A stretch of DNA of 64,000 nt. Source: Prochlorococcus marinus str. MIT 9312. GTDB lineage: Bacteria; Cyanobacteriota; Cyanobacteriia; PCC-6307; Cyanobiaceae. The notes under the pieces are model-generated. The model did no database searches. It was given only the letters and a program-made list of their open reading frames with translations, and was not told the DNA's origin. Shown here in pieces: positions 1 through 64,000 of this stretch; the stretch's first letter is position 1, and every line of letters starts with the position of its first letter. Location: positions 930,001 to 994,000 of the forward strand of contig NC_007577.1 of NCBI RefSeq assembly GCF_000012645.1, read 5' to 3'. Both the position numbers and the translations under genes were made by a program.

Positions 1-166
1 CCCCAGTCTTATCTATAAAAGAAAAGATAAAAACTTATCTTCTTCAAAAACTACGCCTATGCAAGAAGAAAAAGTTAAATCTAAACCATTAATAATATTT
101 GGTTCCATCATCTCATTAACTTCTATCTTTTTACTTTTATTTACCATTAATAATAAATTTGGATGA
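1..166 (+). CDS. C-terminal end of a membrane protein, truncated by the window edge
   Basis: An open frame enters from before base 1 (codons in phase from base 2) and stops with TGA at 164-166. The visible 54 residues are a Ser/Lys-rich linker, then one hydrophobic segment (around FGSIISLTSIFLLLF) and a short tail NNKFG. The pattern is a soluble domain plus linker plus C-terminal membrane anchor. The minus-strand frame over the same bases is rejected because its composition is poor. The N-terminal domain, and so the function, is not in the window. Confidence 0.45.
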   Translation, partial: PSLIYKRKDKNLSSSKTTPMQEEKVKSKPLIIFGSIISLTSIFLLLFTINNKFG

Positions 167-233
167 TTTGAGTAATTATCACTAATAGTTAATAACAAAA
201 ATTATTTATCATAAGTCAAGAGTTATTAAACAT

Positions 234-350
234 ATGGCATTTAACGAAGGTGGGATGGCATCAGGCCTTCTTATCATTGCAGTATCAATAGTTTTTGCAG
301 CAGGTTTTGGATTTTTAGTATTGCATTTTGTCCCTGGAACACCATTTTAA
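234..350 (+). CDS. 38-residue single-span membrane protein, unknown
   Basis: ATG at 234 to TAA at 348-350 encodes a 38-residue protein starting MAFNEGGMASG, followed by one strong hydrophobic helix (about residues 9-31) and the tail FVPGTPF. Size and topology resemble the small subunits of photosystems, cytochrome b6f and NDH-1, but it does not match the PsbM, PsbT, PetN, PetL, PsaM or PsaI sequences I know, so no function is given. It follows the partial upstream gene on the same strand by 67 bases. Confidence 0.5.
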   Translation: MAFNEGGMASGLLIIAVSIVFAAGFGFLVLHFVPGTPF

Positions 351-384
351 TAAACCATGTTGGATTAAATATCACTAGATATAT

Positions 385-654
385 TTAAACACTAACAGTT
401 TCTAAATCCTGGATTTGTCTATCCTCAGGATTAGATTTATTCTTTAATTTGTATACATAAACCAATGAACCTAAAGCAATACTAGTAGAGGCTAATATTC
501 CTGATATGAGTATTAAAGCAAAAAGACCTCCTATTAGCCCCCCTTTAAGCCTCAACAAGTTTGATTTTATTAAAAGAATTGATAAAAAAACAATAGTTGC
601 TTTTAGAGAAGAGATTTTCAGAAAAGTCAATGTATAAAAAGGGTTTAACAGCAT
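385..654 (-). CDS. Small two-span membrane protein, unknown
   Basis: An 89-residue protein with ATG at 654. Hydrophobic stretches lie at about residues 18-30 and 40-68, followed by a charged C-terminus (KLKNKSNPEDRQ). I do not recognise a family. It is convergent with the 38-residue gene on the plus strand and has no same-strand neighbour in an obvious operon. The N-terminal start is uncertain because the first 15 residues are also hydrophobic and no clear Shine-Dalgarno sequence is visible. Confidence 0.45.
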   Translation of the reverse strand: MLLNPFYTLTFLKISSLKATIVFLSILLIKSNLLRLKGGLIGGLFALILISGILASTSIALGSLVYVYKLKNKSNPEDRQIQDLETVSV

Positions 655-715
655 CTCATTAGCAATTTAAATTAAATATTATTCTAGAAATAAATTATTA
701 AAACCGCACAAAAAA

Positions 716-738
716 AAAAGACTCTAATGAGTCTTTTA
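716..738 (-). terminator. Rho-independent terminator after the 45-residue membrane protein
   Basis: A 7-bp perfect stem (AAGACTC / GAGTCTT) with a 4-base loop lies downstream of the minus-strand gene ending at 766. Read on the minus strand it is followed by a run of nine T residues, so it most likely ends that gene's transcript. The plus strand has only a shorter T run. Confidence 0.65.
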
Positions 739-765
739 ATTTAAATCTATAAAAGATTTATTAAT

Positions 766-903
766 TTATGCATCTTTATCGAACTTGCTTAGGTTAGGGC
801 CTGCAACCAAACCAACTAGAGCAAAAAGAACTAAAGATAGGACACCAACAGCAGCTGCATAAGGATTGAAACCACCTAAAGAAAAGGAAGCTAATAAATT
901 CAT
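766..903 (-). CDS. 45-residue single-span membrane protein, unknown
   Basis: ATG at 903 and TAA at 766-768 encode 45 residues: MNLLASFSLGG, one long hydrophobic helix (about residues 14-34), then PNLSKFDKDA. It has its own 5' space and a terminator at 716-738, which supports a real, separately transcribed gene. It looks like a small photosynthetic-complex subunit in size and topology, but I cannot match it to a named one. The plus-strand side of 904-1110 holds nothing else that I can support. Confidence 0.55.
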   Translation of the reverse strand: MNLLASFSLGGFNPYAAAVGVLSLVLFALVGLVAGPNLSKFDKDA

Positions 904-1110
904 GATTTAAAAAACAAATATCTTGGAGTTAAGCATACAGAATATTTGAGGGAAATATACCTATATTGAGACATTTCTTCGTAATTATGAAAATATTTAG
1001 CTAAATCCTTCATTACCAACACACAAATTTTTTATTTTTTATTTTATTATTAAGAGATACATAATAGCTTTTGATTGCATATTTAAGACAATTAACACTA
1101 ATTTTCCCTA

Positions 1111-1491
1111 ATGACTTCTAACTATACCTTTATTTATGATGGAGAATGTCCATTTTGCAATCATTTTGCAGAACTTCTAGAAATCAAAAGCAAGCTAAAT
1201 AATATTAAAATTCTTGATGGTCGTAAGAATTTAAACCTAATTAAATCTCTTTTAGAAAAAGGTTATGACATAGATAAAGGTGCTATTCTCCTGAAAGATG
1301 AAGATATCTTTCATGGAGCAGAAGCAATAAATACTATTTGCAAACAGATAAAAAACCCTTCAAGTAGTCTACTTTTATTACTTTCTAGAATATTCAAATC
1401 AAATAAAAGGACAAAAGTATTATTCCCATTACTTGTTAGAGCAAGAAGATTAGCATTGATATCAAAAGGCATATCAACATCTCTAGTTTAA
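1111..1491 (+). CDS. DCC-family thiol-disulfide oxidoreductase-like protein (DUF393)
   Basis: A 126-residue protein whose N-terminus carries the family signature YDGECPFC (CPFC at residues 13-16), the DxxCxxC pattern that gives DCC/DUF393 proteins their name, followed by an alternating helix/strand pattern consistent with a thioredoxin-like fold. DUF393 members are predicted redox proteins; no substrate is established. Length is normal for the family. Context (unknown small genes) gives no partner. Confidence 0.8.
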   Translation: MTSNYTFIYDGECPFCNHFAELLEIKSKLNNIKILDGRKNLNLIKSLLEKGYDIDKGAILLKDEDIFHGAEAINTICKQIKNPSSSLLLLLSRIFKSNKRTKVLFPLLVRARRLALISKGISTSLV

Positions 1492-1596
1492 AATCAAAGA
1501 TTTATAAACAATAAATAACATATTTATAAGCTTCTGTATCAATAAATGATAATTAATTATTTATTAGCTAGAACTAAGTGGTAACACTAAATATAA

Positions 1597-1782
1597 ATGA
1601 TAGAAAACTTCAATCCCTTTATTTCATTAGGCGGTGACAACCAAAAAGTTAATCATATGGCTGAAGCTGCACTTGAAATGAATTTAACATGCAATGATTT
1701 AAAGAAGGATTTAAATTTAACTGATGGGGATGTAGTTGATATGTTACAACTAGTTATGGATAGTTTTAAAAATAATAATTAA
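1597..1782 (+). CDS. Small soluble protein, unknown
   Basis: A 61-residue acidic protein starting MIENFNPF. The C-terminal half (about residues 27-55) looks like two short helices around LNLTDGDVVDMLQLV. It is not hydrophobic, so it is probably cytoplasmic. It precedes the next unknown gene by 42 bases on the same strand and may be co-transcribed with it. No family is recognised. Confidence 0.5.
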   Translation: MIENFNPFISLGGDNQKVNHMAEAALEMNLTCNDLKKDLNLTDGDVVDMLQLVMDSFKNNN

Positions 1783-1824
1783 TTTTAAATCGTTATAAAT
1801 ATTTTTTATATTCCTATTTATTTA

Positions 1825-2127
1825 ATGAAAACAATACAAATTGAGTTTTCAAAATATGAATCAGTTAACTTCTTATGGTCTGAATTAATAGAGGATTACG
1901 GATTTGATAAAGCCAGAAAAATAATTTCTCAAGCTATTGACTTACAAAAAATGAATGGCACGAAAAATACCACTATGCCAATCATATTTTCTGGAACAGG
2001 AGGATTAGCTCTAATACCCAAACAAATGCTAGAAAAAGAGGATTTTAAAATTAGTTATAAAGATAATCAAGTTTTAATATTTAATCTAAAAAGAAAGTCA
2101 TTTCAAATTTTAAATGAAGCAAACTAA
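1825..2127 (+). CDS. Hypothetical soluble protein
   Basis: A 100-residue protein starting MKTIQIEFSKYE. The first half is amphipathic helix; the second half alternates beta-like stretches (IIFSGTGGLALIP, FKISYKDNQVLIFNL). No signal peptide or membrane span and no recognised motif. It sits between two same-strand genes with about 40-65 base gaps. Confidence 0.5.
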   Translation: MKTIQIEFSKYESVNFLWSELIEDYGFDKARKIISQAIDLQKMNGTKNTTMPIIFSGTGGLALIPKQMLEKEDFKISYKDNQVLIFNLKRKSFQILNEAN

Positions 2128-2193
2128 TATATATTAGTACCTTCTCGATAAAGTCAAAATTACTTTATAGTTTAGTAAAACAATTTAGTGATA

Positions 2194-2910
2194 ATGACTT
2201 TTGAGGCGACCTACCTTGGATCAAATGGTTGGTTTATAAATTTTAAAAAAACTAATTTAATTATTGATCCTTGGCTCAAAGGAGATTTAATTTTTCCACC
2301 TGGAGAATGGTTTTTCAAAGGCTCATTAGAACAAGATATTTCGATCAATAAAGATGTAGATATCATTTTATTAACCCAAGGATTACCTGACCACTGTCAT
2401 ATTCCTACATTAGAAATGTTTAGAAAGGATATTCCCATAATTTGTCCTAGAAGTGCTAGTGGAATATTAGAAAAAATTGGTTTTACTTCAATTGCGATTC
2501 TAAAGCCGAATGAAAAAACTCAACAATTTAATTTAAGTTTTGAAGCTACTGCTGGGGCTCCAGTCCCACAAATAGAAAATGGATATATTGTTAGAGACGA
2601 TGAAGATAATAGCTTTTATATAGAACCCCATGGATATCTTGATGAAAATTTAGACAAACAAAATCTTGATGCAGTAATAACACCTACAAAAAATTTAGAA
2701 TTACCCTTAGTAGGTTCTTTTGTAAAAGGTGCAGAGGTAATACCTAAATTGATTAATAAATTTAATCCGAAATTTATACTCTCAAGTACCGTTGGGGGGG
2801 ATGCAAAATATTCAGGTTTTTTAAATAACTTTATTTCAGTACAAGATTATAAAGAAGAATTGAATTGTAATCTTATTAATTTAGAGAGTATGCAATCTAT
2901 TATGATTTAA
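2194..2910 (+). CDS. Metallo-beta-lactamase-fold protein with a degenerate metal site
   Basis: 238 residues from the ATG at 2194; a GTG at 2188 would add two residues, and the ATG is preferred. The fold is visible from the strand LIIDPWL and the active-site turn ILLTQGLPDHCH (about residues 59-69). Ordinary MBL-fold hydrolases have HxHxDH here; this protein has QxLxDH followed by CH, so the first two histidines are replaced. I recall a cyanobacterial/plant-chloroplast subgroup with a similar SQGLDDHCH turn, so the change looks like a family trait rather than damage. Later HG and GGDAKYSG segments fit the rest of the fold. The substrate is unknown; one possibility is reduced or altered metal binding. 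Confidence 0.7.
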   Translation: MTFEATYLGSNGWFINFKKTNLIIDPWLKGDLIFPPGEWFFKGSLEQDISINKDVDIILLTQGLPDHCHIPTLEMFRKDIPIICPRSASGILEKIGFTSIAILKPNEKTQQFNLSFEATAGAPVPQIENGYIVRDDEDNSFYIEPHGYLDENLDKQNLDAVITPTKNLELPLVGSFVKGAEVIPKLINKFNPKFILSSTVGGDAKYSGFLNNFISVQDYKEELNCNLINLESMQSIMI

Positions 2911-2980
2911 ATTGATCTTAAAAATCCTTAAATTTCTCATTTAGAATCAACGTAAATTCAATTTATAAAGGAGTACAAAA

Positions 2981-3346
2981 ATTCATTCATTTTTATATAC
3001 CTCAATACTTTTTTTAGTTCTAAATACAAGTTATTTTTGTGACAATGCAAAGCTTAATCTTGTGATTAGAAATAATATTAATGGTGACTTCACCATAATA
3101 AAAAAGATATCTGAGTTAAAGCCAGGTGCATTTATCAATATAAATTGGAATAAAAAAAATCTTATGCTTCCTTACTCTCTAAGGAAAGATTATATTTCAT
3201 TTACAGACAGAAAATGGGAATGGAGATACCAATTAAATAAAGATGGTTTTCCTAATATGAATAATCCATCATTAAATGAACTACTTCCTTCTGGGGAGAT
3301 AAAAACACATCTTTGTGAATGTGAAGATAATAAGTCGAACTTATAA
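2981..3346 (+). CDS. Small secreted protein, probable ATT start codon
   Basis: The frame is open from a TAA at 2966-2968 to the stop at 3346. The only ordinary start inside it is GTG at 3062, which would cut off an obvious signal peptide. An ideal Shine-Dalgarno sequence AAAGGAG (2967-2973) is followed after 7 bases by ATT at 2981, giving 121 residues: (M)HSFLYTSILFLVLNTSYFC then the mature part. The hydrophobic core (residues 4-17) and position support export. The mature region is rich in Asn, Lys and aromatic residues and ends with CECEDN; no family is recognised. It lies 50 bases upstream of pepN. The alternative is an ATG damaged in this strain. Confidence 0.55.
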   Translation: MHSFLYTSILFLVLNTSYFCDNAKLNLVIRNNINGDFTIIKKISELKPGAFININWNKKNLMLPYSLRKDYISFTDRKWEWRYQLNKDGFPNMNNPSLNELLPSGEIKTHLCECEDNKSNL

Positions 3347-3396
3347 TTTCAAGACAAGTATCCTAGATTATTCAATTCCTGAAACTTTTAATAAAG

Positions 3397-6003
3397 ATGA
3401 ACAAACCAATAAGTGAAAAGAAAATTTCAAGATATGTAAAACTTGAAGATTATAAAGTATTTGATTATGAAATACCTGAAATTTTTTTGGACTTCGTAAT
3501 AAAGAAAAATTCAGTTAATGTTAAAACAACACTTAGATTGGTAAAAAACAATAAGAATACTAAAAATCTTATTCTTGATGGTATCGATATATTAATTAAA
3601 AAAATATACATAGATGACTCTCTTTTAGAGGAGAAAAATTATAAACAGCAAAAAAATAATTTAGAAATTAAAAATATAAATAAAGATAGTTTTTCATTAA
3701 AAATCGAAGGAATAATTAAACCAAAGGAAAATACATCCCTTTTAGGAATGTATGAGAGCAATGGAATAATAACTACGCAATGCGAGGCAGAAGGATTTAG
3801 AAGGATAAGTTACCACTCTGATAGACCAGATATTCTAAGCAAATACACAGTGAGGATTGAGGCTGACAAGAATGATTATCCAATATTACTTTCAAATGGT
3901 AACGTCGTGAAAGAAAATAAACTTACAAATAATCGACATGAAATAATTTGGGAAGACCCATATCCTAAACCATCATATCTATTTGCATTGGTGGCAGGGA
4001 AACTTAATTGTGTAAGAGACTATTTCATAACAAAATCAAATAAAAAAGTAAAAATAAATATATATGTCGAAGATGGCGATGAAAAATATGTTCAACATGC
4101 TATAAGTTCATTAAAGAAATCAATGAAATGGGATGAGGACAAATATAACCTTGAATACGATTTATCATTATTCAATATAGTTGCAGTTAGGCACTTTAAT
4201 ATGGGAGCCATGGAAAATAAAAGTCTCAATATTTTTAACTCAAAACTAATACTCGCTGATTCTGAAACAACAACTGATGAAGAATTAGAAAGAATAGAAG
4301 GGGTGATCGCTCATGAATACTTCCATAATTGGACTGGTAATAGAGTGACATGTAGAGATTGGTTTCAATTATCTCTAAAAGAGGGTTTAACAGTATTTAG
4401 AGATCAACAATTCACTGCAGACCTTCATAATCATGAAATAAAGAGACTTGAGGATGCAAAATTTCTTAGAAGAAATCAATTTAGGGAAGATTCCGGTCCA
4501 ACATCACATCCTGTTATGCCAGAAAAATATCAAGAAATAGACAATTTCTATACGACCACAATATACGAAAAAGGTTCTGAAATAATTAGAATGCTTAATA
4601 ATCTTGTAAAAGAAAAAAATTTTTATAAAGGATTTAGTAATTACATCTCAACTTATGATGGTAAGGCAGCAACAATAGAACAATTTGTCGATAAAATATT
4701 AGAGAACAATAAGGAAATTGATCCTGAAGAATTTATAGTCTGGTACAAGCAAAATGGCACACCAAAAGTTAACTTTAAGAGAATCTGGGATCAAACAGAC
4801 AAAAAACTTACAATTCAAGCCTCTCAAAGTAATCCCATAAAGAATAACCCAAATAATGATTTACCTCTAATAATCCCTATAAATTTAGCTATATTTTGCG
4901 ATGAAAATAAAACAATAAAAAAAACAGTCGTTCTAAAATCCAAAAAACAAGAATTTATTTTTAGGAATGTAAGATCTCAGTTCCCAATACCTTTGGTAAC
5001 TTATTTTCGAGAATTTTCTTCACCTGTAGAGTGGGGATCAGATACCACCTTGGATGAAGAATTTTTAATCTTAAAATACGAAAAAGATTATTTTATTATA
5101 TCTAATACAGTAAAAGTATTCTATAAAAATATTATTGCATGCAGATTAAATGATAAACCAGATTTTAAAATCGAAAATAAATTAATAAGCACCTTAATAT
5201 CATTTATAAACAATAGAGATATTAATTTATCTCTTTTATCAGAATTACTAAGTATTCCGACTTTTGCTGAAATTGAATCAGAAATGATAAATATAGATCC
5301 TTTAAAAATATATAAAACTATTGATGAACTAAATTATTTATTCGGTACCCGATTAAAAAAGGAATTATATTTTAAGCTCCAAGAAATAGAAAAAAATCTA
5401 GATAAAGTTTGGCCTGAAGGAAAACATGAAAGGAAGTTAATCGAAACTATATGGAAACTTCTTTTGCACAGTAATGATGAGGAAATAAAAAACAAAATAA
5501 TTAATTATGTCGATGGTACTTCGATGACGCTAGCAAAAGCTGCATTGAATTCTTTTAGTAGGATTGATTGTCCTGAGAGAAAAATAATATCAAAGATATT
5601 TTTCAATAAATGGAATAATAATTGTTTAGTGTTGGATAGTTGGTTTGCATTCAATGCATCTATAGAAATTAATGGAAAAACAAGTAGCATTGAAAAATTA
5701 TTTGAAAATAAGTTTTTTGATTCAAAATCACCAAACACATTAAGAGCAATATTAAATACTTTCGTAACAAGAAATAGTATTTTTCATGCAATGGATGGAT
5801 CTGGTTATAAATATATTGCAAAAAAGATAACTCACTTTGATAAATTAAATCCAATCGTAATTTCCCGTTTTGTGAAGGTATTTAGTAGATACAATTATTA
5901 TTCAGAACCATACAAAAGTAATATGATTGAAACTATTAAACAGATCAAAAGAAATAAACTTTCAACAAATACTAAAGAAGTTTTAGATGCGATAATAGAG
6001 TAG
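3397..6003 (+). CDS. pepN: Aminopeptidase N (M1 metallopeptidase)
   Basis: An 868-residue zinc aminopeptidase of the E. coli PepN type (about 870 residues), which removes N-terminal residues from peptides in the cytoplasm. Visible landmarks are the substrate-binding GAMEN loop (MGAMENKS, residues 269-276), the zinc site HEYFHNW with H306, E307 and H310, and the third ligand E329 in LKEGL. An N-terminal beta domain precedes the catalytic domain, and the C-terminal helical domain fills residues of about 540-868. All key catalytic residues are present. It appears to be a single-gene unit, possibly co-transcribed with the secreted protein upstream. Confidence 0.96.
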   Translation: MNKPISEKKISRYVKLEDYKVFDYEIPEIFLDFVIKKNSVNVKTTLRLVKNNKNTKNLILDGIDILIKKIYIDDSLLEEKNYKQQKNNLEIKNINKDSFSLKIEGIIKPKENTSLLGMYESNGIITTQCEAEGFRRISYHSDRPDILSKYTVRIEADKNDYPILLSNGNVVKENKLTNNRHEIIWEDPYPKPSYLFALVAGKLNCVRDYFITKSNKKVKINIYVEDGDEKYVQHAISSLKKSMKWDEDKYNLEYDLSLFNIVAVRHFNMGAMENKSLNIFNSKLILADSETTTDEELERIEGVIAHEYFHNWTGNRVTCRDWFQLSLKEGLTVFRDQQFTADLHNHEIKRLEDAKFLRRNQFREDSGPTSHPVMPEKYQEIDNFYTTTIYEKGSEIIRMLNNLVKEKNFYKGFSNYISTYDGKAATIEQFVDKILENNKEIDPEEFIVWYKQNGTPKVNFKRIWDQTDKKLTIQASQSNPIKNNPNNDLPLIIPINLAIFCDENKTIKKTVVLKSKKQEFIFRNVRSQFPIPLVTYFREFSSPVEWGSDTTLDEEFLILKYEKDYFIISNTVKVFYKNIIACRLNDKPDFKIENKLISTLISFINNRDINLSLLSELLSIPTFAEIESEMINIDPLKIYKTIDELNYLFGTRLKKELYFKLQEIEKNLDKVWPEGKHERKLIETIWKLLLHSNDEEIKNKIINYVDGTSMTLAKAALNSFSRIDCPERKIISKIFFNKWNNNCLVLDSWFAFNASIEINGKTSSIEKLFENKFFDSKSPNTLRAILNTFVTRNSIFHAMDGSGYKYIAKKITHFDKLNPIVISRFVKVFSRYNYYSEPYKSNMIETIKQIKRNKLSTNTKEVLDAIIE

Positions 6004-6015
6004 ATGTCTTTATAT

Positions 6016-6237
6016 TTAATTAAATATAATAATAGAAATTGTAATTATAAGTAAGAAAATAAATACAAGATATTTATTAATAAAAATATCTTTAAATAAA
6101 TTTTTATTATGATCTTTATTCCACTTTTTATTGACGTATTCCTTAGTTATAAATTTATTAGGTCTGCCACAATATAAACATGTTGGAGATGTAAGTAAAA
6201 TTAAATTTTTACATTGGGAGCACTTTTTTTTTTCCAT
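6016..6237 (-). CDS. Zinc-ribbon protein with C-terminal membrane anchor
   Basis: A 73-residue protein. Residues 6-24 contain two Cys pairs (CSQC and CLYC), the pattern of a small zinc ribbon, followed by a basic linker and a hydrophobic C-terminal helix (about residues 52-72). Such tail-anchored zinc ribbons are common in cyanobacteria; the partner is unknown. It is convergent with pepN with a 12-base gap. ATG at 6237 is immediately clear. Confidence 0.6.
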   Translation of the reverse strand: MEKKKCSQCKNLILLTSPTCLYCGRPNKFITKEYVNKKWNKDHNKNLFKDIFINKYLVFIFLLIITISIIIFN

Positions 6238-6394
6238 AATTTAATTTTACTGAATAAAGTTGAAACCAGAAATAAAAAAGTAATTTAATTCTTATTTTTA
6301 TTATTTTGAATAATTAAATATCATTTCAAAAACAAAATTGAATTAAACTATTTTATAAAATTCAATATAATAAAAGATTAATATTTGGTTTCAT

Positions 6395-6556
6395 ATGTTT
6401 GCTATTGCACTTGGATTGTCTCCTATTGAAAAAATCACTGTTGCAATAACTGCTTCGATTTTTTTAATTTCTTTTACATGGATCTCAATTAAGGGAGATT
6501 TAAATAAAATTGCTAAGGAACTAATTGAAGATAATGATAATAATCAGGATAATTAA
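6395..6556 (+). CDS. 53-residue single-span membrane protein, unknown
   Basis: ATG at 6395 to TAA at 6554-6556. One hydrophobic helix (about residues 13-30) is followed by an acidic tail ending LIEDNDNNQDN. The 157 bases upstream are very AT-rich and likely hold its promoter. No family is recognised; the N-out or N-in topology cannot be decided. Confidence 0.5.
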   Translation: MFAIALGLSPIEKITVAITASIFLISFTWISIKGDLNKIAKELIEDNDNNQDN

Positions 6557-6569
6557 AGAATCCTTTAAC

Positions 6570-6767
6570 CTACTTTTTATGCAAACCAGGATAATCAATA
6601 ATATGTCTTATTTCTTTAAGAGAAGAGCCATATACTTTATCACCATTTAAGTGAACACCTTTCCATTTTACTTTTCTATTATAAAAACTTTTACTAGTAT
6701 TTTTTAAGAGATAACCTTCAGTATCACAATTTAAAGTTATATCCCAACCCTTATAATTTTCTATCAT
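6570..6767 (-). CDS. Small soluble protein, unknown
   Basis: A 65-residue basic protein starting MIENYKGWDITLNCD. It looks like a mostly beta segment (WDITLN, GYLLKN, KVKWKGVHL) followed by a helix (SSLKEIRHIID) and ends PGLHKK. It has ATG at 6767 and is convergent with the 53-residue membrane gene. No family is recognised, although the fold pattern resembles small domains found in picocyanobacterial hypothetical proteins. Confidence 0.5.
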   Translation of the reverse strand: MIENYKGWDITLNCDTEGYLLKNTSKSFYNRKVKWKGVHLNGDKVYGSSLKEIRHIIDYPGLHKK

Positions 6768-6860
6768 TTAGATTAAAAGATCTATTATTGATAATACTCA
6801 GAGAAAGAATAAACAAAAACAAAGGAAATAAGTATTTTTTTCGTTATGTTTTCTTAATAT

Positions 6861-8036
6861 TTATTTAGAGCTGACTTTTATTTTACGAGCAGCTTCATCA
6901 GCATTTTTCCTAGCCAAATTAATGTCTGAATTTGATGAAAGAACAACTCCCATTCTTCTGCCTTTCCTGGAGATTGGCTTGCCAAATATGAGTACTTTAG
7001 TATTTTCAACTTCTAATGCTTCATTAAGACCTTCATAAATAGGATTCATATGCTCTTGGTCGGAAAGTATAACTCTGGTTGCAGAGGGTTCTATTAGATT
7101 TATATGGGGTATAGGTAAATTTAAAAAAGCCCTTAAATGTAATTCAAATTCATTAATATTTTGACTAACTAATGTAACCATACCAGTGTCATGAGGTCGT
7201 GGAGATAATTCTGAAAATATAACCTCATTTTCTTTAACAAAAAACTCTACACCGTATAATCCAGATCCATTTAGATTATTTAAAATTTTAGTTGTCATTT
7301 TCTTGGCTTCACTAATTAAGGATTGATTAATCTCCAAAGGATGCCAACTGCATTGATAATCTCCATTAGATTGAAGATGTCCGATTGGTAAACAAAAAAT
7401 ATTTTCACCGTTGTTTTTTCTTACAGTTAAAAGAGTAAACTCAAAATCAAAATTAATAAATTCTTCAATAATTACCCCTTTAACTTGGCCTCTAGAATTT
7501 GCTTGTGCCTGACTCCAGGCTTGATTTAAATCATTTTTTGATCCAACCAAACTTTGTCCCTTACCTGAAGAGCTCATTAAAGGCTTAAGTAAAAGTGGAA
7601 ATCCAATTTCATCTGCTTTTTTTTCTAGGTCCTCAAATTTATAAATATAATCATAATTTGCAGTTTTTATTTTTAAATCTCTAGAAACCAATTCTCTAAT
7701 TTTATCTCTATTCATTGTTATTTCTACAGTTCTAGCATTTGGGACAATCTTGAAACCTTCATCCTCTAATTCTTTTAAGGCTTCAATTGAAAGTGCCTCT
7801 ATTTCAGGGACAACAAAGTCGGGAGTAAATTCTTTTATAGAATTTTTTAAAATATTTTTATCTCCCATATCAATTACTTTTGAATAATCAGCGACTTGCA
7901 TTGCCGGTGCTTTCTCATATCGATCAATAGCAATAACTTCTAATCCTAATCTTTTGGATTCTATTACTAATTCCTTCCCAAGCTCGCCACTACCAAGTAA
8001 TAAAATTCTTTTTTTAGAAAAAACTGAATCATTCAT
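6861..8036 (-). CDS. purT: Formate-dependent phosphoribosylglycinamide formyltransferase (PurT)
   Basis: A 391-residue ATP-grasp enzyme (E. coli PurT has 392) that makes formyl-GAR from GAR, formate and ATP in purine synthesis. The N-terminal preATP-grasp domain starts with RILLLGSGELGKE (about residues 10-22). The central ATP-grasp part has the glycine-rich loop MSSSGKGQS, and the metal-binding segment GLYGVEFFVK...FSELSPRPHDTGMVTL matches PurT and PurK closely. It lies 12 bases downstream of the small membrane gene at 8049, so the two may share a transcript. Confidence 0.95.
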   Translation of the reverse strand: MNDSVFSKKRILLLGSGELGKELVIESKRLGLEVIAIDRYEKAPAMQVADYSKVIDMGDKNILKNSIKEFTPDFVVPEIEALSIEALKELEDEGFKIVPNARTVEITMNRDKIRELVSRDLKIKTANYDYIYKFEDLEKKADEIGFPLLLKPLMSSSGKGQSLVGSKNDLNQAWSQAQANSRGQVKGVIIEEFINFDFEFTLLTVRKNNGENIFCLPIGHLQSNGDYQCSWHPLEINQSLISEAKKMTTKILNNLNGSGLYGVEFFVKENEVIFSELSPRPHDTGMVTLVSQNINEFELHLRAFLNLPIPHINLIEPSATRVILSDQEHMNPIYEGLNEALEVENTKVLIFGKPISRKGRRMGVVLSSNSDINLARKNADEAARKIKVSSK

Positions 8037-8048
8037 ATTTATAAAGTA

Positions 8049-8291
8049 TTATTCATCATCATCAGAAAGCTGACTAGTTGAATCATCTCTATTTTCTTTA
8101 TCTTTAGAGAAACTAAATAAAGATTTCGTACCCAACAAATTCTTACTTCGCATACTATTAGTCATTGATATTGAAATTGCACCAAAAAAGAAGACTCCAA
8201 TCATTGCCCAAATAATTCGTTCTAAAGCAATTGCAGGTGAAAAACCTTGACCGGAATTAATAATTTCAGTAAGTGGGTCTAAAGGGTCCAA
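8049..8291 (-). CDS. Small membrane protein, unknown (TTG start)
   Basis: An 80-residue protein with TTG at 8291 as the best start. One hydrophobic span (residues about 24-44) sits between a short N-terminus MDPLDPLTEI and a polar acidic tail ending SQLSDDDE. It is upstream of purT by 12 bases. No family is recognised. The next upstream gene, the peroxidase, runs divergently. Confidence 0.5.
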   Translation of the reverse strand: MDPLDPLTEIINSGQGFSPAIALERIIWAMIGVFFFGAISISMTNSMRSKNLLGTKSLFSFSKDKENRDDSTSQLSDDDE

Positions 8292-8436
8292 ATTTAAACT
8301 GTTAAATAATAATAATTATAAAGGCTTAAAGAAATTAAAACTTAAAACTTACAAAAGAAATAACACAAAATATTGAATATTTTAAACACAAAAAACGCTA
8401 TACAATGTTATCTTCAAAGGGTGATTTTTTTAAGAC

Positions 8437-8916
8437 ATGCAAGTTGACGTACAAAATACTACTGTTTTTTCAGCAGATGGATCATCTATAAAACTTGGTC
8501 AATACTCAGGGGAAGTAATTTTAGTGGTTAACGTAGCTAGTTATTGTGGGAATACTGCTCAGTATGAGGATCTTCAAAAGCTTCATGATTTATATTCAAG
8601 CAAAGGGCTAAGAATACTTGCATTCCCATGTAATGATTTTGGTAAACAAGAACCAGGCTCACTTTCAGAAATAAAAGATTTTTGTACCACAAAATATGGA
8701 GTTAAGTTTGAAATCTATGAAAAAGTTCATGCAAAAGGTGATACCACAGAACCATATACAACGCTTAATAAAGTTGAACCAGAGGGAGACGTTGAATGGA
8801 ATTTCGAGAAGTTTCTAATAGGAAAAGATTGTAAAGTAATTGCAAGATTCAAGCCAAGTGTTAAACCATTTGATGAAAACTTAATAGCAGCTATTGAAGT
8901 AGCTTTAGATTCATAA
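8437..8916 (+). CDS. Glutathione peroxidase-family thiol peroxidase
   Basis: A 159-residue, single-domain thioredoxin-fold peroxidase that reduces hydroperoxides in the cytoplasm; bacterial members usually use thioredoxin. The peroxidatic Cys is C37 in VASYCGNT, and the second conserved element FPCNDFGKQEPG spans residues 63-74. Trp of the WNFEKF motif is present near residue 126. The usual NQFG is NDFG here (D67), so the glutamine normally counted in the catalytic tetrad is replaced. C65 is the likely resolving Cys, as in the plant-like group. It is divergent from the small membrane gene upstream. Confidence 0.9.
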   Translation: MQVDVQNTTVFSADGSSIKLGQYSGEVILVVNVASYCGNTAQYEDLQKLHDLYSSKGLRILAFPCNDFGKQEPGSLSEIKDFCTTKYGVKFEIYEKVHAKGDTTEPYTTLNKVEPEGDVEWNFEKFLIGKDCKVIARFKPSVKPFDENLIAAIEVALDS

Positions 8917-9047
8917 AAATTTCCTTATAATTTACTAGAAAAATATTAAATCAAACAAACTTTATATTGAATCAAAAGATAGACAAAAATTTTGTCGAAA
9001 TAAATTTTGGAATAAAAACTTGTCTAAATAATTTTTAATTTAACTTC

Positions 9048-9722
9048 TTATTTTTTATCAGAATTAACTTCTACGTCTATTATTTCATCTTTAGCTAGAC
9101 TTTTTTTTGGTTTAATTGATTTTACCTCTGCCTCTTTTGCTTCTTCCTTAACCTCACTTTCTTCTGCTTCCTCTGCTTCTGCTTTTACCTCTGCCTCTTT
9201 TGCTTCTTCCTTAACCTCACTTTCTTCTGCTTCCTCTGCTTCTGCTTTTACCTCTGCCTCTTTTGCTTCTTCCTTAACCTCACTTTCTTCTGCTTCCTCT
9301 GCTTCTGCTTTTACCTCTGCCTCTTTTGCTTCTTCCTTAACCTCACTTTCTTCTGCTTCCTCTGCTTCTGCTTTTACCTCTGCCTCTTTTGCTTCTTCCT
9401 TAACCTCACTTTCTTCTGCTTCCTCTGCTTCTGCTTTTACCTCTGCCTCTTTTGCTTCTTCCTTAACCTCACTTTCTTCTGCTTCCTCTGCTTCTGCTTT
9501 TACCTCTGCCTCTTTTGCTTCTTCCTTAACCTCACTTTCTTCTGCTTCCTCTGCTTTTAATTCTGAATTTTCTAAAGTTTGATTTTCTTCTTTAGTTAAT
9601 AGGAATTTTAATAACTTTTTGAATAACAAGGTACCTTTTTCAATTCTTTTTGGACCTAAAATTGATAGTAAAACAACTAAAATTATGAATATTTCAGGTG
9701 AATTTAAACCTAATAGTTTCAT
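9048..9722 (-). CDS. TatA/Hcf106-like protein with a long acidic repeat tail
   Basis: 224 residues. The first 45 residues have the architecture of a TatA/TatB component: short N-terminus, hydrophobic helix (residues about 9-23, PEIFIILVVLLSILG), the turn GPKRI, then an amphipathic basic helix (LLFKKLLKFLL). After residue 54 comes seven copies of a 21-residue Glu/Ala/Lys-rich unit (residues 55-201), then SIKPKKSLAKDEIIDVEV. The Tat family signature is FGPKKLP; here it is LGPKRIE, so a Tat role is inference. Function could equally be a membrane-anchored coiled-coil scaffold. The repeat is described separately. Confidence 0.65.
   Translation of the reverse strand: MKLLGLNSPEIFIILVVLLSILGPKRIEKGTLLFKKLLKFLLTKEENQTLENSELKAEEAEESEVKEEAKEAEVKAEAEEAEESEVKEEAKEAEVKAEAEEAEESEVKEEAKEAEVKAEAEEAEESEVKEEAKEAEVKAEAEEAEESEVKEEAKEAEVKAEAEEAEESEVKEEAKEAEVKAEAEEAEESEVKEEAKEAEVKSIKPKKSLAKDEIIDVEVNSDKK
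9120..9560 (-). repeat. Seven 63-bp in-frame tandem repeats inside the TatA-like gene
   Basis: The 441-bp block translates into seven 21-residue units, core EESEVKEEAKEAEVK. Copies 2-7 are identical in protein and look identical or nearly so in DNA, while copy 1 differs at its first two or three residues. Near-identity at DNA level points to recent expansion by slippage or unequal recombination, so copy number should vary between strains. The unit is strongly charged and helical, consistent with a long coiled coil. Confidence 0.9.
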
Positions 9723-9769
9723 AAATTTCCATATTCTAATTATATTTTAGTACATGCTTAATATTAAAT

Positions 9770-10207
9770 CTAATTATTCTCAAAAGTTGGTAAATAAAGA
9801 TCCCTATTTGATGCAATTATCCCCTCTTCTTTAAAGAATATTTCTAGATCTTTTAAATCATTTATATCTACAAATTCCGCACAATTATCTAATATATTGT
9901 TATGAGTAAAACCCCACAAATTTTCCAAATATTCATCGTCATCAGGGAAAGTAACAAATTTCAAATATGTATTATTTAAGGCATATTCACTTGCAAATTC
10001 AGAATCTAATCCTTGCCTTTTAGCATCACAAAAAACTTTGGCAAATCTTTTACCTACAGATGTCTGAGCACTTGATAAATCTAAATTACCTTGGATCGCA
10101 TTTACATTTATTGGAGCAATAAAAATGATTATTGGTAGTATAATAGATATTAAAATAAACAATAAAATAATTTCCTTTTTTAAAATGTATTCAATATAAA
10201 CTAGCAA
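9770..10207 (-). CDS. Membrane-anchored or exported protein, unknown (TTG start)
   Basis: A 145-residue protein, probably starting at TTG 10207. Residues 11-38 form a hydrophobic segment ending in NVNAIQGN, which reads as a signal peptide or membrane anchor (possible cleavage after A37). The mature region has two Cys (FCDAKR, DNCAEF), compatible with a disulphide. No family is recognised. It is separated from the TatA-like gene by 47 bases on the same strand. Confidence 0.5.
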   Translation of the reverse strand: MLVYIEYILKKEIILLFILISIILPIIIFIAPINVNAIQGNLDLSSAQTSVGKRFAKVFCDAKRQGLDSEFASEYALNNTYLKFVTFPDDDEYLENLWGFTHNNILDNCAEFVDINDLKDLEIFFKEEGIIASNRDLYLPTFENN

Positions 10208-10332
10208 AAAAAGTAATGAATTAGGCCTATTTAAATAAAATCACTTATCAAAAAATTAAATATATAAAATAATAAAGATAGAGTAAACTCCATTTCAGAA
10301 TTTATAATAAATTAAAAAATATTTAAAATAAT

Positions 10333-11340
10333 ATGTCTTCAGATATAAAGATAAAAGGAAGGGGAGTTAACAGGATAATTAAGAGTAAGGTGATGCTATC
10401 GCCCTTAGCAGGGGTTACAGATAACATTTTTAGGCGACTTGTTCGTAAATGGGCTCCTAACTCTTTACTTTTTACAGAAATGATAAATGCCACGAGTCTT
10501 AAAAAAGGATTTGGAACACAAAAAATCAATCAAATAAATTTAGAAGAAGGTCCAGTAGGAGTTCAAATATTTGATAATAGACCATATGCTGTTTCTGAAG
10601 CCGCTAAACAAGCTGAGGACTCTGGAGCTTTCTTAATTGATATAAATATGGGATGTCCAGTAAAAAAGATTGCAAAGAAAGGTGGAGGCAGTGCCTTAAT
10701 TAAAGACCGTAAACTTGCTATAGAATTAGTCAAAAATGTCGTAAAAGCTGTAAAAATTCCAGTTACAGTAAAAACTCGACTCGGATGGGATAGTAAAGAA
10801 GAAAATATAGAAGATTTTTTATTTAAGCTTCAAGATGCGGGAGCAACAATGATCACACTTCATGGAAGAACTAGAAAACAAGGTTTTTCAGGTAAATCAG
10901 ATTGGGAAATGATCGGGAGACTTAAAAAGTTATTGGAAATTCCAGTAATTGCTAATGGAGATATCAAAAATCCAGATGACGCTCTTAATTGTTTAAATAA
11001 AACAAATGCAGATGGTGTAATGATTGGACGAGGGATTTTAGGATCTCCATGGAAATTAGGAGAAATAGATTATGCCATTAAAGAAAATAAAAATTTTAAA
11101 GAACCAAACGCAGAAGAAAAACTATATTTAATTATTGAGCACCTTGATGAATTAATAAAAGAAAAAGGAGATCACGGTTTGCTAATTGCTAGGAAGCATA
11201 TTTCATGGACATGCAAAGATTTTAAGGGTGCATCAAATTTGCGAAATAACCTGGTTAGAGCTGTTGATAAAAATGAAGTTAAAAATTTAATAAATAAAAT
11301 GATTAAAACTTTGAATAAAGAAAAAAATAGATTAGCTTAA
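10333..11340 (+). CDS. dus: tRNA-dihydrouridine synthase (DusB-like)
   Basis: A 335-residue FMN-dependent enzyme that reduces specific uridines in tRNA to dihydrouridine. The TIM-barrel starts with MLSPLAGVTDNIFRR; the catalytic Cys is C108 in INMGCPVKKIAKKGGGSAL; TVKTRLGW and TLHGRTRKQGFSG follow and the FMN phosphate site is VIANGDI...GVMIGRGILGSPW. The C-terminal helical domain recognises tRNA. Length fits DusB. It is followed by the DUF2470 gene after an 18-base gap. Confidence 0.92.
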   Translation: MSSDIKIKGRGVNRIIKSKVMLSPLAGVTDNIFRRLVRKWAPNSLLFTEMINATSLKKGFGTQKINQINLEEGPVGVQIFDNRPYAVSEAAKQAEDSGAFLIDINMGCPVKKIAKKGGGSALIKDRKLAIELVKNVVKAVKIPVTVKTRLGWDSKEENIEDFLFKLQDAGATMITLHGRTRKQGFSGKSDWEMIGRLKKLLEIPVIANGDIKNPDDALNCLNKTNADGVMIGRGILGSPWKLGEIDYAIKENKNFKEPNAEEKLYLIIEHLDELIKEKGDHGLLIARKHISWTCKDFKGASNLRNNLVRAVDKNEVKNLINKMIKTLNKEKNRLA

Positions 11341-11358
11341 AACAACATTATTCTTCCA

Positions 11359-11613
11359 ATGAAAATAATTAGTAAAGAAACAAGTAAAAGAGTTTGTGAT
11401 CATATGAACAATGATCATATTGATTCAGTTCACAAATATCTTATTCATTATGGGCAGATATCAAGCTTTGAGAATGCTTATATGGAAGAAATTAATAACA
11501 GTTATATAAAAATAAATTACGATGGCCAGTCAGCAATTATCAATTTTAAAAATGAAATATCTGAAGAAGAAATTCATTCAACTTTAGTATCAATGATTAA
11601 AGATATTAAATAA
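11359..11613 (+). CDS. DUF2470 protein
   Basis: An 84-residue protein carrying the DUF2470 pattern, RVCDHMNNDHIDSVHKYL, in its first half. This domain occurs C-terminal in haem-utilisation proteins of the HugZ/pyridoxamine-oxidase type and also alone in cyanobacteria. The stand-alone form here lacks the flavin-binding domain, so no haem degradation activity is claimed. It follows dus by 18 bases and is probably co-transcribed. Confidence 0.75.
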   Translation: MKIISKETSKRVCDHMNNDHIDSVHKYLIHYGQISSFENAYMEEINNSYIKINYDGQSAIINFKNEISEEEIHSTLVSMIKDIK

Positions 11614-11638
11614 AAAATATTTTATATAAGAAAAAAAT

Positions 11639-11803
11639 CTAATTTTTATTTTCATAGTAATCTGTTATCTTTTTACATTCTTCAAATGAAAGCATGCTTA
11701 ATCTAGAAGTGGCTTTTATTTTTAGAATTGCACAAACAGCTAATAAATCGGAGATATCAACATTAAGCGCTTGAGAAAGCTCTAGGACCCTAAGACCTTT
11801 CAT
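11639..11803 (-). CDS. Stand-alone IF2 N-terminal-like domain protein
   Basis: ATG at 11803 to TAG at 11639-11641 encodes 54 residues: MKGLRVLELSQALNVDISDLL, then AILKIKATSRLSMLSFEECKKI. The pattern of two helices separated by a conserved turn, with VLELSQALNV and a Ser-rich step before the last helix, matches the IF2_N module repeated at the N-terminus of translation initiation factor IF-2. Here the module is a whole protein. It is convergent with the DUF2470 gene. Role unknown; a ribosome-associated regulator is a guess. Confidence 0.6.
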   Translation of the reverse strand: MKGLRVLELSQALNVDISDLLAVCAILKIKATSRLSMLSFEECKKITDYYENKN

Positions 11804-11847
11804 TAGCAAAAATAATATCTTTTTCTATATTATCAAGAACATTTAAT

Positions 11848-12087
11848 TCAATGGGCTGCATTTTTTCCTAAACCTGCAACAAATGGAAATGTTTGTTCAT
11901 CACCAAATATATCTTCTGCAGAAGAATTAGAAATATTAGTTTTTTTGTTATTATCAGGCTTAATTTCTTCAATTTCATTAGAAACATCATCTTTAATATT
12001 ATTTCCAATTTCTTTTGCTAATAAATTATTCGTATTAGAAAATATTGAAAAAACTAATACACCTAAAAACAAAATAATTCTTTTCAT
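11848..12087 (-). CDS. Small exported protein, unknown
   Basis: 79 residues with a clear signal peptide (MKRIILFLGVLVFSIF, cleavage likely after LLAK or nearby). The mature part is short, acidic and polar and ends with FPFVAGLGKNAAH. No family is recognised. It lies upstream of the IF2-N-like gene on the same strand by 44 bases. Confidence 0.55.
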   Translation of the reverse strand: MKRIILFLGVLVFSIFSNTNNLLAKEIGNNIKDDVSNEIEEIKPDNNKKTNISNSSAEDIFGDEQTFPFVAGLGKNAAH

Positions 12088-12188
12088 AAAAACATATTTA
12101 TCTAATACTATTTTCTTATCCCATTAAAGTTATTTGGAAAAACTTGATAATTTTAAAACAAATCTAAATAAATCAATGTAAAAAATAT

Positions 12189-12425
12189 TCATCTTCCTAA
12201 CTTATTTCTATTTTTAAATCTAACTAAAAAATAAAGACCTAGTAATAAAAGAATTGCTAAGGAGTACTGATCAAGAAAAAAATAAACTATATAGACGAGG
12301 AATGGGAATAAGCAGGCCCTCTTGAAATTTAATTTCTGTTCTTTTGACATTTTTTTCCAATTTAAATATTCTTCCCATTGAAAAATCTTCTTAATTTTTC
12401 TACTACTATTATTACTATTAAACAT
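12189..12425 (-). CDS. Small membrane protein, unknown
   Basis: 78 residues: a basic cytoplasmic N-terminus (about 34 residues), then two closely spaced hydrophobic stretches (about residues 36-49 and 54-68) and a basic end FKNRNKLGR. Start ATG at 12425. No family recognised; the distribution of positive charge suggests both ends are cytoplasmic. Confidence 0.5.
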   Translation of the reverse strand: MFNSNNSSRKIKKIFQWEEYLNWKKMSKEQKLNFKRACLFPFLVYIVYFFLDQYSLAILLLLGLYFLVRFKNRNKLGR

Positions 12426-12532
12426 AAATTTATAAATATAGTTTTGGTGATTCTTATATTAATAAAGAATATTAATCTACAATATCAGAATTAGCTTTTT
12501 TCATTGAATAAAGATATTTTCTTAAATAAAAA

Positions 12533-12952
12533 ATGAACTCAAAACCAGTTTGGAAAATAGAAAAAATTGTTTTACCTCAACATGCAGACCATGCAGGCGT
12601 AATGTGGCACGGTACATATTTTAATTGGCTTGAAGAAAGCCGAATAAATGCACTTTTAGAAGTAGGTATAAGTTATTTTGAACTAACTAAAAAAGGCTTA
12701 GATTTACCTTTAATCAATACTTCAATAAAATATAGATCTCCTTTATTTCTTGGTGAAAAAATAACCATCGAGAGTGAATTCAATATTAAAAAAAGTCCTA
12801 AGATTAATGTAATTTCAAAATTTCTTAGCAATGAAAATGAAATCTCTACTATTGCTGAAGTCAATTTAGTCTTAATAAATAAATTTAATTTTTCTATAAT
12901 AAGAAAAAGACCCGACTTCTTATCAGAAGCGTTTATTAAATTAAACGGTTGA
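12533..12952 (+). CDS. Hot-dog fold acyl-CoA thioesterase (4HBT family)
   Basis: A 139-residue single hot-dog domain. The signature PQHADHAGVMWHGTYFNWLEESR (part shown by residues about 15-37) aligns with the 4HBT active-site pattern in which an Asp and adjacent His/Tyr sit before the central helix. Cyanobacterial relatives include the 1,4-dihydroxy-2-naphthoyl-CoA thioesterase of phylloquinone synthesis, which is one possible role; the sequence does not prove the substrate. It is separate from its neighbours. Confidence 0.75.
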   Translation: MNSKPVWKIEKIVLPQHADHAGVMWHGTYFNWLEESRINALLEVGISYFELTKKGLDLPLINTSIKYRSPLFLGEKITIESEFNIKKSPKINVISKFLSNENEISTIAEVNLVLINKFNFSIIRKRPDFLSEAFIKLNG

Positions 12953-12994
12953 AATTATAATCCGTTAATTGAACGATTTATTAAATTATTAATT

Positions 12995-13192
12995 ATGAAT
13001 ATATTACAAGTTATTGATTCTTACCAATATGAAATGGAATCAAGATATCAAGAAAAATCAATGCTTACAAATCTTTTTACAGAGCACAAATTCATTGGAT
13101 GGTTAGGGTTGTTTATAATATTTTTCTCTATCTTTGCAATTTTTGTTTTTCAATTTCTTGAGTGGGAAAGTAATGACAATAATAAAAGTTAG
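12995..13192 (+). CDS. Single-span membrane protein, unknown
   Basis: 65 residues with ATG at 12995: polar N-terminus, one strong hydrophobic helix (about residues 34-53, GWLGLFIIFFSIFAIFVF) and a short acidic tail. It follows the thioesterase gene by 42 bases on the same strand. No family is recognised. Confidence 0.5.
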   Translation: MNILQVIDSYQYEMESRYQEKSMLTNLFTEHKFIGWLGLFIIFFSIFAIFVFQFLEWESNDNNKS

Positions 13193-13232
13193 CAAGAATT
13201 AATGCTTATAATTCAAATGAATGATTAAAAAA

Positions 13233-13484
13233 ATGGCTATCTATTTAAAAATAACAAACCCTACAGAGGTTGTAAAAAAAAAGACCTCAAAATGGCTTAC
13301 AGATATTACGCCTGAAAGAATTGATAGGAAATTGGTTGAGGATGAAGTAATAAAAGGCATTATCGAGCAATTAACATTAGAAGGAATAAAAGGCGAAATA
13401 TCAGCAATTAATGGGTTTGAAGTAAATGAATCTTCAGTAATAACAAAAAATAATTTTGTTATTAGAAAAACAAAAACTTTTTAG
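13233..13484 (+). CDS. Small soluble protein, unknown
   Basis: 83 residues from ATG 13233 (MAIYLKITNPTEVVKKK); a start at ATG 13221 would add MIKK. Middle region has the helix RKLVEDEVIKGIIEQLTLEG and the C-terminus is strand-rich. No signal peptide or membrane span. The family is not recognised. Directly after it come two decayed genes. Confidence 0.5.
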   Translation: MAIYLKITNPTEVVKKKTSKWLTDITPERIDRKLVEDEVIKGIIEQLTLEGIKGEISAINGFEVNESSVITKNNFVIRKTKTF

Positions 13485-13590
13485 ATCCAAAATAAAAATT
13501 TTAAAAGAATTATTTTTATTTTAATTATTTTTTTTAATTTTTATAATTGTAAGTGATTATAAAATTAAAAAGAAACCAAATTTTATTTTC

Positions 13591-13886
13591 AAAGGAACGC
13601 ATTAGATAAAGGAAAAAGATGCTTACGGTACCTAGGATTATAAAAAATGGACTGGCAATCCACCTCTTGATGAAATAGCTATAGAGAAAAATATATTAAA
13701 TGGATCCAAGTGATTTAAAGAGTGTATAAAATATTTTTTGGGAAAAGAATTTTAAATAAATTTGGCAATATGGAATTATTTTTCGACAAGTGGAGATGCA
13801 ATTGTAATGAGAATACTAATATTGATGATGAGATAATTGGATCCAATAGAAATCTTCAAAATTAAGATTGGTTTGTATTCATATAA
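13591..13886 (+). pseudogene. Decayed protein-coding remnant, family unknown
   Basis: Coding-like frames broken by stops and at least one frameshift. A first frame (from about 13591) contains DYKKWTGNPPLDEIAIEKN and KECIKYFLGKEF but is interrupted at 13612, 13633 and after GSK. A second frame then reads MELFFDKWRCNCNEN and GSNRNLQN, followed by another stop and DWFVFI. The segments have normal residue composition, so a real gene of unknown family probably decayed here. It directly precedes the nuclease remnant and the pair may have been one module. Confidence 0.55.
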
Positions 13887-13923
13887 AGTTAAATAGAGAA
13901 ATCATGCTTAAACCTACTAGAAA

Positions 13924-14284
13924 ATGATTACTCAAAAAAAATTAACGAAAGATATTAAATTTAAAAATCATTGCATTAAAATCCTCAAACAACATGTCTG
14001 GGAAGTTAAATAAAAACCTAATACTGGAGATCAAGGGGTTGACTTAATTGAGTCAATAAATCATATGAGAATATTTATTCAATTCAAAGATAATAAAAAA
14101 GCTATTGGAAATAAAGGGTTCAAGAATTTTCAGCTGTTAAATTAAATTATTTTGGAAAGCTACACATGCAATAATATTCTCAAAATCTTGCTTTACAAAG
14201 TCTGCCCATCAACTAGAAAAATCAAATAAAGTAAAACTAATCAATGAATATCAATTAAAAGATTTAGAAATGTATGTTTTTTAA
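13924..14284 (+). pseudogene. Broken Mrr-type restriction endonuclease-like gene
   Basis: Three reading frames laid end to end give the hallmark pattern of the Mrr catalytic domain: GDQGVDLIESINHMRIFIQFKDN (D...QxK), then VQEFSAVKLNYFG after a frameshift, then IIFSKSCFTKSAHQLEKSN and a terminal VKLINEYQLKDL after a second shift. There is an in-frame TAA after HVWEVK, and further stops between pieces. GxxGxDLI and the QFK motif match the PD-(D/E)XK-like Mrr core. No methylase is visible beside it. It cannot make a full nuclease. Confidence 0.7.
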
Positions 14285-14288
14285 TAGT

Positions 14289-14693
14289 TTATATCAATTG
14301 TGTTAAGCCCTCTTTGTAAAGCAATAGTGTTGTAAAAAGCCCTGAGGCCCACATTAAACCTCTAACTGTTGGGATATTAAATACATAGGCACCAATGTAT
14401 AAAAAACGGAAAATAGGATGAATTAATGCTGCAATAATTGCAATATTAGAGTCAGTTAAAGTAATCAAACAAAGAAGGCATCCAGGGGCATGTAGGGAAA
14501 TACTTTCCCAACAATTTTGATGACACCAAACCGCTCTTTTACCAAAAGGAGTTAATTCGTCAAATAAAGCCCTTGGAGCAGACATATTTTCAACAGAATA
14601 TCCTGCTTTAACTCTTCCTATAGTTAATGGAATAATAGATAATAAAACAACACCTACTGATAGACAAAGGCTCCAGGCAAAAACTACTTGCAT
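14289..14693 (-). CDS. MAPEG-family membrane protein
   Basis: 134 residues with four hydrophobic segments. RVKAGYSVENMSAPRALFDELTPF sits between the first and second spans, and WCHQNCWES before the third, matching the MAPEG layout (membrane-associated proteins in eicosanoid and glutathione metabolism) as found in cyanobacteria. Bacterial members are mostly uncharacterised, some with glutathione transferase-like activity. Its 3' end faces the nuclease remnant by 4 bases. Confidence 0.75.
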   Translation of the reverse strand: MQVVFAWSLCLSVGVVLLSIIPLTIGRVKAGYSVENMSAPRALFDELTPFGKRAVWCHQNCWESISLHAPGCLLCLITLTDSNIAIIAALIHPIFRFLYIGAYVFNIPTVRGLMWASGLFTTLLLYKEGLTQLI

Positions 14694-14812
14694 TTCAATA
14701 AAATAATATTATTAGCTTAATAATTACAGCTTTCTATCGTGATAAATAAAAATCATTACCTTAGATAAAACTTCGTAAGGACTGATATAGTTTATATTAA
14801 AAAAATTATTTT

Positions 14813-14935
14813 ATGGATAGTACAAAGCTTATTTTGATTGCTGGCATCAGTTTATTAATATATTTTGCTTTTATGTTTTTAGGATTCTTTCTGAAAAATA
14901 ATAATCTAAAAGCACAGAATCTAAAAAAAGACTAA
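14813..14935 (+). CDS. 40-residue single-span membrane protein, unknown
   Basis: ATG 14813 to TAA 14933-14935. Residues 6-27 form one strong helix (LILIAGISLLIYFAFMFLGFF) followed by a basic tail. Size and topology suggest a small accessory subunit or transport-helper peptide. Its own promoter could be in the 119-base gap shared with the MAPEG gene. Confidence 0.45.
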   Translation: MDSTKLILIAGISLLIYFAFMFLGFFLKNNNLKAQNLKKD

Positions 14936-15071
14936 AAACTTCTTTTTAGCATCAAAATTTTAAATTTCTAATAAATAATTTTATATCTTTTTGGATATAT
15001 TTTATGGAAATAAAATTTAATCCCAATAATAATAATAAAATATAGAGTTTTTATCGAGTAGCTGCTGATAG

Positions 15072-15365
15072 ATGAAAAAATTTTATAAATTTATTAAAAG
15101 TTTTCTGTTTGTATCAATTTGGCTAATTTTATCCTCATTTTTAACACAATTTTGGAATACCTTTCATTGGGAATATATTTACTTAAACTGTAGAATCATA
15201 TTTGACAAGGAATTTTGGTTTATTGCAGAAAAAATTCTTTTTGGATTTGATATTGGATACTGGTTAGAAGAATCACTAAAATTCTTAAGTTATGAATTAC
15301 CTAAAGAATCTTTTAAATATTTTCCAATTTATTTTGTTTTAAAGTTTATTTGGATCAAGAATTAA
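15072..15365 (+). CDS. Aromatic-rich membrane-associated protein, unknown
   Basis: 97 residues with many Phe, Tyr, Trp and Lys. Residues 10-27 form a hydrophobic segment (FLFVSIWLILSSFLTQF) and the rest is amphipathic. ATG at 15072. The composition could also arise by chance in AT-rich DNA, which keeps confidence moderate. No family is recognised. Confidence 0.4.
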   Translation: MKKFYKFIKSFLFVSIWLILSSFLTQFWNTFHWEYIYLNCRIIFDKEFWFIAEKILFGFDIGYWLEESLKFLSYELPKESFKYFPIYFVLKFIWIKN

Positions 15366-15400
15366 TTTTATTCCTCTTTGTTTAAGCTAATTCAGACCAA

Positions 15401-15622
15401 TTAAATTAAAGGGATCAAGAAATTGAATAAAATTAATAAAAGGAGAATATTAAAAAAACTATTAGAACTACTCCGCCTAAGCTCCCAGACACCCTCTAAA
15501 TCATTTCTCTTTTTGCTGAATGCAAAGTTATTATCAAATTCAAGTTGATTAGCAATATCTTAGATTTTCTCTGAATTTGGGGTTTTTAGAAGAAAATTTA
15601 ATAATTCATCTTCTAATTCCAT
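15401..15622 (-). pseudogene. Truncated PAP/fibrillin-like gene
   Basis: The frame starts at ATG 15622 (MELEDELLNFLLKTPNSEK), hits TAA at 15560-15562, then continues in the same frame as DIANQLEFDNNFAFSKKR and DLEGVWELRRSSSNS before changing to hydrophobic low-complexity sequence. The LEGVWELR-SSS segment is the entry strand of the PAP/fibrillin (plastid lipid-associated protein) domain. The body of the domain is missing. An intact, different member lies at 17558. Assignment rests on this one motif plus the helical N-terminus. Confidence 0.5.
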
Positions 15623-15700
15623 TTAATAACCGCTGAGTATAAAGCTAAGGATAAATACCCACCTCCGTATGCTATATTCTAGCCAGAATGTGTTGATTCA

Positions 15701-15985
15701 ATGACAAAGAGCTATTGGTTAAAGAAAATTTCAATTCCAAATGCTGATTTATTTCTGGAATATATAAGAACAGTTTTGCCTTGGATTAAATCTGTGGGAG
15801 GAGTTATAGTAAAAAGAGATTTGATACAAGAATCAACCTCAAATGAATGGGATGGAGGGCAGCTAGGATTAGTAATAGAATTTGAATCAAAATTTGCTGC
15901 TAAAAAAGCATTTTATTCTGAAGTATTTCAAAAATATCTTCAGTCCAGGGATTTAATGGAACTTGTTACTATAAGTACTCTTTAA
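15701..15985 (+). CDS. DUF1330 protein
   Basis: A 94-residue protein with the DUF1330 layout: aromatic N-terminus (SYWLKKISIPNADLFLEYI), the WIKSVGGVIVKRD strand, EWDGGQLGLVIEFES and a C-terminal helix LMELVTIS. DUF1330 is a dimeric alpha/beta (ferredoxin-like) domain of unknown function, length about 95. It stands alone on the plus strand with a divergent pseudogene upstream. Confidence 0.75.
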   Translation: MTKSYWLKKISIPNADLFLEYIRTVLPWIKSVGGVIVKRDLIQESTSNEWDGGQLGLVIEFESKFAAKKAFYSEVFQKYLQSRDLMELVTISTL

Positions 15986-16120
15986 GAATTAAACAATAGA
16001 GATATCAGGCAAACATCTTGTAAGTATTTATTACTATTAAATTATTTATGTAATATTTATAACTTCACTACAAATTAGATATTTTGCAAAATTTGATTGT
16101 ACAAGTAATTAGTTAATCAA

Positions 16121-16300
16121 ATGAACTATTCAACAGAAAAAGATGATTATTTGATGACAACTCCATATACAAAAAAAATTCAGCAAAAATTCGAAAAGGT
16201 TAAGTCATTTTTAGAGCAAAATGGATTTAATCCTTCATCAGAAAGCTTAATGCAAGATATTGTCAGTTCAGAAGAATATATTGCTAAAAATGGCTTATAA
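16121..16300 (+). CDS. 59-residue soluble protein, unknown
   Basis: ATG 16121 to TAA 16298-16300, 59 residues: MNYSTEKDDYLMTTPYTKK then a predicted helix (KFEKVKSFLEQNGF) and a helical C-terminus around SSEEYIAKNGL. No signal peptide or membrane span. The gene ends 4 bases from the convergent Psb34-like gene. Confidence 0.5.
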   Translation: MNYSTEKDDYLMTTPYTKKIQQKFEKVKSFLEQNGFNPSSESLMQDIVSSEEYIAKNGL

Positions 16301-16304
16301 AAAA

Positions 16305-16484
16305 TCAGAATATATTAAGAGTCCTTAAATAATAAAAACCGCCTATTAAAAAAGGTAATAATATTCCAACAAATAAAAATATAGATTTTTTTGATTCACT
16401 TTCTGATATAGGATTAATTTCTGGTTCTATTGCAAAACCATTCTGTCTACCACCACTTTCGGTTGTATAACCTTTTTTATTCAT
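16305..16484 (-). CDS. Psb34-like photosystem II assembly protein
   Basis: ATG 16484 to TGA 16305-16307, 59 residues. The N-terminus GYTTESGGRQNGFAIEPE matches the Psb34 (Ssl1498-type) motif YTTxxGGRLNNFAIEPK, and residues about 34-52 form the single membrane helix. Psb34 joins photosystem II assembly intermediates and competes with high-light-inducible proteins. The match is by motif only. It is convergent with the 59-residue gene. Confidence 0.7.
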   Translation of the reverse strand: MNKKGYTTESGGRQNGFAIEPEINPISESESKKSIFLFVGILLPFLIGGFYYLRTLNIF

Positions 16485-16569
16485 AAGAAAAATAATCTAT
16501 GCAGATTATCTCATGTAAAAAAGTTTTTTAAAAAATTTTTTACATTTAGAATTATAATAATTTCTTGTT

Positions 16570-16704
16570 CTAATAATTGATTTCGATCTGAGATTTCAAT
16601 TTGGCAGCTTTTTTTAAAAGCCCTACAACTTCCTTACGACCAGTAGCATATTCAGCCTTATTTAGTAAGTCACTATATTGTTTTGTGATTTCTCTATGTT
16701 TCAT
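16570..16704 (-). CDS. 44-residue soluble basic protein, unknown
   Basis: ATG 16704 to TAG 16570-16572 encodes 44 residues starting MKHREITKQYSDLLNKAEY, a likely pair of helices with a basic C-terminal half. It is upstream of the Psb34-like gene on the same strand (85 bases) but may be separate. No family is recognised. Confidence 0.5.
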   Translation of the reverse strand: MKHREITKQYSDLLNKAEYATGRKEVVGLLKKAAKLKSQIEINY

Positions 16705-16872
16705 TTTTAGTAATTTCTTAATTAAATTATAAAGTTACTAAAAATATTTTTTGTATAAAAAATATCAAAATAGAGTTCTAGTACCTTTACCTATTGAAAC
16801 CAACCTTTTTTCTTTGGTTTAATCTCTTGTTTAATAAATTCTTTTTTTATACAAAATAGTCCTTTTTTTGAA

Positions 16873-17052
16873 CTATTTATAGTAGTTAACTAAGTCGATA
16901 ATTAATATTGCTAATAATGAAAAGCCTAAAATCAATGGTAAATAGGGATATTTTTTCAAAACTTCATTAAATATATTTTTCGATGTTTGCTCCCCCTTTT
17001 TCTTTTCTCTAGGTGGCAAGCCTAACTCTTCCCTTCTCTTAGCTTCTCCCAT
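16873..17052 (-). CDS. DUF2839-like small membrane protein
   Basis: ATG 17052 to TAG 16873-16875, 59 residues. It begins MGEAKRREELGLPPREKK, the basic start typical of DUF2839 proteins, and has one C-terminal hydrophobic helix (about residues 36-54). DUF2839 is a cyanobacterial family of unknown function. The plus-strand space before it, 16741-16872, holds no supported gene. Confidence 0.6.
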   Translation of the reverse strand: MGEAKRREELGLPPREKKKGEQTSKNIFNEVLKKYPYLPLILGFSLLAILIIDLVNYYK

Positions 17053-17177
17053 AATTTCTAAAAATATTTTAATCCTATTTTATACATATAGAAATATTAA
17101 TGTATTATTCGAGAGTTTAATTATTAATGGTTAATTTAATATATATTTTGGATATATTTAAAATAAATAAATAAAAA

Positions 17178-17285
17178 ATGATAGAAATTGTTTGGTCAGT
17201 AAATATAATGATTGCAATTCTGATTATTGGGGTTGCGTGGATTCTTTACTACATATTCACTTATGATCAAAAATTTAGTTCCTAA
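17178..17285 (+). CDS. 35-residue single-span membrane peptide, unknown
   Basis: ATG 17178 to TAA 17283-17285. Almost all of it is one helix (residues about 4-27), ending YDQKFSS. The stop is 4 bases before the next start (the Nif11 gene), so the two likely form one transcript, which supports it being real. Confidence 0.5.
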   Translation: MIEIVWSVNIMIAILIIGVAWILYYIFTYDQKFSS

Positions 17286-17289
17286 ATAA

Positions 17290-17472
17290 ATGTCAGATAA
17301 AGATCTAAGTAATTTTCTAAAAAAAATAGAACAACTAAATCAAATTGCTGAGCTTATTAAAAATAATCCTAGTAAAAAGTTGTTACTTTCAAAGTGCAAA
17401 AATCATGATGAAGTAATTAAATTAACCTCTCAATGGGGTTTTGATATTGGTAAAAGGTGGGGAGAATATTAA
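17290..17472 (+). CDS. Nif11-domain protein
   Basis: 60 residues with the Nif11 layout: MSDKDLSNFLKKIEQL helix, a short spacer, CKNHDEVIKL, then SQWGFDIGKRWGEY. Nif11 domains occur as leader regions of ribosomally made peptides and as stand-alone cyanobacterial proteins. This one lacks a core peptide region or the double-glycine cleavage site and ends directly after the domain, so no peptide product is claimed. It is tightly linked to the 35-residue membrane peptide upstream. Confidence 0.65.
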   Translation: MSDKDLSNFLKKIEQLNQIAELIKNNPSKKLLLSKCKNHDEVIKLTSQWGFDIGKRWGEY

Positions 17473-17557
17473 TTGATTTTATTATCAGCATTATTAAAAT
17501 TGCCATCAACTTCAAATTAAATTCCTAAGATTAATTAGTATTTTTTGTATTGGAGTT

Positions 17558-18328
17558 ATGAAAGAAATTGCAGAGATAAAGTCAAATATATATAAAATAG
17601 CCGCTGTTACAGATAGGGGGCAAAGATTAAATAAATTAATTTCTCCTATGTATGAGGAAAAAAACAATGAAATGGTGGAATTGATTGATGATCTTAAAAA
17701 CCTTAGTTTCGAAATATCAGAAAAATCATTATCTGGAGAGTGGGAATTGATTTTTTCTAATGTTGAATTATTTAGAAGTTCTCCTTTCTTCCTTGCTATT
17801 GAAAACGCATTAAATGATGAATTTAAAAGTAATCTTTTTTTTAAATTACATCAATTGCAAGTAGGATCATTTGGAATATCTACTATTGGGAGAATTGCTC
17901 AAAAGATTGATTTTGATAATAAAGAATTTATTTCTACTTTTGACACTACAATATTTGGGCTCACAACAATTCCTATCTTAGGTTGGTTTAAACTTTTACC
18001 TACCTTTGGTGGAAGAGTAATAACCCTAGCAAGTGATTTAGTTTTAAAAAATAATTCACTTGATATGAACTTACAAAAGACAAAAGTTTCCAAAGTTGAT
18101 GGACTTAATAAGATTCCATTCTTTAGTGAATTACTTATGGATAGATGGTATCCAGTTAAAGATGTATGGAATAAATTACCTTGGAATAAAGAATCACCAA
18201 ATTGCCATGTATCAATTGTATATTTAGACGAAGAAATGAGAATTATGCAGGATATGTATGGCTCTATTTTTATTTATATAAGGCCTTCAATTTCTTTATT
18301 GAATCCAAATACAATATCTGATAATTAA
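17558..18328 (+). CDS. PAP/fibrillin family protein
   Basis: A 256-residue protein of the plastid lipid-associated protein family. Residues about 1-50 are helical; the beta-barrel domain starts with LSGEWELIFSNVELFRSSPFF (about 59-79) and includes GFGISTIGRI-like and FDTTIFGLTTIP segments. Family members bind lipids or lipophilic molecules at thylakoid membranes and plastoglobules; a similar membrane-associated role is inferred. A decayed relative lies at 15401-15622. Confidence 0.75.
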   Translation: MKEIAEIKSNIYKIAAVTDRGQRLNKLISPMYEEKNNEMVELIDDLKNLSFEISEKSLSGEWELIFSNVELFRSSPFFLAIENALNDEFKSNLFFKLHQLQVGSFGISTIGRIAQKIDFDNKEFISTFDTTIFGLTTIPILGWFKLLPTFGGRVITLASDLVLKNNSLDMNLQKTKVSKVDGLNKIPFFSELLMDRWYPVKDVWNKLPWNKESPNCHVSIVYLDEEMRIMQDMYGSIFIYIRPSISLLNPNTISDN

Positions 18329-18458
18329 TTGAAGGTTGAATAATATTCATAGTAATTTCCAGAAGAAATCTAAAAAAATTTATTTTAAAGATTTATTAAT
18401 AAATACATGTCGCGTGTCAAATACGAATAGTTTATGTTCGTAGTGAACAATTTTTATT

Positions 18459-18773
18459 ATGCTTAGGAATCAAGAAAAAAATTCACTTGTTAGAGGAATT
18501 TTTTTAATAGTGGGATGGGGCTTTGGTTTAGACCGATTCTATGAAGGAGATAAAAAAGGTGGTTGTTTATCAATCATAGGTTGGAGTCTCACATTTTTTA
18601 GCTTTGGCTTTTTGAAATGTTCAGGATATGAATATGTTGATGGAGTAAAAAATTATTCAGAATATTCTCCTAATCCTTTAATAGTATTACCTTTACTTGC
18701 TGTAGCATATGGTGGCTTTCTAATAATTAAGAAGGCATTTAGATTAGCAAAACAATTTGAGAATGCGGAATAG
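18459..18773 (+). CDS. TM2-like small membrane protein
   Basis: 104 residues. Residues about 11-47 have the TM2 pattern: hydrophobic span, GLDRFYEGDKKGGCLSIIGW turn (compare G..G.HRFYLG), second span. A further hydrophobic segment follows at about 75-95 with the tail FRLAKQFENAE. TM2 proteins are of unknown function. It has its own promoter-sized gap of 130 bases upstream. Confidence 0.6.
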   Translation: MLRNQEKNSLVRGIFLIVGWGFGLDRFYEGDKKGGCLSIIGWSLTFFSFGFLKCSGYEYVDGVKNYSEYSPNPLIVLPLLAVAYGGFLIIKKAFRLAKQFENAE

Positions 18774-18791
18774 TACTACAAGTAAGAAAAT

Positions 18792-18953
18792 TCAAGATAA
18801 TAATCCAGTACCTTTCAAATAAAATTTAAATAAAAGAATTACTAAAAGGTTTATTATTGCTAAGGCTACCAATCCATTTCTGTTCTTAACATCTAACTTC
18901 TTAACTAAATTAGAAAGATAAACGACTGGATTTTCAGGCTCTTTATTATCCAA
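18792..18953 (-). CDS. 53-residue single-span membrane protein, unknown (TTG start)
   Basis: TTG 18953 to TGA 18792-18794. A polar N-terminus (MDNKEPENPVVYLSNLV) precedes one helix (about residues 28-44) and a short tail. No ATG or GTG lies in the frame near the start, and no clear Shine-Dalgarno is seen, so the start is provisional. It is convergent with the TM2-like gene. Confidence 0.45.
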   Translation of the reverse strand: MDNKEPENPVVYLSNLVKKLDVKNRNGLVALAIINLLVILLFKFYLKGTGLLS

Positions 18954-19049
18954 ACTTTATTAAAATATTAATTTGAGAAGAAATTATCACAGTTTCAATA
19001 GAAGAATCAATATTGTAAAGATGAATATCCAAAAAGAAAGAAATAATTT

Positions 19050-19424
19050 CTAATCCATAATTCCTGCATTTCTTAAAAAAGCTTTACCAATATTGCCAAT
19101 CAAAAGAAATGCAGACAAATTAATTAAAAGGATTATTAATAATGCCAACATTTTGTGGTTTGGATTAGTTGAAATGCTATCAAATCCCTTATTAAGAAAT
19201 CCTTCAAAAAGTGATTTAGCTTTGTTTAGTTTTTGTTGAGTTGAATCAAGATTAGTTTTTTCTTTAGAAGAATCTTGATTACTTGCTTTCTCTAGGAATT
19301 CTGTAAAGGCCTTAACATTCTTTTCTTTTGTATTCCCCTCATTAAGATCTTTATTATCTTCATTAAGATTGGAGGACGATTCGATTGAATTATTTTCCTC
19401 AGGATTAAGATTTGAATCTTCCAA
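19050..19424 (-). CDS. Acidic protein with C-terminal membrane anchor (TTG start)
   Basis: 124 residues, best start TTG 19424. The first 65 residues are disordered, Asn/Glu/Ser/Lys-rich; then a helical region (KLNKAKSLFEGFLNKG) and a C-terminal hydrophobic helix (about residues 92-111) with RNAGIMD at the end. The pattern is a tail-anchored protein. No family is recognised. Confidence 0.5.
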   Translation of the reverse strand: MEDSNLNPEENNSIESSSNLNEDNKDLNEGNTKEKNVKAFTEFLEKASNQDSSKEKTNLDSTQQKLNKAKSLFEGFLNKGFDSISTNPNHKMLALLIILLINLSAFLLIGNIGKAFLRNAGIMD

Positions 19425-19603
19425 ATTAGTAGTAAATGCTAGGAGTATATTACACCATAAAAAAAACCACTCGATTAATTTTAGAGAGGGTTAGCTAAGG
19501 TTAAAGTTATTATTAAATTTATAATTTATTTTAATTAAATTTGCGGTAGTAGCATACTGAAGTTTTAATTTAGATTATATTCAAGGTGATTTTTTTATTA
19601 CAT

Positions 19604-19810
19604 ATGTTAGATGCGAATACTAAAAAAGCATGTAAAGATGATATCTCAATAAGAGAAACTAAAATTAGAAATATAGAACATGCTATTGAACAAGCAGAAT
19701 TAATGATAAAAGAATCAAAAATGAGCCAAGAAGAATTAAACTTCTTAAAAAGAAAAATATCGGACTCAAGACAGGATTTAGAGATACTTTATTTAATGAA
19801 AATTCAATAA
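19604..19810 (+). CDS. Small coiled-coil protein, unknown
   Basis: 68 residues from ATG 19604; an upstream GTG at 19586 adds MIFLLH and is less likely. Two long charged helices (IRETKIRNIEHAIEQAEL and SQEELNFLKRKISD) suggest a helical hairpin or coiled coil. It is a free-standing plus-strand gene, probably cytoplasmic. No family is recognised. Confidence 0.5.
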   Translation: MLDANTKKACKDDISIRETKIRNIEHAIEQAELMIKESKMSQEELNFLKRKISDSRQDLEILYLMKIQ

Positions 19811-19948
19811 ATAAACTATTTATGTATGAATCTTTAAAAAGATTTAATTTTCTTAAGAAAATTAATTTGTATATTTGAGGACTTATAAAGTTTAAAAGGA
19901 ATGTAAAAATTTATATAAAGGTTTCATTTATGTTTAAAAATAATATGT

Positions 19949-20044
19949 ATGTACCTTTATAAGGTTATTCCTTACATCTTTATTTTAATTACTGCTATTG
20001 CAAGCAGCTACTTATATAGTTACTTAGTTCTCGCTGCTATTTAA
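19949..20044 (+). CDS. 31-residue hydrophobic peptide, tentative
   Basis: ATG 19949 to TAA 20042-20044: MYLYKVIPYIFILITAIASS then SYLVLAAI, one span. The size fits small complex subunits, but the open frame could be chance in AT-rich DNA and no ribosome-binding site is clear. A different ATG four bases upstream leads only to a short frame. Confidence 0.3.
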   Translation: MYLYKVIPYIFILITAIASSYLYSYLVLAAI

Positions 20045-20100
20045 ATTCTTTGAATATTTTAGATACTAAATAAATTAAAATATTTTCAAAAACTAATTGT

Positions 20101-20343
20101 ATGAATAAAGTAAAAATAGCAATTTTTGCAATATCGATAATCATATTATCCTTTATCGGAATAAAAAAATTAGTTTATATAAATCAAGCTAAAGATTTAA
20201 AAAATAAAGAAGAATCGATCTTAAATGAATCTACTCGTGTTTTAAGTGAATGCTTTGATCTAGAAAATAAAAGTAAAAGGACTCTTAATAAATCAATTGA
20301 ATTAATTGAATATTGCTTAGAGGAATATGGATATAAAAACTGA
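20101..20343 (+). CDS. Small exported or anchored protein, unknown
   Basis: 80 residues: an N-terminal hydrophobic segment (residues about 5-27) acting as anchor or signal, then a charged helical region with two Cys (SECFDLE, EYCLEEYG). The rest is strongly helical and could be a coiled coil outside the membrane. ATG at 20101. No family recognised. Confidence 0.5.
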   Translation: MNKVKIAIFAISIIILSFIGIKKLVYINQAKDLKNKEESILNESTRVLSECFDLENKSKRTLNKSIELIEYCLEEYGYKN

Positions 20344-20478
20344 TTTCAAATTTTAATTACTAATTTCTTTAAATCACCACTAAAATAAATCTAATACTTT
20401 TGTTTTTGATAAATTAACTTGGTTTTTTCCATAAATTTTGTTATTAATAAAATTTTCCTAATTTAATGTTTCTTTAAA

Positions 20479-20886
20479 ATGACTAAAGTCAAATGTTCTT
20501 ATTTGGGAGATTTAAACTGTGAGGCTATTCATCTACAATCAGGAAGTCTTATAAAAACGGATGCGCCTTTAGATCACTTTGGCAAAGGTGAAAGTTTTTC
20601 ACCAACTGATTTATTAGCAACATCTCTAGGTACTTGTCTGCTAACCATTATGGCAATTAAAGCTAAATCAAAAGGATTTGATTTGGAAGGTATATATTTA
20701 AATATTGAAAAACTTATGACGCAAAATAACGAAAGAAAGATAAAAAAACTAATAATAGATATTTTTATACCAGAAAGCACTTCTAATGAAACTATTAATT
20801 TCTTGAAAATAGCTTCCCAAGATTGTCCAGTTACAAGAAATTTATCTCAAGAAATAGATATTAAAATTAGTTGGCATCATAAATAA
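20479..20886 (+). CDS. OsmC-family peroxiredoxin-like protein
   Basis: 135 residues, a single OsmC domain. The two conserved catalytic Cys are C53 in TSLGTCLLTIMA and C116 in SQDCPVTRNL, with the usual PTDLLA segment before the first. OsmC/Ohr proteins reduce organic hydroperoxides with a thiol cycle. Here it is YhfA-like in length; partner and substrate are not known. Confidence 0.85.
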   Translation: MTKVKCSYLGDLNCEAIHLQSGSLIKTDAPLDHFGKGESFSPTDLLATSLGTCLLTIMAIKAKSKGFDLEGIYLNIEKLMTQNNERKIKKLIIDIFIPESTSNETINFLKIASQDCPVTRNLSQEIDIKISWHHK

Positions 20887-20914
20887 ATCACAAAAATAAT
20901 AATTAAAGAAACTA

Positions 20915-21034
20915 ATGAAATACATTATTGGAATAATCATTCTGCTTTTTGGAATATATATTATTACTGATTTAGCATTAAAGACTAGGTATACAAGAAA
21001 AAGACTTTCAAACAAAAAAAGTAAAGCTTTTTAA
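20915..21034 (+). CDS. 39-residue single-span membrane protein, unknown
   Basis: ATG 20915 to TAA 21032-21034. One hydrophobic helix (residues about 2-23) then a very basic tail (TRYTRKRLSNKKSKAF). It follows the OsmC gene by 28 bases and may share its transcript. The positive-inside rule places the C-terminus in the cytoplasm. Confidence 0.5.
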   Translation: MKYIIGIIILLFGIYIITDLALKTRYTRKRLSNKKSKAF

Positions 21035-21098
21035 TTTTAAAGTTGAATATTAAAAAATAGAGTCATTTATATAATTAGAATAAAAGCTTATTTTAGTT

Positions 21099-21383
21099 TT
21101 ATTTTTTCACTATTTTTTTGTCAATCAAACTAATCAAAGGGATCATAAAATTTACATTTATTCCAACAGTACACCATATATAAGTAACAATAAAAATTAT
21201 TTTTATATATAAATTAGGGGGCAAAGTGAAAAGTATTTTGAAAAAACCTCCAATGAATAATATCAATATTCCAAGTTGAAATAGACCTTTAAATATCCAT
21301 ATAAGTCCATTTTCTTTAATGTTTTTATAAAACAAATAAAAAACAAAGCTTGATAACAATATATATATGAGATTAATAATCAT
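21099..21383 (-). CDS. Multi-span membrane protein, unknown
   Basis: 94 residues with three to four hydrophobic segments and a basic C-terminus (LIDKKIVKK). Start ATG at 21383. It is convergent with the 39-residue gene. The sequence has no motif I can tie to a family. Confidence 0.5.
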   Translation of the reverse strand: MIINLIYILLSSFVFYLFYKNIKENGLIWIFKGLFQLGILILFIGGFFKILFTLPPNLYIKIIFIVTYIWCTVGINVNFMIPLISLIDKKIVKK

Positions 21384-21522
21384 CTTTTAAAGAAAATCTA
21401 ATAAATTTGTCATTAAAAAGTCATGTTCACAATTATCACTTTTTTATATGAGATATTTTTTTAAAAAATGAAAAATTATACAAAAAACAATAAAAACATA
21501 ATTTAATTTTCCAAATTTTATT

Positions 21523-21906
21523 CTAAAAGATTTTTGATTTTAGTAAATCAACTCTTTTTTGATTTACTCCTAAGTCACTTTCTCCAACTCTTGATTCTGA
21601 TCTTATTAATAAGATATTTGATTCAGGCAAAAATGATACTTCTAAGTCGTCTACATACTTCATCCATTTACTGGTAGCCTCAGCATGAAGATAATCGCCA
21701 TCAATTTCTACAATCTCTGTTCTCGGAGTGTTCTCGATTAATGTTTTAATCTCTTCAAAAGGTTCTTCAATATTGTTAACCTCCCATTCTTCTCGTACAC
21801 AATGAGCAACTTCAATACAAGGTATTAATTCTATATGTGAGGCAAATGATGAAGAAGGGAATAAAAAGCTTGAACAAATTAAAATTGCTAGAAAAAGTAT
21901 TTTCAT
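21523..21906 (-). CDS. DUF1499 exported protein
   Basis: 127 residues with a signal peptide (residues 1-22, ending SSFASH). The DUF1499 core is visible: a CVREEW pair of Cys with C29 and C36, YLHAEATSKWMKYVDDLEV (about residues 73-91), and IRSESRVGESDLGVNQKRVD near the end. DUF1499 proteins are periplasmic or membrane-linked with unknown function. Short for the family but complete. Confidence 0.85.
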   Translation of the reverse strand: MKILFLAILICSSFLFPSSSFASHIELIPCIEVAHCVREEWEVNNIEEPFEEIKTLIENTPRTEIVEIDGDYLHAEATSKWMKYVDDLEVSFLPESNILLIRSESRVGESDLGVNQKRVDLLKSKIF

Positions 21907-22050
21907 TAACAGAAGAATTTAACAATCCATAATCTAACTAATCAAATTACTAATTTGTAATGACGTTTCTCATTATTTTTGAAGAAAACATATATGTTTA
22001 TTATATTCAGGATTTAATATGTATTTATATATTTCTAAAAATCCTCAAAA

Positions 22051-22141
22051 AAAAAGATCCCTAATAAAGAGATCTTTTTAAAATTGATTTAAATCAAGTG
22101 TTTCCTTGTTTCCACTGAAATAAATCAATTCCTCCTACACA
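22051..22141 (-). ncRNA. Yfr2-family small RNA
   Basis: On the minus strand, from about 22141 to 22051, the RNA would start near GUGUGUAGGAGG and carry the doubled GGAAACAAGGAAACA motif (22099-22113) in the loop of a long stem whose outer arms are AATTGATTT and AAATCAATT. The hallmark of the cyanobacterial Yfr2 RNA family is this GGAAACA repeat in a hairpin loop. It ends with a stem AAAAGATC / GATCTTTT and a run of T on the minus strand. The exact 5' end is inferred; a possible -10 box lies near 22148-22153. Confidence 0.8.
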
Positions 22142-22212
22142 CATATTTAATATCACATCAATTTATAAGATACGTAATACCTTTTAGACCTCTATCTTAA
22201 CTGTCACATGGC

Positions 22213-22324
22213 AAAAAAAACAAAAAGTACTCAAACATCGAGGTCGGAGTACTTTTAAAGTTATCAGAAAAAAGTGTGTGAGGAGTTTCTGATGTATTTA
22301 ATTTACTCCGTAGGTAATTTAAAA
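22213..22324 (-). ncRNA. Candidate small RNA with a Yfr1-type CUCCUCACAC motif
   Basis: Read on the minus strand, a TATACT -10 box (22331-22336) is followed by a hairpin ATCAGAAA / TTTCTGAT (22263-22270 with 22286-22293) whose 15-base loop holds CTCCTCACACAC. A second hairpin, AAAAGTACTC / GAGTACTTTT (22223-22232 with 22247-22256), precedes a long T run, a good terminator. No coding frame fits. The motif is the one conserved in Yfr1, but here it is inside a loop rather than between two stems. It lies beside the Yfr2-family RNA on the same strand. Confidence 0.6.
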
Positions 22325-22367
22325 GGCTACAGTATAAATTACTAATTATTTAAATCTTTCAGAAAAA

Positions 22368-22544
22368 TTGGGCGTTGATGAAAAAAATAATCAAGAACAT
22401 AAAAAATTCATGAAAAGCATTTACAAAAAAATCATTTTTATTATTTTGGCAATTGCTCTTTTTTCAGTAATAGTGGGTGTTGTCAAATATTCGCTTACTT
22501 ATATTGAAAATAATCCCGAAAAATACTTACCTACACAGAAGTAA
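22368..22544 (+). CDS. Small single-span membrane protein, unknown
   Basis: A frame closed at 22542-22544. A TTG at 22368 gives 58 residues (MGVDEKNNQEHKKF then the membrane helix), ATG 22410 gives 44. The hydrophobic helix IIFIILAIALFSVIVGVV is common to both. The longer start gives a polar cytoplasmic head that looks real. The promoter region overlaps that of the divergent small RNA. No family recognised. Confidence 0.45.
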   Translation: MGVDEKNNQEHKKFMKSIYKKIIFIILAIALFSVIVGVVKYSLTYIENNPEKYLPTQK

Positions 22545-22621
22545 GACAAAAATTAAGTATAAATTCACTTCAAAAAATCTATAAAGTGTCTTAAATATGT
22601 TCTACATAGACAGATTGAGTC

Positions 22622-22765
22622 ATGAAAATCAAAAATACTTCACTTCCTAATCAGAGTAATATTCATTTAGGTCAATTCAAAAATATGCATAAATATCAAA
22701 TACTTGAGAATTACTGGAAGAAAAGAAAGAAAGAATGTGAAAAAAATCTTTCAAAATTTTGCTAA
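22622..22765 (+). CDS. 47-residue soluble basic protein, unknown
   Basis: ATG 22622 to TAA 22763-22765. The C-terminal half is a very basic helix (ENYWKKRKKECEKN) ending SKFC. It lies 9 bases upstream of the next start and could be a short co-transcribed gene. No family recognised; a nucleic acid-binding role is only a guess from charge. Confidence 0.4.
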   Translation: MKIKNTSLPNQSNIHLGQFKNMHKYQILENYWKKRKKECEKNLSKFC

Positions 22766-22774
22766 CCAATAATT

Positions 22775-23023
22775 ATGAATTTTATTTTTTCTTTTTTATT
22801 AGCATCTGTGATGTGGGTACAAGTTCCACAGTGGGAAGCTGACTGGTCAAAATGTGCTGTAGATGTCCCCGATTCATCATGTCACTGGTACGTAGCTGCT
22901 CCCGATAATACGTTTGGGGAAGGATTTAATTGGGAAAACGCTCCTTGGTTTGATGCTAATGGATTACAGGATGTAGCTAAAATTGAAAAAGAATCTGTAG
23001 TAGAAAAACTTCAAAATAATTAA
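22775..23023 (+). CDS. Small exported Trp/Cys-containing protein, unknown
   Basis: 82 residues with a short hydrophobic N-terminus (MNFIFSFLLASVMWV) and a Trp-rich region including WSKCAVDVPDSSCHWYVAAPD, where the two Cys could form a disulphide. A picocyanobacterial hypothetical by appearance. ATG at 22775. No function assigned. Confidence 0.55.
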   Translation: MNFIFSFLLASVMWVQVPQWEADWSKCAVDVPDSSCHWYVAAPDNTFGEGFNWENAPWFDANGLQDVAKIEKESVVEKLQNN

Positions 23024-23106
23024 AGTTTCTATTTCATCAATTAACTTTTAAAAGTATTTAAATCTATTTGCTTAGTGGTTAACTTTTGATTAATTAAAAA
23101 ATTTTT

Positions 23107-23253
23107 ATGCGTTTCAAAGTAAGTCTCAAAAAAAATGGAAAGGAATTTGATGAGGTTGTTATAGCTAATAATAAAAAAGAGGCTATGGAAGTAGCTTTAA
23201 AAAACAATCCAGAAGCTCAAGCATTAAACTCTGATTGGACATTTAAGATTTAA
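23107..23253 (+). CDS. 48-residue small basic protein, unknown
   Basis: ATG 23107 to TAA 23251-23253. Starts MRFKVSLKKNGKEFDEVV then ANNKKEAMEVALKNNPEAQAL and WTFKI; this beta-helix-beta look (a short strand, helix, strand) is typical of small picocyanobacterial proteins. Its stop abuts the znuB stop on the opposite strand (convergent). Confidence 0.55.
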   Translation: MRFKVSLKKNGKEFDEVVIANNKKEAMEVALKNNPEAQALNSDWTFKI

Positions 23254-24039
23254 TTATTTGCGAAGTTTAGGAATCAAAAGAGATGCGACACAAATAACAC
23301 TAATTGCAGGTCCAGGCGACAAATTAAAGACTATAGAGAGAATAAAGCCCAGAAGTGAGATGCATAATCCAAAAAATGAAGACCTCATCATTGCAATTCT
23401 TAAACTATGAGCCTTATTAATCCCTAATAGAGTTGGGGTAGAAAGAAGAGCAATAACAAGAATTACTCCGACTGCTGACATTGAACTAACAATTACTAAT
23501 GCCGTCGTAAAACTCAAAGCAAGATTTAATAAAGAAACGTTTATACCACTAGCGGATGCACCTTCTGGATCCAATCCCACATAAACAACCTTTTCATATC
23601 CAAAAGTCATTAAAAGTATAAATACTAAAAAAGCAATTATTGTTCTAAGTAAATCTCCAAAATTTGCTGTCAATAAATCGCCAAATAATACTGCCTCCAA
23701 ATCAATCCTTATTCCGAGTAAAGGGATTATAAGGACCCCAAACCCAAGCATTCCAGCGAGAATAGTATTCATAACTGCTTCATAATTTTCACTTTTTCTA
23801 TTAGTTAAACTTTCCGCAATTACTGAGCCCAGAAGACCACTTATAACACCACCAATTGAGGGGTGAATTCCAAGCGCTAGTGCGAGAGCAAGTCCAGGCA
23901 ACACGCAATGAGAGATTAAATTAACTTGTAATAATCTCTTATGAGTGATTAATACAGTTCCCATAGCTGGGCATAAAATCCCGGAGAATATAGTTATTAT
24001 TAATGGAACCAGCCACCAGTTGTTATTAATAAAAGACAT
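23254..24039 (-). CDS. znuB: Zinc ABC transporter permease
   Basis: 261 residues of the ABC-3 metal permease family with about eight membrane segments. Characteristic stretches include GTVLITHKRLLQVNLISHCVLPGLAL, GFGVLIIPLLGIR and a GLDPEGASASGINV coupling-loop region before the later spans. With znuC and znuA nearby it forms a zinc uptake transporter; manganese is a possible alternative metal. Its start (24039) is only 17 bases from the zur start on the other strand, so its promoter is within or near zur, or it is made from the znuC transcript. Confidence 0.9.
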   Translation of the reverse strand: MSFINNNWWLVPLIITIFSGILCPAMGTVLITHKRLLQVNLISHCVLPGLALALALGIHPSIGGVISGLLGSVIAESLTNRKSENYEAVMNTILAGMLGFGVLIIPLLGIRIDLEAVLFGDLLTANFGDLLRTIIAFLVFILLMTFGYEKVVYVGLDPEGASASGINVSLLNLALSFTTALVIVSSMSAVGVILVIALLSTPTLLGINKAHSLRIAMMRSSFFGLCISLLGFILSIVFNLSPGPAISVICVASLLIPKLRK

Positions 24040-24056
24040 TATTCGAATGATTCGGT

Positions 24057-24491
24057 ATGATCAAAAATACGGGACAAAAAAAGATTTCGGAAACAATGGT
24101 AACTAATTCTGACATTACCAAAAGACAAGAACAACTTCTTGAAGAACTTAATAAATGCGAGGATGAATTGACTGGTCAAAAGTTGCATAGACAATTGATA
24201 GAAAGAGGAAAGGTTATGGGACTGACGACTGTTTACAGGAATCTTCAAGTTCTGATAAAGCATGGCTTAATACGTTCTAGACATCTCCCAACTGGAGAGG
24301 TTCTGTACACTCCCGTAGATAGAGATATTCATCATTTGACCTGTGTTCAATGTGGTGAGACATCAAAAATGGAAGGATGCCCGGTAAAAGATATTCATAC
24401 ACCCAAAACAAATCCAAAGAAATTCCAATTGTTGTTTCATACCCTCGAGTATTTCGGGCTTTGCCAAAACTGTTATCAAGCTCAGAATTAA
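24057..24491 (+). CDS. zur: Fur-family zinc regulator (Zur)
   Basis: 144 residues. The winged-helix DNA-binding part contains TTVYRNLQVL (residues 57-66) and two CxxC motifs, C96/C99 and C136/C139, form the structural zinc site; HHLTC is the start of the dimerisation part. Fur members bind a palindrome when metal-loaded. The zinc transporter genes on both sides make Zur the best reading. M14 (ATG 24096) is a possible later start that would leave more promoter space. It lies on the strand opposite to znuB and znuC, between them. Confidence 0.9.
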   Translation: MIKNTGQKKISETMVTNSDITKRQEQLLEELNKCEDELTGQKLHRQLIERGKVMGLTTVYRNLQVLIKHGLIRSRHLPTGEVLYTPVDRDIHHLTCVQCGETSKMEGCPVKDIHTPKTNPKKFQLLFHTLEYFGLCQNCYQAQN

Positions 24492-24504
24492 AAAGGAACA
24501 TTCT

Positions 24505-25275
24505 CTAATCACAGAAATTATTTTCGTTTATAGAGCTAATGTTTATTGCCTCTAATTTATCTTTTATTTGGTCAGGACTACCAACTGCCAAAACACTTTT
24601 ATCAAGAACGATAACTTGATCATAGTTATTTAAAGAATCGCCCCAATCATGGCTACTTACGAGCAAAGAAAGTCCCGCATCCGCAAGTTGACGAACAATT
24701 TTAAGAAAATCTTCCTTTGCAGGTGGGTCCAAAGCTGCACAAGGTTCATCTAAAAGAAATATTTTTGCCGGGGACATAAGAGTTTTTGCTAATAGAGCTC
24801 TTTGCTGCTGTCCTCCTGAAAGAGAATCGAGTCTTCTATTAGCCAAACTTGCAATGCCTACTCTCTGCATTGTCGCCTCTAATTCACAACATTTATTAAT
24901 CCAAGAATTAGGATATGCTAGAAGAGTCTTAATTTGAAATGGGTTATTACTTCTTGATTTTGAATACTTTATTTGACCAAGAGATACCAATTTTTCAACT
25001 GTAATGGGGAACTTCCAATTCATAGAACTTCTTTGAGGCATAAGTGCGACAAGAGCTCTAGATCTATATAAATTTTCACCGTCAATTTTTATTTCGCCTT
25101 TATCTGGAGTATTTTGTCCTTGCAAAATTCTCAAAAGAGTTGATTTACCTGCGCCGTTTGGGCCAACTAACGCTGTTAGAGTTCCAGGTTTAATCTCAAC
25201 CGATACCTTATTCAAAACTGGCTTACTTTTTTTTGCGTATGCAAAGGTTAAATTTTCAGCGACTAAAGTAGCCAT
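24505..25275 (-). CDS. znuC: Zinc ABC transporter ATPase
   Basis: 256 residues with Walker A GPNGAGKST (38-46), signature LSGGQQQR (152-159) and Walker B FLLDEP (173-178), followed by the H-loop in SSHDWGDS. It supplies ATP hydrolysis for the ZnuB channel. It is divergent from znuA with a 136-base shared region that has a Zur-like palindrome. Its 3' end is 13 bases from the zur 3' end. Confidence 0.93.
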   Translation of the reverse strand: MATLVAENLTFAYAKKSKPVLNKVSVEIKPGTLTALVGPNGAGKSTLLRILQGQNTPDKGEIKIDGENLYRSRALVALMPQRSSMNWKFPITVEKLVSLGQIKYSKSRSNNPFQIKTLLAYPNSWINKCCELEATMQRVGIASLANRRLDSLSGGQQQRALLAKTLMSPAKIFLLDEPCAALDPPAKEDFLKIVRQLADAGLSLLVSSHDWGDSLNNYDQVIVLDKSVLAVGSPDQIKDKLEAINISSINENNFCD

Positions 25276-25374
25276 TAATTAATCTTTTAAAAAAGTCACT
25301 TTACAAGCTTACCAATAATACAATTTGCGTATTATTTTCATAACATTTGATACCTTTACTTGTCAGACATAATG

Positions 25375-25391
25375 AAAATGATTATCATTTT
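25375..25391. promoter_or_regulatory. Zur-box-like palindrome between znuC and znuA
   Basis: AAAATGATTATCATTTT is a near-perfect 17-bp palindrome (only the centre base fails to pair), the form of Fur/Zur operators. It sits 21 bases upstream of the znuA start and about 100 from the znuC start, so one bound dimer could control both. Regulation is inferred from position and the zur gene next door. Confidence 0.7.
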
Positions 25392-25411
25392 TTAGTATTA
25401 AATCATTTTTC

Positions 25412-26962
25412 ATGTCAATTTTTAAAAGACTTTTAATAAATAAAAAATGTTCGAGTAAGTCAATTATTAAAAATTCCGTAATCGCTGGAACGATTATATT
25501 TTCTAGTTTTGGGCAGGATGTTATGGCTAAAGGAAAGTCATACGTAGCAGTAGAACCACTAGTTTGTGATTTAGTTAAATCAATTGCATTACCATCTGAC
25601 GAAGTTACCTGCTTAGTAGATAGAAAACAAGATGTTCATGACTTAAAGATCAATCCAAGGCAAGCTCAATTACTAAATAGCGCAGATAAAGTATTTACTC
25701 TTGGTAAAGAAATGACTCCAAGTATGAGAAATTGGGAAAATAAAAAGAATACTGTTGTTGTAGGTGTTAGTGCAATAGACGTAGATTATCATTCTGATCA
25801 CGGAGGTCATGATGATCACTCAGACCATGGTGGACATGACGATCATTCTGAACATTCAGCTAAAGTAGATGATCATTCTGATCATGCTGATCATGGAGGT
25901 CATGATGATCACTCAGACCATGGAGGACATGATGATCATGCTGAAGGTGCTTTCGAATGGGCAGGCAAATTTCAACTTTCTAAGGGTTCTTACAAATGGT
26001 CATTTGAAAAAGTCGATGGCGAATATGCAGATCCTGCAATGAAGATGGTGATTCTCAAATCTAATGACATAGAAGGGTCTGAAGATTTAGCCAAAGAATT
26101 ATTAGGATCTAAAGACTCAATAAGCAGAAAAAATGATGGTACTTTGATAGCAAGTAATAAAGCTTTTGTTCTTAACTTTGATCAAAGAAAAGAAAGTACT
26201 GTTTTTAACGTGGATATCAAAGAAGATGGTCAATATATATTTTTTACTGAACACATGCCTTTTGAGTTTGAAGCAACTCAACACTTTTTTAAAGACGTTT
26301 CAAATAGTAATGTAGAACCAATAGCACAAGTTCCAGACGAAGGAGAGGGGCATCATCATCATGACCATGGAGGTTTAGATCCACATGTATGGCATGATCC
26401 GCATAACATAATAAAAATGGGAGATCTTATAAGCAAAAGTTTAAAGAAAGATATTTCAGTTTTTAATAGAGGTGACAGAAAACTAATTAATGAAAGATTC
26501 GAAAAAGCTGATTCTCTGTTAGAAGGCTTAGATAGTTGGATCGTCGAACAAGTAAGCTCTATTCCTGAGGAAAACAGAGTAATTGTCTCTAAACACAAAG
26601 CATTGGAATACTACGGTGATGCATTTGGTTTTGAAACCATTAGTTTACTTGACTTTCTTGGAGACTCCTCAAGCTTAAGGCCAGACAACATAAGTTCTAC
26701 TTTAAAAATGCTAGATGAAGAGAAAGTTCAGGCAATATTTCCTGAACAAATTCCAGCATCTAAGTTATTAAGGAACTTAAGTAGACAAAGTTCAGTTCCT
26801 TTAGCTTATAATCAAATATTCGTTGATGGATTGATGATGGATGGTAATACAGTTTCAGTAGCTGTTCACAATACTTGTACAATTGTTGATTCATTAGGTG
26901 GAAGCTGTGATAAAGAATCTGGCTCCAATCTTGAGTCTGAATGGTACAAACTTTCAGATTAA
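25412..26962 (+). CDS. znuA: Zinc-binding periplasmic protein, ZnuA type, with an inserted domain
   Basis: 516 residues, much longer than usual ZnuA (about 300). After a leader and the N-terminal cluster A-I lobe comes a His/Asp-rich region (about 127-176, HGGHDDHS units), then an extra domain (about 180-312) with no known place in ZnuA, then HHHHDHGG and the second lobe, with DPHVWHDPHN, SKHKALEYYGDAFGF and FPEQIPASK carrying metal-site residues. The His-rich loop is typical for capturing zinc. The extra domain resembles one in the CobW protein encoded next. Starts ATG 25412. Confidence 0.88.
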   Translation: MSIFKRLLINKKCSSKSIIKNSVIAGTIIFSSFGQDVMAKGKSYVAVEPLVCDLVKSIALPSDEVTCLVDRKQDVHDLKINPRQAQLLNSADKVFTLGKEMTPSMRNWENKKNTVVVGVSAIDVDYHSDHGGHDDHSDHGGHDDHSEHSAKVDDHSDHADHGGHDDHSDHGGHDDHAEGAFEWAGKFQLSKGSYKWSFEKVDGEYADPAMKMVILKSNDIEGSEDLAKELLGSKDSISRKNDGTLIASNKAFVLNFDQRKESTVFNVDIKEDGQYIFFTEHMPFEFEATQHFFKDVSNSNVEPIAQVPDEGEGHHHHDHGGLDPHVWHDPHNIIKMGDLISKSLKKDISVFNRGDRKLINERFEKADSLLEGLDSWIVEQVSSIPEENRVIVSKHKALEYYGDAFGFETISLLDFLGDSSSLRPDNISSTLKMLDEEKVQAIFPEQIPASKLLRNLSRQSSVPLAYNQIFVDGLMMDGNTVSVAVHNTCTIVDSLGGSCDKESGSNLESEWYKLSD

Positions 26963-26972
26963 ATTTTCCTAA

Positions 26973-26998
26973 TAAAAACGGTTTTCATTTCTTATAAT
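26973..26998 (+). promoter_or_regulatory. cobW promoter with a degenerate Zur-like site
   Basis: A TATAAT -10 box at 26993-26998 lies 42 bases before the cobW start. Just upstream, TAAAAACGGTTTTCATTTC (26973-26991) matches the znuA palindrome at 14 of 19 positions and covers the -35 region. Zinc-responsive control of cobW is common in bacteria, so a Zur site is expected, but the match is imperfect. Confidence 0.4.
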
Positions 26999-27039
26999 TA
27001 CTATTATTAAAATATTGTTTATTTAGTAAAAAGCAGTAA

Positions 27040-28389
27040 ATGAGCATCACAGATAAAATTCCCGTAACCATCCTCACTGGATTCTTAGGTTCAGGTAAGA
27101 CTACTTTGCTTAATAGAATTTTAAGTGAAGAGCACGGAAAAAGAATAGCCGTAATTGAGAATGAATACGGTGAAGTAGGTATAGATCAAGGTCTCGTAAT
27201 TAATGCCGATGAAGAAGTGTTTGAGATGTCAAACGGGTGCATTTGTTGTACTGTTCGCGGTGATTTAATAAGAGTCCTTGGCAACCTTATGAAAAGAAGA
27301 GATAAGTTTGACTATGTTTTAGTAGAAACAACAGGATTAGCAGATCCAGGCCCAGTTGCTCAGACTTTTTTCATGGATGAAGAGATTAGTTCTGAATTTA
27401 CTCTTGATGGAATTGTGACTTTAGTTGATGCTGCACATATTGATCAACAGCTAGGCAGGAGTGACGAAAGTTCAGAACAAGTGGCATTTGCAGATGTTCT
27501 TGTCCTTAATAAAACTGATTTAGTCTCTGATGATGCACTAGATACTCTTGAATCGAGATTGAGAGATATGAACCGAATGACTCGAATTATTCGAGCCGAG
27601 AATGCCAAAGTACCCATTGAAACAGTCTTAAATCTAAGTGCATTTGATCTTGATCAGATACTTAAACGCAGACCAACATTTCTTGAACCAGAATATCCTT
27701 TTGAATGGACAGGTGTTTACGATCTTGATGCAGGTAAATATGAATTAATGCTAGAAGAAGGACCCGATCCAGAAATGTCCCTAGTAGCACTCGTTAACCA
27801 AGGTGAGAATGAGGAGGAACTTAAAGATGGTGCTGAATCCTCCGTAAGACTTTATGCAGAAAAAGCTAATACTTTAGAGCCTGGAAATACTATTCCATAT
27901 GGAGAACATATAAATCTCAAATTGGAGGATAAAGGAAATAAATCCTTCATCCTGAACATAGAAAAACCAACAAAAGTTGGTTTGTTTACACAGCACACTG
28001 CTGAAGAATTCAATATGAAAGTCATTAAAAGTGACGAAAATAAAGAGATTCCATTTAATACTGAAAGATTCTGGCAAGCAGAGCATGAACATGATGATGA
28101 AGTTGGCTCAATTGCTATAGAGCGTTTTGGAGATGTTGACCCAGAAAAACTAAATACTTGGATGGGAAGACTTCTCTCAGAAAAAGGGGTGGATATATTC
28201 AGAACTAAAGGGTACATAAGTTACTCAGGGAACCCAAGAAGAATAGTTTTCCAAGGAGTACACATGTTGTTTACTGCACAACCTGATAAAGAATGGGGTA
28301 ACGAACCTCGTAGAAATCAACTTGTTTTTATCGGTAGAAATCTAAATGAAAAAGAAATGCAAGAAGGCTTTGATAAATGCCTGATATAG
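27040..28389 (+). CDS. CobW/COG0523 zinc metallochaperone-type GTPase with an inserted domain
   Basis: 449 residues. The G domain starts with the P-loop GFLGSGKT (14-21), has the metal-binding GCICC motif (C67, C69, C70), ETTGLADP and the guanine site NKTD. An unusual insert, about 220-330, begins PFEWTGVYDLDAGKY, before the C-terminal CobW_C part (from about 345). COG0523 GTPases deliver zinc to client proteins under zinc shortage; the zinc cluster context supports that over cobalamin synthesis. It overlaps the next start by 13 bases, implying coupling. Confidence 0.88.
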   Translation: MSITDKIPVTILTGFLGSGKTTLLNRILSEEHGKRIAVIENEYGEVGIDQGLVINADEEVFEMSNGCICCTVRGDLIRVLGNLMKRRDKFDYVLVETTGLADPGPVAQTFFMDEEISSEFTLDGIVTLVDAAHIDQQLGRSDESSEQVAFADVLVLNKTDLVSDDALDTLESRLRDMNRMTRIIRAENAKVPIETVLNLSAFDLDQILKRRPTFLEPEYPFEWTGVYDLDAGKYELMLEEGPDPEMSLVALVNQGENEEELKDGAESSVRLYAEKANTLEPGNTIPYGEHINLKLEDKGNKSFILNIEKPTKVGLFTQHTAEEFNMKVIKSDENKEIPFNTERFWQAEHEHDDEVGSIAIERFGDVDPEKLNTWMGRLLSEKGVDIFRTKGYISYSGNPRRIVFQGVHMLFTAQPDKEWGNEPRRNQLVFIGRNLNEKEMQEGFDKCLI

Positions 28390-29450
28390 AACCATTTAGC
28401 CCAAGAGGCATGTTCCACGAGGGATGGACAGCTGAAGTTAGCGATTATGCCATAGCATGTGGCTGGGCTCTTAAAGGGAAACAATTTATTGTTGGCGACG
28501 TAGCAGGTGGTATTTTTGCATTCGAAGGAGATACTGGAAAAATTATTTGGAAAAAAGAAAATACTCATTCTGGTGGTCTACTAGCAATGGCAATTCATCC
28601 AGAGGGTGAAATTTTTGTAACATCAGGTCAGGATGGAAATGTTCAAATTTGTAATTGCCATGAAGGTAAAGTTATTAAAACACTTGATCTTGGCAAAGGT
28701 TGGGTAGAACACCTCAAGTGGTCTAATGACGGTTTATTTCTTGCGATAGCTTCCTCAAAAAAAGTATATGTATTTAATGAAATTGGTGAAGAGAAATGGA
28801 TCTCAGAAGACCATCCAAGCACAGTAAGTGCAATAACGTGGTCAAATAAAAATGAGCTAGCAACTGCTTGCTATGGAAGAGTGACATTCTTTGACATAGT
28901 TAATAATAAAACGAATCAAAAACTCGAATGGCAAGGATCATTGGTATCTATGGAATTAAGCCCTGATGGAGATATAGTCGCCTGTGGGAGTCAAGACAAT
29001 TCAGTTCATTTTTGGAGAAGATCAACAGGAATGGATGCAGAGATGACGGGATACCCTGGCAAACCAAGTCACCTTTCTTTTGATGACAGTGGAAAATTAC
29101 TAGCAACTAGTGGCAGTGAAAGAATTACAGTATGGAGCTTTATAGGAAATGGTCCAGAGGGGACTATGCCAGGAGAGCTATGTCACCATACAGAACCCAT
29201 TTCGAGCCTAGCCTTTTCAAATAAAGGTATGCTTGTAGCCTCAGGATCTAGGGATGGTTCTGTTGTCGCAAGTTTCCTAAAAAATGACGGCAATGGAGAC
29301 CCAGTTGGGGCTGCATTCGCCGGAGATTTAGTAGGGGCAATATCCTGGAGACCTGATGATTGTGCACTTGCAGCAGTTAATGCAAAAGGTGTTGTAAATG
29401 TATGGAAATTTAAAGTTCGTACTAACCTTTTTTCAAAGGGATTTAAGTAA
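28377..29450 (+). CDS. WD40-repeat protein of the zinc locus
   Basis: 357 residues with about six to seven WD40 repeats, for example VTSGQDGNVQIC, ACGSQDNSVHFWRRS, ATSGSERITVWSF, ASGSRDGSVVASF and AAVNAKGVVNVWKF. These form a beta propeller that acts as a protein-binding platform. It starts inside the last codons of the cobW gene, which indicates translational coupling and a shared task. Function in zinc handling is inferred from position only. Confidence 0.82.
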   Translation: MPDIEPFSPRGMFHEGWTAEVSDYAIACGWALKGKQFIVGDVAGGIFAFEGDTGKIIWKKENTHSGGLLAMAIHPEGEIFVTSGQDGNVQICNCHEGKVIKTLDLGKGWVEHLKWSNDGLFLAIASSKKVYVFNEIGEEKWISEDHPSTVSAITWSNKNELATACYGRVTFFDIVNNKTNQKLEWQGSLVSMELSPDGDIVACGSQDNSVHFWRRSTGMDAEMTGYPGKPSHLSFDDSGKLLATSGSERITVWSFIGNGPEGTMPGELCHHTEPISSLAFSNKGMLVASGSRDGSVVASFLKNDGNGDPVGAAFAGDLVGAISWRPDDCALAAVNAKGVVNVWKFKVRTNLFSKGFK

Positions 29451-29468
29451 AAGTAGAAATTGATAAAA

Positions 29469-29624
29469 TTACCAATAGTTAGTTTTTAAATGTCTTTCCA
29501 TACAAATGACCTCACAGTCATTATCTATCCCTTTTGGGTGAATATCGCAATATGAGAGACATTGAAAATATTCGTCTATAGGATTAGATTTGTCAGTTTT
29601 ACTTACTTCTTTCGAATGATTCAT
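29469..29624 (-). CDS. 51-residue Cys-rich soluble protein, unknown
   Basis: ATG 29624 to TAA 29469-29471. The second half has four Cys in a regular pattern (FQCLSYCDIHP then NDCEVICMERHLK), as in small metal-binding or disulphide-rich proteins. Its position straight after the zinc cluster (convergent with the WD40 gene) makes metal binding plausible. It overlaps the tentative plus-strand frame at 29616 by 9 bases. Confidence 0.55.
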   Translation of the reverse strand: MNHSKEVSKTDKSNPIDEYFQCLSYCDIHPKGIDNDCEVICMERHLKTNYW

Positions 29625-29768
29625 AAAAGATTTCCTAAATTATTTAAAATCAAAATAGTCGAATTAAATACCAAAAGAAATAAGCAAAACTTACTAAAAA
29701 AATCTCAAAAAAAATCGGCAATTGATTACTACTTTGGGACATTTTCAATTAAAAAGCAATGCGTATAA
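29616..29768 (+). CDS. 50-residue basic protein, tentative
   Basis: ATG 29616 to TAA 29766-29768: MIHKRFPKLFKIKIVELN then a Lys-rich middle and YYFGTFSIKKQCV. A longer start at 29562 is rejected because it overlaps the Cys-rich gene fully. Composition is plausible, but there is no clear ribosome site and it begins within the opposite gene's first codons. Confidence 0.35.
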   Translation: MIHKRFPKLFKIKIVELNTKRNKQNLLKKSQKKSAIDYYFGTFSIKKQCV

Positions 29769-29804
29769 AAACGGATTGTCATTAGAGAAATATTTTCCTA
29801 ATTT

Positions 29805-30125
29805 TATATTGTTGAGTTCTAGGAGGTCTTTCAGAATGATCGATAGCCTGCCTGAAATTTCGGAATAAACCGAACTAATTTAATTAACTGCTCCAATTAT
29901 TTTTTATTAATGTCTAAGCTTCCTTCTTCTGCATCGTTTAGGTGCCCTTTAAGAAACAAGCTTAATTCTAGAGTTTTTGCCCCAGTTAAAGACAATTAGT
30001 TAATTTTATGAGCATTAGCTTAATAGACGTTATTAACAAGGATCCATGATTTAGGTGCGTTATTAACTTCATAAGAAAAAAATAAGTAAGAGATAAAAGA
30101 GGGCTTAAATAAGCCCTCTTTTTTT
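29805..30125 (+). ncRNA. Probable small transcript with structured 5' part, unknown
   Basis: This 320-base stretch has no gene above 30 codons but has a -10-like TATATT (29805-29810), a GC-richer 5' segment with AGGAGG (29820-29825) and two small stems (TTTCAG/CTGAAA; TTCGG/CCGAA), and ends in a strong terminator at 30096-30125. Tiny frames are possible: a 10-codon frame from ATG 29835, a 29-codon one at 29910-29999, and a 13-codon one at 30008-30049 which would run to 30085 if its TGA were read through. A CGTTATTAAC direct repeat lies at 30028 and 30058. It may be a regulatory RNA or encode a small peptide. Confidence 0.45.
30096..30125 (+). terminator. Strong Rho-independent terminator
   Basis: AGAGGGCTT / AAGCCCTCT, a perfect 9-bp GC-containing stem with a short AAAT-type loop, followed by a run of T on the plus strand. 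It is too far from the WD40 gene to be its obvious terminator, so it marks the end of the transcript described at 29805. On the minus strand the T run is absent. Confidence 0.8.
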
Positions 30126-30190
30126 ATAAAAAAATTAGATGACATTCTTCTATTTTTATAGATAATGATTAAAACAATAAATTAAAAAAG

Positions 30191-30466
30191 ATGGTTAGAT
30201 ATTATTGCCCCTATTGCAATCCTAAATATCAATTTCAAAAAGAGTCCAAAAATGGGACTCTCATATGTGGATTGTGCGGGGAGGGTCTTGTAAAAAAACC
30301 ATTTATTAGGTTAAACCAGATAATTGCTTTAGTTGCTGCTTCGTCATTACTTCTACCATTAATATATACTTTTATTTTTTTAATTAAAAATCAAATAAAT
30401 CTTCCTAATAAAAATTATCAAGCAAATAAGAATTCTTTGATAATTATCAAAGATAAAATTTCATAA
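30191..30466 (+). CDS. Zinc-ribbon protein with a membrane span
   Basis: 91 residues: YYCPYCNP and ICGLCGEG form two CxxC pairs (residues about 6-9 and 26-29), followed by a hydrophobic helix (about 44-67) and a short Lys/Asn tail. The layout is similar to the tail-anchored ribbon at 6016. Start ATG 30191. Unknown role. Confidence 0.6.
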   Translation: MVRYYCPYCNPKYQFQKESKNGTLICGLCGEGLVKKPFIRLNQIIALVAASSLLLPLIYTFIFLIKNQINLPNKNYQANKNSLIIIKDKIS

Positions 30467-30491
30467 AGCAAGTTGGAATAATTTCATTAGT

Positions 30492-30725
30492 TCAACCTCT
30501 ACAAAAAGATTTATTTAAACATGAATTTTTACTTTCAATATCCATTTGATCATTAACATTGTTTAATTTTTTTTCTATCTTAATTAATTGAACTTTTTGT
30601 CCACAATGGTCCTTGCAACCACCATTAAATAAATTGTGTGCATATAAAGTGGGAATATTTGTTAAAAGTAATAGAAAAATTAATTTAAAAATTTGATAAG
30701 AATTAGATTTTATTTTTAATATCAT
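30492..30725 (-). CDS. Small exported Cys-containing protein, unknown
   Basis: 77 residues with a signal peptide (about 1-29, ending LYAHN). The mature part has four Cys (GGCKDHCGQ, NSCLNKSFCRG), consistent with two disulphides in the periplasm. ATG 30725. No family is recognised. Confidence 0.55.
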   Translation of the reverse strand: MILKIKSNSYQIFKLIFLLLLTNIPTLYAHNLFNGGCKDHCGQKVQLIKIEKKLNNVNDQMDIESKNSCLNKSFCRG

Positions 30726-30756
30726 TTTCCCAAAATTAGTATTTAAATAATACCAG

Positions 30757-30993
30757 TTAATTCCAAGGAGTGTTTATAAGACCCCAAATATCGAAGAAGA
30801 AAAATAAAACTGCAATAACTACAAGATCCCAAGCTCTTTCCCTAAAAGCCCAAGGCGCAATAAAAACCTCCCCAAGTCCATGAAGTGCCGCTCCAACGGG
30901 TAAATGATCAAGGACCAACAAACTATGAGAGAGAATAAAAAGAAAGCTTGCGAAATATCTAAAAAAAATAAATTGCCAATTACCAGAACTCAT
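30757..30993 (-). CDS. Small membrane protein, unknown
   Basis: 78 residues, two hydrophobic regions (FIFFRYFASFLFILSHSLLVL; DLVVIAVLFFFFDIWGLI) around a Gly/Pro-containing loop. Starts MSSGNWQF and ends TPWN. It may be a small membrane-domain subunit. It lies 31 bases upstream of the exported Cys protein on the same strand. Confidence 0.55.
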   Translation of the reverse strand: MSSGNWQFIFFRYFASFLFILSHSLLVLDHLPVGAALHGLGEVFIAPWAFRERAWDLVVIAVLFFFFDIWGLINTPWN

Positions 30994-31120
30994 ATTTTTA
31001 GATTTTTAAGAAATATAATGCAATGATCAGAATAATGAAATAGATCAAGTTAAGAGATGTTTTTTTTTGTAGCTATAAATACGAATTAAGATTCGAAGCT
31101 AAAGTAAAAGTTATAAAACG

Positions 31121-32563
31121 ATGAAATATATGTTTTCAAATTATCGTCCTAAAAATAGTTTTGATGAATACTTTAAGGATAATGTCAACTCTGCTAGGGA
31201 AATATTAATTCCACTTCTGTCCTCTTTAGATAATATGGGTCTTGAAGAATTAAACAGAAATCATTCTGCTGCAAAAAAATTATTACTAAGACATGGTGCA
31301 ACTTTTAGATTAAACGATACTGGTTTAAAAGGCACGGAGAGAATATTACCTTTTGATCCACTTCCAAGAATAATTAGTAAAGATGATTGGGTAACATTAG
31401 AAAAAGGTTTAAAACAAAGGCTTGAGGCAATTGATTTATTCCTAGATGATATTTATAATTCTCAGAATATAATTAATGATGGAATAATTCCAAGAGAATT
31501 AATAGAAAGTTCAGATGGTTGGAGACCCCAGATGATAGGTTTCAAGCCTCCATTAAATAAATGGTGTCAAATTTCAGGACTTGATTTAATAAGGGACAGA
31601 AAGGGAGATTGGCATGTTTTAGAAGATAATTTAAGGTGTCCTTCTGGTGTTGCTTATTTTTTAGAAAATAGATTAGTTATGAAAAATATTTTCCCTAATC
31701 TTTTCTCTGGAAGGATAGTAAAACCAATTGATGAATATCCATCATATCTTCTAAAAACTCTTCAAGAACTTGCTGTTTGGACAGACACCCCCAAGATAGT
31801 TCTACTAACTCCTGGAATTTTTAACAGTGCGTATTTTGAACATAGTTATTTAGCTCAAGAAATGGGCATTCAACTTGTTCAAGGTCATGACTTAGTTTGT
31901 AATGATGATTATGTATATTTAAAAACTACCTCTGGATTAAAAAGAGTAGATGTTATTTACAGACGAATTGATGATGATTTCTTAGATCCTCTTAATTTCA
32001 GGAAAGATTCCTGCCTTGGTGTCAGCGGATTACTTGATGTTTTCAAGGCAGGTCATGTTGCTTTAGCAAATGCCCCTGGGACAGGAATAGCAGATGACAA
32101 AATGATTTATTCTTTTGTTCCAAGAATGATAAAATATTATCTCAATGAAGAAATTATTATTAAAAATGTAGAAACATATATTTGTCATTACCAAAAGGAT
32201 CGGGAATATGTTCTAGAAAATTTACCAAAACTTGTTGTTAAGTCTGTTGCTGAAGCTGGGGGGTATGGAATGTTAATTGGGCCCCACTCAACAAGCAGTG
32301 AAATAGAAGAATTTGCTAATAAAATCAGAAAAAATCCCAGAAATTTCATAGCGCAACCAACATTAGAATTATCTACAGTGCCATCGTTATGCAATGGGGA
32401 ACTATATCCATGTCATGTTGATTTAAGGCCATACATATTAAGAGGGAGAGATACATGGGTTAGTCCTGGTGGGCTTACAAGAGTCGCTTTAAAAAAAGGA
32501 TCATTAGTTGTCAACTCTTCTCAAGGGGGTGGATGCAAAGATACATGGGTTGTGGGTAAATAA
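31121..32563 (+). CDS. Circularly permuted ATP-grasp protein (DUF404/DUF407)
   Basis: 480 residues. The family is marked by NRLLMKNIFPNLF-type helices, LTPGIFNSAYFEHSYLAQEMGI, then RRIDDDFLDPL, and the ATP-grasp core with VVKSVAEAGGYGMLIG and QPTLELSTVPS. These proteins are always found with an alpha-E protein and a transglutaminase-like protein, as here, and are thought to form amide or peptide-like bonds; the product is not known. The true start may be the second Met (31130). Confidence 0.85.
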   Translation: MKYMFSNYRPKNSFDEYFKDNVNSAREILIPLLSSLDNMGLEELNRNHSAAKKLLLRHGATFRLNDTGLKGTERILPFDPLPRIISKDDWVTLEKGLKQRLEAIDLFLDDIYNSQNIINDGIIPRELIESSDGWRPQMIGFKPPLNKWCQISGLDLIRDRKGDWHVLEDNLRCPSGVAYFLENRLVMKNIFPNLFSGRIVKPIDEYPSYLLKTLQELAVWTDTPKIVLLTPGIFNSAYFEHSYLAQEMGIQLVQGHDLVCNDDYVYLKTTSGLKRVDVIYRRIDDDFLDPLNFRKDSCLGVSGLLDVFKAGHVALANAPGTGIADDKMIYSFVPRMIKYYLNEEIIIKNVETYICHYQKDREYVLENLPKLVVKSVAEAGGYGMLIGPHSTSSEIEEFANKIRKNPRNFIAQPTLELSTVPSLCNGELYPCHVDLRPYILRGRDTWVSPGGLTRVALKKGSLVVNSSQGGGCKDTWVVGK

Positions 32564-32564
32564 T

Positions 32565-33506
32565 ATGCTTTTAAGTCGTGTAGCAGAATCTCTTTATTGG
32601 ATTAATCGTTATTTAGAACGCGCAGAAAATATATCTCGTTTCGTGGAAGTAAGTGAAGCAATGTCATTAGATTGTCCACCAGGAAGCGCAGAACCCTGGC
32701 TCCCACTAATTGACGCTTCAAGCGACAGAGAATCTTTTGATAAAAGATTTCCAGAGAAAAAACCTGATGACGTTATTAATTTTTTAATAAGAGATCGTTT
32801 AAATCCAAACAGTATAATTTCTTGCATTCAAATGGCAAGAGAAAATGCCCGACAAATCAGAGACGTCATGACTACAGAAATGTGGGAACAGATTAATATC
32901 TTATATTGGAATATGCAAGAAGGAGAGGCAATATGGAACAAACCAAGACAAGAACAATTAAGTGAAATAAGGAGGGAATGTCAGCTTTTCTATGGAATTA
33001 CAGATGCCACTCTAAGCAAAGACCTTGCTTGGAGATTTAGCATTCTTGGAAGATTAATTGAGAGAGCTGACAAAACATCGAGGATTTTAGATGTCAAATA
33101 TTATTTACTTCTTCCTAGCTTGAATGAACTAGGGGGAGTTCTTGATGAGTTGCAATGGATTGCTCTTTTACGCTCAGCTGGAGCTTATCAAATGTTTAGG
33201 AAAGCAGAGCAAAATTCTATAAAGCCTAATTCAGTTGCAAGATTCCTTTTACTGGATCCAATTTTTCCTAGATCAGTAAGATACTGTTTAGATGGGATAA
33301 GCAATACTCTTAAAATGATAGAGTCCTCTCCTCCTCCTGAAAACCCTACAGAATTAGAGTGTATGAGAGGTTTACTTAAAGCAAAGTGGAGTTATATCAG
33401 AATTGAAGATATAATCGATGATGGTTTACATGAGGCAATCGATTCATTGCAAATTGATTTAAATAAATTAAATGATCTCATTCAAGAAAAATATTTTATT
33501 AATTAA
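32565..33506 (+). CDS. Alpha-E domain protein (DUF403)
   Basis: 313 residues from ATG 32565, directly after the ATP-grasp stop; a longer frame to 32508 would overlap the previous gene and is not used. It starts MLLSRVAESLYWINRYLERAENISRF and is almost wholly helical, the alpha-E pattern. It is the second gene of the conserved three-gene operon and has no recognised catalytic motif; a structural or carrier role is inferred. Confidence 0.85.
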   Translation: MLLSRVAESLYWINRYLERAENISRFVEVSEAMSLDCPPGSAEPWLPLIDASSDRESFDKRFPEKKPDDVINFLIRDRLNPNSIISCIQMARENARQIRDVMTTEMWEQINILYWNMQEGEAIWNKPRQEQLSEIRRECQLFYGITDATLSKDLAWRFSILGRLIERADKTSRILDVKYYLLLPSLNELGGVLDELQWIALLRSAGAYQMFRKAEQNSIKPNSVARFLLLDPIFPRSVRYCLDGISNTLKMIESSPPPENPTELECMRGLLKAKWSYIRIEDIIDDGLHEAIDSLQIDLNKLNDLIQEKYFIN

Positions 33507-33517
33507 GAACTTTATTA

Positions 33518-34375
33518 ATGAGAATTAAATACCTTCACAAACTTGAATATAAATATGAAGATCCTGTTCAATTAGGCGAGCATAGATTGTGTATAAAGCC
33601 AAGGTCAAATGGATTCCAAAAGCTGAAGAATTTTGAATTAAAAATAACCCCAAAACCAGAAATTATTTATCCATTACTTGCTGCCAGTGGCGAAGAGATT
33701 AATAGAATTAGATTCAATGGTTTAACTGATAATTTAATTATTGAATCAATTAGCGAAGTTGATACTATTAAACATCCAAACATTATCGATGGGGTTAAAA
33801 ATAGAGATTTAACATTACCTTTCTGTAGAAGTATTATTAACAGAGATTTACAGGGCGCATTAGAGGGGTGGATGCCAAATGGACAACACGATCCCTCTGC
33901 CGTTGAACTTGCTCAGGAAGCGTTAGCAGGAAGTATCAATAACGCATTATCATTCGCGTACCAACTAATAGAGATCATTCAAGATCGAGTTAAATATACT
34001 AAAAGACACACAGGGCCAGCATGGCCAGCGAGCAGAACACTTAGAGAACGTATAGGTTCATGTAGAGATTTAGCAATGCTTATGGTTGAAGCTTGTAGAT
34101 CTATTGGTATCCCAAGCAGGTTTGTAAGTGGTTATCATTTTGAAGATCCATTACCTTCTGAGTTAGATTTACATGCTTGGGCTGAATTATATATTCCAGG
34201 TGCTGGTTGGCGAGGTTTTGATCCTAGCGGGAAAGGATTAATTGATGAAAGATATTTAACATTAGTATCCTCTTCCAAATCTAATCTAACTTCTGTAATT
34301 ACAGGCAACTTTATAGGTAAAAATAATCTAGAAAATACTCTATCTTGGGAGATCAAACCTCTTGAAATTAAATAA
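33518..34375 (+). CDS. Transglutaminase-like cysteine protease of the ATP-grasp operon
   Basis: 285 residues. An N-terminal strand-rich domain (BTLCP-type) is followed by the papain-like core with triad C182 (GSCRDLAMLMVEACR), H219 (LHAWAELYIPG) and D235 (RGFDPSGKG). It is the third gene after the ATP-grasp and alpha-E genes, 11 bases downstream, so translation is probably from one mRNA. Cytoplasmic: no signal peptide. Confidence 0.88.
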   Translation: MRIKYLHKLEYKYEDPVQLGEHRLCIKPRSNGFQKLKNFELKITPKPEIIYPLLAASGEEINRIRFNGLTDNLIIESISEVDTIKHPNIIDGVKNRDLTLPFCRSIINRDLQGALEGWMPNGQHDPSAVELAQEALAGSINNALSFAYQLIEIIQDRVKYTKRHTGPAWPASRTLRERIGSCRDLAMLMVEACRSIGIPSRFVSGYHFEDPLPSELDLHAWAELYIPGAGWRGFDPSGKGLIDERYLTLVSSSKSNLTSVITGNFIGKNNLENTLSWEIKPLEIK

Positions 34376-34502
34376 AAATTAAATATTAAAACTTTTAAAA
34401 ATAAGAAAAAAAGATAAATAAAAATACGTTTCTTTTTTAGTGTTAATTGATACGTTCTTAGATATATATATCTGTTTTCATTTGTTTAATCCTTAAAGAC
34501 AA

Positions 34503-35024
34503 TTGAACTCAAGTTTAGAAATTCCAGTTTTCAAACGAAACAAATCAAAAATGTTTGAATTGATAAGTTATGAAAAATTTCGCGATACAAAAGATGTCAG
34601 ATTTTTTGATATTAGTATTAATGAATCTAATTATAGAGATCTAGTAATCCACAGTGGTCCCGCTGTTAGTCCGCCAAATGACGACAATTTTAATAATTGG
34701 CAGTTTTACATACACCATAATCAAGAAGATAATCTATTAGCTATCTCAGGGGGAAGAACATTTTTTCTTGTTAATTTTGGCTGGGATTATCCTTTTTATA
34801 AAGTTAGATTAGAATCTTGTGGATATATCCTAAGAATCCCTAGAGGAACTTTTCATAGATCAGTATCTGACGAAAAAGGGTCCATAGTTTTAAATCAAGC
34901 CATAAGAGATAAAGATGGTACAGTTGAATCTGAATTCAAGGTTACGAATAGCAAAGATAATAAAAAACTTCTAGATTGTATAACTAATTTAGAACCTAGA
35001 TTTAAAATTTATAGTGTTAAATAA
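34503..35024 (+). CDS. Cupin-like protein, unknown (TTG start)
   Basis: 173 residues from TTG 34503 (ATG 34551 gives 157). The sequence [25 protein letters not shown] then [22 protein letters not shown] has the spacing of a cupin barrel with possible metal residues H and E, but the second His motif is weak. Unknown function. It stands alone between the transglutaminase-like gene and the pentapeptide gene. Confidence 0.5.
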
Positions 35025-35107
35025 TCTTAAAAAGGAGTTCCAAATTTATACATCAATTTAAAAAATTATCTAATTGTTATAAAATACAATTATTCAAATT
35101 TTTTAAT

Positions 35108-35626
35108 ATGAAATTTTTTAGGTTTTTAAAATATTTTTTATGCATAACTTTTTCTTTCTTAGTTTTATCCTCTCCGGTTTTTGCTGGGGCAAATGTTGCT
35201 GTCAAGGGCGAGGGAGATGAAGTCCCAAGTTATGTAAGATCTAATATTACAGGATTTGATTTCCATGGAGAAGATCTTCATTTGTCTTCTATAGCTGGAG
35301 CAGTTGCGAGAGACGCAGATTTTAGTGATGTTGATTTACATGGAACTACATTAACCCTATCTGATTTAAAAGGTTCTAATTTAAATGGAATCGACCTGAC
35401 CGATACTCTTTCTGATCGAGTTAATTTCCAAAAAACAGATCTTAGAAATGCTGTTTTAATAAATATGATCGCATCAGGCAGCAGTTTTGCAGGAGCCAAA
35501 ATAGAAGGAGCAGATTTTTCTTACGCCATTCTTGACAGCGAAGACCAAAGAAATCTTTGTGAAATTGCTGATGGGATCAATCCAACAACAGGCGTTTCAA
35601 CAAGAGAAAGTCTTGAGTGTAGTTAG
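35108..35626 (+). CDS. Lumenal pentapeptide-repeat protein
   Basis: 172 residues: signal peptide (1-26, ending VFAGANV), then about ten consecutive A(D/N)LXX-type pentapeptides between residues 48 and 145 (for example [19 protein letters not shown] and [10 protein letters not shown]), forming a right-handed four-sided helix, then a Cys-containing end. Cyanobacteria export such proteins to the thylakoid lumen. The C-terminal [22 protein letters not shown] suggests a disulphide. Confidence 0.85.
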
Positions 35627-35635
35627 AAATTAAAA

Positions 35636-35989
35636 TTATAAGTAAACTTTCTTACCATTATTAAATTTATAAATCCTTTGTTCATCGTCTTGGAATATAA
35701 TTTCACCATTTAATTTGGATTTCCTAAATTTTGAAAGTCTTGCTCTGTGTATATTGGATTTTCTATTTATAATATCTTCATTATCGTAGATTCCAATATG
35801 AATATTTATATTAGGGTTTGAGAAAGTTTTTTCTTCCTCTCTTAAAAATATTCTTTCAATATTAGTTTGAGTACTCTGTAGTTTATTTTTAAATTTGTCT
35901 AATTTTAGGTTCTTTGGTTTTTTAGAATTAAATTTTTTATAGAACAAAAATATAATTCCAAAAATTAAAATAGCTAAAAATATATTCAT
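35636..35989 (-). CDS. Membrane-anchored basic protein, unknown
   Basis: 117 residues: N-terminal hydrophobic helix (residues 2-16) then a Lys-rich soluble region ending KFNNGKKVYL. No family recognised. ATG 35989. Downstream of the next gene (35994) by 4 bases, so the pair is probably co-transcribed. Confidence 0.5.
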   Translation of the reverse strand: MNIFLAILIFGIIFLFYKKFNSKKPKNLKLDKFKNKLQSTQTNIERIFLREEEKTFSNPNINIHIGIYDNEDIINRKSNIHRARLSKFRKSKLNGEIIFQDDEQRIYKFNNGKKVYL

Positions 35990-35993
35990 TAAA

Positions 35994-36185
35994 CTATTTA
36001 ATTTTTATTTTTATATCTGCACCTAAGTTACTTTTAGTAGTTAATATTTCCTTTTTTAAGATTCCATAAGTAAAAATTTTAGATAAAGTTTTCAAAGATT
36101 TATAAACTAAAAAAATAGTAAATAAAAAGAAAACAATAAGGTTTTCTACAAGAATATTTTTATTTTTTTTATCTAAGTTTCTCAT
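35994..36185 (-). CDS. Small single-span protein, unknown
   Basis: 63 residues, ATG 36185: basic head (MRNLDKKNKNILVENL), one hydrophobic segment (about 14-26) and a basic tail (GADIKIKIK). Four bases from the next start, which suggests an operon with the preceding-described basic protein. Function unknown. Confidence 0.4.
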   Translation of the reverse strand: MRNLDKKNKNILVENLIVFFLFTIFLVYKSLKTLSKIFTYGILKKEILTTKSNLGADIKIKIK

Positions 36186-36201
36186 AAAAATATTAAATCA
36201 A

Positions 36202-37071
36202 TTATTTTTCTTCATTTTCTGCATATGGGCCGAAAAATTCACTAGCGTCTCTTCCTATTATTTTAGCAAGATTTAAGCATTTTTCTATATCCCATTTAGA
36301 TGCCATTCCATAAAGAATACCAGCAGCGAAAGAGTCGCCACATCCATAAGAATCAACTTTTAATTTCTTGTTTTTAAGAGCCTTATATCTTCCTCCTGGG
36401 AAAATCATGCCCCCCTTATCCCCCTCAGTTTTAATAGTATATTTGGGCCTTACCGATAATTCAGAGAAAGAAAAAACTTCACCAGGATCGAGATTACTGC
36501 CTATTAATCCATCCAAAAGGACATTTGAATTATTAATTATATTCAATCCCACCCTTGGTGTGGTACAAAGTATAGAAGCAGATCTAGCCATTTTAAAAAT
36601 CTCTGAGTCAGATGCAGTAATAAAAATTCCGTCCATTTTTTTTAAAATGCTCCAGTCTAAGTTGTCCTTATAATTGGGTGCTAACCTTTCACCAATAACT
36701 GTAATTGATCTCTCACCTTGAGAGTCAATTAAACTAAATCCTCTTCTAGTAGGTTTATCACGCCATGCAACATGTAACTTTATACCCATACTTGAAAGAA
36801 TTTTGAAGCATTTTTTTCCATAATCATCATTACCTAATGCTGTAAAAAAATGAATTTGGTTTAAAGTCAACTCAGAAAGTGTTTTCGCGATAATAGTGCC
36901 TCCACCTGCTGGATATTCAAGAGACTTTTTTGAATGAGAAATAACTCCTGGTTTTGGGAATTGATCGACCTTTAAGAAATTTATCCACTCAACATGACCT
37001 ATTACAGCAAAATTTAAATTTCCTTTTTTAAACTGATCTTCTTCAAAGATATTATTCTTTTCAACAACCAT
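36202..37071 (-). CDS. PfkB-family carbohydrate or nucleoside kinase
   Basis: 289 residues of the ribokinase/PfkB superfamily. Signature 1 near YPAGGGTIIAKTLSEL and signature 2 near GCGDSFAAGILYG, with the catalytic base D246. The substrate cannot be told from sequence. The protein is shorter than typical ribokinase by a few strands at the lid. Upstream it is divergent from the DUF2834 gene with 41 bases between. Confidence 0.82.
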   Translation of the reverse strand: MVVEKNNIFEEDQFKKGNLNFAVIGHVEWINFLKVDQFPKPGVISHSKKSLEYPAGGGTIIAKTLSELTLNQIHFFTALGNDDYGKKCFKILSSMGIKLHVAWRDKPTRRGFSLIDSQGERSITVIGERLAPNYKDNLDWSILKKMDGIFITASDSEIFKMARSASILCTTPRVGLNIINNSNVLLDGLIGSNLDPGEVFSFSELSVRPKYTIKTEGDKGGMIFPGGRYKALKNKKLKVDSYGCGDSFAAGILYGMASKWDIEKCLNLAKIIGRDASEFFGPYAENEEK

Positions 37072-37112
37072 AAGCTTTTAAATACTATTATTAAAATAAA
37101 TTTTTTTGACAA

Positions 37113-37484
37113 ATGAATTCATTTAACATTTTAAAAGATAATAAAAATATACTATCTTATTTTTACCTTTTTCTATCTATTTTGGGTGCTGTCCTTCCAA
37201 TGATGGCAAATTTCGAATTTGCTAGGGAATATGGAAATAGTTTTGATATCAATAACTTTATTGCATTGGCTAATGCGAATCCAGCAGCTCAGTCAATTTC
37301 CAGAGACTTATTAGTAGGAGCTAGCTCTATTTTTATATGGATAGTAAATGAATCAAAAAAATTGAATATGAAGAACATGTGGGTTGTCTACATTGGGACT
37401 TTTCTTATAGCATTTGCATTTTCTGCACCCTTTTTTTTATTTCTAAGAGAAAGAAGAATTATTGAGTTAGAAAAAATTAATTAA
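37113..37484 (+). CDS. DUF2834 membrane protein
   Basis: 123 residues with three hydrophobic spans. The segment VLPMMANFEFAREYGNSFDINNFIALANANPAAQSISRDLLV matches the DUF2834 pattern, including the loop ANPAAxSI-DLLV before the second span. The family is of unknown function in cyanobacteria and elsewhere. Its stop overlaps the convergent MFS gene's stop by 4 bases. Confidence 0.75.
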   Translation: MNSFNILKDNKNILSYFYLFLSILGAVLPMMANFEFAREYGNSFDINNFIALANANPAAQSISRDLLVGASSIFIWIVNESKKLNMKNMWVVYIGTFLIAFAFSAPFFLFLRERRIIELEKIN

Positions 37485-38710
37485 AATAATCTCTTAAATA
37501 GAATTGCAAAAATCATAAAGCAACAACATGAAATAGATAGCCAGATAATTGAAGCATAACCAAATAGATCTAATATGCGTCCCGAAATAAATGGCCCAAA
37601 GAAATAACCCATAGCGAAACATTGTGATAATAGAGCAAGAGCAAAACCTTTTTTGTTTGAAGGCGCTATTCTAAAAACTACATCTGTTGAAGTTGGAAGA
37701 AATGAAGCAGTGCCTAAACTAACTAATATCAATGAAAAAGAAATCAAATAAAAAGCTGGGATATTTAAATAACTAGAAATAAATAATAAAAATGAAGCAA
37801 AAGAGAAATTTATTAAACTAAATTTCAATCCAAATAACCTACCTTTCTTTGATATCCAAGACCCTATAGGCCATTGTAAAAACAACAACAAAATTAACTG
37901 AATAGAAATTATAAGACTTGTAATTTCTGTACTTAATGCATTCCTATATACTCCACCTTTAACAAGATCCAAAGGTAAAGTTACTTGAATCAAGGCTAAA
38001 GAGGTAGTTATGAATAAAATAGATAAAATTATTATTGCGGAGTTTTTGTTCCATTTCAATTGCCCCTGTTTAATTGGATCCACAAATTTTTTTTGTAAAT
38101 TTTCTAAGTTTATTTTGATAGAAGAATTATTCCTCGATATTAAAGTTGTAATAACTATCATGCAAAATATATCGTTTATAAAAATTGATTTGGAGTACAG
38201 AAAATTAGTCATAAAACCCCCTAAAAATACCCCTAAAAATATTCCTAAAGCCTCCGAACTTCTAACAAGTGCGTAAGCTTTTCGTGTGTCGATCGCTTGG
38301 CAAAAATAAGGCACTCCAAACTCAGCTGCAGGCCAATATATACCTGCAGCAGCTCCAACTAATGATTGTCCAATTATGTAAAAAAAAGTATCTCTCGAAT
38401 AAATGAGGAATAAGCTAGCAGCAATACTTAGTATTGATGAAAAAATCAATGGAAATTGTATTTCGCTTGTTTTATTTAGATAATTACCAGTAAAAAATCT
38501 CGTTACCGTACCTATTATTGCTGATATGGTAAATCCTAAGCCGATATCTGTTGCCGATAATCCAATATTATTAAAAATGAGTGATGTTAAATAAATAACA
38601 CCTCCTGCTCCAAATGCAGCGTAAAATCTTATCTTGGTTATTAACCTCAAAGGATATGGAAATTGATTCCACCAATTTTTGCTAATTTGATAACTATTTG
38701 GAATAATCAC
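37481..38710 (-). CDS. MFS transporter
   Basis: 409 residues with 12 hydrophobic segments. The loop between spans 2 and 3 (GLGFTISAIIGTVTRFFTGNYLNK) and a similar one before span 8 are characteristic of the major facilitator superfamily. The substrate is not indicated. It starts at GTG 38710, just two bases from the divergent GTG of the DUF1400 gene, so its promoter lies in that gene. Confidence 0.85.
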   Translation of the reverse strand: MIIPNSYQISKNWWNQFPYPLRLITKIRFYAAFGAGGVIYLTSLIFNNIGLSATDIGLGFTISAIIGTVTRFFTGNYLNKTSEIQFPLIFSSILSIAASLFLIYSRDTFFYIIGQSLVGAAAGIYWPAAEFGVPYFCQAIDTRKAYALVRSSEALGIFLGVFLGGFMTNFLYSKSIFINDIFCMIVITTLISRNNSSIKINLENLQKKFVDPIKQGQLKWNKNSAIIILSILFITTSLALIQVTLPLDLVKGGVYRNALSTEITSLIISIQLILLLFLQWPIGSWISKKGRLFGLKFSLINFSFASFLLFISSYLNIPAFYLISFSLILVSLGTASFLPTSTDVVFRIAPSNKKGFALALLSQCFAMGYFFGPFISGRILDLFGYASIIWLSISCCCFMIFAILFKRLF

Positions 38711-38712
38711 AA

Positions 38713-40263
38713 GTGAAATACATTTTTTTAATTTTTATAGGTATTTTTGGTTTATTTTTTAATAATGGTTCTAAGGCTGCTGAAAAGATAAATATTAAGT
38801 TTGAAGAGATGAAAATCCCTCTTACTATAGAACAATTATCAAAATTAGAAAAATACAAAGAAGATTCAACAGAATTAATAAATTGGTTAAAAAATAATGG
38901 ATTCATAAAAGTTTTTGAATTATCAAAATTTTTAGAATTTCCAATTTTCAAGGAAGAAGGTATAAATAGAAAATTATTAAGAAGTTGGATAGGGCGTAAA
39001 ATTTTAACAGAATTAAGCAAAACGATTACAGTTCCTAATGACAAAAATGGGGTAGAAATTTATAACACTATAGAAAATTTATTAGAGGATAAAAAAGAAG
39101 TTTCAACTTTAGACATCATAAAGGCATTACCATCAGAAGAAATTTATTTAGATATTGATAATTTAATTTTGATAATTACATCTTGGAAAAATGAATTAGC
39201 AATGCAACAAGATCTTATATCCAAATTAAATAATCTTGAAAGAACAACCAAAGAGGCATTGAAAAATGCTGAAAATAAATCCAATCCAAATCTTATAAAG
39301 ATAAATAAAAAGATTTATGCTCCTCACCGAGTAAAAGCTTTGGAAATTGAATTATGGAAAAATTACAAAACAAACGATGACAAAGAATTAATAATTTTTA
39401 TGCCAGGACTAGGAGGCGAAATTAATAATTTCGAATGGATAGGGAATGAATTAACTAAAAGAGGTTGGCCAATTGCATTTATAGATCATAAAGGAAGTAA
39501 TTTAAAAGCATTTGTAGAAGTACTAGAAGGAAACGAAGCAATCCCAGGAGGTGTAGACTTTTTCTTATATAGAATTAAAGATTTAGATGCTGTATTAAAG
39601 GCTCATCAAAATGGGGCATTTGGTTTACCTAATGATTCTTATATACTAATGGGGCATTCACTTGGTGCTTTAATAGCACTTTTATATGAGGGCAATAAAC
39701 CAAACTATCAACTTAAGGAAAGATGTAACTCTTCATTAACAGACTTTGCAGTAACCAATTTATCAAAATTACTTCAATGTCAATTAAGTGAAATAACATT
39801 CTCTGAGAAAAATAACGCTAACAAGGCAAGTGCGATAATAGGCTTTAATTCGTTTGGCAGTTTAGTATGGCCCAAGGTTAATAGTTCTGGTATTGAAATA
39901 CCAACTCTTCTTATAGGTGGCACATATGACCTTATTACACCTTTAATGAATGAACAACTTAGAGTTTTTTCTGCTTTAAATAATCCATCAAATAGGTTTC
40001 TTATTATTGAAGGGGCAAGTCATTTCTCTCCAATCAGAATTAATAATAACTACATAGAAAATAATGATGTTTTTAAAATAAGTGAATCTTTTATTGGTTC
40101 AGATCCAATTTCAGTACAAGATTTATCTTCGAAATTTATAGTAGAGTTTATAAAAAATATTAAGGATCAAGAGGTCCCTACTGTAATTAAAAACCAGAAA
40201 GATTTGGGACTTGATTTCCATCTTTTAGATCTTGAAACTATAAAAGAACTTTTAAAAAATTAG
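38713..40263 (+). CDS. Exported alpha/beta hydrolase with DUF1400 domain
   Basis: 516 residues, GTG start 38713. A signal peptide (MKYIFLIFIGIFGLF, end near SKAAE) is followed by the DUF1400 region of cyanobacterial lipases (about residues 25-140), and then an alpha/beta hydrolase fold with nucleophile S316 in LMGHSLGALIALL, and a His near GASHFSP. Likely an esterase or lipase in the periplasm or lumen. Divergent from the MFS gene by two bases. Confidence 0.8.
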   Translation: MKYIFLIFIGIFGLFFNNGSKAAEKINIKFEEMKIPLTIEQLSKLEKYKEDSTELINWLKNNGFIKVFELSKFLEFPIFKEEGINRKLLRSWIGRKILTELSKTITVPNDKNGVEIYNTIENLLEDKKEVSTLDIIKALPSEEIYLDIDNLILIITSWKNELAMQQDLISKLNNLERTTKEALKNAENKSNPNLIKINKKIYAPHRVKALEIELWKNYKTNDDKELIIFMPGLGGEINNFEWIGNELTKRGWPIAFIDHKGSNLKAFVEVLEGNEAIPGGVDFFLYRIKDLDAVLKAHQNGAFGLPNDSYILMGHSLGALIALLYEGNKPNYQLKERCNSSLTDFAVTNLSKLLQCQLSEITFSEKNNANKASAIIGFNSFGSLVWPKVNSSGIEIPTLLIGGTYDLITPLMNEQLRVFSALNNPSNRFLIIEGASHFSPIRINNNYIENNDVFKISESFIGSDPISVQDLSSKFIVEFIKNIKDQEVPTVIKNQKDLGLDFHLLDLETIKELLKN

Positions 40264-41282
40264 TACTCTATTCTTGGATCTAAATATGCAATTAAAATAT
40301 CAACAAACAGATTCAAAGAAACTATGAGCATAGAGGTAAAAATTACAATGCCTTGCACCAAGGTATAGTCTCGCTGAGAAATTGCTTCATATAATCTTAA
40401 GGCAATACCTGGCCATGAAAAAGTTACTTCAAACAATAGGGCGCCTCCTGCTAATGAAGCCATTGTCAAACCAGAAATAGTGACAATTGGCAATAGAGCA
40501 TTAGGTAAAGCATGGTTTAAAAATATTTTTTTTCTCGATATTCCTCTACATATAGCGGCATTAACATAATCACTTTTTAATGTCTTATCCAAATTCACTC
40601 TTAATGACCGGCTGAATATACCACTTAATAGAAAGCCAAGGGTAATCGAAGGTAGTGCAAGATGATAGAGGCTATCTTTTAAAGCAATAATATTATTTGA
40701 CAGAATACTATCTAAAACTAGAAAACCTGTAATTTGGGGTTGTTGCTGAAAGATTGGAAATCTACCCCCAATTGGGGAAATGTTTAAATACACAGAAAAT
40801 AATAATTGAGCCAACATTGCTCCCCAAAAAGGAGGGATCGCATATGTAGCAATCCCAAATATTCTCACAATATAATCAGTCTTTTTACCCCTATGTCTTA
40901 ACCCAATAAATCCTAATGGGAATCCAATTATCATTGCACTTAATATAGAAAATAAACCAAGCTCAAGACTTGCGGGAAATGACTTTAGAATAATATCTAG
41001 AACTGGCTTTTGAGTACTAAGAGATAGACCAAAATTTAAGTGCAAAATATCATTTATGTATGAAAAATATTGATTTATCAAGGACTCATTTAGCCCCAAT
41101 TTATTTCTTAGAATCTCCCTTGAAACCTCATTGGCACCAGAGCCTAGTATGGCATCAACAGGATCGCCAGGGGCAACTCGCAATAAAATAAAAACTAATG
41201 AAGAAATTATCCATAACATTAATGGTATTAATGCAATTTTTAATAAAGAATAATTAAAAAGTTTATTTAAATTCCTACTCAT
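40260..41282 (-). CDS. Peptide/nickel-type ABC transporter permease (DppB-like)
   Basis: 340 residues, six hydrophobic segments, with RVAPGDPVDAILG near the N-terminus and the coupling loop with NAALPNALLPIVT-type residues (ALPNALLPIVTISGL) typical of DppB/OppB. It follows the binding protein gene on the minus strand with an 8-base overlap. No second permease (DppC) or ATPase is in this window, so the transporter must take partners from elsewhere. Confidence 0.88.
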   Translation of the reverse strand: MSRNLNKLFNYSLLKIALIPLMLWIISSLVFILLRVAPGDPVDAILGSGANEVSREILRNKLGLNESLINQYFSYINDILHLNFGLSLSTQKPVLDIILKSFPASLELGLFSILSAMIIGFPLGFIGLRHRGKKTDYIVRIFGIATYAIPPFWGAMLAQLLFSVYLNISPIGGRFPIFQQQPQITGFLVLDSILSNNIIALKDSLYHLALPSITLGFLLSGIFSRSLRVNLDKTLKSDYVNAAICRGISRKKIFLNHALPNALLPIVTISGLTMASLAGGALLFEVTFSWPGIALRLYEAISQRDYTLVQGIVIFTSMLIVSLNLFVDILIAYLDPRIEY

Positions 41283-42846
41283 GAATTAACTCAAGATCGC
41301 TTAATCTAATAATCCCTGCACCATTAAAAATAGGATTTGATATTTTATTTTGAGACCATGCTTTTTGAGAGGATATCCAAATAGGAATGTAAGGGATTGA
41401 ATTTGCTGCTATTTTTTCAATTTCCAGTAGTTTGTCGAGTCTTTTATTACCACTTATATTTTCACTCTTTAGGAATAAACTTTCCACTTTATTAGATCCC
41501 CAAAAACTACCACTATAAACTGATTCACCTTTTTTACATATGCCATCAACTATTTCATTACAACTTAAAAGTGGAGTGAGATAAGCTTCTGGATCGGAAT
41601 AAGCACCAGTCCAATCAAGAATAACTGCTGTATAAATTCCCAAACTTAGATTTTTATAAACGGTTGTAGATTCAACGCCATTAAGTTCTATCTCAATGCA
41701 ATCATTCAAAACATTTTTTATTTCTTCTTGCCAAGTGAGGGCAATAAGTTTATCTGCTGGTACATTCGTTCTATATGTAAGTGGAATTTTCAGTATATTT
41801 CCATTGCAATAAGTTTCTTTTTGCAATAACTTTCTCGCTTCTAAATAATTATATTTAGGCCACAGACCTTGATTATCATTTTTTAATATCGGAGGAATTA
41901 TTGATCTTGATGGCTTTCTCAAACCATAACTTACTTTTTCACTAATTAATTTTCTATTAAGACTTTTTGCTAAAGCCATTCTTAAATTAAGATTATTTAA
42001 TGGATAAGAACTAGTTCTAAGGCTTATAAAACTTAATTCGGTGAAAGGACTATTACCTTCTTTAAACTTTTTATTTTTGCTTAGATTACTTAAACTATTT
42101 CTCTGACTATCATCAATTGAATTTGATAAGAGTACGTCAATTTGTTTACTTTTTAAAGCTCCAAAAAGAGAAGATGAATTAGAGTATCCCACAAAATTAA
42201 TACCATTATTTAAGGGCTTTTCACCCCAATAATTCAAATTTGGATCAATTAATTGAACTTCATTAGAAAAACTGGTCAAGACATACTTACCAGTACCAAC
42301 GAATTTTTCATTTAGAAACTTATCAGAATATTCTTTATAAAATGTTGGAGATATTGGTGTTAAATTTACTGATGTAAGTAAACCATTTAAAGAACTTGAT
42401 GGTTTATTTAAATTTATTTTAACTGAATATTCGCTTGGAGTTTCTATAGATTTAATCTTATTTCCTAAAATATAGTTAATTGTTCCAATTCTTTTAAATC
42501 TATCAAAAGTAAACTTTATTGCATTTGAGTTAAATGAAGTTCCATCATGAAAAAAAACATTTCTTCTTAGATTGATTATTATTTGAAGTCTATCCTTTGA
42601 AATAATTGGCATCCCTGCTGCTAATTCAGGTATTAATTCTCCGTCAGAATTTAATTCATATAATGTGTCTCCCAGGGAACTGATTAATTGAATTGCTTTG
42701 AGAGTATTTGCTCTAGCTGGATCTAAAGATTCGATTTTCCCAGAACTCGCTACTATGATTTTTTGGGATATTTTTTTTGAACCACAAGAGTTCTGTAAAA
42801 AAGAAATTAAAATAAAAAATACTGTTAAAAGAACTTTTTTTTTCAT
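41275..42846 (-). CDS. Peptide-type ABC transporter binding lipoprotein
   Basis: 523 residues, SBP family 5. A lipoprotein leader (lipobox Cys C21, NSCGSKK) is followed by the domain start ASSGKIESLDPARANT and the family segment RLQIIINLRRNVFFHDGTSFNSNAIKF with FDRFK; later segments include NLNLRMALAKSLNR. It binds peptides or similar ligands for the permease that overlaps it by 8 bases. Confidence 0.9.
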   Translation of the reverse strand: MKKKVLLTVFFILISFLQNSCGSKKISQKIIVASSGKIESLDPARANTLKAIQLISSLGDTLYELNSDGELIPELAAGMPIISKDRLQIIINLRRNVFFHDGTSFNSNAIKFTFDRFKRIGTINYILGNKIKSIETPSEYSVKINLNKPSSSLNGLLTSVNLTPISPTFYKEYSDKFLNEKFVGTGKYVLTSFSNEVQLIDPNLNYWGEKPLNNGINFVGYSNSSSLFGALKSKQIDVLLSNSIDDSQRNSLSNLSKNKKFKEGNSPFTELSFISLRTSSYPLNNLNLRMALAKSLNRKLISEKVSYGLRKPSRSIIPPILKNDNQGLWPKYNYLEARKLLQKETYCNGNILKIPLTYRTNVPADKLIALTWQEEIKNVLNDCIEIELNGVESTTVYKNLSLGIYTAVILDWTGAYSDPEAYLTPLLSCNEIVDGICKKGESVYSGSFWGSNKVESLFLKSENISGNKRLDKLLEIEKIAANSIPYIPIWISSQKAWSQNKISNPIFNGAGIIRLSDLELIHE

Positions 42847-42863
42847 ATTTCTTAAATACTAAC

Positions 42864-43115
42864 TTATTCTGAGGATTTATTAGAACAAAAAATCTGTAAG
42901 GTTATTTGACTTATTTCTAGAGCAAATGTTTTTTCTGAATCACAAGCAAAAGGCCACTCTCTCACCCAACAAATTTTTTTACATATATTTAAACCAATTA
43001 CTTGAAAAGTCTTATTACTATTTTTAATTTTTACACAAGCGCCTTTATAAAGTTCTTCAGAAAAAATTAAATTATTTTTTCCATTTTTATTATCTAATAG
43101 TTCTGAATGAATCAT
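42864..43115 (-). CDS. Small soluble protein, unknown
   Basis: 83 residues from ATG 43115 (a GTG at 43136 adds seven residues). MIHSELLDNKNGKNN... with ELYKGACVKIKNSNKTFQVIGLN, a likely small beta-rich (SH3-like) domain, and several Cys (ACV, ICKKICW, FACD, FCS). Upstream of the SBP gene on the same strand. Family unknown; a Cys-based metal site is possible. Confidence 0.5.
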   Translation of the reverse strand: MIHSELLDNKNGKNNLIFSEELYKGACVKIKNSNKTFQVIGLNICKKICWVREWPFACDSEKTFALEISQITLQIFCSNKSSE

Positions 43116-43185
43116 TAAGGTGCTAAAACCAAACACTTACTTTCTTCGGTTTAACAAGCTATAAAGAAATTTGCAAACTATTTCT

Positions 43186-44487
43186 CTAAATACAACTTAA
43201 TTGACTAGCAATAATTTTGACTTCATTAAGAGCATTTATTTCATCTTTCGATTTCTCAAAATTTCCATTATTCACCTCATGAGTTATAACAACAATTTCG
43301 GCTTTATCCTCACTTGCATCTAGCTGAACAATTGATTCGATTGATACATTATTATTTCCAAAGATATCTCCAATCTTTCCTATAACGCCTGGACTATCAA
43401 GACAAATAATTCTAAGATAATTTTTTTTATTTATTTCATTGGATTTTATGATATGACAGTTTCTCCAGAAATCAAAAGATAATAATGGATCGATTGAATT
43501 ATTATTTTTTACTGAAGAGGCATGCAGATTTAATATATCTGATACTACTGATGCAGCTGTTGGACCACTTCCTGCACCAGGACCATATAACATTATTTCT
43601 CCAAGAGGATCAGCCTCTATCAATAATGCATTGTTAACTCCCATAACTGTTGCTAATGGATGAGATTTTGGAATCAACGAAGGGCCTACCCAAATATTCA
43701 AAGCAAGTGAATCGTTACTATTAATTTGTCGCCTTTCGGACAACGCCAAAAGTTTTATTTCAAATCCTAATTTATTGGCATATTCAATATCCTTTAGATT
43801 AATTTTACTAATGCCCTCCGAATGTATCTCGTCTCTTTTGATTTTACCTCCAAATGCGAGTTCACTAAGAATAGAAATCTTATCAGCAGCATCATGTCCC
43901 TCAACATCTGCAGTTGGATCTAATTCTGCATACCCAAGTCTTTGAGCTAATTTTAAGGTTTCCTTATAATCGGCATTTTCATTTGCCATCTTTGAAAGAA
44001 TAAAATTTGTTGTGCCATTTATTATCCCAACCATTTTTTTTATGCTGTTACTTTTTAATGATCTTTTTAAGGGTTCAATTATTGGAATCCCTCCGCAGAC
44101 CGCAGCCTCTGACAATATATAAACTCCTTCTTTAGCTGCAGTTTTGTATATTTCTTCTCCATATCTTGCAATTACTGCTTTATTTGCTGTAACAACAGAT
44201 TTACCTGATTTTAATGATTGCAGAATAATATCTTTCGCCAAATCAACCCCGCCCATTACTTCAACAATTACATCTATAGAGGGGTCATTAATTAATTTGA
44301 ATGGATCATCAGTTAATAAATTATTATCTAGATCAAAATCCCTTTTTTTACTAAGATCTTTAACCGCTATTTTTTCAATATCTATTTCTTTTAGAATTGG
44401 ATGTAAATCAACTTCAGAACTTAATATTTTATAAACCCCTGAACCAACAGTTCCGAAACCTACAATACCAATTTTGCATTTTCTCAT
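43186..44487 (-). CDS. hom: Homoserine dehydrogenase
   Basis: 433 residues, a full-length monofunctional enzyme of threonine and methionine synthesis. The NAD(P) fold starts IGIVGFGTVGSGVYKIL, the substrate motif is GIINGTTNFILSKM and TADVEGHDAADKISIL, and the C-terminal ACT domain (about 350-433) provides allosteric feedback, probably by threonine. ATG 44487. Confidence 0.95.
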   Translation of the reverse strand: MRKCKIGIVGFGTVGSGVYKILSSEVDLHPILKEIDIEKIAVKDLSKKRDFDLDNNLLTDDPFKLINDPSIDVIVEVMGGVDLAKDIILQSLKSGKSVVTANKAVIARYGEEIYKTAAKEGVYILSEAAVCGGIPIIEPLKRSLKSNSIKKMVGIINGTTNFILSKMANENADYKETLKLAQRLGYAELDPTADVEGHDAADKISILSELAFGGKIKRDEIHSEGISKINLKDIEYANKLGFEIKLLALSERRQINSNDSLALNIWVGPSLIPKSHPLATVMGVNNALLIEADPLGEIMLYGPGAGSGPTAASVVSDILNLHASSVKNNNSIDPLLSFDFWRNCHIIKSNEINKKNYLRIICLDSPGVIGKIGDIFGNNNVSIESIVQLDASEDKAEIVVITHEVNNGNFEKSKDEINALNEVKIIASQLSCI

Positions 44488-44531
44488 TTTTTATTTCTTT
44501 TTACTTTGAATTTAATTTTATATTATTGGGC

Positions 44532-44951
44532 CTACAAAAATTCATTTGCTTGAGACTGCATTTTCAATAAAATGTTTAAAAAACCATTTGACCGTGAAGG
44601 AGTTAAGCTTGCTTTCAAACCAGTATCTTCTATAAATTTCTTATTTATTTTAACAACTTCATTAGGTGTTAATTCATTTAATCCACTAATTAGAAATGCC
44701 AATAAACCTTTTGTTATTAGTGCATCAGAATATCCTTCCCAAAATAATTTACCGCCTTTAATATTTGCCTTAACAAAAACTTCTGAAACGCATCCCATAA
44801 CTTTGTTCTCTTCAACAAGGATCTTACTATCTGGTTCTTTTAATTTTTTTCCTAACCATAAAATGTATTCATATTTTCTTTTTGGATCTTCTGATTTCTT
44901 TAACTTTTCAACTAATTTTGATAAATTATTGTATTTTTCTTTATTTTCCAT
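44532..44951 (-). CDS. sufE: SufE-family sulfur acceptor
   Basis: 139 residues. The acceptor Cys is C54 in KVMGCVSEVFV, and the region KITKGLLAFLISGLNELTP-type helix (SDALITKGLLAFLISGLN) is conserved. SufE takes persulfide from SufS for Fe-S cluster assembly. Ends with a short KMQSQANEFL tail. The next upstream gene (5-FTHF cyclo-ligase) is 39 bases away on the same strand. Confidence 0.9.
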   Translation of the reverse strand: MENKEKYNNLSKLVEKLKKSEDPKRKYEYILWLGKKLKEPDSKILVEENKVMGCVSEVFVKANIKGGKLFWEGYSDALITKGLLAFLISGLNELTPNEVVKINKKFIEDTGLKASLTPSRSNGFLNILLKMQSQANEFL

Positions 44952-44990
44952 TGTTTTAAAAACTATTTATAAATTGCTTTAAAATTTTTA

Positions 44991-45548
44991 TTATACAAAT
45001 ATTTCTTTTTCTGTGATAAAGCCTGATAAGGGAATATCCCACTCAGCCCTGGTTAATGGAGTCTTACTTACACAATTAGAAGTTAATACTCCAATACATG
45101 GAACATTACGCCAATTTTTATCTCTTCTTAATTTATCAAAATAGCCTCCTCCATAACCTAATCTTATTAAATTTTTATCAACAGAAAGACATGGAACAAA
45201 TATTATACTTATCTGCTCATGACTTAATAAAAAAGAGTTATTTGGACTTAGTATCCCCTCTGAGTCTTTTGTAAGAGTTTTTTCATCCCATGGATAAAAA
45301 AACAACTCTTTCTTATCTATACATTTTGGCAAAGCTACAGAATTTTTTTCCTTGAGACTTCTTATATCTACTTCATTTTTCAAAGGCCAATATATAGCTA
45401 TGTAACCAATATTTTTATATTCCTTAACAAAGGTATCAACAAATAGTTTTACATTCTTTTCTACATTTTCCCTTTGAATTAGAGAAATCTCATTTCTAAG
45501 TTTTCTAAACGTATCCCTCTCAAATTTCTTTTTATCAAAGATAGTCAT
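44991..45548 (-). CDS. 5-formyltetrahydrofolate cyclo-ligase
   Basis: 185 residues. The signature motif LIRLGYGGGYFDKL (about residues 128-141) and the ATP-binding start FRKLRNEIS near the N-terminus identify MTHFS, which converts 5-formyl-THF to methenyl-THF using ATP. It is 9 bases downstream of ruvC on the same strand. Confidence 0.9.
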   Translation of the reverse strand: MTIFDKKKFERDTFRKLRNEISLIQRENVEKNVKLFVDTFVKEYKNIGYIAIYWPLKNEVDIRSLKEKNSVALPKCIDKKELFFYPWDEKTLTKDSEGILSPNNSFLLSHEQISIIFVPCLSVDKNLIRLGYGGGYFDKLRRDKNWRNVPCIGVLTSNCVSKTPLTRAEWDIPLSGFITEKEIFV

Positions 45549-45557
45549 ATTAGATAC

Positions 45558-46031
45558 TCAGTTAAAGCCTTCCTCATTTAGTTTTGTTAATGCTATGGCC
45601 AATGCATCAGCTGAATCATCAGGTTTTGGAGGTTTGTTAAGTTCCAAGTTATACATAACCGCATCAAGAACTTCTTTCTTAGATGCTTTTCCTGACCCTG
45701 CAATGGTTAACTTTATCTGTGCAGGGGAATATTCACTAATATTAATTTTTTTAGAGGCCAATACCATCATAATCACGCCTCTAGCCTGCACCACACTAAT
45801 AGTAGTACTAGATCTATAAAAGAAAAATTTCTCTACCGCTGCTAAATTTGGCTTCCAATGACTTATTAATTCATTAAGATCTTTGAATATCTCATAAAGT
45901 CTATCCTCTTCTTTTTTTTCTTTACCTGTCTCAATAACTCCACAATCTAGCAATATCTTTTTATCATTTTTTATTTCAATAATTCCATATCCAACTCTGG
46001 CTAATCCAGGGTCTATCCCAATTATTCTCAC
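45558..46031 (-). CDS. ruvC: Crossover junction endodeoxyribonuclease RuvC
   Basis: 157 residues with the RNase H-like resolvase core. Acidic residues are D7 ([13 protein letters not shown]), E67 (AAVEKFFF) and the D138/D139/D142 group ([13 protein letters not shown]), which bind magnesium and cleave Holliday junctions. It starts with GTG at 46031, only 5 bases after chlI ends. Confidence 0.95.
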
Positions 46032-46036
46032 TGTAA

Positions 46037-47125
46037 TTAGGCTTCTGCAGACAATTGAAATTTAGAAAGATTATCTTTTTCATCTAACTCAAATACTTTA
46101 CAAAAAGCTTGAATAACTTTTTCACCTGAATCAACTTGTTCTAATGGATCTTTTCTTAGTCTATGTCTCAATGAACATGAAATAACCCTCGCTATATCAT
46201 ATTCATTTACTTCAGTCCTACCCTCAAAGGCTGCAATTGCTCTTGCAGATCGATTTGTAACAATATCTCCACGCAAACCATCAACATCAAGTTCTCCACA
46301 GATTGCGGAAATATTTAATCTAAGATCATCATCCATTTGAACAGAATTTAAAATTTCTTGAGCTTTAATAACCTTTTGCTGAAGTTCATCCTGTTGTTTC
46401 TCAACGCTCAATGAAAACTCATCAGGATTATCATCAAAAGATGTCCTTTGATCAACTACCTGAACTCTTAATTCAGCATCTCTAACTGTCTTGACCTCAA
46501 CACTCATTCCAAACCTATCCAATAGCTGAGGTCTTAATTCCCCTTCTTCTGGATTACCTGAACCAATTAGAACAAACCTCGCAGGATGTCGAACTGAGAC
46601 TCCCTCCCTTTCAACTGTATTCCATCCGGAAGCAGCCGAATCTAAAAGTACATCAACTAAATGATCATCAAGCAAATTCACTTCATCAACATAAAGTAAA
46701 CCTCTATTAGCTTTTGCCAATAAACCAGGTTCAAATGCCTTAACGCCTTCACTCAAAGCTTTCTCTATATCAATGGTTCCACAAAGTCTGTCCTCAGTAG
46801 CTCCTAAAGGCAAATCCACCATAGGTACTTGTTTTTGAATACACTCTAGATTTTCTCCTTGAACAATTTTTTCTAAAACTTCTTTACTCTGCAAATCAGG
46901 ATCAATTAGCGAACTATTATATGGATCGTCTTTAACAACGTCTATTGCGGGCAACAAATCTGCTAAAGCTCTAATTGTAGTTGACTTTCCAGTCCCTCTA
47001 TCACCCATTATCATCACTCCTCCAATTCTTGGATCAATAACATTTAACAAGAGTGCTAATTTCATTTCTTCCTGACCAATTACAGCTGTAAAAGGAAAAA
47101 CTCTTCTTTTCTTTGTTGTAGTCAC
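46037..47125 (-). CDS. chlI: Magnesium chelatase ATPase subunit ChlI
   Basis: 362 residues of the AAA+ type. Walker [10 protein letters not shown] (41-49), Walker B near [10 protein letters not shown], sensor-1 [21 protein letters not shown], arginine finger and C-terminal AAA lid. With ChlD and ChlH it inserts Mg into protoporphyrin in chlorophyll synthesis; the other subunits are not in this window. GTG start at 47125. Confidence 0.96.
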
Positions 47126-47245
47126 AGTTTAATTTTCTTTAATATTCAAATAATCAATAGATGTTACTTCAGAAAATGTTTTTAGTAAATATCCCTATCA
47201 AATTAAAACTACAGAGAAATAAAATCTAATTTGATTTATAACTTC

Positions 47246-47995
47246 CTAATTCCTTTTTGAATTGTTCAAAAACCAGTTTATTTGATGGACAATTCCTCTT
47301 AAAACATTTATTTCGTGCATTGTTGTATTTGCCCGTGATAAATAATTCTTAAATTTACTTATTTTTGCCTTAGAGGTATGTTCTAAAAGATATCCAACTC
47401 CAAGAAGCATTTCCTCAATCTCCACAAATGAATCATGTATTTGTTTTGATGATGCAAGATTAAAAACTTCTAATTCCTTATTGAAATTTCTTTTAGAAGA
47501 CTTATTTAATTCATACAAAACTATTGAAACTGCATGAGAAAGATTTAAAGAAGGATTATTCTTAGAAGTAGGTATATTAAAAGTCTTATTTGCCAAAAGT
47601 AATTCATTATTACTTAAACCTCTATCTTCTCTGCCAAATATAATTGCTAAATTATTAATTTTTTCAAAAGATAAAATCCAACTAACTATATCTTCTGAAG
47701 ATTCAAAGACTGAATCTTTACTAACATCTATCCTGCCACAAGATGCGATAACTAAATCACAATCAAAAATTGCATTTTCTAAATTATCGAAAATTTTGCA
47801 ATGATCAAGATATTTTTGACCTTTAAGGGCCATTTTTTTTGCTTTTAAAGAGAATATATCGCATTTTGGAGAAACAATTCTTAATTCATCGACTTCAAAA
47901 TTGGAGCATAACCTTGCTACACTCCCAACATTTAAAGGGCCGTTTGGTTCAACTAATATTACTTTTAAATTAGAAAAATTTTTCCCCAAAATCAT
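47246..47995 (-). CDS. tRNA/rRNA 2'-O-methyltransferase, TrmJ-like
   Basis: 249 residues of the SPOUT class. It starts LKVILVEPNGPLNVGSVARLCSNF, and has the knot motifs AIIFGREDRGLSNNEL and IPTSKNNPSLNLSHAVSIVLYEL, the pattern of TrmJ/TrmH-type enzymes that methylate ribose at tRNA position 32 or similar. Its start overlaps the cytM stop by 4 bases. The exact target is not decided. Confidence 0.88.
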   Translation of the reverse strand: MILGKNFSNLKVILVEPNGPLNVGSVARLCSNFEVDELRIVSPKCDIFSLKAKKMALKGQKYLDHCKIFDNLENAIFDCDLVIASCGRIDVSKDSVFESSEDIVSWILSFEKINNLAIIFGREDRGLSNNELLLANKTFNIPTSKNNPSLNLSHAVSIVLYELNKSSKRNFNKELEVFNLASSKQIHDSFVEIEEMLLGVGYLLEHTSKAKISKFKNYLSRANTTMHEINVLRGIVHQINWFLNNSKRN

Positions 47996-48378
47996 TCAAG
48001 GCTATGTAGATATTTTAACAAATTGGACATATTTACAGGATCAATTTCAAAACTTGGCATGGGAGGAGTAAGCCCACCAGTAACTTGTTTTATTATCTCT
48101 TTATCATTCAATCGTTGAGTTATTGAATGCAAGTCTGGCCCCACTAATCCTCTTGCTGTAATTCCATGACATCCAACACAATTTATCTTAAAAAGAGCAT
48201 CTCCTTCCTTAGCAGATCCATTAAGCTCAAGAGTATCAATAATATATTTATTATTTTCATGATTATTTAAGAAAAATATTGAAAAACATAACAATGAAAC
48301 TATAAAAACAATAAAAAACTTTTTGAAAAATTCTCTTTTAATGTCTCTTTCTGCTGCAGATGATGAAGATGTTGACAC
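47992..48378 (-). CDS. cytM: Cytochrome cM
   Basis: 128 residues, GTG start 48378. An N-terminal membrane anchor (about 20-38) and one haem c site CVGCHG (C67, C70, H71), with M107 as likely sixth ligand (PPMPSF). CytM is a cyanobacterial thylakoid and cytoplasmic membrane cytochrome used under stress. It is divergent from petG and overlaps the trmJ-like start by 4 bases. Confidence 0.88.
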
Positions 48379-48433
48379 AAAAAATAGTCTCTATGTAAAA
48401 ATTGTTAGTAAGAAATTCAAAAAAGGCAAAAAA

Positions 48434-48553
48434 ATGATCGAGCCTCTTCTATGTGGAATTGTTTTAGGGTTAGTTCCAATAACTCTTCTTGGATTATTCG
48501 TAAGTGCTTGGAATCAATACAGAAGAGGTTCAGGTATGTTGGACATTGATTAA
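48434..48553 (+). CDS. petG: Cytochrome b6f subunit PetG
   Basis: 39 residues from ATG 48434. The sequence [20 protein letters not shown] then [10 protein letters not shown] is the classic PetG: a single membrane helix with a conserved C-terminal tail. PetG is needed for stability of the b6f complex in photosynthetic electron flow. A longer frame to 48323 would overlap the cytM start and is rejected. Its end overlaps rsmD by 24 bases on the other strand. Confidence 0.97.
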
Positions 48554-49129
48554 AAATGTTAATCTTGATTGCCCATAGTCTCTCACATCTATAGTTTCCC
48601 ATAAAGTACTTTTTTTAATATCCAAGTCTGGAGAATGTTCACAAATAACTATTGAATCATTTTTTAAAAAATCACAATTGAATATTTGATTTAAAACTAA
48701 TTCATGGAATTTTACATTATATGGAGGGTCTATATAAACAAAATCAAATTTTAATTTATTTAAATCTACAATTTTAGATGATAACTTTCTCTCATAATCT
48801 GGTTTTGTCCAGCTCAAAACGTCTTTACAAATAACATCAATATCATTTTTTCTATTATCTATATCTTGCAACGAAAGTAAATTTTTTAAGCAAATTTTTG
48901 AGTTGTTTTTGTTTTTCTCAATAGCAATAATTTTTCTTGCCCCGTGATTATATGCTTCACATGATATGGCTCCTGTTCCACTAAATAAATCTAACCAGTT
49001 ACTATTTTCAACTCTGTTATTCAATATATTAAATATAGCCTCTCTAACTCTCAAAGTTGTAGGTCTTGTATAAATATTATTTGGACTTTGGAGTTTTTTA
49101 CCACCTATTAATCTTAAATTTGTCTTCAT
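48530..49129 (-). CDS. rsmD: 16S rRNA (guanine966-N2)-methyltransferase RsmD
   Basis: 199 residues. RsmD markers are [24 protein letters not shown], the SAM site [19 protein letters not shown] and the catalytic IDPPYN. It methylates G966 in 16S rRNA. It lies 13 bases downstream of hisH on the same strand and overlaps the end of petG. Confidence 0.9.
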
Positions 49130-49142
49130 CAGTAATTATCAG

Positions 49143-49760
49143 TTATTGAATATTACTAAGCCATCTTCTCAAAAGTTTTTCTCCAGTTTTACCAGATTTC
49201 TCAGGATGAAATTGACAAGCTAATAAATTATCATTTTCAATCATAGCTGTTAATTTTTCAGAACCATAATTAACCTGAGCTGCAATAATACTGAAGTCAT
49301 CTGGGATTGCATGATAGGAATGGACAAAATAGACCCAATTATTTAATTCCTCTAGTTCTAATAAAGTATTTGTTTTTGTAGGTAGAAGTTCGCACCAACC
49401 CATGTGGGGGATTCTTTGATTAACTATATTGGGTATTTTTTGAATTTTGCCCTTTAAAATACCTAGTCCTTGAACTTTTCCTTCATCACTAGATTCAAAA
49501 AGAAGTTGAAGACCTAAACAAATTCCTAAAAAAGACTTACCACTATTAATCCAATTTTTCAAATCAATTATCAAATCAGTATTTATAAGATTAATCATCG
49601 CAGGATCAAATGCTCCAACTCCAGGAAGTATTATCGCCTTACAAGCTTTTGATTCACTAAAGTTTTTAATTAAAATTATTTCTTCTCCAAGACTTTCTAG
49701 AGATTTTGTTACTGAATGAATATTACCCATTCCATAGTCTATAAGTCCAATTTTATGCAA
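49143..49760 (-). CDS. hisH: Imidazole glycerol phosphate synthase glutamine amidotransferase subunit HisH
   Basis: 205 residues, TTG start 49760. Class I GATase with nucleophile C81 in LGICLGLQLLFE and the CQFHPEKSG His/Glu pair near the C-terminus. It provides ammonia to HisF in histidine synthesis. It begins 6 bases after trxA ends. Confidence 0.93.
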   Translation of the reverse strand: MHKIGLIDYGMGNIHSVTKSLESLGEEIILIKNFSESKACKAIILPGVGAFDPAMINLINTDLIIDLKNWINSGKSFLGICLGLQLLFESSDEGKVQGLGILKGKIQKIPNIVNQRIPHMGWCELLPTKTNTLLELEELNNWVYFVHSYHAIPDDFSIIAAQVNYGSEKLTAMIENDNLLACQFHPEKSGKTGEKLLRRWLSNIQ

Positions 49761-49766
49761 AGCTAT

Positions 49767-50090
49767 TTATAGATGCTTAGTTAAAGTGCTCGAAAGAGTT
49801 GCTTTTGGTACGGCTCCAACCACAGTATCAACTTTCTGACCTCCTTTAAAGATCATTAATGTTGGAATACTTCTAATTCCATATTGACTCGCAACATTTG
49901 GGTTTTCATCTGTATTTAATTTAAAAACTTTAATTTTCCCTTCAAAGTCTTTCGAGATTTCTTCTACAACTGGTGCTACCATCCTACATGGACCGCACCA
50001 TGGCGCCCAAAAATCAACCAATACTGGTAGATCACTTTGCAGTACATCCTTGTCAAATGAAGAATCAGTTACGGCTGGAGCTGATGACAT
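49767..50090 (-). CDS. trxA: Thioredoxin
   Basis: 107 residues, one thioredoxin domain with the redox motif WCGPC (C32, C35) and the cis-proline segment [13 protein letters not shown]. General cytoplasmic disulphide reductant, including regulation of Calvin-cycle enzymes. Upstream on the same strand lies Yfr1 and then guaB3. Confidence 0.96.
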
Positions 50091-50181
50091 AATTTAAGTA
50101 TTCCTTTTAGAAAATTTAGCAAGCTATTCTTTTAAGTGATGATTTCATTACAGATAAAATAATATAAGTAACAAAATATCT

Positions 50182-50237
50182 AAAAAAAGCCCGAATAATC
50201 GGGCGATTTAGTGTGTGAGGAGTATGGGGTTTCCCCC
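50182..50237 (-). ncRNA. yfr1: Yfr1 regulatory RNA
   Basis: On the minus strand the RNA begins GGGGGAAACCCC (a 5' stem-loop), then ACTCCTCACACAC in the single-stranded part, then GCCCGATTATTCGGGC with a T run (terminator). Two stems flanking the ultra-conserved ACUCCUCACAC is the definition of Yfr1, and its place between guaB and trxA is the known location in picocyanobacteria. Yfr1 acts by pairing its unpaired motif with target mRNAs. Confidence 0.97.
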
Positions 50238-50245
50238 ATTTTTTA

Positions 50246-50275
50246 ATAATAACTCCTAAAGAGAAAATTGTTCAA
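50246..50275 (-). promoter_or_regulatory. Yfr1 promoter
   Basis: Read on the minus strand, TTGAAC (50270-50275) and TATTAT (50246-50251) are spaced by 18 bases, with the first G of the RNA 8 bases after the -10 box. This fits a sigma-70 promoter. No other gene uses it. Confidence 0.65.
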
Positions 50276-50321
50276 TTTAAATATTATATATACTTATTTT
50301 TATAATTTTGCTCTAAATAAA

Positions 50322-51485
50322 CTATTTACCCATCCCAAGCTGCTGAGCTTTTTGATAAACCTTACCCTCCGTAAGAAGAGATGGTGCAATAACTATTTCA
50401 ACCTCCTGCATTTCTTTAATATTTTTAGCCCCAAGAGTACTCATTGATGTTCTAATAGCTCCTAATAAATTATGTGTACCATCATCAAGCAAAGCAGGGC
50501 CTTTAATTATCCTTTCTAAGGAACCTGTCGAACCAACTTCAATTCTTGTCCCTCTTGGCAATATTGGACTTGGAGTAGCCATACCCCAGTGAAATCCTTT
50601 ACCTGGAGCATTTGAGGATTTAGCTATTGGTGAGCCAATCATTACAGCATCTGCACCACAAGCTAAACATTTACAAATATCTCCGCCTGTTACAATTCCT
50701 CCATCTCCGATAATAGGAATATAATGACCACTTTCTTTAAAATAATCATCTCTTGCCGAACTACAATCAGCAATTGCAGTTGCTTGTGGGATTCCAATTC
50801 CTAGTACCCCTCTTGAAGTACATGCCGCTCCAGGGCCTATACCAACCATTAATCCTGCAACTCCAGCCTGCATAAGAAGTTTAGCAACTTCGTAAGTAAC
50901 ACAATTACCAGCTATAACAGGGACATTCATAGATTGACAGAGGTTTTTAATATTTAAGGTTTCCTTACCTTCCATGCCAAGATGCTCAGTTGAGACGACT
51001 GTTCCTTGAAGAAAAAATAAATCTATTTTGGAATTATTAAGTGTTTCCTTAAATTTTATGGCAGCTTGAGGAGTTCCACTAAACGCAGCTATACCTCCTC
51101 TTTCTTTAACCTCATTTATTCTCTGTAAAATTAATTTCTCCTTAACAGGTTCACTGTATATCTTCTGCATTAATGGGACAAAATCATTTTTCCCTACTGA
51201 TGCTATTTGATTTAATGTTTCATCAGGATTATCATAACGTGTTTGAATGCCTTCCATATTAATAACCCCTAGGGCACCTAATTTGGTAAGTTCTACAGCC
51301 GTATTAACATCCACTACGCTGTCCATAGCGCTAGCTACAATTGGAACTTCTCTCTTTAAATCCCCTATTAACCAGGAAGGATCAGTTAAATCGTAATCTA
51401 GTGTTCTTTTGCCAGGGACTAAAGCTATTTCATCAATACCATAAGCCCTTCTGACATTTTTGTTCAAACCAAGTTCAATATTCAC
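50322..51485 (-). CDS. guaB3: GuaB3-type IMP dehydrogenase-related protein
   Basis: 387 residues, GTG start 51485. The IMPDH barrel is present with ASAMDSVVD, GNCVTYEVAKLL, and the active-site C222 in GIGPGAACTSRG, but there is no CBS insert, so the protein is about 100 residues shorter than GuaB. That makes it GuaB3, a distinct family; GMP reductase-like or IMPDH-like activity has not been shown in this organism. Confidence 0.85.
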   Translation of the reverse strand: MNIELGLNKNVRRAYGIDEIALVPGKRTLDYDLTDPSWLIGDLKREVPIVASAMDSVVDVNTAVELTKLGALGVINMEGIQTRYDNPDETLNQIASVGKNDFVPLMQKIYSEPVKEKLILQRINEVKERGGIAAFSGTPQAAIKFKETLNNSKIDLFFLQGTVVSTEHLGMEGKETLNIKNLCQSMNVPVIAGNCVTYEVAKLLMQAGVAGLMVGIGPGAACTSRGVLGIGIPQATAIADCSSARDDYFKESGHYIPIIGDGGIVTGGDICKCLACGADAVMIGSPIAKSSNAPGKGFHWGMATPSPILPRGTRIEVGSTGSLERIIKGPALLDDGTHNLLGAIRTSMSTLGAKNIKEMQEVEIVIAPSLLTEGKVYQKAQQLGMGK

Positions 51486-51664
51486 GGATTTTTTAATTTA
51501 TTCTGATTAAATTAACAACTAAAGGGGTAATAAGCCAAGGTTTATTCAAAAACAACAGGTTTTTTTTAAATTTGTGTGTAAATGTGAGTATTTGGGAATT
51601 AAATATATCCTTTTTTTTATTCATTATGACAATCAGCGATTATTATTAAATAAAGGTTTTTTGT

Positions 51665-54256
51665 ATGTCTGATATTATAGATTCCGGAAATTCTGGATTA
51701 AGCGAAGATAACGATCGAATTATTCAGACAGACTTAAGAAATGAGATGTCTCGCTCTTATCTCGAGTATGCAATGAGCGTCATAGTAGGTCGTGCCCTTC
51801 CTGACGCGAGAGATGGATTAAAGCCTGTTCATAGAAGAATTCTTTATGCAATGTATGAACTTGGTTTAACAAGCGGTAGACCTTACAGAAAATGTGCAAG
51901 GGTCGTTGGGGAGGTACTTGGTAAATATCACCCCCATGGTGACACTGCTGTCTATGATGCCTTGGTGAGGATGGCTCAAGATTTTTCTATGAGAATGCCA
52001 CTTATAGATGGTCATGGGAACTTTGGTTCTGTCGATAACGACCCTCCCGCAGCAATGAGATATACAGAATCTCGGCTACAGTCTCTTACAGATGAAAGTT
52101 TACTAGAGGATATTGAATCTGAAACTGTAGATTTCTCTGATAATTTTGACGGATCACAACAAGAGCCAACAGTCTTACCTGCAAGAATTCCTCAACTACT
52201 TTTAAATGGATCATCTGGAATAGCAGTAGGTATGGCAACTAATATTCCACCCCATAATTTAGGAGAATTAATCAATGGTCTCAAATCAATAATCAACAAT
52301 CCTTCAATTGAAGATAGAGAACTTTTTGAACTAATTAAGGGTCCTGATTTTCCTACTGGTGGTCAAATATTAGGAAGAGATGGTATTAGAGAAACCTTCA
52401 AAACAGGAAGAGGTTCAATAACCATGAGAGGGGTAGCAAATATTGAGCAAATTAAATCAGCTGGTAGGGCTGAAAAAGATGCCGTAATAATTACAGAACT
52501 CCCTTTTCAAACTAATAAAGCTGGATTGATAGAGAGAATTGCAGACTTGGTTAATGAGAGAAAATTAGAAGGTATTTCTGATATTAGAGATGAAAGTGAT
52601 CGAGATGGGATGAGAATTGTTATCGAGCTAAAAAGAGACGCATACCCACAAGTAGTTTTAAATAACTTATTTAAGTTAACACCTTTACAAAATAACTTTA
52701 GTGCCAATATTTTAGCTTTAGTTAAAGGAGAACCCACAACTCTCTCACTTCGGAGAATGTTAGATGTATTTCTAGATTTTAGGGTAGAGACCATAAGACG
52801 TAGAACAGGATTTCTATTAAGAAAGGCAGAAGAAAGAGATCACATCGTTAAAGGGCTTTTATTGGCTTTAGATGCTATGGATGAAATTATCAATCTAATA
52901 AGATCTGCAAAAGATACAATTTCAGCTCGAGAAAAATTACAAACTGATCATGAATTATCTTCTACACAAGCAGAAGCTATTTTACAAATGCAGTTAAGAA
53001 GATTAACCGCCTTAGAGGCAGATAAAATCAAAGCGGAACATGACGAATTAACTAAAAAAATCAACCAATATCAACAAATCTTAAATAGTAAAGAAAGAAT
53101 TTTTGAAATTATTCTCGAAGAACTTAATAAAATCGATGAAAGATTTTCTTCTCCAAGAAAAACAGAAATTTTAGATCTAGGAGGTGGTCTTGATGATATT
53201 GATCTTATAGCTAATGATCGATCAGTAGTTTTATTAACTGAAGCAGGTTATTTAAAAAGGATGCCTGTTAATGAATTTGAATCTACCAGTCGTGGGTCAA
53301 GGGGTAAAGCTGGCACAAAGACTCAAGGAGATGATGAGGTGAAATTATTTATAAGCTGCAACGATCATGATACTCTTTTGCTTTTCAGTGATAGAGGGGT
53401 AGCTTATGCTCTCCCAGCATATAGAGTTCCTATGAGTAGCAGAACGGCAAAAGGTACTCCATCAGTTCAACTTCTCCCAATACCAAGAGAAGAAAAAATA
53501 ACTTCACTTGTTGCAGTTGATTCTTTTGATAACGATTGTTATTTATTAATGTTAACCAAGTCTGGATTTATAAAAAGGACTTCACTTTCTGCCTTCTCAA
53601 AAATTCGCTCAAATGGTCTAATAGCAATTAATCTTGAGGATGGAGACGCCCTAACATGGGTCAGACTATCCAAAGAAGGCGATAGTGTTTTAATTGGATC
53701 AAGAACAGGAATTGCGATTCATTTCAGATTAGATATAAACGAATTAAGACCCCTTGGCAGGACAGCAAGGGGGGTTAAATCAATGAACTTGAAAAAAGGG
53801 GATAATCTTGTATCCATGGATGTTTTAACATCTGATTTGGTTGATAAATTAGCTAAAATTGATGATCTTAATAAAGAAATTGAAGAAAATATTGAAGTTA
53901 ACTCTTCGGATGGGCCCTGGGTATTAATAGCCAGTGCATTTGGTCTAGGAAAGAGAGTGCCAGTAACTCAGTTTAGATTACAAAAAAGAGCAGGGATGGG
54001 TTTAAGAGCGATAAAATTCAGAATTCAAGATGATGTTCTTGTTTGTTTAAAGGTCCTAGGAGAAGGAGAAGAATTACTTTTTGTGACCGAAAAAGGTGTA
54101 ATAGTTAGAACAAATGCAGATAAAATTTCTCAGCAATCCAGAGCAGCTACTGGAGTAAAATTACAACGACTGGACGAGGGCGATCATTTATCAGAAGTGG
54201 TATTAGTTCCTCGTGAACAAATAGAGGAAATAGACCAAACAAGTCCAGAGGAATAA
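51665..54256 (+). CDS. gyrA: DNA gyrase subunit A
   Basis: 863 residues, complete. The N-terminal breakage-reunion domain has the active-site tyrosine Y133 ([10 protein letters not shown]) and the quinolone-region [17 protein letters not shown]. The C-terminal domain has six blade-like repeats (for example [22 protein letters not shown]-type segments), which wrap DNA. Starts ATG 51665. Followed after 29 bases by the lycopene cyclase gene. Confidence 0.98.
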
Positions 54257-54285
54257 AATTAAAAACGAATGGTTAATTAGACAAT

Positions 54286-55497
54286 ATGGAAATACTTGAT
54301 ATTTTAATTTTAGGATCTGGTCCAGCAGCATTATGTTTAGCTTCTGAATTAGCAAAGCAGGATCTAAATATAAAGGGAATATCAACTAAATCTCCAAGTG
54401 AAAAATGGGAGAATACATATGGAATTTGGGCATCTGAATTAGAAGAATTAGGGTTAGAGTCTTTGTTATCTCACCGATGGTGTAAAACAGTTAGTTTTTT
54501 TGGAAATGGGGAAAATAAACAGGGGAATTTTCCAACAAAACATAACTACGATTATGGTTTAATAAATCAAGAAGCCTTTCAAAATGAACTATTAAAAAAA
54601 TGCAAAGGGATTGAATGGTTGAACGAAACAGCAAAAGATATTACAGAGAAAAACAAACTATCTGAAGTAATTTGTTTTTCAGGTCTAAAAATAAAAGCAA
54701 GGTTAGTTATTGATGCAAGTGGGCATAAAAGTAATTTTGTAAAAAGACCAGTTAAGAATGAAATCGCTCAACAAGCTGCGTATGGAATAGTTGGCAAATT
54801 CTCATCCCCACCTGTTAACAAGGAACAGTTTGTTTTAATGGATTTTCGTCCAAATCATTTAAGCAAGGATGAAAAATTATTATCTCCTTCCTTTCTTTAT
54901 GCAATGGACCTGGGAAATGAAACTTACTTTGTAGAAGAAACATCATTAGCTAGTTTTCCAGCATTATCGCAAGAAAGTCTTAAAAAAAGACTTTTTAAAA
55001 GACTTAATAGTAAGGGTATTAAAGTAAGTGAAATTTTTCATGAAGAGAATTGTCTTTTCCCAATGAATTTACCCCTCCCATTTAAAAAACAATTTGTACT
55101 TGGTTTTGGTGGAGCTGCAAGTATGGTGCACCCTGCATCAGGATATATGATCGGATCTTTATTAAGAAGGGCCCCACTCCTTGCAGAAAAATTAGCAATC
55201 TTTTTAAAAGAACCTCATCTAAGTTCTTTAGATCTAGCAACAAAAGGTTGGGATATCCTATGGCCATACGAGTTAACACAAAGGCATAAACTTTACCAAT
55301 ATGGTCTAAGAAGATTAATGAGTTTTGACGAAAGTAAATTAAGAAGTTTTTTCTCAAATTTCTTTAGATTATCGACCAAAGAATGGGTAGGTTTTCTTAC
55401 TAATACTCTTCCACTTCCAAAACTAATTTACGTCATGAGTAAGATGTTTATAAATTCACCTCTAAAAGTAAAACTAGGAATGCTTAAGTTAAATTAA
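54286..55497 (+). CDS. crtL: Lycopene cyclase (CrtL type)
   Basis: 403 residues. An FAD-binding start (ILDILILGSGPAALCLASELA) and the cyclase motifs NTYGIWASE, ARLVIDASGH, FLYAMDLGNETYFVEETSLA, FGGAASMVHPASGYMIGSLLRRAP are those of plant/cyanobacterial CrtL. It closes lycopene to beta-carotene (beta ring); an epsilon-ring activity, used by Prochlorococcus for alpha-carotene, cannot be excluded from the sequence. It follows gyrA on the same strand. Confidence 0.9.
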   Translation: MEILDILILGSGPAALCLASELAKQDLNIKGISTKSPSEKWENTYGIWASELEELGLESLLSHRWCKTVSFFGNGENKQGNFPTKHNYDYGLINQEAFQNELLKKCKGIEWLNETAKDITEKNKLSEVICFSGLKIKARLVIDASGHKSNFVKRPVKNEIAQQAAYGIVGKFSSPPVNKEQFVLMDFRPNHLSKDEKLLSPSFLYAMDLGNETYFVEETSLASFPALSQESLKKRLFKRLNSKGIKVSEIFHEENCLFPMNLPLPFKKQFVLGFGGAASMVHPASGYMIGSLLRRAPLLAEKLAIFLKEPHLSSLDLATKGWDILWPYELTQRHKLYQYGLRRLMSFDESKLRSFFSNFFRLSTKEWVGFLTNTLPLPKLIYVMSKMFINSPLKVKLGMLKLN

Positions 55498-55501
55498 TAT
55501 T

Positions 55502-57085
55502 TTATTTTCGCCAATCATTAATGTTAATATCTGGGAAAACTTTATCTTCTTCCTCAATATCTTCAAGAAATTTTAAATTAATGTTGGAATGATTTTTAAT
55601 CATTTCAACTAATTTCCAGAACCTAAACAAGTGTCTTTCTATCCTCTCTTTTGCAAGCTTAGTTGTAGTTCCAGCTCTTAGGATAAAACTCCAATCAGAT
55701 GACTCAGAGAGAAGCAATTCTCTTGCTGCTTGTTTGAAAAGTCTTAAAGATAATTCATTATTAAAATTTTTCGAGCATAAATCAACAAAAGTTGAACCTG
55801 CTTTTGTGATTTCTGGAACGATCCATGCATTTGCATCATTAATCCAGTAATTATGGTAACCACCTTGTCCCCAGCTTGATGACGATGGATCACAAATCTG
55901 AAGATTTGGCTTTTGAAGTAAGAATTCTTTTAAATTTGTAAGCTTAATTGAATATTTACTCGAGTTCTTTAAAATATTTTCAATAAAAAAAGGTCCCTCA
56001 TACCACCAATGACCAAATAACTCTGCATCAAATGGAGCCACTAATAAGGGCTTAAAGGAAGACGATAAAGTTAATTTTTCTAATTGTTTGGATCTCTCTA
56101 GAAGATAAGCATCAGCATGTTCTGAAGCCTTCTTTTTGGCTTCATTTTCTAAGTAAAACTCCTTTTCCCCTAATGGGACGTTTTCATCTGTAATCTTATG
56201 AAATTTTAAACCCAAGGGTCTTTTAGTTGAAATTCCTTTCTTTTGAAGCTTAAAGATAGGTAATTCCCAACCTAAATCTTTATGAAATTCCCTATAAACT
56301 TTGTCTCCCGGGAATCCATCCTTAGCAGACCAAACGGGCAGGGTTGACTCACTATCTCTTCCGAAAAATGCAACTCCTTTTTTCGAGCAGATTGGAGCGT
56401 ATACTCCATACCTAGGCCTTGGTGTGGAATTAAGAATCCCATGACCGTCTAAGATTGCATATCTAATTCCAGAATTAAATAGAATTTCATCTAAATTTTC
56501 GTAATATGCGCATTCAGGTAGCCAAATACCGAGAGGCTTAATTCCAAAAATATTTTCATGGCTCCTAATGGCTGTATTAATTTGTCCTTTAACAGTTTCA
56601 GGATTCTCTCTTAGGATTGGCAAATATCCGTGTGTAGCAGCACAAGTGAGAATATCCAAATTTCCAGAGATACTTAAAACTCTAAACTTCTCAATTAAAT
56701 TTCCTGAACATTTTTGCCAGTATAAGTATTTGTCATTAAGATTTTTTATCAAAAATGCAGAAGCATTTTTTTCTTTTTGAGGCAGTTCGTTTAAGAAATC
56801 ATTCCTTGTTTCAATCCAGCTTGGGAAAGTTTCTTGAATTTGTTTATTATCTAGAAGTGATAATAATGTTGGAGACAAACTAATAGTAAGTTTTGTATTT
56901 AAAGGATTTTCATTTTTGGAAGATTCTATTGATTGAAGTAGTGGTATATAACATTCCAATATCGCCTGAAATAACCAGTCCTCTTCTAACGAATTTCTTT
57001 CATTTTTTCTTACATAAGGAAGATGGGCATGTAAAACTATCGCTAACTGACCTAAAACATTTTTTTTTGGGTATTGCCCATTCAT
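55502..57085 (-). CDS. GH57-family 1,4-alpha-glucan branching-type enzyme
   Basis: 527 residues with the GH57 regions in order: HAHLPYVR (19-26), GIWLPECAYYENLDE with nucleophile E191, FDAELFGHWWYEG with the acid/base D353, and WGQGGYHNYWIN. A DUF1957 region lies at the C-terminus. Family members are glycogen branching enzymes or amylopullulanases; the combination with DUF1957 fits a branching enzyme in glycogen synthesis. It is convergent with crtL, 4 bases apart. Confidence 0.85.
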   Translation of the reverse strand: MNGQYPKKNVLGQLAIVLHAHLPYVRKNERNSLEEDWLFQAILECYIPLLQSIESSKNENPLNTKLTISLSPTLLSLLDNKQIQETFPSWIETRNDFLNELPQKEKNASAFLIKNLNDKYLYWQKCSGNLIEKFRVLSISGNLDILTCAATHGYLPILRENPETVKGQINTAIRSHENIFGIKPLGIWLPECAYYENLDEILFNSGIRYAILDGHGILNSTPRPRYGVYAPICSKKGVAFFGRDSESTLPVWSAKDGFPGDKVYREFHKDLGWELPIFKLQKKGISTKRPLGLKFHKITDENVPLGEKEFYLENEAKKKASEHADAYLLERSKQLEKLTLSSSFKPLLVAPFDAELFGHWWYEGPFFIENILKNSSKYSIKLTNLKEFLLQKPNLQICDPSSSSWGQGGYHNYWINDANAWIVPEITKAGSTFVDLCSKNFNNELSLRLFKQAARELLLSESSDWSFILRAGTTTKLAKERIERHLFRFWKLVEMIKNHSNINLKFLEDIEEEDKVFPDININDWRK

Positions 57086-57164
57086 ACTTTTTATAAGTTA
57101 TGCCTGTAATTCTATAAAAAATCAAAATTAACCTTTTATAAAAAGGAAGCTTTAATCTTAAAAC

Positions 57165-57198
57165 AATACTTTAATAATTAAAGTATTTTATTTTTTTC
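57165..57198 (+). terminator. Terminator-like hairpin upstream of leuA
   Basis: AATACTTTAA / TTAAAGTATT, a 10-bp stem with a TAA loop, followed by TTATTTTTTTC on the plus strand. It precedes leuA by 114 bases. It may end a short upstream transcript, act as an attenuator in the leuA leader, or be a chance AT palindrome. Confidence 0.45.
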
Positions 57199-57249
57199 TT
57201 CAGAATTTTAACCAATATTGTTAAGTAATAAGCCCGCAGCAAATTTTTA

Positions 57250-57277
57250 TTGAACTAGATCTAGTCAATTTTTTTTA
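57250..57277 (+). terminator. Second terminator-like hairpin upstream of leuA
   Basis: ATTGAACTAG / CTAGTCAAT (one bulged base) with a run of eight T after it on the plus strand, about 35 bases before the leuA start. Together with the hairpin at 57165 it makes the leuA leader unusual; a possible leader frame MPVIL lies at 57100. A role in leuA control is only inferred. Confidence 0.45.
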
Positions 57278-57311
57278 ATTAGCTTAATATAAGTTTAAGT
57301 GATTCGCGCGA

Positions 57312-58952
57312 ATGTCCAAAGATCCTGGAAGAATTTTGATCTTTGATACAACTCTTCGAGATGGAGAGCAATCTCCTGGTGCCAGTTTAAATCTTGAAGA
57401 AAAGCTTGCTATTGCACATCAATTAGCAAGATTAGGAGTAGATGTTATTGAGGCTGGATTCCCTTTCGCAAGTCCCGGAGATTTTAAAGCTGTTAATAAA
57501 ATTTCCAATGATGTAGGGAAAGAAAACGGTCCTATAATATGCGGTTTAGCTAGAGCGTCCAAAGGAGATATAAAAGCATGTTATGAAGCAGTAAGTCCAG
57601 CCCCAAAGAAAAGAATACATACTTTTATTGCCACAAGCGATATTCACCTTAAACATAAACTTAAAAAGTCCAGAAAAGATGTCCTTCAAATAGTTCCAGA
57701 AATGGTTAATTATGCAAAAACATTGGTAGAAGATATTGAGTTTTCTTGTGAAGATGCTTCAAGGAGTGATCCAGATTTTTTATACGAAGTGATTCAATTA
57801 GCAATTTCTGCAGGTGCGACAACTATAAATATCCCTGATACTGTTGGATTTACAACTCCTAGTGAATTTGGCAAATTAATTTCTGATATAAATAAAAATG
57901 TTCCAAATATTGATGAAGCAGTAATATCTGTTCATGGTCATAATGATTTAGGTCTAGCAGTTGCCAATTTTCTAGAGGCAGTAAAAAATGGAGCGAGACA
58001 ACTAGAATGTACGATTAATGGAATTGGTGAAAGAGCAGGAAATGCCTCTCTCGAAGAATTAGTAATGGCGCTGCATGTAAGGAAAAGTTTTTTTAATAGT
58101 TTTTTTAAAAGAAATCCAGATTCGCCAACTCCTCTTACTGCCATAAGAACAGAAGAGATAACAAAAACTTCTAGGCTCGTTTCCAACCTAACTGGAATGA
58201 CTGTTCAACCCAATAAAGCAATTGTGGGAGCTAATGCTTTTGCCCATGAATCAGGCATTCATCAGGATGGAGTCTTAAAAAATAGACTAACTTACGAAAT
58301 TATCGATGCAAAAACTGTTGGTTTGAGTGATAACAAAATATCTTTGGGAAAACTTAGTGGAAGAAGTGCAGTAAGAGCTAGATTAGAGGAGATGGGATAT
58401 GACTTGAGCAGGGAAGACTTAAATGATGCTTTTGCTCGTTTTAAGGATTTAGCTGATAGGAAAAGAGAAATTACAGATAGAGACTTAGAAGCAATTGTTA
58501 GTGAACAAGTACAGCTTCCGGAAGCTAAATTTCAGTTATGTCTTGTACAAGTAAGTTGCGGTAACGCATCTAAACCTACCGCCACTATTACGCTTCTAAA
58601 CACGGCAGATAATACTGAGGATACAGCTGTATCAGTAGGGACTGGACCTGTTGATGCTGTGTGCGAGGCTTTAAATAAATTAGCTAAAGTTCCTAATGAA
58701 TTAATTGAATTTTCTGTAAAGTCGGTAACAGAAGGTATTGATGCATTGGGAGAAGTAACAATAAGAATCAGAAGGGATAATAAGATATATTCTGGTCATT
58801 CTGCTGACACGGATGTGGTAGTTGCTGCGGCGAATGCTTACGTTAATGCTTTAAATAGGCTTGTATTTTCTGAGAAAAAAAATTCAATTCACCCACAATT
58901 TGATAATTTAGAAAATTCTAATAAAACATTTCTATCTAATCCTGCAAATTAA
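57312..58952 (+). CDS. leuA: 2-isopropylmalate synthase
   Basis: 546 residues. The catalytic barrel starts [17 protein letters not shown] and carries [13 protein letters not shown], with Asp and His metal ligands; the C-terminal regulatory domain (about 400-520) binds leucine for feedback inhibition. It starts leucine synthesis from acetyl-CoA and ketoisovalerate. The ATG overlaps a TTCGCGCGAA palindrome. Confidence 0.97.
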
Positions 58953-59033
58953 ATTATTTCTTAGGATTATTAAGTAGTATAAAAAATAGTCTCTTAATAC
59001 TGTAGATTTATTTAATAGTTTAAGCTGTAAATA

Positions 59034-59426
59034 ATGAGAGAAAGGTTACTAGGATATTGGGCACTTTCGTGGGTTGGGTTAATCAGCAATATAATTGCAC
59101 TTCCAATTATCGCATTAATAATAAGTTATGGGCCTCCACTAAAAGTTGCGAATATAACTCTAGCCATAAGTCTTGGCTGGCCTGCTGCTATCGTTGGAAT
59201 AGTTTCTTCAGCAGCTCTATTAGCAGAGAGAAAATGGGGAGTAACTTTAACTTTGGTATCTCTATCAATGGTAATTTCTGGTATGGGTCCTTATTCAGTG
59301 GTAAGGATCATAACTCTAAAAGACATTTTTGGAATTGGTGGGTTTGCTCTTTTAACAACATTATTAAGTACGTTAGCTCTTCTATATTGGTGTAATCCAA
59401 AACATCGAAGAAGTATTAGGCTATAA
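59034..59426 (+). CDS. Four-span membrane protein, unknown
   Basis: 130 residues with four hydrophobic segments separated by short loops (LGYWALSWVGLI; NITLAISLGWPAAIVGIV; VTLTLVSLSMVI; GGFALLTTLLSTLALLYW) and a basic end. No family recognised. ATG 59034. It is convergent with the HD protein by 8 bases. Confidence 0.6.
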   Translation: MRERLLGYWALSWVGLISNIIALPIIALIISYGPPLKVANITLAISLGWPAAIVGIVSSAALLAERKWGVTLTLVSLSMVISGMGPYSVVRIITLKDIFGIGGFALLTTLLSTLALLYWCNPKHRRSIRL

Positions 59427-59434
59427 ATTGAAAA

Positions 59435-60907
59435 TCAAGAAAAGGTATTATTCTTACTTGTTGGATACTGAATTCTTCTATGTCTAATTCTTTTCCATAC
59501 ATTTAAGAATGCCCTTTTTATTAAAAAAATTTCTCCCTTCGATAAATTACTATCATCTATTTGGCCATCTTTTTGACGTGAGTAGATAATTTTAGATATT
59601 GTTTCCAAAGCCTCTTTATCAGATGCATTAATATTCATAGCTCTTAGAGCTGCTTCACATCCATCAGCAAGCATTAAGATAGCTGTTTCTTTTGACTGAG
59701 GAATAGGGCCTTTATATCTAAAATCATTTTCATTAATCTTGAGATTTTTTTCTTTAGCTTTGTGAAAGAAATATCCCATTTTTAGAGTACCTTGATGCTC
59801 TGGGATAAAATTGGCTATTGATTTAGGTAGTCTGTTTTTCCTTGCATACTTTAATCCTTCATCAACATGTGCTTGTAAAACCTCTGCACTTCTAAAAGGA
59901 TCATCTATTTCGTCATGAGGATTCCTTGAACCATCCTGATTTTCAATAAACCAATTAGGGGCGTGTAATTTACCAACATCATGATATAACGCTCCAGTTT
60001 TAATTAGATCAATATCACCCCCAATCATTCTTGTTGCTTCCTCTGCTAAACCACATATAAGTAGGGTATGTTCAAAAGTACCGGGAGCTTCAAGAGACAA
60101 TCTTCTAATGAGAGGTTTCTCTTTATCTGCCAATTCGAGTAATCTTGCCTTAGTTAATAGTCCAAATATCGATTCAAATATAGGTATAAATAAAATAGTA
60201 AAAAGCATTACTATTGCCAATAACAAGGAATCTGAAAATATTTTGCCGTTAGCAAAAACAAATTCTTGCTTATCAATAATAGATATTTTGTCCTTACCTA
60301 TCAAAATCCATTGACTTAAAAATGCTCCAATGGGAACAAAAATTGATAGTTGGAGTAACTGAGCTCTACTTCTTATTCTTCCTCCAAGGAGAGATACTAT
60401 TGAAGCGCAAACTAATGAAATGAAAAATAAATTGTTATTAATTTCAATTACTGAGCCAGGCAAACTAAGGCTTGCTATTGATACCCAAGCCAAAGCCGTT
60501 ATGCTTCCCATTCCTTGGGATATAATTAACGCCGGTGGGATAAGCATTGATAACGGACTTATCGTTGAAGCTAAGGCTATTTTCAAGAACTGTACTGCTA
60601 AAAGAAGAGAAATTATCAAGATAATCTGTCTTGAAGTAATTGTAGGATTCTCTTTTTTAGAAACTAATATCAAAATCCAAGAACTAATAAGTGCTTCAGT
60701 AAAGGTCAAAAGCCAAGAAAAAATATCTAAGATATTTAAAGGCGAAATAAGAAGTAATTTATAAGAAGAAATTATTGAGATTAAAATGCATATTAAAAAT
60801 ATTATGAGATTATCAATTTTTGAAATTCTAGTTGGTTGTTTTATTGGAACTTGACTCCTCCTCCACAGGTAAAGAAATTTTTTTAGAATAGTTGTAATGT
60901 TTTGCAC
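59435..60907 (-). CDS. 7TM-HD domain phosphohydrolase (PgpH-like)
   Basis: 490 residues, GTG start. Six to seven hydrophobic segments in the first 250 residues are followed by an HD domain with GALYHDVGKL (the H-D pair), IPEHQGTLKMG and NIPHDEI-type segments, ending in a basic tail. PgpH proteins hydrolyse cyclic-di-AMP; the role here is by similarity of architecture. The N-terminal extracellular domain of true PgpH is absent or shorter. Confidence 0.8.
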   Translation of the reverse strand: MQNITTILKKFLYLWRRSQVPIKQPTRISKIDNLIIFLICILISIISSYKLLLISPLNILDIFSWLLTFTEALISSWILILVSKKENPTITSRQIILIISLLLAVQFLKIALASTISPLSMLIPPALIISQGMGSITALAWVSIASLSLPGSVIEINNNLFFISLVCASIVSLLGGRIRSRAQLLQLSIFVPIGAFLSQWILIGKDKISIIDKQEFVFANGKIFSDSLLLAIVMLFTILFIPIFESIFGLLTKARLLELADKEKPLIRRLSLEAPGTFEHTLLICGLAEEATRMIGGDIDLIKTGALYHDVGKLHAPNWFIENQDGSRNPHDEIDDPFRSAEVLQAHVDEGLKYARKNRLPKSIANFIPEHQGTLKMGYFFHKAKEKNLKINENDFRYKGPIPQSKETAILMLADGCEAALRAMNINASDKEALETISKIIYSRQKDGQIDDSNLSKGEIFLIKRAFLNVWKRIRHRRIQYPTSKNNTFS

Positions 60908-60981
60908 AGAATATAATTAAATCTATTTGAATAATTTAAAATTATAGGCATGCTAGGTGTAAAAAGGAGATCTTTTTCGAA

Positions 60982-61878
60982 ATGTCATTAAAATTAGACG
61001 GTAAAAAATTATCTCTTGAAATTGAAGAAAGATTAAATGACTATATTTTTATTAATAAAAAAATCGCAAAAAGGGCTCCTGGTCTAGCCGTAATAAGAAT
61101 AGGTGAAGACCCAGCGAGTGGTGTTTACGTTAATAACAAGGAAAAAGCATGTTCAAGGGTTGGGATAAAGAGCTTTATCTTTCATCTAAAAGATAATGTA
61201 GAGCAAAAAGAAGTTGAACAATTAATAAACAAACTAAACTTTGATAAGAATATTGATGGAATGTTGCTACAACTCCCCATTCCAAAGAAGTTTGATGAGC
61301 AACGACTGATAAGTTATATCAATCCAAGCAAAGATGTAGATGGATTAAATGAGATAAACATCGGCAAATTAGTGAAAAATGAGCCTGCGATGAGATCATG
61401 TACACCAGCAGGAATTATTAATTTATTAAGGTCCCAAAATATTACAATTGAAGGAAAGAAAATTGTTGTTATCGGAAGAAGTTTACTAGTTGGAAAACCT
61501 TTATCGCTTATGTTGTTAAACCTTAATGGGACGGTAACAATGACTCATTCAAAAACATTAGATTTAAACAAAGTCTGTAAGGAAGCTGACATTCTAATTG
61601 CTGCTGCAGGGAAACCAAATCTTATAGATTCTAGTTTTGTAAAAGAAGGTGCAGTGATTATTGATGTTGGAATACATAGGTTAAAAAGTTCTGATAAAAA
61701 TAAAACCAGATTATGTGGCGATGTATTATTAGAAGATGTCATTCCTAAAGTATTGGCTTACACGCCTGTTCCCGGAGGTGTTGGACCAATGACCGTAACA
61801 ATGTTACTGGTAAATACTATTTTTAGCTGGCAAAAACAATTTGGCTTATCGTCAACCCTAAATGACCTTTTGCCATAA
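60982..61878 (+). CDS. folD: Bifunctional methylene-THF dehydrogenase/cyclohydrolase FolD
   Basis: 298 residues. The folate motif [13 protein letters not shown], the catalytic MLLQLPIP, the NADP site [17 protein letters not shown], and [18 protein letters not shown] near the end identify FolD, which interconverts methylene-THF, methenyl-THF and formyl-THF. ATG 60982; AAAAGGAG about 16 bases upstream may be its ribosome site. Confidence 0.95.
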
Positions 61879-61915
61879 ATCCTAAGATGAAAAAAATTAT
61901 TTTAAAAGGTATAAA

Positions 61916-62818
61916 ATGACTGAAGCTATAAGCAACATTTCAGATTTCGAAGAATATCTTAAAAACGCAAAAAAAGTTGTAGAAGAAGCGCTTGATTTCT
62001 CCCTAGGCCCTGAAAATCCTGAAATACTTAGAGAGTCAATGAGATATTCTCTTTTAGCTGGAGGGAAAAGAATACGTCCAATTTTATGTTTAGCCTCTTG
62101 TTCGCTGGCAGGAGGAGAACCTTCTTTAGCTGTTCCTACGGCTGTAGCTATAGAAATGATTCATACAATGTCTTTAATTCATGATGATTTGCCCGCTATG
62201 GACAATGATGACTTAAGAAGAGGTAGGCCAACAAACCATAAAGTATATGGAGATGCAATAGCTATTCTCGCAGGCGATGCTTTATTAACTAGAGCCTTTG
62301 AAATGGTCTCTTTAAGAAGTCCAGGAGTTGATCCAACCAGATTATTAAATGTAATTGGTGAACTTTCCTTAGTAGCAGGTGCACCGGGTTTAGTTGGAGG
62401 ACAAGTTGTTGATTTAGAATGTGAAGGGAAAGAAGTTGACCTTGAAACCTTAGAGTATATTCATCTTCACAAGACTGGGGCTTTATTGAAAGCTTGCGTA
62501 AGAACAGGCGCGATGATCGCAGGAGCTAACGAAGAAACATTACAAGCTCTGACAACATATGCAGAGGGAATTGGATTAGCCTTCCAAATAATAGATGATA
62601 TTCTTGATTTAACTTCAAGCAGTGAAAAGCTTGGCAAAACTGCCGGCAAAGATCTTTTAGCTGACAAAACTACTTACCCTAAATTACTTGGAATGGAGGA
62701 GTCAAAGAAAAGAGCATTTGATTTAGTAGAAAACGCAAAAAAAGCAATTAAACCTTGGGGGGCAGATGCAAAGTATTTAATATCATTAGCCGACTTTATT
62801 ACAAATAGAGACAGGTAA
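61916..62818 (+). CDS. crtE: Geranylgeranyl diphosphate synthase
   Basis: 300 residues. The first Asp-rich motif is [10 protein letters not shown] (90-99), the second DDILD (227-231), with GGKRIRPIL and KTGALL nearby. It makes GGPP for carotenoids, chlorophyll phytol tails and quinones. The residues before the first motif decide chain length and are Ile/Met-rich. It starts 37 bases after folD on the same strand. Confidence 0.93.
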
Positions 62819-62831
62819 ATAGTTTTAATTT

Positions 62832-63311
62832 ATGTCTGAGTTTTTTGCCTTTTTTAATAATTCAGTTCTTTTCTGGAGTTTATTATCCTGTTTACTAGCT
62901 CAATTTTTTAAAATTGTATTCAATTTCTTTTCAACTGGAGAGATAAGATTTGGAATTGTATTCGAGACAGGTGGTATGCCTTCAAGTCATTCCGCATTAA
63001 TAACTGGTGCTACATCCGGTATAGGTTATGAATTAGGATTTGATAGCTCGATATTCGCATTAGCTGTTGCTGTAGCACTTATAATTATGTATGACGCTAG
63101 TGGTGTTAGAAAATCAGCTGGAATTCAAGCTGCAGAAATAAATAAACTATCAAAGAAACTAGACCCTCAATCTGAATTACTTTTAAAAGAAACCCTAGGC
63201 CATACAAAAATTGAAGTTATGGTGGGTAGTTTTTTAGGACCATTAATTACTTTGCCTGGAATATTTTTTTTAGGTTCCCCTCTCAAGATATTTGATTTGA
63301 TAATAAATTAA
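62832..63311 (+). CDS. Divergent PAP2-family membrane protein (DUF212)
   Basis: 159 residues with four hydrophobic spans. FETGGMPSSHSALITGATSGIG contains the phosphatase-like PSSH motif of the DUF212 family, together with VMYDASGVRKSAGIQ. It may be a lipid phosphatase. It follows crtE after 13 bases, and its stop overlaps the cobyrinate synthase stop by 4 bases. Confidence 0.88.
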   Translation: MSEFFAFFNNSVLFWSLLSCLLAQFFKIVFNFFSTGEIRFGIVFETGGMPSSHSALITGATSGIGYELGFDSSIFALAVAVALIIMYDASGVRKSAGIQAAEINKLSKKLDPQSELLLKETLGHTKIEVMVGSFLGPLITLPGIFFLGSPLKIFDLIIN

Positions 63312-64000
63312 GAATCCTTTGAATAAGCAATTTGGGTAGCATCTATAAAGTTTTTTGCAACTTCTGGAGAACTTGGAAAATGTAAGTGAATCCAACTTGC
63401 ATGTAATTTGTTATCAAAAAAGCCTTCATTTTTATATTTAGTTTCCCAAGATTTAATTTTCCATGGAGGAGAGAGTTTTTTCTGAGGCTCATCTTTTTTT
63501 AAATCAAATTCAAATAAATTATTTTCAATTTCCCAATAATGAAATTCATGTCCTCTAATTAATTGATTTTGTTTAATGATCGGAGTATCTTTTAAACCCT
63601 TAATGTATCTATACCCTACTGAAAGCTTACGTTTTTTCGATCTAAAAGGTAGGATTCCACTCATTTTATGATAATTACCATTTTCATCTTTTATGAAGTC
63701 TCCTAATATCATCATCCCTCCGCACTCTGCATATATAAATCCATTTTTGCGGAATTTCCTTAACGAATTTAAACTTTTCCTAGAATTACTTATATGATCA
63801 GCATATTTTTCAGGAAATCCCCCCGGAATAATTAAAGAAGAAGCTTCATTAGGTATTTCTTGATCTTCATAAATACTCCATGAAATCAAAGGTATTCCTA
63901 TTTCACTCAAAAACTCCTTAGTTTCAGGGTATTGAAAGTGAAAGATTTTATCTTCTGCAATTGCGATAGGTTTAGTTTTATCAATTTTAAAATCTTTAAA
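63308..64000 (-). CDS. Cobyrinate a,c-diamide synthase, C-terminal part
   Basis: The frame runs off the window's end, with at least 230 codons visible; the start is outside. KPIAIAEDKIFHFQYPE opens the GATase-domain region, and IPGGFPEKYADHI, then YAECGGMMILGDF give the class I amidotransferase fold with the nucleophile Cys, and HASWIHLHF the final His. CobB/CbiA amidates cobyrinate in cobalamin synthesis. The internal TTG sometimes called as start (63910) is not used, since the upstream residues match the family. Confidence 0.88.
   Translation of the reverse strand, partial: FKDFKIDKTKPIAIAEDKIFHFQYPETKEFLSEIGIPLISWSIYEDQEIPNEASSLIIPGGFPEKYADHISNSRKSLNSLRKFRKNGFIYAECGGMMILGDFIKDENGNYHKMSGILPFRSKKRKLSVGYRYIKGLKDTPIIKQNQLIRGHEFHYWEIENNLFEFDLKKDEPQKKLSPPWKIKSWETKYKNEGFFDNKLHASWIHLHFPSSPEVAKNFIDATQIAYSKDS

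Follow-up and report, generated by a model that had tools for sequence, protein, structure and literature searches.

The window analysed here, a 64,000-nucleotide stretch of the Prochlorococcus marinus str. MIT 9312 genome, carries on its minus strand two tandem small RNAs that very probably make up the yfr18-yfr5 pair of Prochlorococcus, with Yfr18 as a base-pairing regulator and Yfr5 as its near-complementary binder, together forming a node in the Yfr1/Yfr2/Yfr10 titration network described in the literature. The pair is real and was already described in 2008, and hence is not new. The evidence from this analysis consists of family membership, orthology, predicted structure, conservation and complementarity; expression of Yfr18 (PMC2518516) and the interaction of a Yfr2-family RNA with Yfr1 and Yfr10 (PMC6778093) are published for MED4. 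We infer that Yfr18 itself binds Yfr5 and mRNA targets in MIT 9312. What is added to the known RNAs is modest, and lies in a census of their loci in relatives.

The upstream RNA, Yfr18, was recovered in an Rfam search as a member of the Yfr10 family (RF02362) at 22212-22293(-), scoring 58.4 bits against a gathering cut-off of 43 (E 2.2e-6, model positions 1-78). As expected of this family, its copy of the motif shared with Yfr1 and Yfr10 lies in a hairpin loop, and it sits upstream of a Yfr2-family gene, the arrangement given for Yfr10-family RNAs of high-light strains (PMC6778093). An 8-bp stem, AUCAGAAA/UUUCUGAU (22263-22293(-)), is predicted to close a 15-base loop, CUCCUCACACACUUU, in which CUCCUCACAC is displayed. 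The motif itself, ACUCCUCACAC, occupies 22276-22286(-). This 11-mer (ACTCCTCACAC) occurs only three times in the 1,709,204-base genome, in Yfr18, in Yfr1 (window 50213-50223) and, at 1173499, in the genome's other RF02362 copy, and the reversed pattern used as a control does not occur at all, so the presence of the motif in Yfr18 is beyond chance. None of 200 shuffled sequences was as stable as the predicted 114-nt fold of Yfr18 (z -3.8), while the 31-nt motif hairpin by itself was less striking (z -2.35; 6/200 shuffles).

Yfr18 has its own -10 box, TATACT (22331-22336(-)), with a predicted transcription start near 22324; at each of the six columns the base found in the window is kept in 46-55 of 55 relatives. 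It also has its own intrinsic terminator (22212-22256(-)), a 10-bp stem, AAAAGUACUC/GAGUACUUUU, followed by a T run, as seen in the predicted fold and the alignment. These sites of yfr18 and yfr5 were not picked up by generic scans for sigma-70 promoters and for terminators. The earlier note on this DNA had described a second carrier of the Yfr1 motif with its own -10 box and terminator and with the motif in a 15-base loop, and each of these points is borne out by the results above. It had also set this loop against the presentation of the motif in Yfr1, correctly, as the fold of the window's Yfr1 (RF01116, 50186-50239(-), an Rfam match) holds the motif in the linker between two stems, a linker also described in PMC6778093. 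Yfr18 thus shares the ACUCCUCACAC motif with Yfr1 but differs in displaying it in a hairpin loop, and RF01116 has no match at the Yfr18 locus. The yfr18 leader holds a GGAG (window 22306-22309(-)) complementary to the CUCC of the motif, and GGAG is found in the leader of 36 of the 55 relatives; it could shield the motif, yet the motif is open in most predicted folds.

Much of this has precedent in MED4. Steglich et al. 2008 reported that the Yfr1 motif is common to Yfr10, Yfr12 and Yfr18, with two changes in Yfr12, which was termed a mutated variant, that these RNAs adjoin Yfr2, Yfr4 and Yfr5, respectively, that their motif is predicted to be single-stranded, and that they can form base pairs, with one bulged C, with the Yfr2-Yfr5 5' ends (PMC2518516). 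The RF02362 matches in genome G015 tie the family to the published genes: one (346661-346738(+)) coincides exactly with the printed position of MED4 Yfr10, and another (972241-972321(-)) overlaps the published MED4 Yfr18, complement(972284..972388) (PMC2518516), which is tabulated there between Yfr5 and PMED4_11681. The window locus can be aligned with the MED4 Yfr18 locus (L103) on both flanks, and three of the window's flanking frames show 90%, 59% and 80% identity to it. Genomic place, adjoining Yfr5 and flanking genes are thus all shared, and on the strength of this synteny we assign the pair as the orthologue of MED4 Yfr18 and Yfr5. The two strains have in common the RNA families, gene order, neighbours, predicted looped motif and complementary tail of the pair (MED4 data from PMC2518516), and differ by strain-to-strain variation in the leader and terminator sequences. 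A 35-base pattern of the locus was also found in Prochlorococcus MIT 9314 and in two Prochlorococcus sp. AG-347 genomes.

These results bear directly on the one claim of the earlier note that proved wrong, namely that the upstream RNA is new. An undescribed RNA carrying the Yfr1 motif would fit with the Yfr18 locus being by far the lower-scoring of the two RF02362 matches in this genome (58.4 vs. 104.1 bits). Its score is nonetheless above the cut-off of a curated family, and the locus is syntenic with MED4 Yfr18, for which homologues in MIT9301, MIT9515, MIT9312, AS9601 and MIT9215 were tabulated in 2008 (PMC2518516), making a new RNA extremely improbable. The other points of the note were already published for MED4. 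Yfr18 and Yfr10 proper are alike in the AUCAGAAA ... UUUCUGAU hairpin that displays the motif in a loop, in having a terminator and in the Yfr2-family gene downstream. Yfr10 occupies another place in the MED4 genome, has another terminator sequence and, in MED4, scores 99 bits compared to 58.4 for the Yfr18 of the window.

Expression of MED4 Yfr18 was documented by Northern analysis and 5' RACE, with lengths of 29 and 76 nt (PMC2518516). The published 5' end (972388) precedes the motif by 75 bases and the conserved -10 box by 23, and therefore does not fit a start directed by that box. Either transcription of the long form in MED4 begins from a different promoter, or the tabulated length is that of a processed RNA or a sum (29 + 76 = 105).

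The downstream RNA, Yfr5, belongs to the Yfr2 family (RF01701, Cyano-1), with a match at 22077-22144(-) that scores 80.4 bits (cut-off 41; E 1.1e-12), in agreement with synteny and with the Yfr2-type RNA placed on the minus strand by the earlier note. Its start is predicted near 22149 and its intrinsic terminator (22047-22079(-), from sequence and predicted fold) ends near 22047. A long stem carries a 12-base loop, within and next to which lies GGAAACAAGGAAACA (22099-22113(-)), and the 5' tail, GUGUGUAGGAG (22132-22142(-)), is complementary to the Yfr1/Yfr10 motif with one bulged C. The tail is predicted to be unpaired except for roughly its last base, giving Yfr5 the score, loop and free complementary 5' tail that characterize the Yfr2 family. 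The Yfr5 fold was more stable than all 200 shuffles (z -5.2).

Predicted pairing between the accessible segments was rarely matched by shuffled controls. The duplex of the Yfr18 loop with the Yfr5 tail reached -12.8 kcal/mol and that of the Yfr1 linker with the same tail -12.7 kcal/mol, values equalled by 22 and 7 of 5000 shuffled pairs, respectively. The gain upon cofolding was -10.8 kcal/mol for Yfr18-Yfr5 (6/300 shuffles) and -16.1 kcal/mol for Yfr1-Yfr5 (0/300), the controls in both approaches being single-base shuffles. Duplex energies of the full-length RNAs, calculated without internal folds, were no better than those of shuffles (358/1000 reached the Yfr18 value and 532/1000 that of Yfr1). 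This measure is uninformative in such AT-rich sequence and was set aside; the pairing argument consequently rests on accessible segments and cofolding.

We propose that Yfr18, by holding CUCCUCACAC open in its loop, would pair with complementary stretches of mRNAs in the manner of Yfr1 and Yfr10. The Yfr5 tail would in turn bind Yfr18, other Yfr10-type RNAs and Yfr1, and would thereby keep them off their targets. By analogy with MED4, where this was reported for Yfr2 with Yfr1 and Yfr10, Yfr5 could titrate both Yfr18 and Yfr1. Lambrecht et al. 2019 contrasted the motif in a loop (Yfr10) with that between two stem-loops (Yfr1), and reported that Yfr2 interacts with both RNAs, relieves repression of PMM1121 by Yfr1 in E. 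coli and blocks the binding of Yfr1 and Yfr10 to ppa; the targets of Yfr1 and Yfr10 are in part common, and Yfr10 increases in darkness (PMC6778093). The suggestion in the earlier note that the second carrier may compete with or support Yfr1 was right, such interplay of Yfr1-, Yfr2- and Yfr10-type RNAs being already in print (PMC2518516, PMC6778093). Since the main text of PMC6778093 does not name Yfr18, its targets are extrapolated here from those of Yfr10.

The search in relatives proposed in the earlier note found both motif and stems conserved, so the lack of conservation that it had named as telling against its reading is absent. Over 55 aligned sequences, 98.2% of cells in the yfr18 motif stem and 96.8% in the terminator stem are paired, compared to 43-58% for slid controls. 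No pair of the motif stem has changed on both sides, and we accordingly rejected covariation as proof of the motif hairpin, whose stem is too invariant to yield compensatory changes. In the terminator stem, two of ten pairs show a two-sided change, one of them gapped in 49/55 rows; RNAalifold gave four such pairs out of 19, all in the terminator. Shuffles reached the five covariation totals in 17 to 83 of 500 trials, making covariation support weak. The motif is predicted to be open in a hairpin loop in 50/55 of the best single folds of relatives, the other five being without the motif hairpin; its probability of being unpaired has a median of 1.00, with a mean below 0.9 in 4/55 relatives.

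Within the genus, 170 of 200 genomes have an RF02362 match at E 0.01, and in 164 it exceeds the cut-off. For the family, the corresponding numbers are 51 of 200 genomes and 38, and 5 of 31 genera have a match. An earlier count found CTCCTCACAC at 49/50 syntenic loci, with two rows one base out of register; these loci had been chosen by Yfr10 score, and we therefore prefer a count anchored on the RF01701 partner, which avoids choosing loci by the feature under test. This census covered the 99 RF01701 matches from 60 near-complete genomes of the genus, 58 of which have a match, and the sequence preceding each loop was read for up to 330 bases. Loci with a match to a protein flanking the pair in the window were classed as yfr18/yfr5; the hairpin was scored as present with up to 6 mismatches out of 29 to the Yfr18 or Yfr10 form, and as a remnant with up to 10.

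The 55 yfr18/yfr5 loci, found in 54 genomes, proved highly uniform. All have the hairpin, the gene order (with the motif 160-172 nt before the Yfr2-family loop) and an identical GTGTGTAGGAG tail, and the CTCCTCACAC motif is intact at 52 of them. The 44 other Yfr2-family loci, in 38 genomes, have a hairpin within 6 mismatches at 27 and an intact motif at 14. If the comparison is restricted to the 34 other loci that retain a hairpin remnant, 14 have an intact motif (Fisher p 3e-8, a value that is too small given that the genomes are related). An inexact motif at these loci may still function. Twenty-two of the 26 genomes that lack an exact motif at the other loci have an intact Yfr18. No RF01701 match was found beside the flanking genes of the window in 4/58 genomes, and no intact motif upstream of any RF01701 match in 5/58; Yfr1 is present in all 60 near-complete genomes. 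Yfr18 is thus the uniformly retained loop-type carrier of the Yfr1 motif in this genus.

The census also bears on the idea that Yfr18 is chiefly a cis partner of Yfr5, in which case the read-through transcript would be what matters and the motif would hold or mature Yfr5 in cis. The constant order and narrow motif-to-loop spacing at all 55 loci would suit such a role, as would the 270-nt common precursor of Yfr10 and Yfr2 noted for MED4 in a table footnote (PMC2518516). Yfr18 has its own terminator, however, and an exact tail (GTGTGTAGGAG or GTGTGAAGGAG, both forms having been picked after seeing the data) is kept at 39 of the 44 other loci, compared to only 14 with an intact upstream motif. 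The tail is therefore independent of a cis partner, and we consider a chiefly cis role very unlikely compared to action of Yfr18 as a base-pairing regulator titrated by Yfr5.

Half of the other loci (22/44) share upstream sequence with the yfr12/yfr4 place of MED4, with the motif intact at 5 of these 22. Only two, in MED4 itself and in G106, have the flanks of MED4 yfr10, both with intact motifs, and two share flanks with yfr3; the remainder are unplaced or share only one flank of the second copy in the window's genome, placing by 600-base flanks being a weak test in this variable region. Motif loss is thus found mostly at the yfr12-like place, where the MED4 copy was already termed mutated (PMC2518516), and Yfr10 proper seems to be rare, not decayed. 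To speak of decay 'at the Yfr10 locus' would be too broad, given the yfr12-like half of these loci and the intact motifs at both yfr10-flanked ones. Yfr10-type hairpins with variously damaged motifs are seen outside the yfr18 place at L047, L049, L086, L098, L105, L108 and others; most Yfr2-family RNAs downstream of them retain the complementary tail, and many have the upstream DNA of the yfr12 place.

We lean towards the view that selection keeps the Yfr18 motif and the fixed Yfr5 tail, that copies at other Yfr2-family loci are losing the motif, that the place of MED4 Yfr10 is rarely met, and that targets found with MED4 Yfr10, which served as bait in published target searches, would fall to Yfr18 in many strains. 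A small practical outcome of the census is that studies of the Yfr1/Yfr2/Yfr10 network in these strains ought to cover Yfr18, a copy retained far more uniformly than the other loop-type ones.

Searches for carriage of the pair by phages gave no sign of it: exact scans of viral contigs returned 3 and 2 stretches, and the DNA of these five had no Rfam match at E 0.01, while blastn against phage records returned eight records, all near E 0.9 with 9-14% query coverage. Elsewhere in the window, 23254-25275 holds a putative metal-type ABC transporter permease (23254-24039), a putative Fur-like regulator (24057-24491) and a putative ABC ATPase (24505-25275), named by eye from their translations.
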